From Syntrophomonadaceae bacterium (lineage in GTDB: Bacteria > Bacillota > Syntrophomonadia > Syntrophomonadales > Syntrophomonadaceae), in contig JAAYNQ010000136.1 of the NCBI GenBank assembly GCA_012520725.1, forward strand, positions 1 to 35,919: 35,919 bases of DNA, written 5' to 3'. Below are positions 1 through 35,919 of the stretch, piece by piece. How positions within the stretch are numbered: the stretch's first letter is position 1; each line of letters begins with the position of its first letter. Below the pieces are notes generated by a model that worked only from the letters and a program-made list of their open reading frames with translations, had not been told where the DNA came from and searched no databases. The translations under genes and the position numbers were made by a program.

Positions 1-5
1 CAGAC

Positions 6-58
6 CTTCATGTAGCGCTCAGGTCGGTCTCCACCGGAGCCCTATCCTCTACATGAAG
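6..58. repeat. Nested inverted repeat at the window edge, unknown role
   Basis: Ten-base arms CTTCATGTAG (6-15) and CTACATGAAG (49-58) are perfectly complementary. Inside them GCTC pairs with GAGC and CGGT pairs with ACCG around a CTCC loop, so the whole block can fold as one branched or bulged hairpin. It lies beyond the parB 3' end. It could be the end of a structured RNA or the terminator of a gene outside the window. It matches no riboswitch or tRNA that I recognise. Confidence 0.5.
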
Positions 59-141
59 AAGAGTATTTTTATTATTACCAAAGAAATGGTGGGTTATTCC
101 ATTTACACAGATAGATTCACACTCCCTATTCCGGCCAGAAA

Positions 142-157
142 TGTTTCACGTGAAACA
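142..157. promoter_or_regulatory. parS site 1, core of a 42-bp perfect palindrome (129-170)
   Basis: TGTTTCACGTGAAACA is the canonical 16-bp Bacillota parS sequence bound by ParB/Spo0J. The dyad continues for 13 bp on each side (arms starting TTCCGGCCAG), giving a perfect palindrome at 129-170. It ends 2 bp from the parB stop codon. A transcript reading out of parB would form a 21-bp stem here, but no T-run follows on either strand, so a classical intrinsic terminator is not supported. Confidence 0.95.
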
Positions 158-172
158 TTTCTGGCCGGAAGC

Positions 173-1024
173 TTAAATACCAATTATATCGCATATCCTT
201 TCCAAATCATCCAAACTATAATACTCAATTATGATTTTTCCCCCCTTGTTACCCGCGGAAACTTGAGCGCGGGTACCTAGACACAACTGAAGTCTTTCTT
301 CTAGATCTTTGACTTCCGGTAACTTTTCCAGCCTTGGTTTCCCTTTGGAATGATCTCCTGAACGAATGTTTTTTACCTTCTTTTCCAGCTGTCGAACCGA
401 AACCCGGTCTTCAGCTACAGCTTGGGCCATTTTTATCTGTTCTCCGGCTTTTCCTATGGCCAGCAAAGCCCTGGCATGTCCTGCAGACAGTTTTCCCTCC
501 TCCAGCAGCTTCAGCACCTCTTCGGGTAAAGCAAGTATTCTTAGCATATTGGCTACATGGGAGCGGCTTTTTCCTATTCGTTGAGCTAAAGTTTCCTGGG
601 TGTAATTATAGCGGTCCATCATCATTTTATAGGCCCGGGCTTCCTCCACCGGGGTCAAATCATCCCTTTGCAAGTTTTCAATGAGAGATATTTCTGCGGC
701 CTTATCTTCCTCAATATCTTTAACAATCACCGGTATGCTTTTCAATCCAGCCATCTGGGCCGCTCTCCAGCGCCTCTCCCCGGCAATTATTTGGTACCCT
801 TCCTCATCCGGCTTGGCCAATATAGGCTGCAGTAAACCATGCTCTTTTATAGAAAGGGCTAATTCCCGCAGGGATTCTTCCTGAAATAAGGTCCGGGGTT
901 GATCTGAGCGTGCTTTAAGCTGCTCTACTTCTATTTCTTGAATATTTTCCTCATCATTTAGGCTAGGGCCGGCGGATAGGAGTGCTTCTAGTCCTCGTCC
1001 TAATCCTCTTTCTTTTTTAGGCAC
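173..1024 (-). CDS. parB: Chromosome-partitioning protein ParB (Spo0J)
   Basis: This 283-aa protein is the CTP-dependent DNA clamp that loads at parS and spreads, organising the origin region and recruiting SMC. The N-terminus (residues 1-16) is the usual basic, Gly/Leu-rich segment that contacts ParA. The nucleotide-binding domain carries GERRWR at 82-87 and ENLQR at 116-120. A helix-turn-helix follows at about 140-170, then a C-terminal dimerisation domain. Its length is normal for Bacillota ParB. The start overlaps the end of parA by 8 bp, so the two are translationally coupled. A parS palindrome sits just past its stop codon. It is distinguished from the Noc-like paralogue at 2618-3481 by its pairing with parA. 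Confidence is high. Confidence 0.97.
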   Translation of the reverse strand: MPKKERGLGRGLEALLSAGPSLNDEENIQEIEVEQLKARSDQPRTLFQEESLRELALSIKEHGLLQPILAKPDEEGYQIIAGERRWRAAQMAGLKSIPVIVKDIEEDKAAEISLIENLQRDDLTPVEEARAYKMMMDRYNYTQETLAQRIGKSRSHVANMLRILALPEEVLKLLEEGKLSAGHARALLAIGKAGEQIKMAQAVAEDRVSVRQLEKKVKNIRSGDHSKGKPRLEKLPEVKDLEERLQLCLGTRAQVSAGNKGGKIIIEYYSLDDLERICDIIGI

Positions 1025-1778
1025 GTCTTAACACCTCCAGTGCCAAATCTTGATATACCTCGGCTCCTTTGGATTTGGGATCATATACTACTATTGGTTT
1101 ACCATGGCTGGGGGCTTCGCTCAGACGAACATTCCTGGGTACAATAGTTCGATATACCTGCTTTTTAAAATGTTTCTTGACCTGATCCACCACTTGTATA
1201 GAGAGATTGGTTCTGGCATCAAACATAGTAAAAACGATTCCCTCAATGCCCAAGTTCTTATTCATCCTTTTTTTAACCAAAGAAATGGTGTTTACTAGTT
1301 GACTTAATCCTTCCAAAGCATAATACTCGCACTGAAGGGGAATAATTACAGACTGGCTGGCATTCAAAGCATTCAAGGTTAATATACCTAAGGAGGGAGG
1401 ACAATCAATCAATATCCAGTCATATTGCTCATGTATAGGCAGTATAGCTTCTTTCAAGTAATATTCCCGCTGCTCCCGGCCGGCCAGTTCTACTTCGGCT
1501 CCGGCTAATTGAATGGTGGCGGGAATGATATCGAGTTTTTCAATTTTGGTTTTGCGAATGACCTCCCTAACCTCTACTTGATTAATTAAGAGATCATAAA
1601 TACAATGTTTAAGCCTTTGGCGATTTATACCCAGGCCACTACTAGCATTACCTTGTGGATCGCTGTCAATCAATAGGGTTTTATACCCTTTTAAAGCAAT
1701 ACAGGCGGCCAGGTTAATAGCAGTTGTGGTTTTACCCACTCCCCCTTTTTGGTTAGCCACTGCAACAATCTTTACCAT
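1017..1778 (-). CDS. parA: Chromosome-partitioning ATPase ParA (Soj)
   Basis: This 253-aa ATPase dimerises on DNA when bound to ATP, is switched off by the ParB N-terminus, and in Bacillota also modulates DnaA. The deviant Walker A motif KGGVGKTT lies at residues 11-18. A DSDPQGN segment lies near 40, and the Walker B region IDCPPSLG near 125. The absence of an N-terminal HTH and the short length place it with chromosomal Soj rather than plasmid ParA. The ATG is preceded by GAGGTGA about 11 nt upstream. It overlaps parB. A 594-bp gene-free stretch lies upstream and should hold the operon promoter. Confidence 0.97.
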   Translation of the reverse strand: MVKIVAVANQKGGVGKTTTAINLAACIALKGYKTLLIDSDPQGNASSGLGINRQRLKHCIYDLLINQVEVREVIRKTKIEKLDIIPATIQLAGAEVELAGREQREYYLKEAILPIHEQYDWILIDCPPSLGILTLNALNASQSVIIPLQCEYYALEGLSQLVNTISLVKKRMNKNLGIEGIVFTMFDARTNLSIQVVDQVKKHFKKQVYRTIVPRNVRLSEAPSHGKPIVVYDPKSKGAEVYQDLALEVLRRA

Positions 1779-2320
1779 TCCTATGATTTCACCTCTATAC
1801 CAGCAATGAGCACCTTCGCCAATACCCGTGACATTCCGACCAGGAAATTAAGCCGGAATGACAGCCTGAATAAAGCTGCCCCGTGCCGAAACATTTATCC
1901 AAAGCCATCTCCGTTCGGAATAATCTCCTGGGGTAATTGCCAAGCCAAGTTAAAACCCTGCTGTCAATATTCACTACCTGTTATTATATCAAAGATAGAT
2001 ATTAATAGCTTAAAAACTAAATTTTTCCGGTCCTGAATTTTTGTGCTGAAGGAGGTAGAAAACCAAGGAAGTTTCTCTTTTATACACTTATCCACCCTGT
2101 TTAAGCTGTCCTTCTATTTATATCAATCAACCCCTTGAAATATAAAGGCGAAGAGTAAAACAAGGCCCAACGCGAACCCTAAGCCTAACAGTTGATCCCT
2201 GCATTGCTTCTGCTTAGATATTGCCCGATGATTTTTATTCCACTGAGATTTATGGTTATGAAATAATCCCAAAAGGAATCCTTTTTTCCATTGCTTTCAG
2301 ACACCTGGGTAAGTAATGGT
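1779..2320. other. Gene-free stretch upstream of parA
   Basis: I see no convincing gene in this stretch. On the minus strand, TATAAT (complement at 1983-1988) is a plausible -10 for parAB, but no good -35 is at the right distance. TTATCCACC (2088-2096) and TTATCCAAA (1895-1903) each differ from the DnaA-box consensus at one position. CATTCCG/CGGAATG (1832-1838, 1854-1860) is a 7-bp inverted repeat. This may be an origin-associated regulatory spacer; function is not established. Confidence 0.4.
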
Positions 2321-2359
2321 AAATAAAAAACAATAAATGTTTCACGTGAAACATTTATT
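2321..2359 (-). terminator. parS site 2 (2338-2353) inside a hairpin with a downstream T-run
   Basis: The canonical parS TGTTTCACGTGAAACA lies at 2338-2353 and is extended by 6 bp on each side to a perfect 28-bp palindrome (2332-2359). Read on the minus strand, the direction of the noc operon, the hairpin is followed by G and then TTTTTTATTT (2321-2331). That is the form of an intrinsic terminator. It ends the mnmE-mnmG-rsmG-noc-ORF unit 13 bp after the last stop codon. The parS identity is near certain; the terminator role is inferred, and the stem is AT-rich outside the core. Confidence 0.85.
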
Positions 2360-2372
2360 CTCGTCTACTTTT

Positions 2373-2594
2373 CTAATATTCCAAATCGTATAAGCTCGGA
2401 ATAAGATATTCTGCATAATATTTTTTCAAAGCTCTGACTAGCAGCCTGCCCTTCCTTTTTCCTCTAAGAAAATCAATAAATACCGATACTTGGCCGTTCA
2501 ATGATAGCTGGCCGACATGCATCAAGGAGAATTTCATATAAGTAAATGGTAAATCGGCCTGCTGCTCAAAGCAGATCAAATAAGACTGTTCCAA
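2373..2594 (-). CDS. Small hypothetical protein downstream of noc
   Basis: I do not recognise this 73-aa product. It starts at TTG, 23 bp after the noc stop, with AAGGG a few bases upstream as a modest ribosome-binding site. It ends 13 bp before the parS/terminator hairpin, so it fits as the last gene of the mnmE operon. The sequence mixes hydrophobic and aromatic residues, has a basic stretch near 43-58 (RGKRKGR, then RALKKYY) and an acidic tail. There is no signal peptide, metal motif or clear transmembrane helix. The position between a stop and a terminator favours a real gene, but it could be a chance ORF. Confidence 0.5.
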   Translation of the reverse strand: MEQSYLICFEQQADLPFTYMKFSLMHVGQLSLNGQVSVFIDFLRGKRKGRLLVRALKKYYAEYLIPSLYDLEY

Positions 2595-2617
2595 TGTGCC
2601 CTTGGGATTAAGACCTT

Positions 2618-3481
2618 CTAATTGCTGGTAATCTTTCTTAAATTCTTTTTGCCCTTGGCAATCCTGATGATAATTTCATATTGTTCCTCTTTTTCTCTAT
2701 CTTCCATTACTATATCAATACCGGTCTGCCGGGCCCTTTTTACCGTTTCTTTTATGGTATTGATGAATATCCTGGCATCCCGAATGATCATGGACACATT
2801 TTGGCTGTTGCTCTTGGCTGGGGTTTCACCCGGGATATTATTGCGACTTAGGCTATCTACCAGCTCTTCTGTTTCTTTTACGGTTAAATCTTGCTCTACT
2901 ATCTTTCTTACCAGGCCTATCTGAGTCTGGGCATTGCTAATTTTCAATAGAGCCCGGGCATGTCTCTCACTAATTACAGAGGGATCTATTACTCCCTTAA
3001 CCGCTTCCGGAAGTTTTAAAATTCTAAGTTTATTAGCAATTGCTGACTGGCTCCGGCCTACTTTCCGGGCCACTTCTTCCTGGGTCATCCCGAACTGCTC
3101 AATAAGAATAGTATAAGCATAGGCCTCCTCAAAATAATTCAATTCTTTACGTTGAATATTTTCAATAAGTGACACCGCTGCTGCTTTTTGTTCATTCATC
3201 TCCTGCAACAGGACGGGAATTTCCTTCATGCCCAACAGTTTACAAGCCCTATACCTGCGCTCACCCGCTACAATCTGGTATCCATCGTCGACAGCTCTCA
3301 CGATGATCGGTTGAATCAAACCATAAGCCTCTATTGATTGGGCCAAATCTGATATTTCTTTTTCATCAAATTTCTGCCGAGGTTGATAAGGATTAGCTGC
3401 TATTTTTTCTAGAGGGATTTTAATAATTTCAAGCTTTTTCTTGGCTTTATCTACCCTCCAAGGCCAATTTTTTTTACTCAT
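2618..3481 (-). CDS. noc: ParB-like nucleoid occlusion protein Noc
   Basis: This 287-aa ParB paralogue shares the CTP-binding motif GERRYR (73-78), an ENIQRKEL segment (107-114) and an HTH (about 131-155). In Bacillus, Noc sits immediately after rsmG, as here, and blocks division over the nucleoid. The N-terminus is short, basic and tryptophan-rich (residues 1-16). This is compatible with the membrane-targeting amphipathic helix known for Noc and unlike the ParA-contacting tail of ParB. The gap to rsmG is 13 bp. No Noc binding sequence of the Bacillus type was found in this window, so its DNA target here is open. It could be annotated simply as a second ParB. Confidence 0.85.
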   Translation of the reverse strand: MSKKNWPWRVDKAKKKLEIIKIPLEKIAANPYQPRQKFDEKEISDLAQSIEAYGLIQPIIVRAVDDGYQIVAGERRYRACKLLGMKEIPVLLQEMNEQKAAAVSLIENIQRKELNYFEEAYAYTILIEQFGMTQEEVARKVGRSQSAIANKLRILKLPEAVKGVIDPSVISERHARALLKISNAQTQIGLVRKIVEQDLTVKETEELVDSLSRNNIPGETPAKSNSQNVSMIIRDARIFINTIKETVKRARQTGIDIVMEDREKEEQYEIIIRIAKGKKNLRKITSN

Positions 3482-3494
3482 ATTTGGTACTCCT

Positions 3495-4148
3495 TCACAA
3501 TGGTCGCTTAAGCGGCATACCTGCTCGCCGGGGATACTGCTCCGGACTGGCCTCCTTTTTTCTCACCTGTACAATAGCTCTTTGACGATCCTCCCCCAGT
3601 TGATATAAAATCACCTTCTCCACTTCTCCTCCTAAGAGCTTAAGAGCCTTTTCGGCTTCCTCTATCTCTTTCAGATACCGGGGTCCTTTCCACAGCCACA
3701 CTATCCCGCCTATCCGGGCCAAGGGCAAACAGTATTCCAGAACCACCCGCATACTGGCTACGGCCCGACTGCAAACAGCATCAAATTTTTCCCTATATTT
3801 TATATCCTGCCCTATTACCTCAGCTCTCTCCCTGATTACTTGCACGTGCTGCAGTGTTAGCAGCTCCATGGCTTGCATAAGAAAGCGGCTCTTTTTTAAG
3901 TCAGCCTCCAGCAAAGTATAGTGATTGTTTATATCCCTGATAGCCATTACCAGTCCCGGCATTCCAGCCCCACTGCCTACATCAATAACTCGTTCTCCTT
4001 GGCCTTGCCAATGGTCAAAAATCTTTAGGCTATCTTCAATATGCAAATCCAAATCATCGCTGCTCATTTTTCTGCTGATCAGATTGGTTTTTTCATTCTC
4101 AGCCAGTAAATAATTTTTGTATATATTAACATTATTTTCCACGCGCAT
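3495..4148 (-). CDS. rsmG: 16S rRNA (guanine-527-N7)-methyltransferase RsmG
   Basis: RsmG (GidB) methylates G527 of 16S rRNA using S-adenosylmethionine. The SAM-binding loop DVGSGAGMPG lies at residues 56-65. The upstream RKMSSDDLDLHIEDSL segment and the later SRAVASM segment are typical of the family. The 217-aa length is close to the usual 210-240. Its start lies 2 bp after the mnmG stop and its end 13 bp before noc, matching the conserved gidA-gidB-noc order near oriC. It is probably translated from the polycistronic mnmE message. Confidence 0.95.
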   Translation of the reverse strand: MRVENNVNIYKNYLLAENEKTNLISRKMSSDDLDLHIEDSLKIFDHWQGQGERVIDVGSGAGMPGLVMAIRDINNHYTLLEADLKKSRFLMQAMELLTLQHVQVIRERAEVIGQDIKYREKFDAVCSRAVASMRVVLEYCLPLARIGGIVWLWKGPRYLKEIEEAEKALKLLGGEVEKVILYQLGEDRQRAIVQVRKKEASPEQYPRRAGMPLKRPL

Positions 4149-4150
4149 CT

Positions 4151-6037
4151 CTAATTCCTTCTTTTCTTTTCCAAAAAAATATACAAAACATTTATATCGG
4201 CAGGATTTACTCCGGTAATACGTGATGCCTGCCCCATGGAACTGGGTCTTACCGCTTTAAGCCGTTGCCGGGCTTCGTTGGCCAGACCATAAACTTCATC
4301 ATAATCTATTTCCTCTGGAATCTTCCGATTTTCCAATTTTTCAAATTTTTTAACCTGCTCCTGCTGCTTGGCAATATAACCCTGGTATTTGGACTGAATT
4401 TGAATCTGTTCTGCTATCTCTTCATCCAGTGGCTCAATCCAATTCATTTCTTCGAAGTCCGATACTGATATTTCTGGCCTTTTTAATAGATCCCACCAAG
4501 ATATACGATCCTTTAGAGGAGCACTTCCCTTCTGCTTAAGAAAATCTGCCGCTTCCCGATGGGCCGGGGTAAAGCTATTAAGCTGGAATAACGTCCTGGT
4601 ATCTTCAAGGGTCTCCATCTTCCTGTTAAAGGCTTCCCAGCGCCTATCGTCAACCAGACCGATTTCCCGGCCTTTAGGAGTCAGCCTGATATCGGCATTA
4701 TCCTGCCTTAACAACAGCCGGTATTCAGCCCGGGAGGTTAATAGCCGGTAAGGTTCATCTATCTCTTTGTTTACCAGATCATCGATAAGAACTCCGATAA
4801 ATGATTCATTCCTCTTTAAAATCAGAGCTTCCTTTTCTTTTACCTTTAATGCCGCGTTTATGCCCGCTACCAATCCCTGAGCGGCAGCTTCTTCGTAACC
4901 TGAAGTACCGTTAATCTGTCCAGCGGTAAAAAGTCCTTCTATCTGCTTGATTTCCAGGCTCAGCTTTAATTGAGATGGAGGAACATAGTCGTACTCTATA
5001 GCATAGCCGGTTCTCATAATACGAACCTTCTCCAGGCCCGGTATGCTTTTTAATACCTCTATTTGCACATCCTCCGGCAGGCTGGTGTTTAATCCCTGTA
5101 CATACATCTCATCCGTAAATCGGCCTTCTGGTTCAATAAAAAGTTGATGAGCGTCTTTATGAGAAAAACGCACCACTTTATCCTCGAAGGATGGACAATA
5201 CCGGGGACCCCGGCCTTTAATTACTCCAGTAAACATAGGAGCCCTATCAATGTTGTCCATGACTATCTGGTGAGTCCTAGGGGTGCTGTGAGTCAGCCAG
5301 CATGAAAGCTGAGGCCTTTTGATACGGGGACTCATAAAAGAAAATCTTAATGGTCTATCATCCCCCGGCTGTTCAATCATTTTGGAAAAATCTACGCTTC
5401 TTCTATTTATGCGAGGTGGGGTGCCGGTTTTAAACCGCCCCAATTCTATCCCATGATTTAGCAAGCTAGCCGATAATTTCTGAGCTGGGAACTGGTTGCC
5501 CGGTCCTCCATCATAAATAACATCCCCTATGATAATACGTCCTTTTAAATAGGTCCCTGAGGTTATCACTACCGCTTGGCATTGAAACCGGGCCCCGGTT
5601 TTGGTGATGACAGCACTAACTCTCCCCTGCTTGATTTCCAGGTCCTCTATTTCAGCCATTAATAAGTCTAGATTAGGCTGGGCCAACAGGGTCTTAAGCA
5701 TTTCCCGGTAGTATTCCTGTTTATCTGCTTGAGCCCTTAAAGCCTGAACCGCAGGGCCTTTGCCGGTGTTGATAGTCCTCATTTGGATTTGAGCTTTATC
5801 GATATTGATAGCCATCTCGCCACCTAAAGCATCAATCTCCCTGACCAGTTGGGCTTTGGCCGGACCGCCAATCGAGGGGTTACAAGGCATTAAAGCAATA
5901 TGCTCCATGCTCAAGGTACATAACAGGGTCTTACATCCCATGCGAGCTGCAGCCAGAGCTGCTTCACAACCGGCATGTCCGGCGCCTATTACCACTACTT
6001 CAAAATTACCTGCCTGGTAAATCATTTTGTCCTCCAT
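4151..6037 (-). CDS. mnmG: tRNA uridine-34 carboxymethylaminomethyl-modification enzyme MnmG
   Basis: MnmG (GidA) is the FAD-dependent partner of MnmE. Together they place the cmnm group on U34 of tRNAs using methylenetetrahydrofolate. The dinucleotide-binding GAGHAG lies at residues 18-23, followed by the family hallmarks CNPSIGG and TGKGPAVQ. The C-terminal helical domain carries [15 protein letters not shown] and ends in the usual [10 protein letters not shown] segment. At 628 aa the length is normal. It begins 15 bp after the mnmE stop and is followed 2 bp later by rsmG. No defects are visible. Confidence 0.97.
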
Positions 6038-6052
6038 TCCTATTAACCCAGT

Positions 6053-7435
6053 TTATTTGCCAATACAAAATTCTCTAAATATTCTGTCAATACTCTCTTC
6101 TTTTAAATCCTTTCCGGTGAGTTGACCCAGACTGCTTAAAGCATTCTGCATATCTACTCCCAAGCAATCCAGGGGCACCAGTTCCAGAGCTTCCAGTACT
6201 TCTTGTATATACTGCCCAGCTTCTTTTAACAATTCCTTTTGTCTCAGGCTAACCGTAAATTCCAACTGTTCCCCATCAGCTAAGCCAGCCATAACTTTTC
6301 TTTCTATCATTTCGGCCAGAGATTGAATTCCTATGTCCTCTTTTATAGAAGCCCATATTACATCGATACCTGAAAAGTGGAGCTCAATATCCTCTTTTTT
6401 GATCTTTTTTTCCAATAGGTCATCTTTATTAACCAGTAGAATAATGCGCTCTTTGTTTTCTAATTCCTGGAATATTCTTATATCTTCCTCGGTCATACCC
6501 GCTTCCACGTCCAAGACCAATATTATCAAATCAGCATCTTTTATTGCCTGTTTGGCTCTATTAATTCCTAATTTTTCAACCAGATCACTGGTATCCCTGA
6601 TCCCAGCGGTGTCGATAATCCTGACTGGAATACCCCGAATGTTAACATATTCTTCTATCAAATCCCTGGTAGTGCCAGGAACATCAGTAACTATAGCTCT
6701 TTCTTTTCCCAACAGAGCATTAAGCAGGCTGGATTTACCTACATTGGGTTTTCCACATATGGCAACAGATATTCCTTCTTTGTAAATATCCCCCAGTTCC
6801 CCGGCTTTTAGCATTTTATCGATTCCATCCCGGCTCATCTGGAGTAATTCCCTTACCCGCTCATAGTCCAAATCACCTACATCTTCCGAAAAATCCAGGC
6901 TGGCTTCCAGCAGCATATTGGCCTCCAGTATATTGTCTTCCATACTTTTAATATATTGGCTGTTCTTTCCTTCCAGTTGTTTTAGCGCCAGCTTAAGACC
7001 ACGATCAGTTTTAGCCCTGATAATATCGATAACTGCCTCGGCCTGAACCGCATCGATTTTACCATTTAAAAAAGCGCGCTGGGTAAATTCCCCTGGTTGA
7101 GCCAATCTAATTCCCAAGCTCAATACCCGCTCCAAACATCTTTTAGCAGCCAGGGCTCCTCCATGACAGTTTATTTCTACCATGTCTTCTCCCGTGTAGC
7201 TACGAGGAGACTTCATAAGTGACACTAGTACTTCATCCACCATCCCTTGCCCTTCATCCCTAATATAACCCAGAGTTAAGGTAAATGGCTTTTGGTAAAT
7301 AAGCTCCTTGCCTTTGGCTTTAGGATAAAATACTTCATTTATTTTTTCTATAGCACCTTCTCCACTTATCCTGACTATGGCAATTCCCCCCTCACCTGGG
7401 GGAGTGGAAATGGCTCCTATAATATCTTGGTTCAT
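6053..7435 (-). CDS. mnmE: tRNA modification GTPase MnmE
   Basis: MnmE (TrmE) is a potassium-activated GTPase that works with MnmG on U34 of tRNAs. Its N-terminal folate-binding domain (about 1-120) begins with the family's DTI-type segment, here QDIIGAISTPPGEGGIAI. The embedded G domain has GKPNVGKS at 228-235, DVPGTTRD at 251-258, DTAGIR, and NKDD for guanine recognition. The protein ends in FCIGK (456-460), the conserved C-terminal motif with the functional cysteine. Length is standard at 460 aa. It is the first gene after the jag terminator, so its promoter should lie within 7436-7504; I could not assign one. Confidence 0.97.
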   Translation of the reverse strand: MNQDIIGAISTPPGEGGIAIVRISGEGAIEKINEVFYPKAKGKELIYQKPFTLTLGYIRDEGQGMVDEVLVSLMKSPRSYTGEDMVEINCHGGALAAKRCLERVLSLGIRLAQPGEFTQRAFLNGKIDAVQAEAVIDIIRAKTDRGLKLALKQLEGKNSQYIKSMEDNILEANMLLEASLDFSEDVGDLDYERVRELLQMSRDGIDKMLKAGELGDIYKEGISVAICGKPNVGKSSLLNALLGKERAIVTDVPGTTRDLIEEYVNIRGIPVRIIDTAGIRDTSDLVEKLGINRAKQAIKDADLIILVLDVEAGMTEEDIRIFQELENKERIILLVNKDDLLEKKIKKEDIELHFSGIDVIWASIKEDIGIQSLAEMIERKVMAGLADGEQLEFTVSLRQKELLKEAGQYIQEVLEALELVPLDCLGVDMQNALSSLGQLTGKDLKEESIDRIFREFCIGK

Positions 7436-7504
7436 CCGAAGTTCTCCATTCTTTTCTTTATATTAAGCTGTACTTATATCAGTTTAATTAGTACTTTATA
7501 TCAT

Positions 7505-7534
7505 AAAAAAAGACCCTCGCAAGGGCCTTTTTTT
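7505..7534 (-). terminator. Intrinsic terminator after jag
   Basis: On the minus strand a 7-bp stem (7511-7528, AGGCCCT pairing with AGGGTCT around TGCG) is followed by a run of T (7505-7510). It lies 8 bp beyond the jag stop and separates the rpmH-jag operon from mnmE. T-runs on both sides mean it could also act on the plus strand. Confidence 0.9.
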
Positions 7535-7541
7535 ATCTTTT

Positions 7542-8174
7542 TTACTTTTTCATGGTAATAACTACCTTGCGATTCGGTTCATCCCCGGTTGAATACGTGG
7601 TTACCTGGGGGTCTCCTTGCAGAACGGTATGGATAATCCTTCTCTCCTGGGGACTCATAGGTCTCATAACCACATTCTTTTGAGTACTCTTTACTTTATC
7701 AGATAACTTAATAGCCAGCTTTTCCAGAGATCTTTCCTTTTTTCTCCTATAATCTTCTACATCCAACACAATCCTGATTTTTTCTTCTCTATCCTTATTA
7801 ACAATCAGGCTGGTCATATACTGTAAGGCATTAAGAGTTTCCCCTTTCCTACCTATTACTAAGCCCATATCTTTGCCGACGATATTTATCCTTACCTTTT
7901 CTTTGTCCCATTCCACTCGATCTATCTTATAATCAATCTTCATTTTATCGAGTAAATCTACCAGGATTTTCCTAACTTCTTCTTCCGGCTTTTCCCTTAA
8001 GGTTACCTTCACCACAGCAGGCCTTTTACCTACTATTCCCAATATACCCTTATTAGCCTCTTCCAACACTTCTATTATCACATCGTCAATTTCGCAACCC
8101 AATTCATCTAATGCAGCTTTAATAGCTTCATCAACGCTTTTTCCTCTTTTTTCTATTGCGTGATCTTCCATCAT
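7542..8174 (-). CDS. jag: RNA-binding protein Jag (KhpB, SpoIIIJ-associated)
   Basis: This 210-aa RNA-binding protein has an N-terminal Jag domain (about 1-60), a KH domain (about 80-150) with the GRKGETLNALQ segment at the GXXG loop, and an R3H domain at the C-terminus (about 150-210). The R3H core includes SPQERRIIH. In Gram-positives it pairs with KhpA and affects envelope and division genes, and it is almost always next to yidC/spoIIIJ. The ATG start is supported by AAGGAGG upstream. The start lies inside the 3' end of yidC (44-bp overlap), which implies tight coupling of the two. Confidence 0.95.
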   Translation of the reverse strand: MMEDHAIEKRGKSVDEAIKAALDELGCEIDDVIIEVLEEANKGILGIVGKRPAVVKVTLREKPEEEVRKILVDLLDKMKIDYKIDRVEWDKEKVRINIVGKDMGLVIGRKGETLNALQYMTSLIVNKDREEKIRIVLDVEDYRRKKERSLEKLAIKLSDKVKSTQKNVVMRPMSPQERRIIHTVLQGDPQVTTYSTGDEPNRKVVITMKK

Positions 8175-8970
8175 TACTTTTTCCTCCTTTGTCCCTCCCT
8201 GCTTGGTCCATATTATTATCCGAGGCTTCTTCAGAACTCACAGCCCTTTCCTGGGGAGCCACTGCTCTTTCAACAGCTAAAACCGGATTATTATTCTCAG
8301 CTTTATTTTTTTTACTGTTCCAGTTAACATATAATTGCTGTAATATCCCCAAGATATTAAACATTACCCAGTAAATAGGAAGTCCGGCCGGCATTTTCAA
8401 AACAATCCAAGCCATAAATAGCGGCATTATGTATAACATTGACTTCTGGGTCGGATCATTAGTATCGACCATAGAAATCCTTTGCTGCAGATAGGTAGTA
8501 ACTGCGGCTAAAATAGGTAAATAAATAGGAATTATGTTTCCCTGATCGATATAATAAGATACTGATTGCCCAATATTATCGATTCCAAAAAAGGAGGCAT
8601 GTTCCACCACTTTAAATTCAAATTTAATCAATGATTGATAAAAAGCTATAAAAATGGGCATTTGTATCAAGAGAGGAAGACATCCCCCAAAAGGACTTAC
8701 CCCTTTCTCTTTATACAACTCCATCATTTTTTTCTGCATTATTTCGGGTTCATCTTTAAATTTTTCTTGAATGTATTTTACTTCTGGTTGGATTTCCTGC
8801 ATTCCGCGCATGGATTTCATTTGCTTTTGAGTAAGCGGGAACAAAGCGATTTTTATCAATATGGTAATCAGTATAATCGCGAACCCATAATTTGGTACAC
8901 CCAAAAAAACGGTAATCTCATACATGAACTGAATTAGTTCAGAAAACCAGTGTACAATAGCCTGCCACAA
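8131..8970 (-). CDS. yidC: Membrane protein insertase YidC / SpoIIIJ
   Basis: YidC inserts and folds inner-membrane proteins; the sporulating paralogue SpoIIIJ also serves the forespore channel. This 279-aa protein has the Gram-positive five-helix form. Helices lie near residues 28-48, 95-112 and in the 145-225 region, with KQMKSMRG and the SPFGGCLP loop in between. The C-terminus (about 235-279) is polar and ends in a strongly basic tail (RNRKKRKKR) suited to ribosome contact. No lipoprotein signal is seen; the N-terminus is MWQAIVHWF. The start is TTG, because upstream in frame only a stop codon is available. The leader contains an unusual hairpin between a strong Shine-Dalgarno sequence and this start (see 8971-9016). 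Confidence 0.95.
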   Translation of the reverse strand: MWQAIVHWFSELIQFMYEITVFLGVPNYGFAIILITILIKIALFPLTQKQMKSMRGMQEIQPEVKYIQEKFKDEPEIMQKKMMELYKEKGVSPFGGCLPLLIQMPIFIAFYQSLIKFEFKVVEHASFFGIDNIGQSVSYYIDQGNIIPIYLPILAAVTTYLQQRISMVDTNDPTQKSMLYIMPLFMAWIVLKMPAGLPIYWVMFNILGILQQLYVNWNSKKNKAENNNPVLAVERAVAPQERAVSSEEASDNNMDQAGRDKGGKSNDGRSRNRKKRKKR

Positions 8971-9016
8971 ATTATTCCCTGCTATTTAAGTATTAAATAG
9001 CAGGCTTCACCTCCTT
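8971..9016 (-). promoter_or_regulatory. yidC ribosome-binding region with a hairpin between SD and TTG start
   Basis: On the minus strand a near-complete anti-16S match (TAAGGAGGTGA, about 9006-9016) has no usable start codon at normal distance. Next comes a perfect 12-bp hairpin (CCTGCTATTTAA, 3-nt loop, complement; 8978-9004), and 7 nt later the TTG start of yidC. If the hairpin forms, the SD and start are brought to about 12 nt apart. If it does not, they are about 39 nt apart and only the weak AGGGA next to the stem remains. Sequence features are seen directly; the bridging function is inferred. Confidence 0.7.
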
Positions 9017-9085
9017 ACTACCTGGAGAAGCTCGAGCTTCTTATACAGATGTCAAAATGGGAATCTATACCGGTTGCCTTGCTTG

Positions 9086-9298
9086 CTACGGAACCGGATC
9101 ATATCCTCCTGAATGAAATGGATGACATCTTAAAATTCTGCTGACTGATAACCATCCCCCTTTAATAATGCCATATTTGTCAATTGCCTCAATAGAATAC
9201 ATGGAACAGGAAGGATAATATATACATGTAGGTGATTTCTTAAGGAATTTAAATTGCTGATATATTTTTATCAATACAATCAAGGTTCTTTTCAGCAT
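9086..9298 (-). CDS. yidD: Membrane protein insertion efficiency factor YidD
   Basis: This 70-aa member of the YidD family is a small peripheral membrane protein linked to YidC-dependent insertion. It shows the diagnostic cysteine-rich YYPSCSMYSIEAI segment (27-39) and the later RILRCHPFHSGGYDPVP ending. An N-terminal hydrophobic/basic amphipathic segment (1-20) fits membrane association. The start overlaps the rnpA stop by 7 bp. It lies between rnpA and yidC as in most bacteria. Length is normal. Confidence 0.96.
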   Translation of the reverse strand: MLKRTLIVLIKIYQQFKFLKKSPTCIYYPSCSMYSIEAIDKYGIIKGGWLSVSRILRCHPFHSGGYDPVP

Positions 9299-9627
9299 AG
9301 CCCTGCTCTCCTCATGATTCTTCGATAATCATCGTTAACCTGATCCCAGCCGGCATTTTTAATAGCTGGTCGAGCAACAACTATTACATCTACCTTATCC
9401 TTAATTTCACCCATATTCTGATATATAACTGTTCTTAGTCTGCGTTTGGCCAGGTTCCTTTCCACCGCATGACCTACTTTTTTGCTGGCGACAATACCAA
9501 AACGGCTGTGTTCGCACTGGGAAGCAGCAATAAAGACTACCATATATTTGCCTGGTATTTTTTTCCCTTTATCATATATATTATTATAATCTTTTTTCTT
9601 ATTTATTCGGTAATCTTTATTTAACAT
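9292..9627 (-). CDS. rnpA: Ribonuclease P protein component
   Basis: This is the protein subunit that helps RNase P RNA bind pre-tRNA leaders and metal ions. The 111-aa sequence has the expected basic N-terminal segment, the RFGIVASKKVG strand-helix and the RNR-region helix. Here that helix reads ERNLAKRRLR (56-65), so the second Arg of the usual RNR signature is Leu59. The remaining basic residues of the helix are intact, so I expect it to be functional. It follows rpmH by 54 bp and overlaps yidD. Confidence 0.95.
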   Translation of the reverse strand: MLNKDYRINKKKDYNNIYDKGKKIPGKYMVVFIAASQCEHSRFGIVASKKVGHAVERNLAKRRLRTVIYQNMGEIKDKVDVIVVARPAIKNAGWDQVNDDYRRIMRRAGLC

Positions 9628-9681
9628 AAAACCTTCTCAAATCGCAGCTAGCCCATAAAACAAAAGGCCGCTTCTTACGAC

Positions 9682-9816
9682 CTATGCAGAAATAACTTTT
9701 CTTCCCTTTTTCCTTCTATTGGCTAATACTTTTCTTCCTTGAGCCGTTGACATTCTCTTTCTAAACCCATGTACTTTTTTTCTCTGTCTATTCTTAGGCT
9801 GGTATGTTCTTTTCAT
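9682..9816 (-). CDS. rpmH: 50S ribosomal protein L34
   Basis: This 44-aa, very basic protein begins [18 protein letters not shown] and ends [11 protein letters not shown], a textbook L34. The ATG at 9814-9816 is preceded by AGAGGAGGA on the minus strand. The stop is TAG at 9682-9684. It is the first gene of the operon reading leftwards from the origin, promoted by the element at 9851-9880, and lies opposite dnaA as in most Bacillota. Confidence 0.98.
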
Positions 9817-9850
9817 TATCCACTATCCTCCTCTATTTAAACACTTTCTA

Positions 9851-9880
9851 ATTATATTGATATGTGACCCCAGATGTCAA
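9851..9880 (-). promoter_or_regulatory. Promoter of the rpmH-rnpA-yidD-yidC-jag operon
   Basis: On the minus strand, TTGACA (9875-9880) and TATAAT (9851-9856) are both perfect sigma-A hexamers, separated by 18 bp. The -10 is about 35 bp upstream of the rpmH start codon. Confidence 0.9.
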
Positions 9881-9910
9881 GAATTCTACAGCTTTGCTTA
9901 CCCTTCTAAA

Positions 9911-9938
9911 TTGATACCTAATCTGTTATGATTATACT
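9911..9938 (+). promoter_or_regulatory. Probable dnaA promoter
   Basis: TTGATA (9911-9916) and TATACT (9933-9938) have a 16-bp spacer, about 120 bp upstream of the dnaA start. A DnaA-box-like sequence (9997-10005) lies in the resulting leader, which would allow autoregulation. Confidence 0.65.
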
Positions 9939-9996
9939 ATATTTTTACTTACATCTATATTGTATTATTCCTGCGTTTTATAGATATTATATTGAG

Positions 9997-10005
9997 ATAT
10001 CCACA
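9997..10005 (+). promoter_or_regulatory. DnaA box upstream of dnaA
   Basis: ATATCCACA differs from the consensus TTATCCACA only at the first base. It lies between the putative dnaA promoter and the dnaA start, where DnaA binding represses dnaA in other Bacillota. Confidence 0.6.
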
Positions 10006-10060
10006 AATAACAAACTTAGTTAATAGCTTTTTTGCACAAATTAACAGGAGGGTCACCTTA

Positions 10061-11371
10061 ATGTCAATAGACTATTCATTGATATGGAATAAGGTCATGG
10101 CTGCCATACGGGAAGAAACGGACCCAACCAGCTTTGATATTTGGTTTTCCATGGTGAAATATCACAGTAGGAAAAACGATAATATATATGTCATAGTACC
10201 CAATACTTTGACTAAAGACTGGATAGAGTCCAGATATCTGGATTGTATTAAAGATAAATTCAGAGATTTAACCAGTCGGGATATTAACCTCTTACTTATT
10301 ACTGAACCTTTTGTGGATAATGGGACCAGTGCTTCTTCCTTAAATATGAAGTACACCTTTGATTCTTTCGTGGTGGGTAACAGCAACCGGTTTGCTCATG
10401 CTGCTTGTTATGCAGTGGCCGAATCTCCATCCAAAGCCTATAATCCTTTATTTATCTATGGTGGGGTAGGTTTGGGTAAGACCCATTTAATGCAGGCTAT
10501 CGGACATCAAATACTGAGAAAATATCCTCATTATACGGTAATGTATGTTTCTTCTGAAAAATTTACCAATGATCTTATCAGCTCCATAAAAGATGATAAT
10601 ACTCATGGATTTCGAAACCGTTACCGCAGTATGGATGTGTTATTGATAGACGATATTCAGTTTTTGGCAGGTAAGGAAAGAACCCAGGAGGAATTTTTCC
10701 ATACTTTTAATACTCTGCATGAATCCAACAAGCAATTAGTTATTTCCAGTGATAGACCCCCACGTAGTATACCTACTTTGGAGGACCGCTTGCGCAGCCG
10801 TTTTGAATGGGGGCTGATTACGGATATACAGCCACCGGATTTGGAAACCCGAATAGCTATTTTAAGAAAAAAAGCCCAATCTGAAAACCTAAATGTTCCT
10901 TATGATATTCTGGATTACATAGCCAATTCTATTGATTCCAATATCAGAGAGTTAGAGGGTGCTTTAATTCGATTGGTTGCTTATGCTACCATAAGTAACA
11001 AACCTCTAAATATGAATACGGTGATGGAGGCCTTAAAAGATATACTTCCTCCTACTAGTCCTAAAAAAATTACTATCGAGTTCATTCAAAAAGAGGTTTC
11101 CTCTTATTATGGTTTGGACTTAAAGGATCTAATCTCCAAAAAACGCAATAAACATATTTCGTATCCCCGACAAATAGCCATGTACCTATGTCGTAAATAC
11201 ACTGATGCTTCCTACCCTCAGATCGGAGAACAATTTGGAGGCAGAGATCACACTACCGTAATGCATGCCAATGATAAAATTGAGAAAGAAATTTTAAACG
11301 ATCAGGAAGTATCACAGCTCATAAACGAATTGAGCAAAAAAATTGATCCCCATTTTTCATCTGAAATATGA
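10061..11371 (+). CDS. dnaA: Chromosomal replication initiator protein DnaA
   Basis: This is the AAA+ initiator that binds DnaA boxes and opens oriC. I start it at ATG 10061, preceded by AACAGGAGGG, rather than at the in-frame TTG 9992; this gives 436 aa. Domain I (1-80) carries the usual Trp-rich start (LIWNKVMAAI). Domain II is short. The AAA+ core has GGVGLGKTH (Walker A) and LLIDDIQFL (Walker B). The C-terminal DNA-binding domain has GGRDHTTVMHA, which reads DnaA boxes. It is the first plus-strand gene at the switch point of transcription direction. A perfect DnaA box lies inside the coding sequence at 10312-10320. Confidence 0.97.
   Translation: MSIDYSLIWNKVMAAIREETDPTSFDIWFSMVKYHSRKNDNIYVIVPNTLTKDWIESRYLDCIKDKFRDLTSRDINLLLITEPFVDNGTSASSLNMKYTFDSFVVGNSNRFAHAACYAVAESPSKAYNPLFIYGGVGLGKTHLMQAIGHQILRKYPHYTVMYVSSEKFTNDLISSIKDDNTHGFRNRYRSMDVLLIDDIQFLAGKERTQEEFFHTFNTLHESNKQLVISSDRPPRSIPTLEDRLRSRFEWGLITDIQPPDLETRIAILRKKAQSENLNVPYDILDYIANSIDSNIRELEGALIRLVAYATISNKPLNMNTVMEALKDILPPTSPKKITIEFIQKEVSSYYGLDLKDLISKKRNKHISYPRQIAMYLCRKYTDASYPQIGEQFGGRDHTTVMHANDKIEKEILNDQEVSQLINELSKKIDPHFSSEI
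10312..10320 (-). promoter_or_regulatory. Perfect DnaA box within dnaA
   Basis: TGTGGATAA is the exact complement of TTATCCACA. It lies inside the dnaA coding region. It is the only exact box I found near the origin, but one 9-mer inside a gene may be fortuitous. Confidence 0.5.
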
Positions 11372-11525
11372 AGGTTTATTAACACTTTATTAAATAGCCA
11401 TATAGCCCAAATTTAGACCCTTAGCAGTATATATCAACATATCCACCGCTACTACTACTACAACTACTAATTGTTAATAAATAATAAATAATATTCAAAA
11501 ATATGACTTCCCGGAGGGATTATTG
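11372..11525 (+). other. oriC unwinding region between dnaA and dnaN
   Basis: The spacer holds ATATCCACC (11439-11447, a degenerate DnaA box) followed directly by seven 3-bp steps: four CTA, CAA and two CTA (11449-11469). Then comes an AT-only or nearly AT-only tract (11470-11504). On the complementary strand the steps read 3'-GAT-5', the DnaA-trio motif that DnaA filaments use to melt the origin in Bacillus subtilis. Placement just upstream of dnaN is also as in Bacillus. The region ends with the dnaN ribosome-binding site CCGGAGGG. It is unusual that only one weak DnaA box is evident next to the trios. Confidence 0.85.
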
Positions 11526-12665
11526 ATGAAGTTTATCATTGAAAAAAAAGAATTATCTTCCCTTTCCAGCCTGGTCTACCGAGCCGCTTCCAATAAAAAC
11601 ACCATTCCCATTCTTTCTGGAATGTTGATTGAGGTTGATTCAGACCGTGGCTTAACTATGACTGCTACGGATATGGACATCGGAATTGTAGCTTCCACCC
11701 AGGAGGTGGAGATACTGGAAGAAGGAAAGGTTCTGGTAAATGCTCACTATTTCAACGATTTTATCAAACTGCTGCCCGACGGCATAATTACCATAGAATT
11801 AAATCTTGAAGCCTCCAAATTAAGCATCAATTACGGACGCTCTTCGGGCTTTATCAATATTTACCGAGATTTTGAGTATCCCCACCTGCCATTGGAAAAA
11901 ATGGAAAAGAGGATGGAACTGCCTCAATCAATTTTAAGAGAAGCCTTGCGTAAAACTTCTTTTGCCGCGGCTTTCAACCATTTTAGGCAGGTTTTTACCG
12001 GGGTTTTGTTTGACTACTTGGCTGATAATCAATTGAGAATAGTTGCCTCTGATACCCATAGACTGGCCTATTATACTTATGAATTGCCGGAGGAAGATAA
12101 GCCGGCCTTCAATTTTATAATTCCTATCCGCACCGTAAACGAGCTGATGCGGGTTCTAGGCGAAGAAGAAGAGAATATGAACATCTCTTTCGGTGAAAAC
12201 AACGTGATATTCCATAAAGAGAATTTTATTTTGCTGTCTCGTTTGATTGAAGGTACATATCCTAATTACCGTCAGGTGATTCCCTCAAACTCAAGCTCCC
12301 AGGTTCTAATTAACAGCAATGCGCTATTAAATGCTTTGGAGCGAGCTAAAACCATGCCTACCAATGATAAACTCAAGATTCAGAATGTACAGTTTAAATT
12401 CAAGCAAAATGAAGTGCTGATAAATGCTTTTTCAGAAATTATGGGTGAGTTGGAAGAGATCATTGAAGAAATCCAGATAGAGGGAGAAAAAGAAGTAAAT
12501 ATTGCTTTCAATACCAATTATTTTCTGGATATTGCTAAAATTATGCAGGCCGAATGTACAAATATGCAGATAGATTTGTCTGGATCCATTGGACCTGCTA
12601 TAATTAAGAATCCCAGTAATGATAATTATCTTTATGTATTGGTTCCCTTGCGTTCCAGTAATTAA
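11526..12665 (+). CDS. dnaN: DNA polymerase III beta subunit (sliding clamp)
   Basis: DnaN forms the ring that tethers polymerase III to DNA. The 379-aa product begins MKFIIEKKELSS and has the three-fold clamp repeat. It includes the conserved DTHRLAYY segment and ends in YVLVPLRSSN, close to the family's C-terminal (M/V)PxR ending. I choose ATG 11526 over the adjacent TTG 11523 because the GGAGGG ribosome-binding site is then 7-8 nt upstream. recF follows after 20 bp. Probably transcribed with recF, remB, gyrB and gyrA. Confidence 0.97.
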   Translation: MKFIIEKKELSSLSSLVYRAASNKNTIPILSGMLIEVDSDRGLTMTATDMDIGIVASTQEVEILEEGKVLVNAHYFNDFIKLLPDGIITIELNLEASKLSINYGRSSGFINIYRDFEYPHLPLEKMEKRMELPQSILREALRKTSFAAAFNHFRQVFTGVLFDYLADNQLRIVASDTHRLAYYTYELPEEDKPAFNFIIPIRTVNELMRVLGEEEENMNISFGENNVIFHKENFILLSRLIEGTYPNYRQVIPSNSSSQVLINSNALLNALERAKTMPTNDKLKIQNVQFKFKQNEVLINAFSEIMGELEEIIEEIQIEGEKEVNIAFNTNYFLDIAKIMQAECTNMQIDLSGSIGPAIIKNPSNDNYLYVLVPLRSSN

Positions 12666-12685
12666 AGGAGAGTAGGATTTGAAGT

Positions 12686-13777
12686 TTGAAACTCCAGAAA
12701 ATAAGTATTTCAAATTTTAGAAATATCAATGAACTGGAATACCAGCCTAAACCTGGGTTAAATATTTTAATGGGAGATAATGCCCAAGGGAAGACCAATA
12801 TACTGGAAGCCATATATGTACTTGCTACCGCTGGCTCTTTTCGTACTAATAACGATCGTTTATTAGTACAACAGGGAAAAGATAATTATAAAGTTAAGGC
12901 AACTCATATCCTGGATAATAGAACTGTTAATACCGAAATAGAATACCATTGGGAACGTGGAAAACAGCTTAAGATAAATTCCAAAAAGAGCAACCAAAAT
13001 AACCCCAATCGTCTGCGAGTGGTAGATTTTACTCCAGACGATTTATATTTGGTTAAAGGAAGTCCTTCCCGCCGAAGAAAATATATTGACTATATTTTAA
13101 AAGAAGTATCAGCAGAATATAGGCTTTTATTAGAAAATTATTATAAAATATTAAGAAGAAGAAACGAGGCCTTAAGAAAGAATGAGGTTAATACCAAGTC
13201 TTTTCGATTGTTAAGCGAATTATTTATCGAACATTCTGCCAAAATAATCAAAAACAGAATTAATTTGGTTAAGCTTTTGGATAAACTTATTTCACCTACT
13301 TATGGGCATTTGAGTCAGGAAAGGGAAGAAATAAAAATAAAGTATGCTTTATCTTTTTCCTTTCCCGAAGATAAGGTTAATTATATAACCCTTAATGAAA
13401 ATCTAAACCGGTATTTGGAAGATAATAGAGAAAATGAGTTAAGAAGAAAAAGCACACTGGTAGGCCCTCATTTGGATGATATTAATATTTATCTGCAAAA
13501 TCAGCCTGCTCGCCTTTTTGCCTCTCAGGGTCAGCAGAGAAATATAGCGGTAAGTCTAAAAATATCTCAGGTTCTAGTTTTCAAAGAAATCCTTGGCTTC
13601 TACCCGCTCTTATTGTTGGATGAAGTACTGGCAGAGTTCGACGATACCAGAAAAGCCAGTTTACTGGAATATATTAATAATGCTGAATATCAAAGTATAC
13701 TTACTTCAGTAGTTAATGAATTGCTGTACCCTTACCAGGAGAGAATTTCTGTAGTGTCAAATGGTCAATTAACATGA
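12686..13777 (+). CDS. recF: DNA replication and repair protein RecF
   Basis: RecF is an SMC-like ATPase that loads RecA at gapped DNA together with RecO and RecR. The 363-aa sequence has Walker A GDNAQGKTN near residue 31-39, the ABC signature region FASQGQQRN, and Walker B LLLLDEVLAEFD. The start is TTG, giving MKLQKISISNFRN, the normal RecF beginning; GAGAGTAGGA precedes it. It follows dnaN by 20 bp. The yaaA/rlbA S4 gene found between dnaN and recF in Bacillus is absent. Confidence 0.97.
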   Translation: MKLQKISISNFRNINELEYQPKPGLNILMGDNAQGKTNILEAIYVLATAGSFRTNNDRLLVQQGKDNYKVKATHILDNRTVNTEIEYHWERGKQLKINSKKSNQNNPNRLRVVDFTPDDLYLVKGSPSRRRKYIDYILKEVSAEYRLLLENYYKILRRRNEALRKNEVNTKSFRLLSELFIEHSAKIIKNRINLVKLLDKLISPTYGHLSQEREEIKIKYALSFSFPEDKVNYITLNENLNRYLEDNRENELRRKSTLVGPHLDDINIYLQNQPARLFASQGQQRNIAVSLKISQVLVFKEILGFYPLLLLDEVLAEFDDTRKASLLEYINNAEYQSILTSVVNELLYPYQERISVVSNGQLT

Positions 13778-13848
13778 GCATGGTACATTGTTTATAAAGA
13801 CAAGTCTGAGCCGACCTAATCAGAATAAAGAAAAATGGGGGTAGCTGT

Positions 13849-14100
13849 ATGTATGTTCATCTAGGGAATAATTTTATTATAGCTGGAGAAAAGATTATAG
13901 CTGTACTCAATTACGCAGCACCGGTTTCAGAAGATGTGAAGGAGATAGTAGAGATTGCCGAATTGGAAAAAAAGATGGTAAATATTAGCAACAACGGCAA
14001 AGAAAAAGCAGTAGTGGTATGCGATGATAGAGTATACCTGTCTCCTATATCCTCTGTTACCCTATTAAAAAGAGCATTTCATCATTATAAGGAGGGTTAA
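13849..14100 (+). CDS. remB: RemB/YaaB-like DUF370 regulatory protein
   Basis: This 83-aa member of the DUF370 family sits between recF and gyrB, as yaaB/remB does in Bacillus. There RemB contributes to activating extracellular-matrix genes together with RemA. The start MYVHLGNNFII and the C-terminal PISSVTLLKRAFH segment are typical. It is preceded by GGGGGTAG and followed by gyrB after 3 bp. The biofilm role is known only for Bacillus; here only family membership is supported. Confidence 0.85.
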   Translation: MYVHLGNNFIIAGEKIIAVLNYAAPVSEDVKEIVEIAELEKKMVNISNNGKEKAVVVCDDRVYLSPISSVTLLKRAFHHYKEG

Positions 14101-16008
<1,908 letters not shown>

Positions 16009-16021
16009 GAGTGAAATATAG

Positions 16022-18460
16022 GTGGGAGAAAAGAACTTGTTTGAAAAAATTATACCGATTGATATAGAAAAAGAAGTTAAGAAATCTTTCCTGGAATACT
16101 CCATGAGTGTTATCGTATCCCGAGCTATACCTGATTTTCGGGATGGACTGAAACCTGTGCATAGACGTATACTATATGCTCTATATGATCAGGGTATGAC
16201 CCATGACAAGCCTCATAGAAAATCAGCCACCATAGTGGGAGAGGTAATGGGGAAATATCATCCTCATGGAGATGCAGCCATATATCAAACCATGGTAAAA
16301 ATGGCCCAGGACTTTTCCATGCGTTATCCTCTGGTGGATGGACATGGCAATTTTGGTTCTATAGATGGAGATGCAGCTGCAGCCATGCGATATACGGAAA
16401 GCCGCATGTCAAAAATTGCCTCCGAATTATTGAAGGATATTGATAAAGATACCATAGACTGGCGATCCAACTATGATGACAGCCGCCAGGAGCCAGCCGT
16501 ATTACCGGCTCGAATTCCCAATCTCTTAATAAACGGCTCATCGGGAATAGCAGTAGGAATGGCTACCAATATACCTCCCCATAATTTGGGGGAAGTGGTA
16601 GATGCACTTAATCTCTTGATAGACAACCCCCAGGTAGACTTGGATGAACTGATGCAGGTTTTGCCCGGACCCGATTTTCCTACCGCAGGAATAATTGTTG
16701 GGAGCGAAGGTATTTATAAGGCTTATAAAACCGGGCGTGGCAGTATCAAGATACGGGCCAAATACGAGATTGAGGAAAGAAAAGGCGGGAAAAATGCTAT
16801 AGTAATAACGGAAATTCCCTATCAGGTAAATAAAGCTCGCCTGGTAGAAAAAATTGCGGAATTAGCCCGGGATAAGAAAATCGATGGGATCGTAGATTTG
16901 AGAGATGAGTCCAATCGCAAGGGCATTCGAGTAGTTGTCGAAGTAAAAAAAGACGCTAATGTGAATGTAGTGGTCAACAAATTGTTTAAACACACCCAGT
17001 TGCAGGACAGTTTCGGCATCATAATGTTAGGTTTGGTCAAGGGACAACCCCAGACTCTAGGTCTGAAAGAGATATTGGAAAACTATTTGGAACACCGGCA
17101 GGAGGTAATCAGGCGAGCTACAGAACATGATTTAAAAATTGCCCGGGATCGTTTGCATATAGTAGAAGGTTTGAGAATAGCCATCGACAATCTGGATGAG
17201 ATAGTAAACCTGATAAGAAGCAGTAAGGACCGGGAAACAGCCAGGAACGCCTTGATAAGCCGATTCGCTCTTAGTGAGAAACAGGCCAATGCCATTCTGG
17301 ATATGAGATTGGCTCAACTAACCGGTCTGGAAAGAAGCCGCTTGGAAGAGGAATATGCTCAACTATTGGATCGAATAGAGGAGTACCTGGATATTCTAGC
17401 CCGTCCGGAAAGGGTTTTGGCTATAATAAAAGAGGATTTGGCCGATATCAAAAAAAGATATGGGGATGAGAGAAGAACTGAAATAATACCGGATGATTCC
17501 GATAGCCAAATAGAGGATTTTATAGAGGATCATGAGGTAATGATTACTCTGAGTAATCGCGGATATGTAAAAAGGCAGCCCATAGATGCTTATAAATCTC
17601 AACGCCGGGGAGGCAAGGGAGTAATTGCCGGTAAAATTAGAACCGAAGATGCAGCAGATAGCGTAGTGGTAACCAGTGTACTGGCCAACCTGCTTTTCTT
17701 TACCAATCAGGGTCGAGTATTTAGCACCAAAGCCTATAAAATACCGGAATCAACCCGGCAGGCGAAAGGATTGCCCATCATCAACCTGATAGACTTAAGG
17801 CCTGGGGAAATGGTTACCACCTTAGTGGCCGCCCGGGCCTTGGATGATAGCAAACACTTGATAATGGTTACCAAACAGGGAATAACCAAAAAAGTACCTT
17901 TATCGGCCTTCTCCAATATTAGAAGATCCGGTTTAATAGCTGTCAACCTGCGTGAAAACGATGAATTGGTAGGGGTTAGAAGAGTGGAAAGCGGAGATCG
18001 AATCATGATCGCCAGTTCCTATGGTTATTCCATAACCTTTGACGAAAAGCAGGTTAGACCTATGGGCCGGACTGCCGCAGGAGTAAAAGGGATACGACTG
18101 GCTTCAGGGGATTATGTGGTCGGTATAGATAAATACCGGGAAGATGCCGATGTGCTGCTGGTGACCGAAAAAGGATATGGAAAAAGGACTCGCCTGGAGG
18201 AATTCAAAGAACAGAATCGGGGAGGAAAAGGACTAAAAACCATAGATGTAACCGGTAAAAATGGATCTCTGGTAGCTTTTAAGGTAGTAACCGAGGATGA
18301 AGAACTGGTTATATTGACCGGAGAAGGGCATGTAATAAGGTTGCAGGTACAGGACATATCAGTTCAAAAAAGGTATTCCCGGGGAGTGCTGTTGATCAAA
18401 CTATCTGCTGATGATAAAATTGTAGGCTTGGCTAGGTTCAAAGCCGAAAAAGAAGAATAA
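16022..18460 (+). CDS. gyrA: DNA gyrase subunit A
   Basis: GyrA cuts and rejoins DNA. The 812-aa product has the winged-helix cleavage domain with catalytic Tyr124 in AAMRYTESR. The C-terminal beta-pinwheel carries the GyrA-box QRRGGKG, which marks a gyrase rather than topoisomerase IV. A related QNRGGKG repeat occurs further on. In the quinolone-resistance region the motif reads [10 protein letters not shown] (80-89). Ala85 and Gln89 therefore stand where E. coli has Ser83 and Asp87. The start is GTG with TAGGAGTG upstream. pdx-type kinase follows after 18 bp and is probably co-transcribed. Confidence 0.98.
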
Positions 18461-18478
18461 TAGGGGAAGGGAAATATT

Positions 18479-19354
18479 ATGAGCATCCCGGTAAAAAGAG
18501 TAGCTGCAATTCATGATTTGTCAGGATTTGGCAGAGCCTCATTGACTGCTATTATACCCATTATATCTGCCATGGGAATTCAGGTTTGTCCTATTCCTAC
18601 AGCTATATTATCCACTCATACCGGAGGTTTTACCGACTATAAGTTCATCGATTTGAGTGAACACCTGCAGGAATACTTAGAACACTGGAAAAAATTAGGG
18701 ATAGGTTTTGACTGTATTTACAGCGGATTTCTGGGGTCACCCCAGCAGATAGATATAATAAGCCAATTCCACCAGGATTTTAGCCAGAACCAGCCCCTGA
18801 TTGTAATCGATCCGGTTATGGGGGACAATGGGCGCCTATATCAAACCATGGGTATGGAAATGGTGGAAAAAATGCGTACTTTCATAAAGCCGGCGGATAT
18901 TATAACTCCTAATTTTACTGAAGCAGCTTTTTTATTAGATGAGGAATACCGGGAAAGCATAAGTGAAGAGGAAGCCAAGGACTGGCTGTGCCGCTTAGCC
19001 CGGATGGGACCCAAAACAGTAATAATTACTAGTGTGCCCGATATCCCAGGTCGGCTGAACACCGAAGTCATAGCCTTTGATAGTAATGATGGCCGTTTCT
19101 GGAAAGTAAAATGTGATTATATCCCCGCTTTTTTCCCCGGCACCGGAGATGCTTTTACCAGTGTTATAGTGGGAAGCATGTTGCAAGGCGACAGTCTGCC
19201 TATAGCCCTGGATAGAGCGGTACAATTTATTTCTATGGCCATAAGAGCCAGTTACGGCTATAATTACCCCCACCGGGAAGGGGTTTTGCTGGAGCGAGTA
19301 CTGGATAATCTAAAGGCTCCGGTAATGGTAAGCAGTTATGAAATACTGGAATAG
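18479..19354 (+). CDS. PfkB/ThiD-fold pyridoxamine (pyridoxal) kinase
   Basis: This 291-aa ribokinase-fold enzyme resembles the PdxY/PdxK group that phosphorylates B6 vitamers to form pyridoxal phosphate. The N-terminus AAIHDLSGFGRASLT is the substrate-binding start of this group. DPVMGDNGRLY is the conserved middle loop, and PGTGDAF near residue 220 contains the catalytic Asp. ATG is preceded by GGGGAAGGGAAA. It is 18 bp after gyrA, before the serine T-box region. PLP is the cofactor of the aminotransferase two features downstream, a plausible but unproven link. Exact substrate (pyridoxal, pyridoxamine, or hydroxymethylpyrimidine) is not fixed by sequence. Confidence 0.85.
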   Translation: MSIPVKRVAAIHDLSGFGRASLTAIIPIISAMGIQVCPIPTAILSTHTGGFTDYKFIDLSEHLQEYLEHWKKLGIGFDCIYSGFLGSPQQIDIISQFHQDFSQNQPLIVIDPVMGDNGRLYQTMGMEMVEKMRTFIKPADIITPNFTEAAFLLDEEYRESISEEEAKDWLCRLARMGPKTVIITSVPDIPGRLNTEVIAFDSNDGRFWKVKCDYIPAFFPGTGDAFTSVIVGSMLQGDSLPIALDRAVQFISMAIRASYGYNYPHREGVLLERVLDNLKAPVMVSSYEILE

Positions 19355-19393
19355 AAAAGCTTAAAAAATTTATCAAGCCTTCAGAAGAGTCCC

Positions 19394-19422
19394 TTGTCAA
19401 GGAAGGAAGAATATAATATAAT
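19394..19422 (+). promoter_or_regulatory. Promoter of the serine T-box operon
   Basis: TTGTCA (19394-19399) and TATAAT (19417-19422) are 17 bp apart, a strong sigma-A type promoter. Transcription would start near 19429, just before the T-box stem I. Confidence 0.9.
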
Positions 19423-19428
19423 TAACAG

Positions 19429-19659
19429 CAATCTTTATAAAAGAATTGGCGATGAAGGGGACTAGTAAATACTTGAGCAGTCAAGAGAGCAGGCGGATGG
19501 TGTGAGCCTGTCTGTAAGAGTATTGAATCCAACCTGGATGCTATTTGATGAAAGCAGATCGGTGGTACCGTTATAACCAGTTGAGCGGGTGTTTTAACAC
19601 CAAAAAGGGTGGCAACGCGGGATTAACCTCTCGTCCCTAGAAGGGCGAGGGGTTTTTTT
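19429..19659 (+). promoter_or_regulatory. Serine T-box riboswitch leader
   Basis: The T-box AGGGTGGCAACGCGGG (about 19606-19621) is diagnostic. The specifier loop reads GAA-TCC-AA, so codon TCC (19528-19530) specifies serine. TGGC (19610-19613) can pair with a GCCA tRNA end, and the tRNA-Ser genes of this window indeed end in G-CCA. A terminator follows: a 10-bp stem (19627-19636 with 19643-19652) and seven T (19653-19659). Uncharged tRNA-Ser should stabilise the antiterminator and allow transcription of the aminotransferase, serA and serS. Confidence 0.96.
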
Positions 19660-19706
19660 ATACTCTAAAAAGCTAATTATAAGCATATAGCCAAGGAGGA
19701 TTATAA

Positions 19707-20864
19707 ATGATAGGACAACAGTATTTAATGCTTCCAGGGCCCACACCAATTCCTGAACGGGTGCTCCAGGCCATGAACCGGCCTATGATCAATCATCGGG
19801 GACCTGAGTTTAAGGATATGCTTCTGGAAGTTACTAAAGGAGTCAAAATGGTCTATGGTACTGATCATAATCTTTTGATTTATCCTTCCTCCGGTACCGG
19901 AGTCCTGGAAGCCTCAATAGTGAATTTTATATCTCCCGGAGATAAAGTTCTGGCCATATCAATTGGAGTATTCGGAGATAGATTCGCTAGCATTGCCCAA
20001 AATTTTGGAGCCCAGGTGCAAAAACTCAGCTTTAAGTGGGGGCAAGCAGCTGATCCAACACAGCTTAGAGAAGCATTGGCCAGGGATCAGGAAAAAAAGA
20101 TCAAAGCGGTATTAGTAACCCACAATGAAACCTCAACCGGAACCTTTAACGATATTAAAGCTATTAAAGAAGCCATGCAGGACCACCCAGCCTTATTGAT
20201 GGTAGATTGTGTAAGCGGCCTGGGAGCGCTGGAGTTTCAGATGGATGCCTGGGGAGTTGACGTAGCCTTAAGCGGCTCCCAAAAAGCTTTTATGATTCCA
20301 CCTGGTTTGGGTTTTATGGCTTTCAGTGATCGAGCCCTAAAGATTCATCGCCGGAATACCAATCATAGATTCTACTGGGATGTTACTGAAGGGCTAAAGT
20401 ATTTGGAAAAAGGACAGACGGCCTTTACCCCGGCAGTTTCCCTCTTTTATGGACTGCAGGAAGCCCTGTCCATGATGCTGGAAGAGGGATTGGACCATAT
20501 AATAAAGCGGCATCGCCGGTATCGGGATATGGTTAGAGCTTCCATTAGAGCCATGGGACTGGATCTGTTGGCTGCAGATACAGAGGCATCTACTGCGGTA
20601 ACGGCAGTGCTGGCTCCAGGGAGGTCGGGAGCCAACCAGATTAGAAACCGAATGTTGAAGCGTTTTAATATCGCCCTGGCAGGAGGACAACTGGAATTGG
20701 ATGATGTGATGTTTAGAATAGGACATCTGGGCTATGTAAGAGAATTGGACCTGCTGGCAGTCATCGCTGCCCTGGAGATAACTATGCTGGAGAGTGGCTT
20801 TAAGCTTGAGTTGGGAGCCGGAGTTAATCGAGCACAAAGATTTATTTCAGAAGCTGAAGATTAA
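19707..20864 (+). CDS. Class V aminotransferase, serine-pyruvate/alanine-glyoxylate type
   Basis: This 385-aa PLP enzyme is of the small class V (fold type I) group. The PLP lysine is Lys193 in LSGSQKAF. The Asp of MVDCVSGLGA holds the pyridine nitrogen, and HNETSTGT and the N-terminal MLPGPTPIPERVL are family hallmarks. Such enzymes catalyse serine-glyoxylate, serine-pyruvate or alanine-glyoxylate exchange. In several prokaryotes lacking SerC a homologue makes phosphoserine. Here it is the first gene behind a serine T-box and just before serA, so a biosynthetic role in place of serC is the best inference. AAGGAGG lies 8 nt before ATG. Confidence 0.9.
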   Translation: MIGQQYLMLPGPTPIPERVLQAMNRPMINHRGPEFKDMLLEVTKGVKMVYGTDHNLLIYPSSGTGVLEASIVNFISPGDKVLAISIGVFGDRFASIAQNFGAQVQKLSFKWGQAADPTQLREALARDQEKKIKAVLVTHNETSTGTFNDIKAIKEAMQDHPALLMVDCVSGLGALEFQMDAWGVDVALSGSQKAFMIPPGLGFMAFSDRALKIHRRNTNHRFYWDVTEGLKYLEKGQTAFTPAVSLFYGLQEALSMMLEEGLDHIIKRHRRYRDMVRASIRAMGLDLLAADTEASTAVTAVLAPGRSGANQIRNRMLKRFNIALAGGQLELDDVMFRIGHLGYVRELDLLAVIAALEITMLESGFKLELGAGVNRAQRFISEAED

Positions 20865-20884
20865 AAAAGAAAGGAGTTCTAGTA

Positions 20885-22480
20885 ATGGAAAAATTACAAA
20901 AAGTTTTGATAACAGAGAAAATAGCCGATGAAGGTATAGCCCTTTTGGAAAAGGAACTGGAAGTTCATAATAGAGACGGTATATCCAGAGAAGAATTACT
21001 GGAGATCATCGATCAATATGATGCCCTCATCGTAAGAAGTGTAACCAAAGTAAACGAAGAACTGATTAAGAGGGCCAGTCGGCTAAAAGTGGTAGGTAGG
21101 GCAGGTAATGGTATTGATAATATAGATGTTGAGGTATGTACCCGTTATGGGGTTATTGTAGCCAATACCCCGGACAGCAATACCATCTCAGCGGCAGAAC
21201 AGACCATAAGCCTTTTGCTTTCTTCCATCAGGAATACAGCCTGGGCCAATACCTTCTTAAAAGGTGGTACCTGGGACCGCAAACCTTTTAGAGGGGTAGA
21301 ATTATATGGGAAAACCGTGGGAATAGTGGGACTGGGAAGAATAGGATCTATGGTTGCTACCCGGCTCAAGGCTTTTAATATGAAAGTCATTGCTTACGAT
21401 CCCTATATATCCGATGAGAGATTTGAGCGTTACGGGGCGGAGAAGAAAAACACTCTGGAAGAATTAGTTCGAGAAGCAGATTTTATAACTGTGCATACCC
21501 CCCGCAATGAAGAGACCATGCATATGATCGATGAAAGGATTTTAGAACTGGCTAAAGATGGAGTTAGGCTGGTTAACTGTGCCCGGGGGGGGATCATCAA
21601 AGAGGAAGCCATATTGAAAGGACTTGAATCAGGCAAGGTAGCTTCCGCTGGATTAGATGTGTTTGAAATAGAGCCCGCCCGGGACAATCCTTTATTTAAG
21701 CACAATAATGTGGTGGTAACTCCCCATTTGGGTGCTGATACCTTTGAAGCCCAGAAGCGAGTAGGAGAAAATATCGCTGAACAGGTTATCATGGCTTTAC
21801 GGGGCGAAATAGTGCCCAATGTAGTAAATTTACCCACCATGCTGGGAGAAGAGTTGGAATATTTGAAACCATATATTTCCCTGTCCGAGAAGATGGGCAG
21901 TGTCTATTATCAACTGACTCGCAACCCCATCAGCCGGGTGGAACTAATTTACAGTGGACCTATCACCCGTAACGAGACAGAGATACTGACGGTAGCCTTT
22001 TTGAAGGGTTTATTACATCCGGTGATGGATGATAAGGTTAATTACGTTAATGCCAAATTGATTGCAGAAGAAAGAGGTATAAAAATCTTCGAGCGCAAGG
22101 AAGAGACCAGCAACCGAAGATATAAAAACACAGTAGAAGCACGGGTATTTAACCACAACTTTAATCTGAACCTGGTAGGGACCCTGTCCCGGGCTCGCCA
22201 GCCGCTCTTGGTAGAGATAAATGATTATGAAACCGAAAACAACCTGGAGGGGTACATCCTCTTGGTGGAAAACGAAGATCGTCCCCGCATAATAGGGCCC
22301 TTCGCCACCGCCCTGGGAGATCATGGGGTAAATATTGCATCCATGAAAGTGGCCCGTAAAACCAAGGGTGAAATTTCTATTATGCTGATTAATGTTGATA
22401 ATGAAGTTGAAGAAGAAGTACTGGCAGAACTGGAAAAACTGGATGGGATAAAAGCCAGGCCCAAATTACTATATTTTTAG
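20885..22480 (+). CDS. serA: D-3-phosphoglycerate dehydrogenase
   Basis: SerA oxidises 3-phosphoglycerate to phosphohydroxypyruvate, the first step of serine synthesis. The 531-aa protein is the long form. It has a substrate and NAD domain with GLGRIG at 149-154, catalytic Arg in NCARGG and catalytic His in TPHLGAD. An intervening domain follows (about 320-450), then a C-terminal ACT domain (about 455-531; RPRIIGPFATALGDHGVNIASM) that usually mediates serine feedback. It starts 20 bp after the aminotransferase with AAAGGAG upstream, and lacks an independent promoter that I can see. It is governed by the T-box. Confidence 0.97.
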   Translation: MEKLQKVLITEKIADEGIALLEKELEVHNRDGISREELLEIIDQYDALIVRSVTKVNEELIKRASRLKVVGRAGNGIDNIDVEVCTRYGVIVANTPDSNTISAAEQTISLLLSSIRNTAWANTFLKGGTWDRKPFRGVELYGKTVGIVGLGRIGSMVATRLKAFNMKVIAYDPYISDERFERYGAEKKNTLEELVREADFITVHTPRNEETMHMIDERILELAKDGVRLVNCARGGIIKEEAILKGLESGKVASAGLDVFEIEPARDNPLFKHNNVVVTPHLGADTFEAQKRVGENIAEQVIMALRGEIVPNVVNLPTMLGEELEYLKPYISLSEKMGSVYYQLTRNPISRVELIYSGPITRNETEILTVAFLKGLLHPVMDDKVNYVNAKLIAEERGIKIFERKEETSNRRYKNTVEARVFNHNFNLNLVGTLSRARQPLLVEINDYETENNLEGYILLVENEDRPRIIGPFATALGDHGVNIASMKVARKTKGEISIMLINVDNEVEEEVLAELEKLDGIKARPKLLYF

Positions 22481-22488
22481 CCCTATAA

Positions 22489-23808
<1,320 letters not shown>

Positions 23809-23854
23809 TCAATGCATAAAAGCAAAGGGTTAATAGAAGCTTACTTAACCTAAG

Positions 23855-23935
23855 TGAGCGAAGCGAAACAAGATTGTGGTCCTGGATGGGCTTCCTTAGC
23901 CCGACTGAGCGCAGCGAAACAAGATTGTGGTCCTG
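23855..23935 (+). repeat. Pair of 30-bp direct repeats downstream of serS
   Basis: Units at 23855-23884 and 23906-23935 start TGAGCG and end GATTGTGGTCCTG, with a single base difference (A or C at the seventh base). They are 51 bp apart start to start, and the flanks also resemble each other weakly (CTTACTTAACC versus CTTCCTTAGCC). It looks like a local duplication. GGGCT/AGCCC between them could form a short hairpin. No coding potential is apparent. Confidence 0.85.
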
Positions 23936-23960
23936 AGGGGCTAAAAACCAGACTTGTTTA

Positions 23961-23989
23961 TTGACATAGAAATAGCCGTGTGCTATACT
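23961..23989 (+). promoter_or_regulatory. Promoter of the tRNA-Ser/Arg-tadA operon
   Basis: TTGACA (23961-23966), a 17-bp spacer and TATACT (23984-23989) make a strong sigma-A promoter, about 40 bp upstream of the first tRNA. No other promoter is evident up to the terminator at 25220, so six tRNAs and tadA are probably one transcript. Confidence 0.9.
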
Positions 23990-24028
23990 TTCATTTGCAT
24001 TGAATCTCAAAAATGCATCCTTCGCGAT

Positions 24029-24118
24029 GGAGGGGTGTCCGAGCGGTTGAAGGAGGCGGTCTTGAAAACCGTTGAACCTTTGCGGGTTCCGTGGGTTCGA
24101 ATCCCACCTCCTCCGCCA
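24029..24118 (+). tRNA. tRNA-Ser (anticodon TGA)
   Basis: A 90-nt cloverleaf with the acceptor GGAGGGG pairing CTCCTCC, discriminator G, encoded CCA, a long variable arm and GTTCGAATC in the T arm. Anticodon TGA is at 24063-24065 in loop CTTGAAA. It reads UCA and, with wobble, other UCN codons. Confidence 0.98.
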
Positions 24119-24134
24119 TTATATAAAAAGTCAC

Positions 24135-24228
24135 GGAGAGATGGCCGAGTAGGCTGAAGGCGCTCGCCTGCTAAGCGAGTAAGCGGCTAATAACTGCTTC
24201 GAGGGTTCGAATCCCTCTCTCTCCGCCA
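24135..24228 (+). tRNA. tRNA-Ser (anticodon GCT)
   Basis: A 94-nt class II tRNA with acceptor GGAGAGA/TCTCTCC, discriminator G, encoded CCA and a long variable arm. Anticodon GCT is at 24170-24172 in loop CTGCTAA. It reads AGC and AGU serine codons. Confidence 0.98.
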
Positions 24229-24278
24229 TTTAATAAAAGCAAAACCCGATGGATTTGGATGCATAAATGAATCAATAA

Positions 24279-24355
24279 GCGCCCGTAGCTCAGCTGGATA
24301 GAGTGACAGGCTACGAACCTGGAGGTCGGGGGTTCGAATCCCTCCGGGCGTGCCA
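24279..24355 (+). tRNA. tRNA-Arg (anticodon ACG)
   Basis: A 77-nt tRNA with acceptor GCGCCCG/CGGGCGT and encoded CCA. Anticodon ACG is at 24313-24315 in loop CTACGAA. A34 of this tRNA is the classical substrate of the bacterial deaminase TadA, which makes inosine so that CGU, CGC and CGA can be read. tadA is encoded in the same operon. Confidence 0.98.
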
Positions 24356-24434
24356 TATTTATATTGCTGACTAAAAAGCAATAAAGGAAAACCTTGGGGT
24401 TTTCCTAATTTACTGTTAAAACCCCAGAAAACAT

Positions 24435-24511
24435 GCGCCCGTAGCTCAGTAGGATAGAGCAACGGTTTCCTAAACCGTGTGCCAGGGGTTCGAGTCCCTT
24501 CGGGCGCACCA
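24435..24511 (+). tRNA. tRNA-Arg (anticodon CCT)
   Basis: A 77-nt tRNA with acceptor GCGCCCG/CGGGCGC, encoded CCA and anticodon CCT at 24469-24471 (loop TTCCTAA), reading AGG. The tadA ATG begins 2 nt after its CCA end. The spacer to the preceding tRNA contains two mutually exclusive hairpins (24385-24406 and 24395-24426). Confidence 0.98.
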
Positions 24512-24512
24512 T

Positions 24513-25028
24513 ATGGTGGTGATTCCCATAAAGAGGGATGAAGAATATATGGGCCTTGCACTGGAATTGGCTTGCCAAGCTGGCGAAAAGGGTGAAATTC
24601 CAGTAGGAGCAGTTGTAGTGCTTGAGGATGAAATAATTGCCCGAGCCTACAACGAGAAAGAACTACGACAGGATGCTACTGCCCATGCAGAATTACTGGC
24701 TTTGCAGCGGGCAGCTGAAAATACCGGCAGTTGGCGTTTGAACCTTGCCACATTATATACTACCCTGGAACCCTGTCCCATGTGTGCCGGAGCTATGGTG
24801 AACGCCCGCTTGGGCAGGTTGGTGTATGCAGTTCGAGACCCTAAGGCGGGAGCTGCTGGAACCGTTCTGGATATTGTCAGAACCCCGGGCTTGAATCATC
24901 AGGTTCAGGTTAAGGAGGGAGTATTGCGGGAAGAAGCTGCCCAACTACTAAGCAAGTTTTTTGATAATTTAAGGAGAGATGGCCGAGCTGGCCGAAGGCG
25001 CTCGACTCGAAATCGAGTAGGCGGCTAA
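24513..25028 (+). CDS. tadA: tRNA-specific adenosine deaminase TadA
   Basis: TadA deaminates A34 of tRNA-Arg(ACG) to inosine. From ATG 24513 the product has 171 aa. The zinc site is His58 with catalytic Glu60 in AHAE, plus Cys88 and Cys91 in PCPMCAG. The C-terminal helix SKFFDNLRR is typical. The start is uncertain: ATG 24513 and GTG 24516 or 24519 all give a reasonable N-terminus, and none has a normal ribosome-binding site, because tRNA-Arg(CCT) ends at 24511. The reading frame continues 56 nt into tRNA-Ser(CGA). Residues from about 154 on, an Arg/Gly-rich tail ending RNRVGG, are therefore encoded by tRNA sequence. The enzymatic core is intact. Confidence 0.93.
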   Translation: MVVIPIKRDEEYMGLALELACQAGEKGEIPVGAVVVLEDEIIARAYNEKELRQDATAHAELLALQRAAENTGSWRLNLATLYTTLEPCPMCAGAMVNARLGRLVYAVRDPKAGAAGTVLDIVRTPGLNHQVQVKEGVLREEAAQLLSKFFDNLRRDGRAGRRRSTRNRVGG

Positions 25029-25066
25029 TCACCGCCTCGTGAGTTCGAATCTCACTCTCTCCGCCA
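24973..25066 (+). tRNA. tRNA-Ser (anticodon CGA), overlapping tadA
   Basis: A 94-nt class II tRNA with acceptor GGAGAGA/TCTCTCC, discriminator G, encoded CCA and a long variable arm. Anticodon CGA is at 25008-25010 in loop CTCGAAA, reading UCG. The first 56 nt also encode the end and stop codon of tadA (TAA at 25026-25028). Confidence 0.97.
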
Positions 25067-25110
25067 GAAAAACAAGCAATATCAAGCATAAATACAATTG
25101 AATAGTCTAT

Positions 25111-25205
25111 GGAGAGGTGGCTGAGTATGGCTGAAGGCGCTCGATTGGAAATCGAGTAGGGGGTTAATAGCTCTCTCGCGGGTTCGAATCCCGCCCTCTC
25201 CGCCA
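25111..25205 (+). tRNA. tRNA-Ser (anticodon GGA)
   Basis: A 95-nt class II tRNA with acceptor GGAGAGG/CCTCTCC, discriminator G and encoded CCA. Anticodon GGA is at 25147-25149 in loop TTGGAAA, reading UCC and UCU. UCC is the specifier codon of the T-box upstream of the serine genes, so this is its expected ligand. Confidence 0.98.
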
Positions 25206-25219
25206 TTAACGAATTAGCA

Positions 25220-25254
25220 AGGGGTTTCAGGCTTAGAGCTGGAACCTCTTTTTT
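25220..25254 (+). terminator. Intrinsic terminator of the tRNA operon
   Basis: An 11-bp stem (25220-25230 with 25239-25249, two G-T pairs) is followed by a T-run ending at 25254. It lies 15 bp after tRNA-Ser(GGA). Confidence 0.93.
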
Positions 25255-25374
25255 GCTGCCCTTAGCTAAAGGGGGAGCCCTATACATATACATCTCATGA
25301 ATTGCCCATGAATAAAAAGGGAATGAATATTATGGTATTATAATTAAGAGAATATCTGAGGAGGTTGATCTAGC

Positions 25375-27270
25375 ATGGGCTTCTTTAAGCAGGGCAGCAT
25401 AATGGAGGGTCTAAGGACTGAATATCCAGAAAAATTTACCTCGGCAGATAAAGCGTTTAAGAATATTCAACGTGGAAACAAGATATATATCGGGACCGCA
25501 GCTGGCGAGCCAAAACACCTGGTAAGATCTTTGATGGAATATTTAAACCAGAATCCACAGGCCTTTTTTGATGTTGATATATATCATGTATGGACTCTGC
25601 TGGATGACAGCGATGTTTTTTTTGAGAAATATAAGCGTAATTTTAGAATCAAGTCCTTTTTTATAGGAGATACCAATAGAGATGCCATCAATAAAGGAGA
25701 TGCTGATTACACTCCTGTTTTTACCTCCCGTATACCCAATTTGTTCGAACGCAAAGTTTTTCCCATTGATATCGCTTTGGTTCAGGTCTCTCCACCAGAT
25801 GAGCACGGATATTTTAATTTAGGGGTAGGGGTTGATATTACTAAAGCCGCCGTAGAAAACGCCGGACTGGTAATAGCTCAGGTCAATTCCTATATGCCGA
25901 GAGTTCATGGAGATGGATTCATCCATATAAATGACATAGACTACATTATTCCTTATGATGAACCTTTGCCTGAGTATGATTTTGGGAAAGAAAGCGAAAT
26001 AGCCTTACAAGTCGGCCGGTATGTGGCCAGTTTAGTCCGGGACGGGGATACTCTTCAGATAGGTTATGGCCATATTCCATTGGGTGTATTATCCTGTCTG
26101 AGCCATAAAAGACACCTGGGTATACATACCGATCTCATAACCGATGCTATTGTCGATTTAATAAAAAAAGGGGTTATTGATAATAGCAAAAAAAGCATAA
26201 ACAAGGGAAAAACCATTGGAACCTACTGCTTGGGCAGTAAGCAAACCTATGACTTTGTTAACAACAATCCCTCGATTGAGCTCAGAAGAATAGACTATGT
26301 AGATAATCCTATGACCATAGCTCGACATAACAAGATGACGGCTATAAATACCGTGCTGCAGATGGACCTGACCGGGCAAGCATCAGCCGAAACCCTGGGC
26401 AGTGTCTTTTATAGCGGGATTACTGGATTCGCCAATTTTATCCGGGCTACCCTGCTGGCTAAACAGGGGAAAATCATCATAGCCATGAAATCCACAACCA
26501 GGAATGGGGAGGTTTCCAAAATAGTACCAACTTTGACCAAGGGCGCCGGGGTAAGTCTGCATCGTGGTGATGTGCAATATATAGTAACCGAATACGGCAT
26601 AGCCTACCTGCAAGGTAAGAATCTGCGGGAACGAGCTATGGAATTAATAGCCATTGCCCACCCCAAGTTCAGGCCCTGGCTTATTGAAGAAGCCAAAAAG
26701 CTGAATCTGATTGACCAGAAACAGAAATTCGTTCCCGGACCCAGAGGGAAATACATGGAAGAATATGAAGCACATAGAACCACCAAAACCGGCTTGGAGC
26801 TATTGTTAAGGCCTATCAGAATCAGCGATGAGACCCGGGTGCGGGAATTCTTTAATTCCCTTTCCGATAAAAGTTTGTATTTAAGATTTTTTACCCCCCG
26901 GGCTTATGTTCCCCATGAAAGCCTGCAGGATATTATTACTGTAGATAATGCCAAAGGGGTATCGATTTTGGCCATAATTCAGGGAGAAGAGGATGACTAT
27001 GAACAGGTGGTAGGGTTGGGACAATACTTCATAAATGATAGCGATTATTCAGCCGAGGTCAGTTGTGCCACTAGTGATAATTACCAGAACAATGGAATAG
27101 CTTCGGCATTGCTCACTCATTTAAGCTATTTGGCTCAGAAAAATGGATTGCTGAGCTTTACCGCCTCGGTCTTGGCGGAAAACCGGTCTATGGTTCGGGT
27201 ACTGAAAAATATAGGCTTTGTTCATAAGAGTTCCTCTGAAGGAGTTATAGAACTGGAAAAACTGTTCTAA
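25375..27270 (+). CDS. Acetyl-CoA hydrolase/transferase family protein fused to a GNAT domain
   Basis: Residues 1 to about 460 form a family I CoA-transferase/hydrolase of the 4-hydroxybutyrate/acetate CoA-transferase type. Segments include PPDEHGYFNLG (141-151), LQIGYGHIPLGVL and VTEYGIAYLQGK. Residues about 470-631 form a GNAT acetyltransferase domain, with the acyl-CoA loop at QNNGIASALL. The fusion occurs in other anaerobes. It could move CoA between acyl groups in acetate or butyrate metabolism and sense or use acyl-CoA. Where related transferases have the catalytic Glu (HTE/HSE), this protein has Asp253 in GIHTDLITD, and GFANF replaces the usual GGQxDF. ATG follows GAGGAGG. It appears to be monocistronic. 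Confidence 0.88.
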   Translation: MGFFKQGSIMEGLRTEYPEKFTSADKAFKNIQRGNKIYIGTAAGEPKHLVRSLMEYLNQNPQAFFDVDIYHVWTLLDDSDVFFEKYKRNFRIKSFFIGDTNRDAINKGDADYTPVFTSRIPNLFERKVFPIDIALVQVSPPDEHGYFNLGVGVDITKAAVENAGLVIAQVNSYMPRVHGDGFIHINDIDYIIPYDEPLPEYDFGKESEIALQVGRYVASLVRDGDTLQIGYGHIPLGVLSCLSHKRHLGIHTDLITDAIVDLIKKGVIDNSKKSINKGKTIGTYCLGSKQTYDFVNNNPSIELRRIDYVDNPMTIARHNKMTAINTVLQMDLTGQASAETLGSVFYSGITGFANFIRATLLAKQGKIIIAMKSTTRNGEVSKIVPTLTKGAGVSLHRGDVQYIVTEYGIAYLQGKNLRERAMELIAIAHPKFRPWLIEEAKKLNLIDQKQKFVPGPRGKYMEEYEAHRTTKTGLELLLRPIRISDETRVREFFNSLSDKSLYLRFFTPRAYVPHESLQDIITVDNAKGVSILAIIQGEEDDYEQVVGLGQYFINDSDYSAEVSCATSDNYQNNGIASALLTHLSYLAQKNGLLSFTASVLAENRSMVRVLKNIGFVHKSSSEGVIELEKLF

Positions 27271-27431
27271 GGCCAGGATAATTTATTCTAAAGGCCAACT
27301 AAGGGCAGGATAGAAACCACTTTAATAAAATCCGCTTGTTTAGCTCTGGGGAAGAGATTATGATAAAAAGGGAGATAAAAAGCGGCAGAGAAAAACGCCG
27401 GGTGGATTTATGCCACTGATAAGGGGATAAT

Positions 27432-28004
27432 ATGCAAACACTAAAAGAAAAAATATTAACAGAAGGCAAAGTACTCAGCAACGATATTCTTAAGGTAGAT
27501 AACTTCCTTAACCATCAATTGGATGTTGATTTTATAAATGAAATCGGGCGGGAATTTGCTCGACGATTCAAAGAAGAGGAGATAAGCAAAATTCTAACCA
27601 TAGAGGCCTCGGGGATTGCAGTAGCAGCCCTTACTGCCCAGTACTTTAAAGTGCCGGTGGTATTTGCCAAGAAAGCTGAATCCAAAAATTTGGATGAAGA
27701 GGTTTATAAAAGTGAGGTTTTTTCCTTTACCAAGGATAAGAATTATTCCATTATGGTCTCCAAAAAGTATCTAAACCCGGAGGATCGAGTATTGATAATT
27801 GATGATTTTTTGGCCAATGGCCGAGCTGCCCTGGGACTGAAGGATATAGTGGAACAGGCGGGAGCCCGGTTGGTGGGCATTGGCATTGTGATTGAAAAAG
27901 GATTTCAATCCGGGGGCAAGATTCTGCGAAAATCCGGGATCCGGGTGGAATCACTGGCCATAATCAATACTATGTCACCCGGACATATCGTATTTCAGGA
28001 TTAA
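27432..28004 (+). CDS. xpt: Xanthine phosphoribosyltransferase
   Basis: Xpt salvages xanthine to XMP using PRPP. The 190-aa protein begins MQTLKEKI and ends in [10 protein letters not shown], as in the family. The PRPP-binding loop is [13 protein letters not shown] (120-132). Length is normal. ATG follows AAGGGGATA. The 161-bp upstream region shows no purine riboswitch of the Bacillus type. It contains a short CGGC/GCCG hairpin but nothing I can name. No pbuX transporter follows. Confidence 0.95.
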
Positions 28005-28114
28005 ATTCCTGCAGCCAAGGGAAATTATTCATTTGCGCAGATCACATTTTCGTGTTAAAATTGGCCTCTAGGCAATACTTAAAGAACTTGAAAGAAAGCC
28101 TGGTAATAGTAAAA

Positions 28115-28120
28115 TATAAT
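28115..28120 (+). promoter_or_regulatory. -10 element upstream of the SRP RNA
   Basis: A perfect TATAAT lies about 15 bp before the predicted RNA start. The only TTGAAA nearby (28088-28093) is 21 bp away, too far for a normal spacer, so the -35 is unclear. Confidence 0.45.
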
Positions 28121-28134
28121 TGAGTAATTAAAAT

Positions 28135-28405
28135 TGCCGTGCTAGACGGGGAATTAGCGGTGCCTTGTAACCTGCAACCCGCTGCAGCAGGGTCGAATTC
28201 CTGTGCTGAGGGTATATCTTGTAAGGTCCGGCTTGAATAAGTGGCGTTGATGCTTGGGTCCTTCGCAATGAGACATCTCGAACCGTGTCAGGTCCGGAAG
28301 GAAGCAGCACTAAGGGATCCATCTTGTGTGACGAAGGGGAGCCTGGGTGGAGTTAACTGTTTAAGTAACGCTTGGAAGGTATATTCGAAGCCGGGTGCAC
28401 GGCAA
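28135..28405 (+). ncRNA. ffs: Signal recognition particle RNA, long Bacillus type
   Basis: About 271 nt. The ends TTGCCGTGC and GCACGGCAA pair to close the molecule. The domain IV core GTCAGGTCCGGAAGGAAGCA holds the GGAA tetraloop and the Ffh-binding loop. The Alu-domain start GTGCTAG...GCGGTGCC and the 3' segment AACTGTTTAAGTAACGCTT match the Gram-positive 6S-like SRP RNA, which includes an Alu domain. It lies immediately before dnaX, the common Bacillota order. After it, AGCAG/CTGCT followed by ATTTTTG near 28430-28465 may terminate it. Exact ends are estimates. Confidence 0.96.
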
Positions 28406-28609
28406 TATATTTTAATAAATAGTAGAAGACAAGCAGGTGTACGGGGTATAGCTGCTATTTTTGTATTTATTTCCCCGGCCCAACTTATATTTGACCGGGG
28501 CAGGAGCTATCATAGGAGCGATGGACCATATTTGAATTTTCAAGCAGGAAAAGCTTTATAGCAACCGAAATAAGATAATAAGTGCTTATAAACAGAAAGG
28601 AAGTTTAAT
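28406..28609 (+). other. Spacer between SRP RNA and dnaX
   Basis: No gene is evident. CCCCGG/CCGGGG (near 28473-28500) is an inverted repeat without a T-run. TTGAAT (28532-28537) and TTTATA (28555-28560), 17 bp apart, could be a weak dnaX promoter. The ribosome-binding site AAAGGAAG of dnaX ends the region. Confidence 0.35.
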
Positions 28610-30106
28610 ATGGCGTATTTGGCATTATATAGAGCATGGAGACCACAAATATTCCGCGATGTAGTGGGGCAGGAACAAATTGTGACTGCTTTGCAAAATG
28701 CCCTGGCCCAAAATCGGCTGACCCACGCTTATTTGTTCTCAGGCCCCAGGGGTACCGGCAAAACCAGTGTTGCTAAAATAATTGCCAAAGCCGTTAACTG
28801 TCTTGAGCCAAAAGAAGGAGAACCCTGCAATGAGTGCAGTTCCTGCAAGGATATCAAGCAGGGTAATTTCATGGATGTAGTAGAAATCGATGCTGCTTCC
28901 AATCGTGGTATTGATGAGATTCGAGAATTAAGGGAAAAAGTAAGAATAATGCCGGCTCAGGGAAATAAAAAAGTGTATATTATTGATGAAGTACATATGT
29001 TGACTACAGAAGCATTTAATGCCCTCTTAAAAACCTTGGAAGAGCCCCCGGAATCAGTTATATTTATTCTAGCCACCACTGAATTACAAAAAATACCGGC
29101 TACCATAGTATCACGCTGCCAAACCTACCAATTCCGCAGGATTACCGTAAAGGAGATAAAGCAGCGACTGGAGCAAGTGGCGGCTGCCAATGGCATTGAA
29201 ATCAGCCCGGAAGCGCTGGACCTTATAGCTCGCCGCTCCAATGGGGGATTAAGAGATGCCTTGAGCATTCTGGACCAGATATATTCTTACCAGGGTTCAG
29301 TAATTGACAAAAAGCACGTCTTGGACGTACTGGGTTTGGTGGATGATGCTTTTATGGCCGAGCTGATTGATGCTTTGCTGGCCAATGATGCCGGCAAAGT
29401 GATAAGATTAGTCAATACCGCGTTGGAGCAGGGTAAAGAGACCGGACAAATAGCCCGGGAGTGTGTGGTATATTTAAGGGAGTTGCTTTTGTATCTGGTT
29501 CTGGGAGAAAAGGCGCAAGAGATTTCTTCCTATCAAATTCCCCGGGAGATTCTAAAAGATCAAAAAGAGAAAGCCCAGGCCGGGAACCTGCTGCAGGCCT
29601 TGCGAAAAATGATGGATACTGCTGACCGCTTACGCTTTAGTGAGGGAAATCGCTTCCAGTTGGAGCTGGGCTTCTTGGAGATAGCCCAAATACTGAGTCA
29701 GGTAGAGAAATCTGTTCCATCTTTGGAGCAGACCGCAGCAAAGCCGGAATTGGCTCCAGCCGGAAAAAATAGCAAAAAAATAGAAGCCCGGGATGGCCTG
29801 TGGAAAAAGATTCTATTTAAAGTGAAAGAAAAACGGATACCTACTCATGCCCTGTTATCCCAGGGCAGCCTTTTGGGAATAAGAGAGGGTATCCTCTTCA
29901 TCGGATACAAAAAGAAATATAAGTTTCATAAGGAGAGAATGGAAGAGCCGGCTAACCGGGAAATACTACAAATGGCAATCCAAGAGATACTGGGACAAGA
30001 TCTGCAAATAACGTTTATTTTTATGGAAGACGAACAGTATAATGATATTGTTGTAAAAAAGGCCATAGAAATTTTTGGAGAAGAAATAATCGAGTTAAAA
30101 GATTAA
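28610..30106 (+). CDS. dnaX: DNA polymerase III subunit gamma/tau
   Basis: DnaX is the AAA+ motor of the clamp loader. The 498-aa product has Walker A GPRGTGKTS (45-53), a zinc module with Cys64, Cys73, Cys76 and Cys79, and DEVHM (126-130). It is shorter than the Bacillus protein: the tail after about residue 380 is brief and lysine-rich. No slippery heptamer producing a short form is obvious. It follows the SRP RNA and precedes ybaB by 12 bp, with recR next, the standard dnaX-ybaB-recR group. Confidence 0.97.
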   Translation: MAYLALYRAWRPQIFRDVVGQEQIVTALQNALAQNRLTHAYLFSGPRGTGKTSVAKIIAKAVNCLEPKEGEPCNECSSCKDIKQGNFMDVVEIDAASNRGIDEIRELREKVRIMPAQGNKKVYIIDEVHMLTTEAFNALLKTLEEPPESVIFILATTELQKIPATIVSRCQTYQFRRITVKEIKQRLEQVAAANGIEISPEALDLIARRSNGGLRDALSILDQIYSYQGSVIDKKHVLDVLGLVDDAFMAELIDALLANDAGKVIRLVNTALEQGKETGQIARECVVYLRELLLYLVLGEKAQEISSYQIPREILKDQKEKAQAGNLLQALRKMMDTADRLRFSEGNRFQLELGFLEIAQILSQVEKSVPSLEQTAAKPELAPAGKNSKKIEARDGLWKKILFKVKEKRIPTHALLSQGSLLGIREGILFIGYKKKYKFHKERMEEPANREILQMAIQEILGQDLQITFIFMEDEQYNDIVVKKAIEIFGEEIIELKD

Positions 30107-30118
30107 GGAGGAAGTAAT

Positions 30119-30448
30119 ATGCGCTTTAACCCTGGCGGAGGAGCCAATATTAACAAAATGATGAAAGAAGCAAAAAAAATCCAAGCCCGCATTGCCGAAA
30201 TGCAACAAGAACTAGAAAATCGGGAATTCGAAGCTTCTTCGGGAGGTGGAGCAGTTGTAGCCAAGGTCAGCGGAAAGCAGCAGCTAGTATCTTTGAAAAT
30301 ACTGCCGGAAGCAGTGGATGTAGACGATATTGAAATGTTGGAAGATATGATACTGGCTGCGGTTAATGAAGCAATTAAAGTTTCCCAGGAAACAGTGTCC
30401 CAGGAGATGGCTAAAATAACCGGGGGCTTAAACATACCGGGCATTTAA
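30119..30448 (+). CDS. Nucleoid-associated protein YbaB/EbfC
   Basis: This 109-aa protein of the YbaB/EbfC family forms tweezer-like dimers that bind DNA. The N-terminal helix contains NKMMKEAKKIQARIAEMQ, the family core. The GGGAVVAKVSGKQQLVSLKI strand segment follows. It starts 12 bp after dnaX with AAGGAGG upstream and is followed by recR. Length is normal. Confidence 0.95.
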   Translation: MRFNPGGGANINKMMKEAKKIQARIAEMQQELENREFEASSGGGAVVAKVSGKQQLVSLKILPEAVDVDDIEMLEDMILAAVNEAIKVSQETVSQEMAKITGGLNIPGI

Positions 30449-30507
30449 GCTAGTGGGGAAAATTGGGTATTAAAGATTGATTCCATGATAACAGGAGGTC
30501 ATTAGAG

Positions 30508-31101
30508 TTGAAACTGGCCCAATCCCTTCAGGTGTTAATAGATGAATTATTGAAACTGCCGAGCATAGGACCCAAATCAGCTCAAAGGCTGGCTATGTTT
30601 ATATTAAAATTACCTGATGATGAGGCCAGACAACTGGCATTTTCTATAATAGATGCTAAAAGAAAAGTGTTTCCATGTCCGAACTGTGGATATCTAACCG
30701 AGACCAGCCCCTGTGACATATGTATTGATCCCCATAGAGATGATACCCTTTTGTGTATAGCAGAAGGGGTAAGCGATGTTATGGCCATAGAAAGAACTGG
30801 TTTTAATGGCCGCTATTTTGTACTCAACAAGGAGTTCACCTTGTTAAAGGGGAGCGATATTGATCAAATAGATGTGAAGACCCTGCAGGAGCGAATTGCC
30901 CAAGGAGGGATACAGGAAGTCTTGCTGGCTCTAAATCCGGATATTGATGGAGAAGTGCTGGCCCGTTACCTGGCCAGGGTAATCAATCCCTATGGAGTTA
31001 AAGTGACTCGCTTAGCCCATGGCCTGCCTGTAGGTGGAGACATCGAATATACGGATGAAATAACCCTGAAAAAAGCCATAGAAGGCAGAAAGGAAATCTA
31101 A
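30508..31101 (+). CDS. recR: Recombination protein RecR
   Basis: RecR forms a ring clamp that works with RecO and RecF in gap repair. The 197-aa protein has a helix-hairpin-helix (PSIGPKSAQRLA), a zinc finger with Cys57, Cys60, Cys69 and Cys72, and a TOPRIM domain. The C-terminus has the RLAHGLPVGGDIEYTDEITL signature. The start is TTG with CAGGAGG upstream. A long imperfect hairpin follows at 31113-31160. Confidence 0.97.
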   Translation: MKLAQSLQVLIDELLKLPSIGPKSAQRLAMFILKLPDDEARQLAFSIIDAKRKVFPCPNCGYLTETSPCDICIDPHRDDTLLCIAEGVSDVMAIERTGFNGRYFVLNKEFTLLKGSDIDQIDVKTLQERIAQGGIQEVLLALNPDIDGEVLARYLARVINPYGVKVTRLAHGLPVGGDIEYTDEITLKKAIEGRKEI

Positions 31102-31112
31102 CATAAAACCTG

Positions 31113-31171
31113 CCCGGCCGGCATAGATTTTAAATAAACCTCGAATCTATTCGGCCAGGGGGGGAGTTTTT
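31113..31171 (+). promoter_or_regulatory. Hairpin overlapping the ribosome-binding site of the DUF2508 gene
   Basis: CCCGGCCG..ATAGATT (31113-31129) pairs with AATCTAT.CGGCC.GGG (31144-31160), broken by short bulges. The 3' arm runs into the GGGGGGAG ribosome-binding site (31158-31165), and TTTTT follows (31167-31171). It could act as a weak terminator of recR or as translational control of the next gene. Confidence 0.55.
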
Positions 31172-31438
31172 ATGGCTTTATGTTCCAGCATATGGAGCAA
31201 GGCCTGCAGTTTATTTAACTTAAAAGAAAATGAACTGCGGCCAGATCAGGATTTTTCGGAGGAGTATTTGATACAGCAGGCTCATGATGAGCTGCGTCAA
31301 GCTCAAAACTTGTTTGCTCATTTGGAGGAAACCGATATGGTCGACTATGCTATTTATAAAATAAAGGCCGCAGAAAAGCACTATGATTATCTATTAAAAA
31401 GAATTAAGCAGAAGGAAGGCAATACACTGAGGGGATAA
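31172..31438 (+). CDS. DUF2508 family protein (YaaL-like)
   Basis: This 88-aa protein of unknown function resembles Bacillus YaaL, found between recR and bofA there as well. It is acidic in the middle and carries the segment SEEYLIQQAHDELRQAQNLF followed by a helix ending HYDYLLKRIKQ. No membrane segment is present. Probably helical throughout. Its placement between recR and bofA is the main support. Confidence 0.85.
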   Translation: MALCSSIWSKACSLFNLKENELRPDQDFSEEYLIQQAHDELRQAQNLFAHLEETDMVDYAIYKIKAAEKHYDYLLKRIKQKEGNTLRG

Positions 31439-31468
31439 GAAAACTCATCATTGTAAGGAGAGATAGTC

Positions 31469-31735
31469 ATGGAAGTCATTAATGTGGTAATTGCCGCTTT
31501 ATTCACCTTGGTAATATTATACTTTATAGCACAATTGTTTCTTAAACCAATAAAGCTATTATGGAAAGTAGTATTTAATTCCGCGGTGGGATTGATCATA
31601 TTGCTGCTGATTAATGTAGTTGGGGCATCTTTTTCTTTTATGATCCCGGTTAACCTCATTACGGTTTTAATAGCTGGTTTTCTAGGTATACCAGGTGTCT
31701 TGCTATTAATATGTTTTCAGCTTTTTGTGGTGTAG
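31469..31735 (+). CDS. bofA: Pro-sigma-K processing inhibitor BofA family protein
   Basis: BofA in Bacillus holds the SpoIVFB protease inactive in the mother-cell membranes around the forespore. This 88-aa protein has two hydrophobic segments (about 4-25 and 36-58) and a third near the C-terminus (64-88). NSAVGLIILLLINVVG and the ending near the conserved IPVNLITVLIAGFLGIPGV match the family. ATG follows AAGGAGAG. Its presence points to a sporulating lineage. It is 30 bp after the DUF2508 gene. Confidence 0.93.
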   Translation: MEVINVVIAALFTLVILYFIAQLFLKPIKLLWKVVFNSAVGLIILLLINVVGASFSFMIPVNLITVLIAGFLGIPGVLLLICFQLFVV

Positions 31736-31784
31736 AATGCCCTCTACAGAAGCAGTTTAGATCTCAATTAATACCAGAAAAAAA

Positions 31785-31811
31785 AGAGGCTGTTAAGGCC
31801 TTTATTTTTTG
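31785..31811 (+). terminator. Intrinsic terminator after bofA
   Basis: AGAGGC (31785-31790) pairs with GCCTTT, and TTTATTTTTT follows. The stem is short, so it is moderately strong. The remaining gene-free stretch to 32035 contains only the promoter described next. Confidence 0.65.
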
Positions 31812-31950
31812 TTATATTTTTAAGGCGGACAGGCATCATAAAGCTATATATTGAATTCTTGGCAGCAGTAAAGTTCGGTCTGAAGCATAGCCGGGTATAT
31901 TATATCACAAACTTTAAATGTGAGTAATATTTCTTCAAATAAGATAAATA

Positions 31951-31980
31951 TTGACGCATAATTCGGTACAGCATTATACT
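31951..31980 (+). promoter_or_regulatory. Promoter of the P-loop/kor operon
   Basis: TTGACG (31951-31956) and TATACT (31975-31980) are 18 bp apart, about 56 bp before the P-loop gene. Confidence 0.8.
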
Positions 31981-32035
31981 ATATATAATCATCAGGTCTG
32001 AAGAGAATTGACCGGGGAGGTGGAATAGAATTGAA

Positions 32036-32701
32036 GTGAAGCGAAAAGAGAGAGTCTTGGAAGCGTATGTGGGAGAGTATGCCAGTGGCAAAAGTGAGAT
32101 TGCCATCAACCGAGCATTAGAACTAAAGAAACTTCAACACCAAGTAACCCTGGTGGATTTGGATATAGTAGAGCCTTTCTATACTCTCAGACCAATAAAA
32201 GAAGAACTGGAAAGCTATGGATTGAATATCATTGCCTATTCCAGAAAAGATAGTTTTGGTTTAGGGGAGACTGGAGCTATGTTAAATCCTCAAGCACGCT
32301 GGGCCTTGAGAGTAGAGGGAGATGTAATATTTGATGTGGGTTATGGGGTACATGGAGCCAAAACACTTAATTTGGTGGAGGGAGCAAAAGAAGCCGGGAT
32401 AAGGATTATGGCAGTAATAAACTACATGCGTCCGATGACCAACTCACTTGAGCGAATAAAGGATTATATTAAAGAGTTGGGTACCGTACATGCCATAGTA
32501 GCCAACACCCACTTGGGTGATGAGACTACTTTGGATATAATAATAAAAGGCAACCTGGAAATATTTGCAGCAGCCAGAGAGATGGATATACCTATTGCGT
32601 ATATTGCGGTAGAAGAAAAGTATAGAGAATTTATTAATAGGGAGGAGTTTTTAGTACCGGTGAAGTTTATAAACAGATATATGCCGGCTGCCATTTGGTA
32701 G
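32036..32701 (+). CDS. P-loop nucleotide-binding protein, MinD/CobQ-like, linked to kor genes
   Basis: This 221-aa protein has a Walker A loop GEYASGKS (13-20). A VDLDIVEPFYTLR segment (about 40-52) corresponds to the acidic motif of SIMIBI ATPases, and DVGYGVHG is a Walker B-like strand. The substrate is unknown. Similar genes lie upstream of ferredoxin oxidoreductase operons in other anaerobic Bacillota, to my recollection. The GTG start is chosen because TTG 32031 leads at once to a stop codon. AGGTGG ends about 13 nt upstream, which is long. korA-like gene follows after 90 bp. Confidence 0.75.
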   Translation: MKRKERVLEAYVGEYASGKSEIAINRALELKKLQHQVTLVDLDIVEPFYTLRPIKEELESYGLNIIAYSRKDSFGLGETGAMLNPQARWALRVEGDVIFDVGYGVHGAKTLNLVEGAKEAGIRIMAVINYMRPMTNSLERIKDYIKELGTVHAIVANTHLGDETTLDIIIKGNLEIFAAAREMDIPIAYIAVEEKYREFINREEFLVPVKFINRYMPAAIW

Positions 32702-32791
32702 CTTTTACTTTTCGATATTACCGGCTATAGGTCTTATCTGACTGCCAAAAATAGTTTCTTTGGTTTTTAGAATGGGAGGTGCGCAAATTAA

Positions 32792-33880
32792 ATGGATAAT
32801 ATAATAGGCGAACCAAAAAAGGCATTTATGACAGGAAATGAAACAGTTGCCTGGGCTTGTCTGGCGGCAGGCGCTGATATTATGTTTGGATATCCTATAA
32901 CTCCTCAAAACGAGGTTATGCATTATTGGACTCGTCTGGCTCCAAAATATAATAGAGGCTTTTTACAAACAGAAGACGAATTGTCAGCTGGATTCACTAC
33001 CTGTGGGGCGGTGCAAGCCGGGAAAAAAGCATTTACGGCTACAGCCGGCCCGGGAAATGTATTAATGCAAGAACCTTTTGGAATGGCAGAAGCCATGAGA
33101 TTGCCCTTATTAGCAGTAATACAGCAGCGCGGAGGGCCATCTTCGGGTACAGTAGTGTATTCCCAACAAGAAGTGACTCTAACCACCTATGGAGGCAATG
33201 GTGAAGGCCACAGAATAGTCTATTCCACAGCCACCCATCAGGAAATCTACGATTATGTAATCAAGGGTTTTAATACGGCGTGGAAATATCGTTTTCCCAC
33301 CTTTATATTAGGGGATGGTTATCAAGCCAAAATGAGAGAACCACTGGAAATGTATGATCCAAAGGATAAGGGGATAGAAATGACCCCAGCCTACCCGCTT
33401 ATTGGGGTTCCAGGCCAAATAGGGAAAGATAGGGAACCTCAGCATTTGTGTAATATATACAGCCTGGAAGAAGAATTATATGATGTAGTGATGAAAGTAG
33501 CAGCCGAATATGAAGCAATTGCTCCTGGATTAGTGGAATATGAATCCAAATACTGTGAAGGTGCAGAAATAATCATAGTTTCACATGGAGTAGTTTCAAG
33601 AGCTGCTGACGATGCGGTAAAAATATTACGGAACCAGGGAATAAAGGCCGGTTACTTCAGGCCCATCACCTTAAGACCCTTTCCCCAACAGCAATTGCGG
33701 CAGTGTATTGCACAAAGTAACGCTAAACAATTGTTGATAGCTGAATCTGCCTATGGACAGCTGGAAAGGTTGATCAAACAAGAAATATACGGAGAAACTA
33801 TTAAAATAGATAATTTGTTTATGCCCGGAGTAGGAATAATTGACTTTGACATCATTAATAAAGTCAAGAGCATTATATAG
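32792..33880 (+). CDS. 2-oxoacid:ferredoxin oxidoreductase, alpha subunit
   Basis: This 362-aa subunit carries the pyrimidine and core domains of the ThDP enzyme. Markers are TGNETVAWACLAAGADIMFGYPITP (split over residues 14-38), TATAGPGN and QRGGPSSGT. The enzyme oxidatively decarboxylates a 2-oxoacid to acyl-CoA and reduces ferredoxin, or runs in reverse. The four-subunit layout suggests a KOR/VOR/POR type; sequence alone does not fix whether the acid is 2-oxoglutarate, pyruvate or a branched-chain oxoacid. ATG follows GGGAGGTG. The beta subunit gene is 24 bp downstream. Confidence 0.92.
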   Translation: MDNIIGEPKKAFMTGNETVAWACLAAGADIMFGYPITPQNEVMHYWTRLAPKYNRGFLQTEDELSAGFTTCGAVQAGKKAFTATAGPGNVLMQEPFGMAEAMRLPLLAVIQQRGGPSSGTVVYSQQEVTLTTYGGNGEGHRIVYSTATHQEIYDYVIKGFNTAWKYRFPTFILGDGYQAKMREPLEMYDPKDKGIEMTPAYPLIGVPGQIGKDREPQHLCNIYSLEEELYDVVMKVAAEYEAIAPGLVEYESKYCEGAEIIIVSHGVVSRAADDAVKILRNQGIKAGYFRPITLRPFPQQQLRQCIAQSNAKQLLIAESAYGQLERLIKQEIYGETIKIDNLFMPGVGIIDFDIINKVKSII

Positions 33881-33904
33881 GGCAGGAAAGGAGGTCACAA
33901 AAGA

Positions 33905-34660
33905 ATGGCAATGCTTGCCCCAGCAACACCCAAATCATGGTATCTACCGTCCAAACCACACAAATTCTGTCCCGGTTGTGGGCATGGAATAACCTTAAAA
34001 GCCCTGGGAGAAGCGATAGATGAATTAGGCATACAGCAGAATACAATTTTTGGCTGTGATATAGGTTGTTCCCTTTTAGCCTGGAATTTTTTTGCTTGCG
34101 ATAGTACCCAAACCCACCACGGCAGAACCACCCCGGTTATGGTTGGAATAAAAAGAGCCCGTCCAGAATTGATAAGCATAGGATATATGGGGGATGGTGG
34201 AGGATATTCTATTGGCTCCCAACACCTTTTGAATTCAGCGGTACGTAATGAGAAGGTTACCCTGATATTGGTTAACAACACTAATTACGGAATGACGGGA
34301 GGACAGATGGCTCCTACTACCCTGCCAGGTCAGATTACCGAAACCAGTCCCTACGGTAGGGATGTAGAAGCTACCGGATACCCCACCCGAGGCCCCGAAT
34401 TTATTGCGGAGTTAACTCCCGAAGGAGCTTATGTGGCTAGAGCTACCGTTTCCAAATACAAACAACTGCGCAGGTTTATCCGTAACGCCATAAGAAATCA
34501 GATGGAAGGGAATGGATTCTCCTTTGTGGAAGTACTATCAACCTGTCCCACCAATTGGAGAACCAATGCCCAACAAACCTGGAACTTCCTGGAAGAGAAA
34601 ATGGAAGAGTATTTCCCAGTGGGAGAAATAAAAAATCCCCTAGGAAAGGGGGATAAATAA
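33905..34660 (+). CDS. 2-oxoacid:ferredoxin oxidoreductase, beta subunit
   Basis: This 251-aa subunit binds ThDP and a proximal iron-sulfur cluster. FCPGCGHG (21-28) holds two of the cluster cysteines, and CDIGCS adds another. The ThDP/Mg loop is GDGGGYSIG, with NNTNYGMTGGQ completing the diphosphate motif. Many homologues read GDGD where this has GDGG. ATG follows AAAGGAGG. The stop codon overlaps the start of the gamma gene by 1 nt (TAATG). Confidence 0.95.
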   Translation: MAMLAPATPKSWYLPSKPHKFCPGCGHGITLKALGEAIDELGIQQNTIFGCDIGCSLLAWNFFACDSTQTHHGRTTPVMVGIKRARPELISIGYMGDGGGYSIGSQHLLNSAVRNEKVTLILVNNTNYGMTGGQMAPTTLPGQITETSPYGRDVEATGYPTRGPEFIAELTPEGAYVARATVSKYKQLRRFIRNAIRNQMEGNGFSFVEVLSTCPTNWRTNAQQTWNFLEEKMEEYFPVGEIKNPLGKGDK

Positions 34661-35247
34661 TGTCCTTAATCAGAATAGCACTGGCCGGAGAAGGCGGACA
34701 GGGAGTTCAATCAGTTGCCGAGATATTAACCGAAGCTGCCTATAATGAAAACCAACAGACAATATACATTCCCAACTTTGGCCTGGAGCAGAGAGGCGGA
34801 GTGTCCATAGCTTTTATCCAATTTAGTGATAAACGCATTGGCGCTCCTAAATTCAATAAAGCCGATGCGGTTATTGCCTTAAGCGGCCGAGCCATTGGCA
34901 GGACAGCAGGATATTCTGATCAAAATACCTTGTTCGTGTATGACAGTGGATTTGATTTTGATAAAGAAGAATTACCTAAGGAGGCCAAAAAAATAATAGC
35001 CCTTCCGGCAGTAGATACCGCTAACCGGGTGCTCCACCCCAAGGTATTCAATATAATCATAATGGGTGCAGTGATAGGATTAACCAAGGTAGTAAGTTTT
35101 GAGGCCGCCAAGAAAGCCCTGGAGCATAAACTGGGTCATAAATTTGAAAACAACCCGGATCTGAGAGACTTGAATTACAGAGCACTTGAAATAGGGAAAG
35201 AGATGGCAGAAAAATCTTTGCAGGAAGAGGTGGATAATAATGGTTAA
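34660..35247 (+). CDS. 2-oxoacid:ferredoxin oxidoreductase, gamma subunit
   Basis: This 195-aa subunit is thought to bind the CoA substrate in this family. The N-terminus IALAGEGGQGVQSVAEILTEAA contains the conserved GEGGQG loop. The protein lacks metal-binding cysteine clusters. Its gene overlaps both neighbours (1 nt with beta, 8 nt with the ferredoxin gene), implying coupled translation of a single complex. Confidence 0.94.
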   Translation: MSLIRIALAGEGGQGVQSVAEILTEAAYNENQQTIYIPNFGLEQRGGVSIAFIQFSDKRIGAPKFNKADAVIALSGRAIGRTAGYSDQNTLFVYDSGFDFDKEELPKEAKKIIALPAVDTANRVLHPKVFNIIIMGAVIGLTKVVSFEAAKKALEHKLGHKFENNPDLRDLNYRALEIGKEMAEKSLQEEVDNNG

Positions 35248-35512
35248 AGAGTTTAAGGCATTATCCATCCCCATGGAAAAAGCTAACTTCCATATATTCC
35301 CGGAATATTGTAAGGGCTGCGGTTTATGTAAAGAGAAATGTCCCAATGATGTTCTGCGCTGGTCTGAACGACTAGGATTATACGGAACACCGGCGGTAGA
35401 ACCAAAAGATGAAGAGAGTTGTATAGCTTGTATGATATGTGAAATGGTTTGCCCTGACTGCGCCATATATATAGAAAGAAAACCAAAAAAGAAGGTAAAG
35501 GCTGGTGGATAA
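35240..35512 (+). CDS. 2-oxoacid:ferredoxin oxidoreductase, delta (ferredoxin-like) subunit
   Basis: This 90-aa protein carries two [4Fe-4S] motifs: Cys24, 27, 30, 34 and Cys61, 64, 67, 71. An extra Cys74 follows. It conducts electrons from the beta-subunit site to soluble ferredoxin. The tail is lysine-rich. The gene overlaps the gamma gene by 8 nt and is followed by a strong terminator. Confidence 0.94.
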   Translation: MVKEFKALSIPMEKANFHIFPEYCKGCGLCKEKCPNDVLRWSERLGLYGTPAVEPKDEESCIACMICEMVCPDCAIYIERKPKKKVKAGG

Positions 35513-35538
35513 AACAGACTACTGTTCTAGCTGCTAGC

Positions 35539-35574
35539 AATAAACCCCCTATGATATATTATAGGGGGTTTATT
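35539..35574 (+). terminator. Intrinsic terminator after the kor operon
   Basis: A perfect 14-bp stem (35539-35552 with 35561-35574) with an 8-nt loop contains CCCCCTAT/ATAGGGGG. TTTATT forms the end of the right arm. The symmetry would let it work on either strand. Confidence 0.88.
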
Positions 35575-35707
35575 AACGCTTGAGGCTGGCTGTGGTCTCC
35601 TGTTCCCGAGATGGCAGGTAAAACAATAGGAGCAGGGAGAGGTGCGATGTGTGTCACCTACCTGTTCCTTAGGGTGACAGCATTAACCGGGTACTCTGAA
35701 TAGGCAG
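35575..35707. other. Intergenic stretch before the tandem promoters
   Basis: No gene is evident. TGTCACC (35652-35658) and GGTGACA (35673-35679) form a 7-bp hairpin with a 14-nt loop and no T-run. Confidence 0.4.
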
Positions 35708-35736
35708 TTGCCAAATGGAAAGGTACAGTTTATAAT
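35708..35736 (+). promoter_or_regulatory. Upstream promoter P1 of the final transcription unit
   Basis: TTGCCA (35708-35713), a 17-bp spacer and TATAAT (35731-35736). Together with P2 85 bp downstream it forms a tandem pair typical of stable-RNA operons. Confidence 0.75.
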
Positions 35737-35792
35737 AAATATGCTCGAAAAAAGCAGTATTATTCATCCCAGCAAAAAAAGAATAGTTCTTC

Positions 35793-35821
35793 TTGACAAT
35801 TAAGCTAGTGGATGATAATAT
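35793..35821 (+). promoter_or_regulatory. Downstream promoter P2 of the final transcription unit
   Basis: TTGACA (35793-35798), a 17-bp spacer and TAATAT (35816-35821). The upstream flank is A/T-rich, and the site is followed by a GC-rich start region. Confidence 0.88.
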
Positions 35822-35919
35822 AAATTTTGCGCGTGGCGGGAAGCCAAAGCGCAACGGATCTGATAAAACTGAACAGCAAGACTAAAGTGCGGAGAAGATT
35901 GGGACTGGTATTTTAGTAA
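35822..35919 (+). other. Probable leader of an rRNA operon (window ends before 16S)
   Basis: No ORF follows the tandem promoters. The leader contains AAAACTGAACAGCAAGAC (near 35866-35883), reminiscent of the pre-16S leader in Bacillota. CGCGTGGCGGGAAGCC gives early secondary structure. Identification rests on promoter style and leader resemblance; the 16S gene itself is not in the window. Confidence 0.5.

Follow-up and report, generated by a model that had tools for sequence, protein, structure and literature searches.

In a 35,919-nucleotide stretch of DNA from a Syntrophomonadaceae bacterium (the window), the gene for the tRNA-editing enzyme TadA runs directly into the downstream gene for tRNA-Ser(CGA) on the same strand and ends at a stop codon inside it. 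The arrangement is real, conserved throughout a family of anaerobic bacteria and, judging from comparison of genomes, apparently translated; its use as a cell control is unproven. Taken together, translation of the frame into tRNA-Ser(CGA), transcription of tadA from a tRNA operon and an either-or fate for each transcript form a reading that we hold to be reasonably probable. We found no report of a tadA/tRNA overlap among open-access papers, and the pair is a second, independent one beside the single published bacterial case we found of a reading frame entering a tRNA (selB/selC). The protein concerned is an essential-type tRNA-editing enzyme, the layout persists across an order, and there is comparative evidence for selection on a stop codon inside a tRNA, so that one DNA stretch is both tRNA and coding sequence. 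The system allows a clean test of tRNA processing and translation competing on one bacterial RNA, and annotation pipelines that forbid overlap between coding sequences and tRNAs would truncate or drop tadA here.

Layout of the locus and the TadA product

The cluster is read from the + strand in the order serS, tRNA-Ser(TGA), tRNA-Ser(GCT), tRNA-Arg(ACG), tRNA-Arg(CCT), tadA, tRNA-Ser(CGA), tRNA-Ser(GGA) and a terminator-like hairpin, with the following features:

22534-23808, + strand: serS, heading the cluster upstream of the tRNA genes
23961-23989, + strand: sigma-70-type promoter TTGACA-17-TATACT with extended -10 (11/12 match)
24029-24118, + strand: tRNA-Ser(TGA) (ARAGORN)
24135-24228, + strand: tRNA-Ser(GCT) (ARAGORN)
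24279-24355, + strand: tRNA-Arg(ACG), the expected TadA substrate (ARAGORN)
24385-24406, + strand: hairpin between tRNA-Arg(ACG) and tRNA-Arg(CCT), a weak terminator-like or processing element (fold)
24435-24511, + strand: tRNA-Arg(CCT), CCA encoded (ARAGORN)
24515-24522, + strand: Shine-Dalgarno-like GGTGGTGA, matching the GGYGGTGA conserved in relatives (start-region comparison)
24513-25028, + strand: tadA reading frame from the ATG chosen in the earlier note to TAA (open reading frame, family model, start-region comparison)
24972-25025, + strand: tRNA-encoded TadA tail RRDGRAGRRRSTRNRVGG, counted from the junction codon, two bases of which belong to the tRNA (translation and relatives' junctions)
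24973-25066, + strand: tRNA-Ser(CGA), overlapping tadA by 56 nt (ARAGORN)
25026-25028, + strand: tadA stop TAA in the variable loop of tRNA-Ser(CGA), tRNA nt 54-56, kept in relatives
25111-25205, + strand: tRNA-Ser(GGA) (ARAGORN)
25219-25250, + strand: terminator-like hairpin at the cluster end (sequence scan)

The earlier note, made from the window's letters alone, had placed the tadA stop 56 nt inside tRNA-Ser(CGA), with the last 17-18 residues being tRNA sequence, and this is confirmed: no stop interrupts the frame between 24513 and the TAA, the codon AGG at 24972-24974 straddles the junction, and 17 further codons lie wholly within the tRNA. tRNA-Ser(CGA), the tRNA that overlaps tadA, is single copy in the window's genome, and the codon it reads is rare, UCG accounting for 4.8% of the serine codons in genes of the window. 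Two further features were noted nearby: a direct repeat of ~30 bp (gagcgaagcgaaacaagattgtggtcctg / gagcgcagcgaaacaagattgtggtcctg), seen by eye at 23857-23935 between serS and the tRNA operon promoter, and, at 25375-27270, a CoA-transferase (butyryl-CoA:acetate CoA-transferase-like, below the model cut-off) fused to a C-terminal acetyltransferase-like domain.

The product matches the NCBIfam equivalog NF008113 at 183.6 bits (cut-off 150), which identifies it as TadA, the tRNA adenosine(34) deaminase. The zinc deaminase motifs HAE and PCxxC are present, and H53, E55, P82, C83 and C86 are invariant in 38 sequences. The predicted structure (pLDDT 91.5) has the fold of solved TadA enzymes, its best match being 2b3j at 0.6 Å over 150 columns. 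A PF00383 search shows that the overlapping gene is the sole TadA of the window's genome, the remaining matches being a cytidine deaminase, a ComEB-like deaminase (below that model's cut-off) and a RibD-like protein, this last assigned by length and a weak match alone.

The tail of TadA is predicted to be disordered (pLDDT < 50 for model residues 155-166), which speaks against a structured, functional tail. It carries 7-8 arginines, and Bacillus subtilis TadA (7cph) also has a basic C-terminus, which aligns with the start of the tRNA-encoded tail; these features would suit an arginine-rich extension with a function such as tRNA binding. Against such a role stand the predicted disorder, a change of R to L in one lineage, a tail consisting of RRDG only in the relatives with a shorter, 14-nt overlap, and the many TadA proteins that have no tail at all. 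Moreover, the sole tail site at which the tRNA permits variation swaps freely among A, V and D, indicating no constraint on the tail as protein. We thus regard a functional tail as highly improbable; the tRNA-coded residues, as modeled, are probably a disordered, dispensable basic extension.

At the other end of the gene, the earlier note had put the tadA start 2 nt after tRNA-Arg(CCT). The geometry is correct but its biological meaning doubtful: ATG 24513, one base beyond the CCA, is in frame, yet it lacks a Shine-Dalgarno sequence and relatives do not conserve it. Relatives carry GGYGGTGA a few bases past the CCA, and its TGA is often in frame; in at least nine of them this TGA closes the frame at the spot of ATG 24513, so that their tadA must start downstream, and among relatives sharing the layout about one in two has an in-frame stop between CCA and start. 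Their start is ATG, GTG or TTG, usually followed by AGG GAT GAA, about 14-21 nt past the CCA. The conserved start position reads ATA in the window (24528-24530), ATT in the sister genome G003 (L006) and ATA in genus g13 (L017, L018); no stop closes the upstream frame in the window or in G003. Based on these sequences, the window's tadA may start either leaderless at 24513 or at an AUA at 24528 served by the Shine-Dalgarno sequence. The standard start codon has apparently been lost after a conserved Shine-Dalgarno sequence at each of these loci, where non-standard tadA starts are possible. The suggestion that 3' maturation of tRNA-Arg(CCT) leaves a near-leaderless tadA mRNA is weakened, since most relatives have a Shine-Dalgarno sequence between CCA and start and many have a closed upstream frame.

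The join in relatives and the stop codon inside the tRNA

We searched 63 genomes of the window's order for the locus and found the junction complete in 48, of which 27 have the 56-nt form, 11 the 14-nt form and 10 no overlap. The 56-nt form spans 17 genera of the order. The base and frame at which the TadA core (FFxxLR) passes into the tRNA are identical in all 38 overlaps, with zero spacer, whereas other spacings in the cluster vary widely. D-stem position 12 of the tRNA separates the two forms: U12 creates an in-frame UGA and a tail of RRDG-stop, while C12 leaves the frame open to the variable loop, with a tail beginning RRDGR[A/V/D]G. The 14-nt form stops at this D-stem TGA; besides the 11 genomes of the order, it is present in a further family (f16), in which gene order is the same as in the window's order. 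When 398 genomes of the phylum were searched for the pattern, the join turned up in 19, all from the window's order or from f16. Occurrence of the same join in 27 genomes excludes an assembly or frameshift artefact, and the overlap is kept in relatives, the outcome that the earlier note's reading required.

Because a tRNA is conserved for reasons of its own, we used paralogous serine tRNAs from the same genomes as controls, scoring the homologous variable-loop triplet, which lies in a part of serine tRNAs that can vary freely. In the 56-nt class, the triplet at nt 54-56 of tRNA-Ser(CGA) is a stop in 26 of 27 genomes (23 TAA, 2 TGA, 1 TAG), which share ancestry and are far from 27 independent cases; the remaining genome reads GAA TAA, its stop having moved by one codon to nt 57-59 (a 59-nt overlap). 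The same triplet is a stop in 13 of 23 tRNA-Ser(GCT) and 11 of 25 tRNA-Ser(GGA) genes of the overlap genomes and in 14 of 30 tRNA-Ser(CGA) genes outside the 56-nt class. Fisher tests for stop retention against these tRNAs give p between 1e-3 and 3e-5, values that ignore phylogeny and are weakened by shared ancestry. Mapping on the TadA tree gives at least 21 changes in the variable arm of tRNA-Ser(CGA) and one change of its stop state, compared with 15 and 18 arm changes and 5 and 6 stop-state changes in the two paralogues; within-genome paired stop counts favor tRNA-Ser(CGA) by 9:0 and 12:0. We found no genome whose frame enters the tRNA but ends elsewhere, so the stop result is not created by the definition of the class. 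The D-loop points the same way: position 20a, at which U would make an in-frame UGA, is C in 27 of 27 tRNA-Ser(CGA) genes of the class and U in 22 of 22 scored tRNA-Ser(GCT) genes from the same genomes, a pattern that taken alone could be inherited. Retention of the stop in tRNA-Ser(CGA) while the paralogues lose the triplet argues that the tadA frame is translated through the tRNA to the variable-loop stop. This constraint, as read from the genomes, points to translation and not to either-or control.

The overlap has been lost in at least six lineages, so it is dispensable and any coupling to RNase P is not indispensable. Three genomes of genus g17 that have lost it carry an altered D-loop. 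Remnant tRNA tails persist after tRNA breakage at loci L146 and L129; at L146 (genome G072), the tRNA is broken, yet tadA still ends RRDG-stop. Apparent absence of tadA from G001, G006, G013 and G033 was not counted as loss; G001 and G033 match strongly to the first part of the cluster only, making a contig break likely.

Several side observations concern the same junction. The tRNA-Ser(CGA) behind tadA resembles an integration site at L168 and L169 (G120, contig C59) and at L146, where tadA retains RRDG-stop and the tRNA is broken past the anticodon arm (CTCGAAAT/...). G120 also has, 2.2 kb downstream, a second stretch of ~200 bp that copies the tadA 3' end and tRNA-Ser(CGA) sequence before the contig breaks off. 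At L148 (G018), an in-frame TAG within the tadA catalytic domain marks a pseudogene or an assembly error. Overlaps of 10-15 nt between tadA and tRNA-Ser(CGA) also occur in distant Bacillota and Chloroflexota (L044, L077, L102), where they apparently arose independently.

Transcription, processing and the question of selection

The TTGACA-17-TATACT site is the only strong promoter before tadA in the window, and nearly all relatives in which the operon start is covered have this promoter directly before tRNA-Ser(TGA). Between it and tadA, no second site matching at 10/12 was found in nearly all 56-nt genomes. With one strong promoter and no other before it, tadA should ride on the tRNA transcript; the gene lacks space for a separate promoter and would be carried on a single RNA comprising tRNA-Ser(TGA)-Ser(GCT)-Arg(ACG)-Arg(CCT)-tadA-Ser(CGA)-Ser(GGA). 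Several lineages lacking the 56-nt form do have a separate tadA promoter. A dedicated promoter, TTGACA-N17/18-TACAAT, stands directly before tadA at L028, L031, L034, L119, L120, L142 and L143, unlike in nearly all 56-nt genomes. Processing conflict would be avoided if tRNA-Ser(CGA) were transcribed from an internal promoter of its own, for which a GATAAT hexamer noticed by eye at the end of tadA, immediately preceding the tRNA, could speak; transcription from this hexamer would begin too late to include the whole tRNA, and on the + strand no promoter within tadA reached the scan threshold. We consider such a promoter very unlikely.

In B. subtilis, RNase P matures tRNA 5' ends and 3' exonucleases trim CCA-encoded tRNAs (PMC10100781). 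By analogy, an RNase P cut at the 5' end of tRNA-Ser(CGA) would remove the tadA stop, and 3'-to-5' trimming from the new end toward the CCA of tRNA-Arg(CCT) would consume the tadA RNA; conversely, ribosomes translating the last part of tadA would prevent the tRNA from folding. Each transcript would thus yield either tRNA or a complete TadA message, with full-length TadA made only from uncut RNA, and this either-or fate would hold TadA low despite the strong promoter. The earlier note had proposed that RNase P cleavage leaves a nonstop tadA RNA and that one transcript cannot give both mature tRNA and a complete TadA message; the proposal gains support by inference, because a canonical cut before G1 of tRNA-Ser(CGA) would remove the stop. 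A search for tmRNA in the window's genome gave none over the cut-off, and SmpB matches over its first 36 positions only, the match starting 6 bases from a contig end; three sister genomes have tmRNA, so nonstop rescue exists in the genus, and the missing tmRNA is likely an assembly gap.

An either-or fate for each transcript, which we infer, is common ground between two accounts of why the overlap persists. The overlap could be a selected regulatory switch that couples TadA dose to RNase P capacity or tRNA supply, slow processing leaving more uncut transcript and thus giving more TadA. The deep conservation of the exact join would fit such a switch, as would the absence of a separate tadA promoter from overlap genomes while some other lineages have one, the presence of the TadA substrate tRNA-Arg(ACG) in the same operon and the analogous model published for selB/selC (PMC8124441). 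On the other hand, at least six lineages have dropped the overlap, tRNA-Ser(CGA) is not a TadA substrate, and no sensing element was found. One candidate element, in which the tadA end pairs with the acceptor strand of the tRNA, looks strong when the window sequence is folded; disruption of the acceptor is not conserved even within the genus, and the pairing is no stronger than in synonymous resamples (median p 0.43, 56-nt class).

Alternatively, the overlap may be a passive ratchet in which close packing joined the genes and stop triplets of the tRNA happened to end the frame without benefit, escape requiring a rare insertion that adds spacer and stop together. This account shares its anatomy with our best explanation and differs on whether the arrangement was selected. 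Serine tRNAs commonly have stop triplets in the D stem and variable loop, small independent tadA/tRNA-Ser overlaps (10-15 nt) exist in other phyla, and losses are tolerated, all of which fit passive packing. The stop and open D-loop are nevertheless better kept than in the paralogues, which indicates constraint on the frame, although a ratchet that needs a working stop is compatible with this. Given the six or more losses, the unconstrained disordered tail and the failed pairing control, we rate a regulatory switch as unlikely and take passive, translated overlap, to which we give nearly even chances, as the main rival. A fuller proposal for Syntrophomonadaceae-like bacteria holds that the tadA message is a by-product of the tRNA operon, that on each transcript a race between ribosome and RNase P decides whether tRNA-Ser(CGA) and tRNA-Arg(CCT) mature or a full TadA message results, and that selection keeps the in-tRNA stop for the sake of a dosage device; we put it forward as doubtful. 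No evidence was found that the balance between tRNA and TadA message is sensed or regulated.

Comparison with other tRNA-mRNA arrangements

Ordinary mixed tRNA-mRNA operons of bacteria, such as E. coli tRNA-tufB, place tRNAs and a protein gene on one transcript, with spacers between them; they resemble the tadA case in the shared transcript and differ in those spacers. Mitochondrial overlaps differ in another way, as the tadA case lies on a bacterial chromosome, with no polyadenylation known to complete stop codons. In mitochondrial tRNA punctuation, as with tadA, mRNA and tRNA come from one transcript and compete for shared nucleotides, an example of such overlap being cox1/tRNA-Lys of Armadillidium (cited in PMC8124441).

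The closest parallel is selB/selC, in which tRNA-Sec is nested in or overlaps the selB 3' end (PMC8124441). In both cases a same-strand reading frame runs in phase into a downstream tRNA, and remnant tRNA tails are left after rearrangement (L146 and L129 for tadA). The stop is also fixed inside the tRNA among relatives, at tRNA nt 46-48 in the partial form of Dyella and Luteibacter (PMC8124441) and, for tadA, at nt 54-56 or, in the one exception, nt 57-59. The same model, a nonstop mRNA after RNase P cleavage and hence alternative expression, is a hypothesis in both; for selB/selC, lowered full-length protein through tRNA maturation was likewise proposed as a hypothesis (PMC8124441). The two cases differ in the relation of tRNA to protein: tRNA-Sec is the partner of SelB, whereas tRNA-Ser(CGA), an ordinary serine tRNA, has C34, is not an A34 substrate and is not the partner of TadA, whose expected substrate tRNA-Arg(ACG) sits two tRNA genes upstream of tadA. 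The tadA case further differs in that the protein is a tRNA A34 deaminase, tRNAs lie on both sides of its gene, two nested stop positions (14 and 56 nt) exist, and conservation of the stop was measured against paralogous tRNAs.
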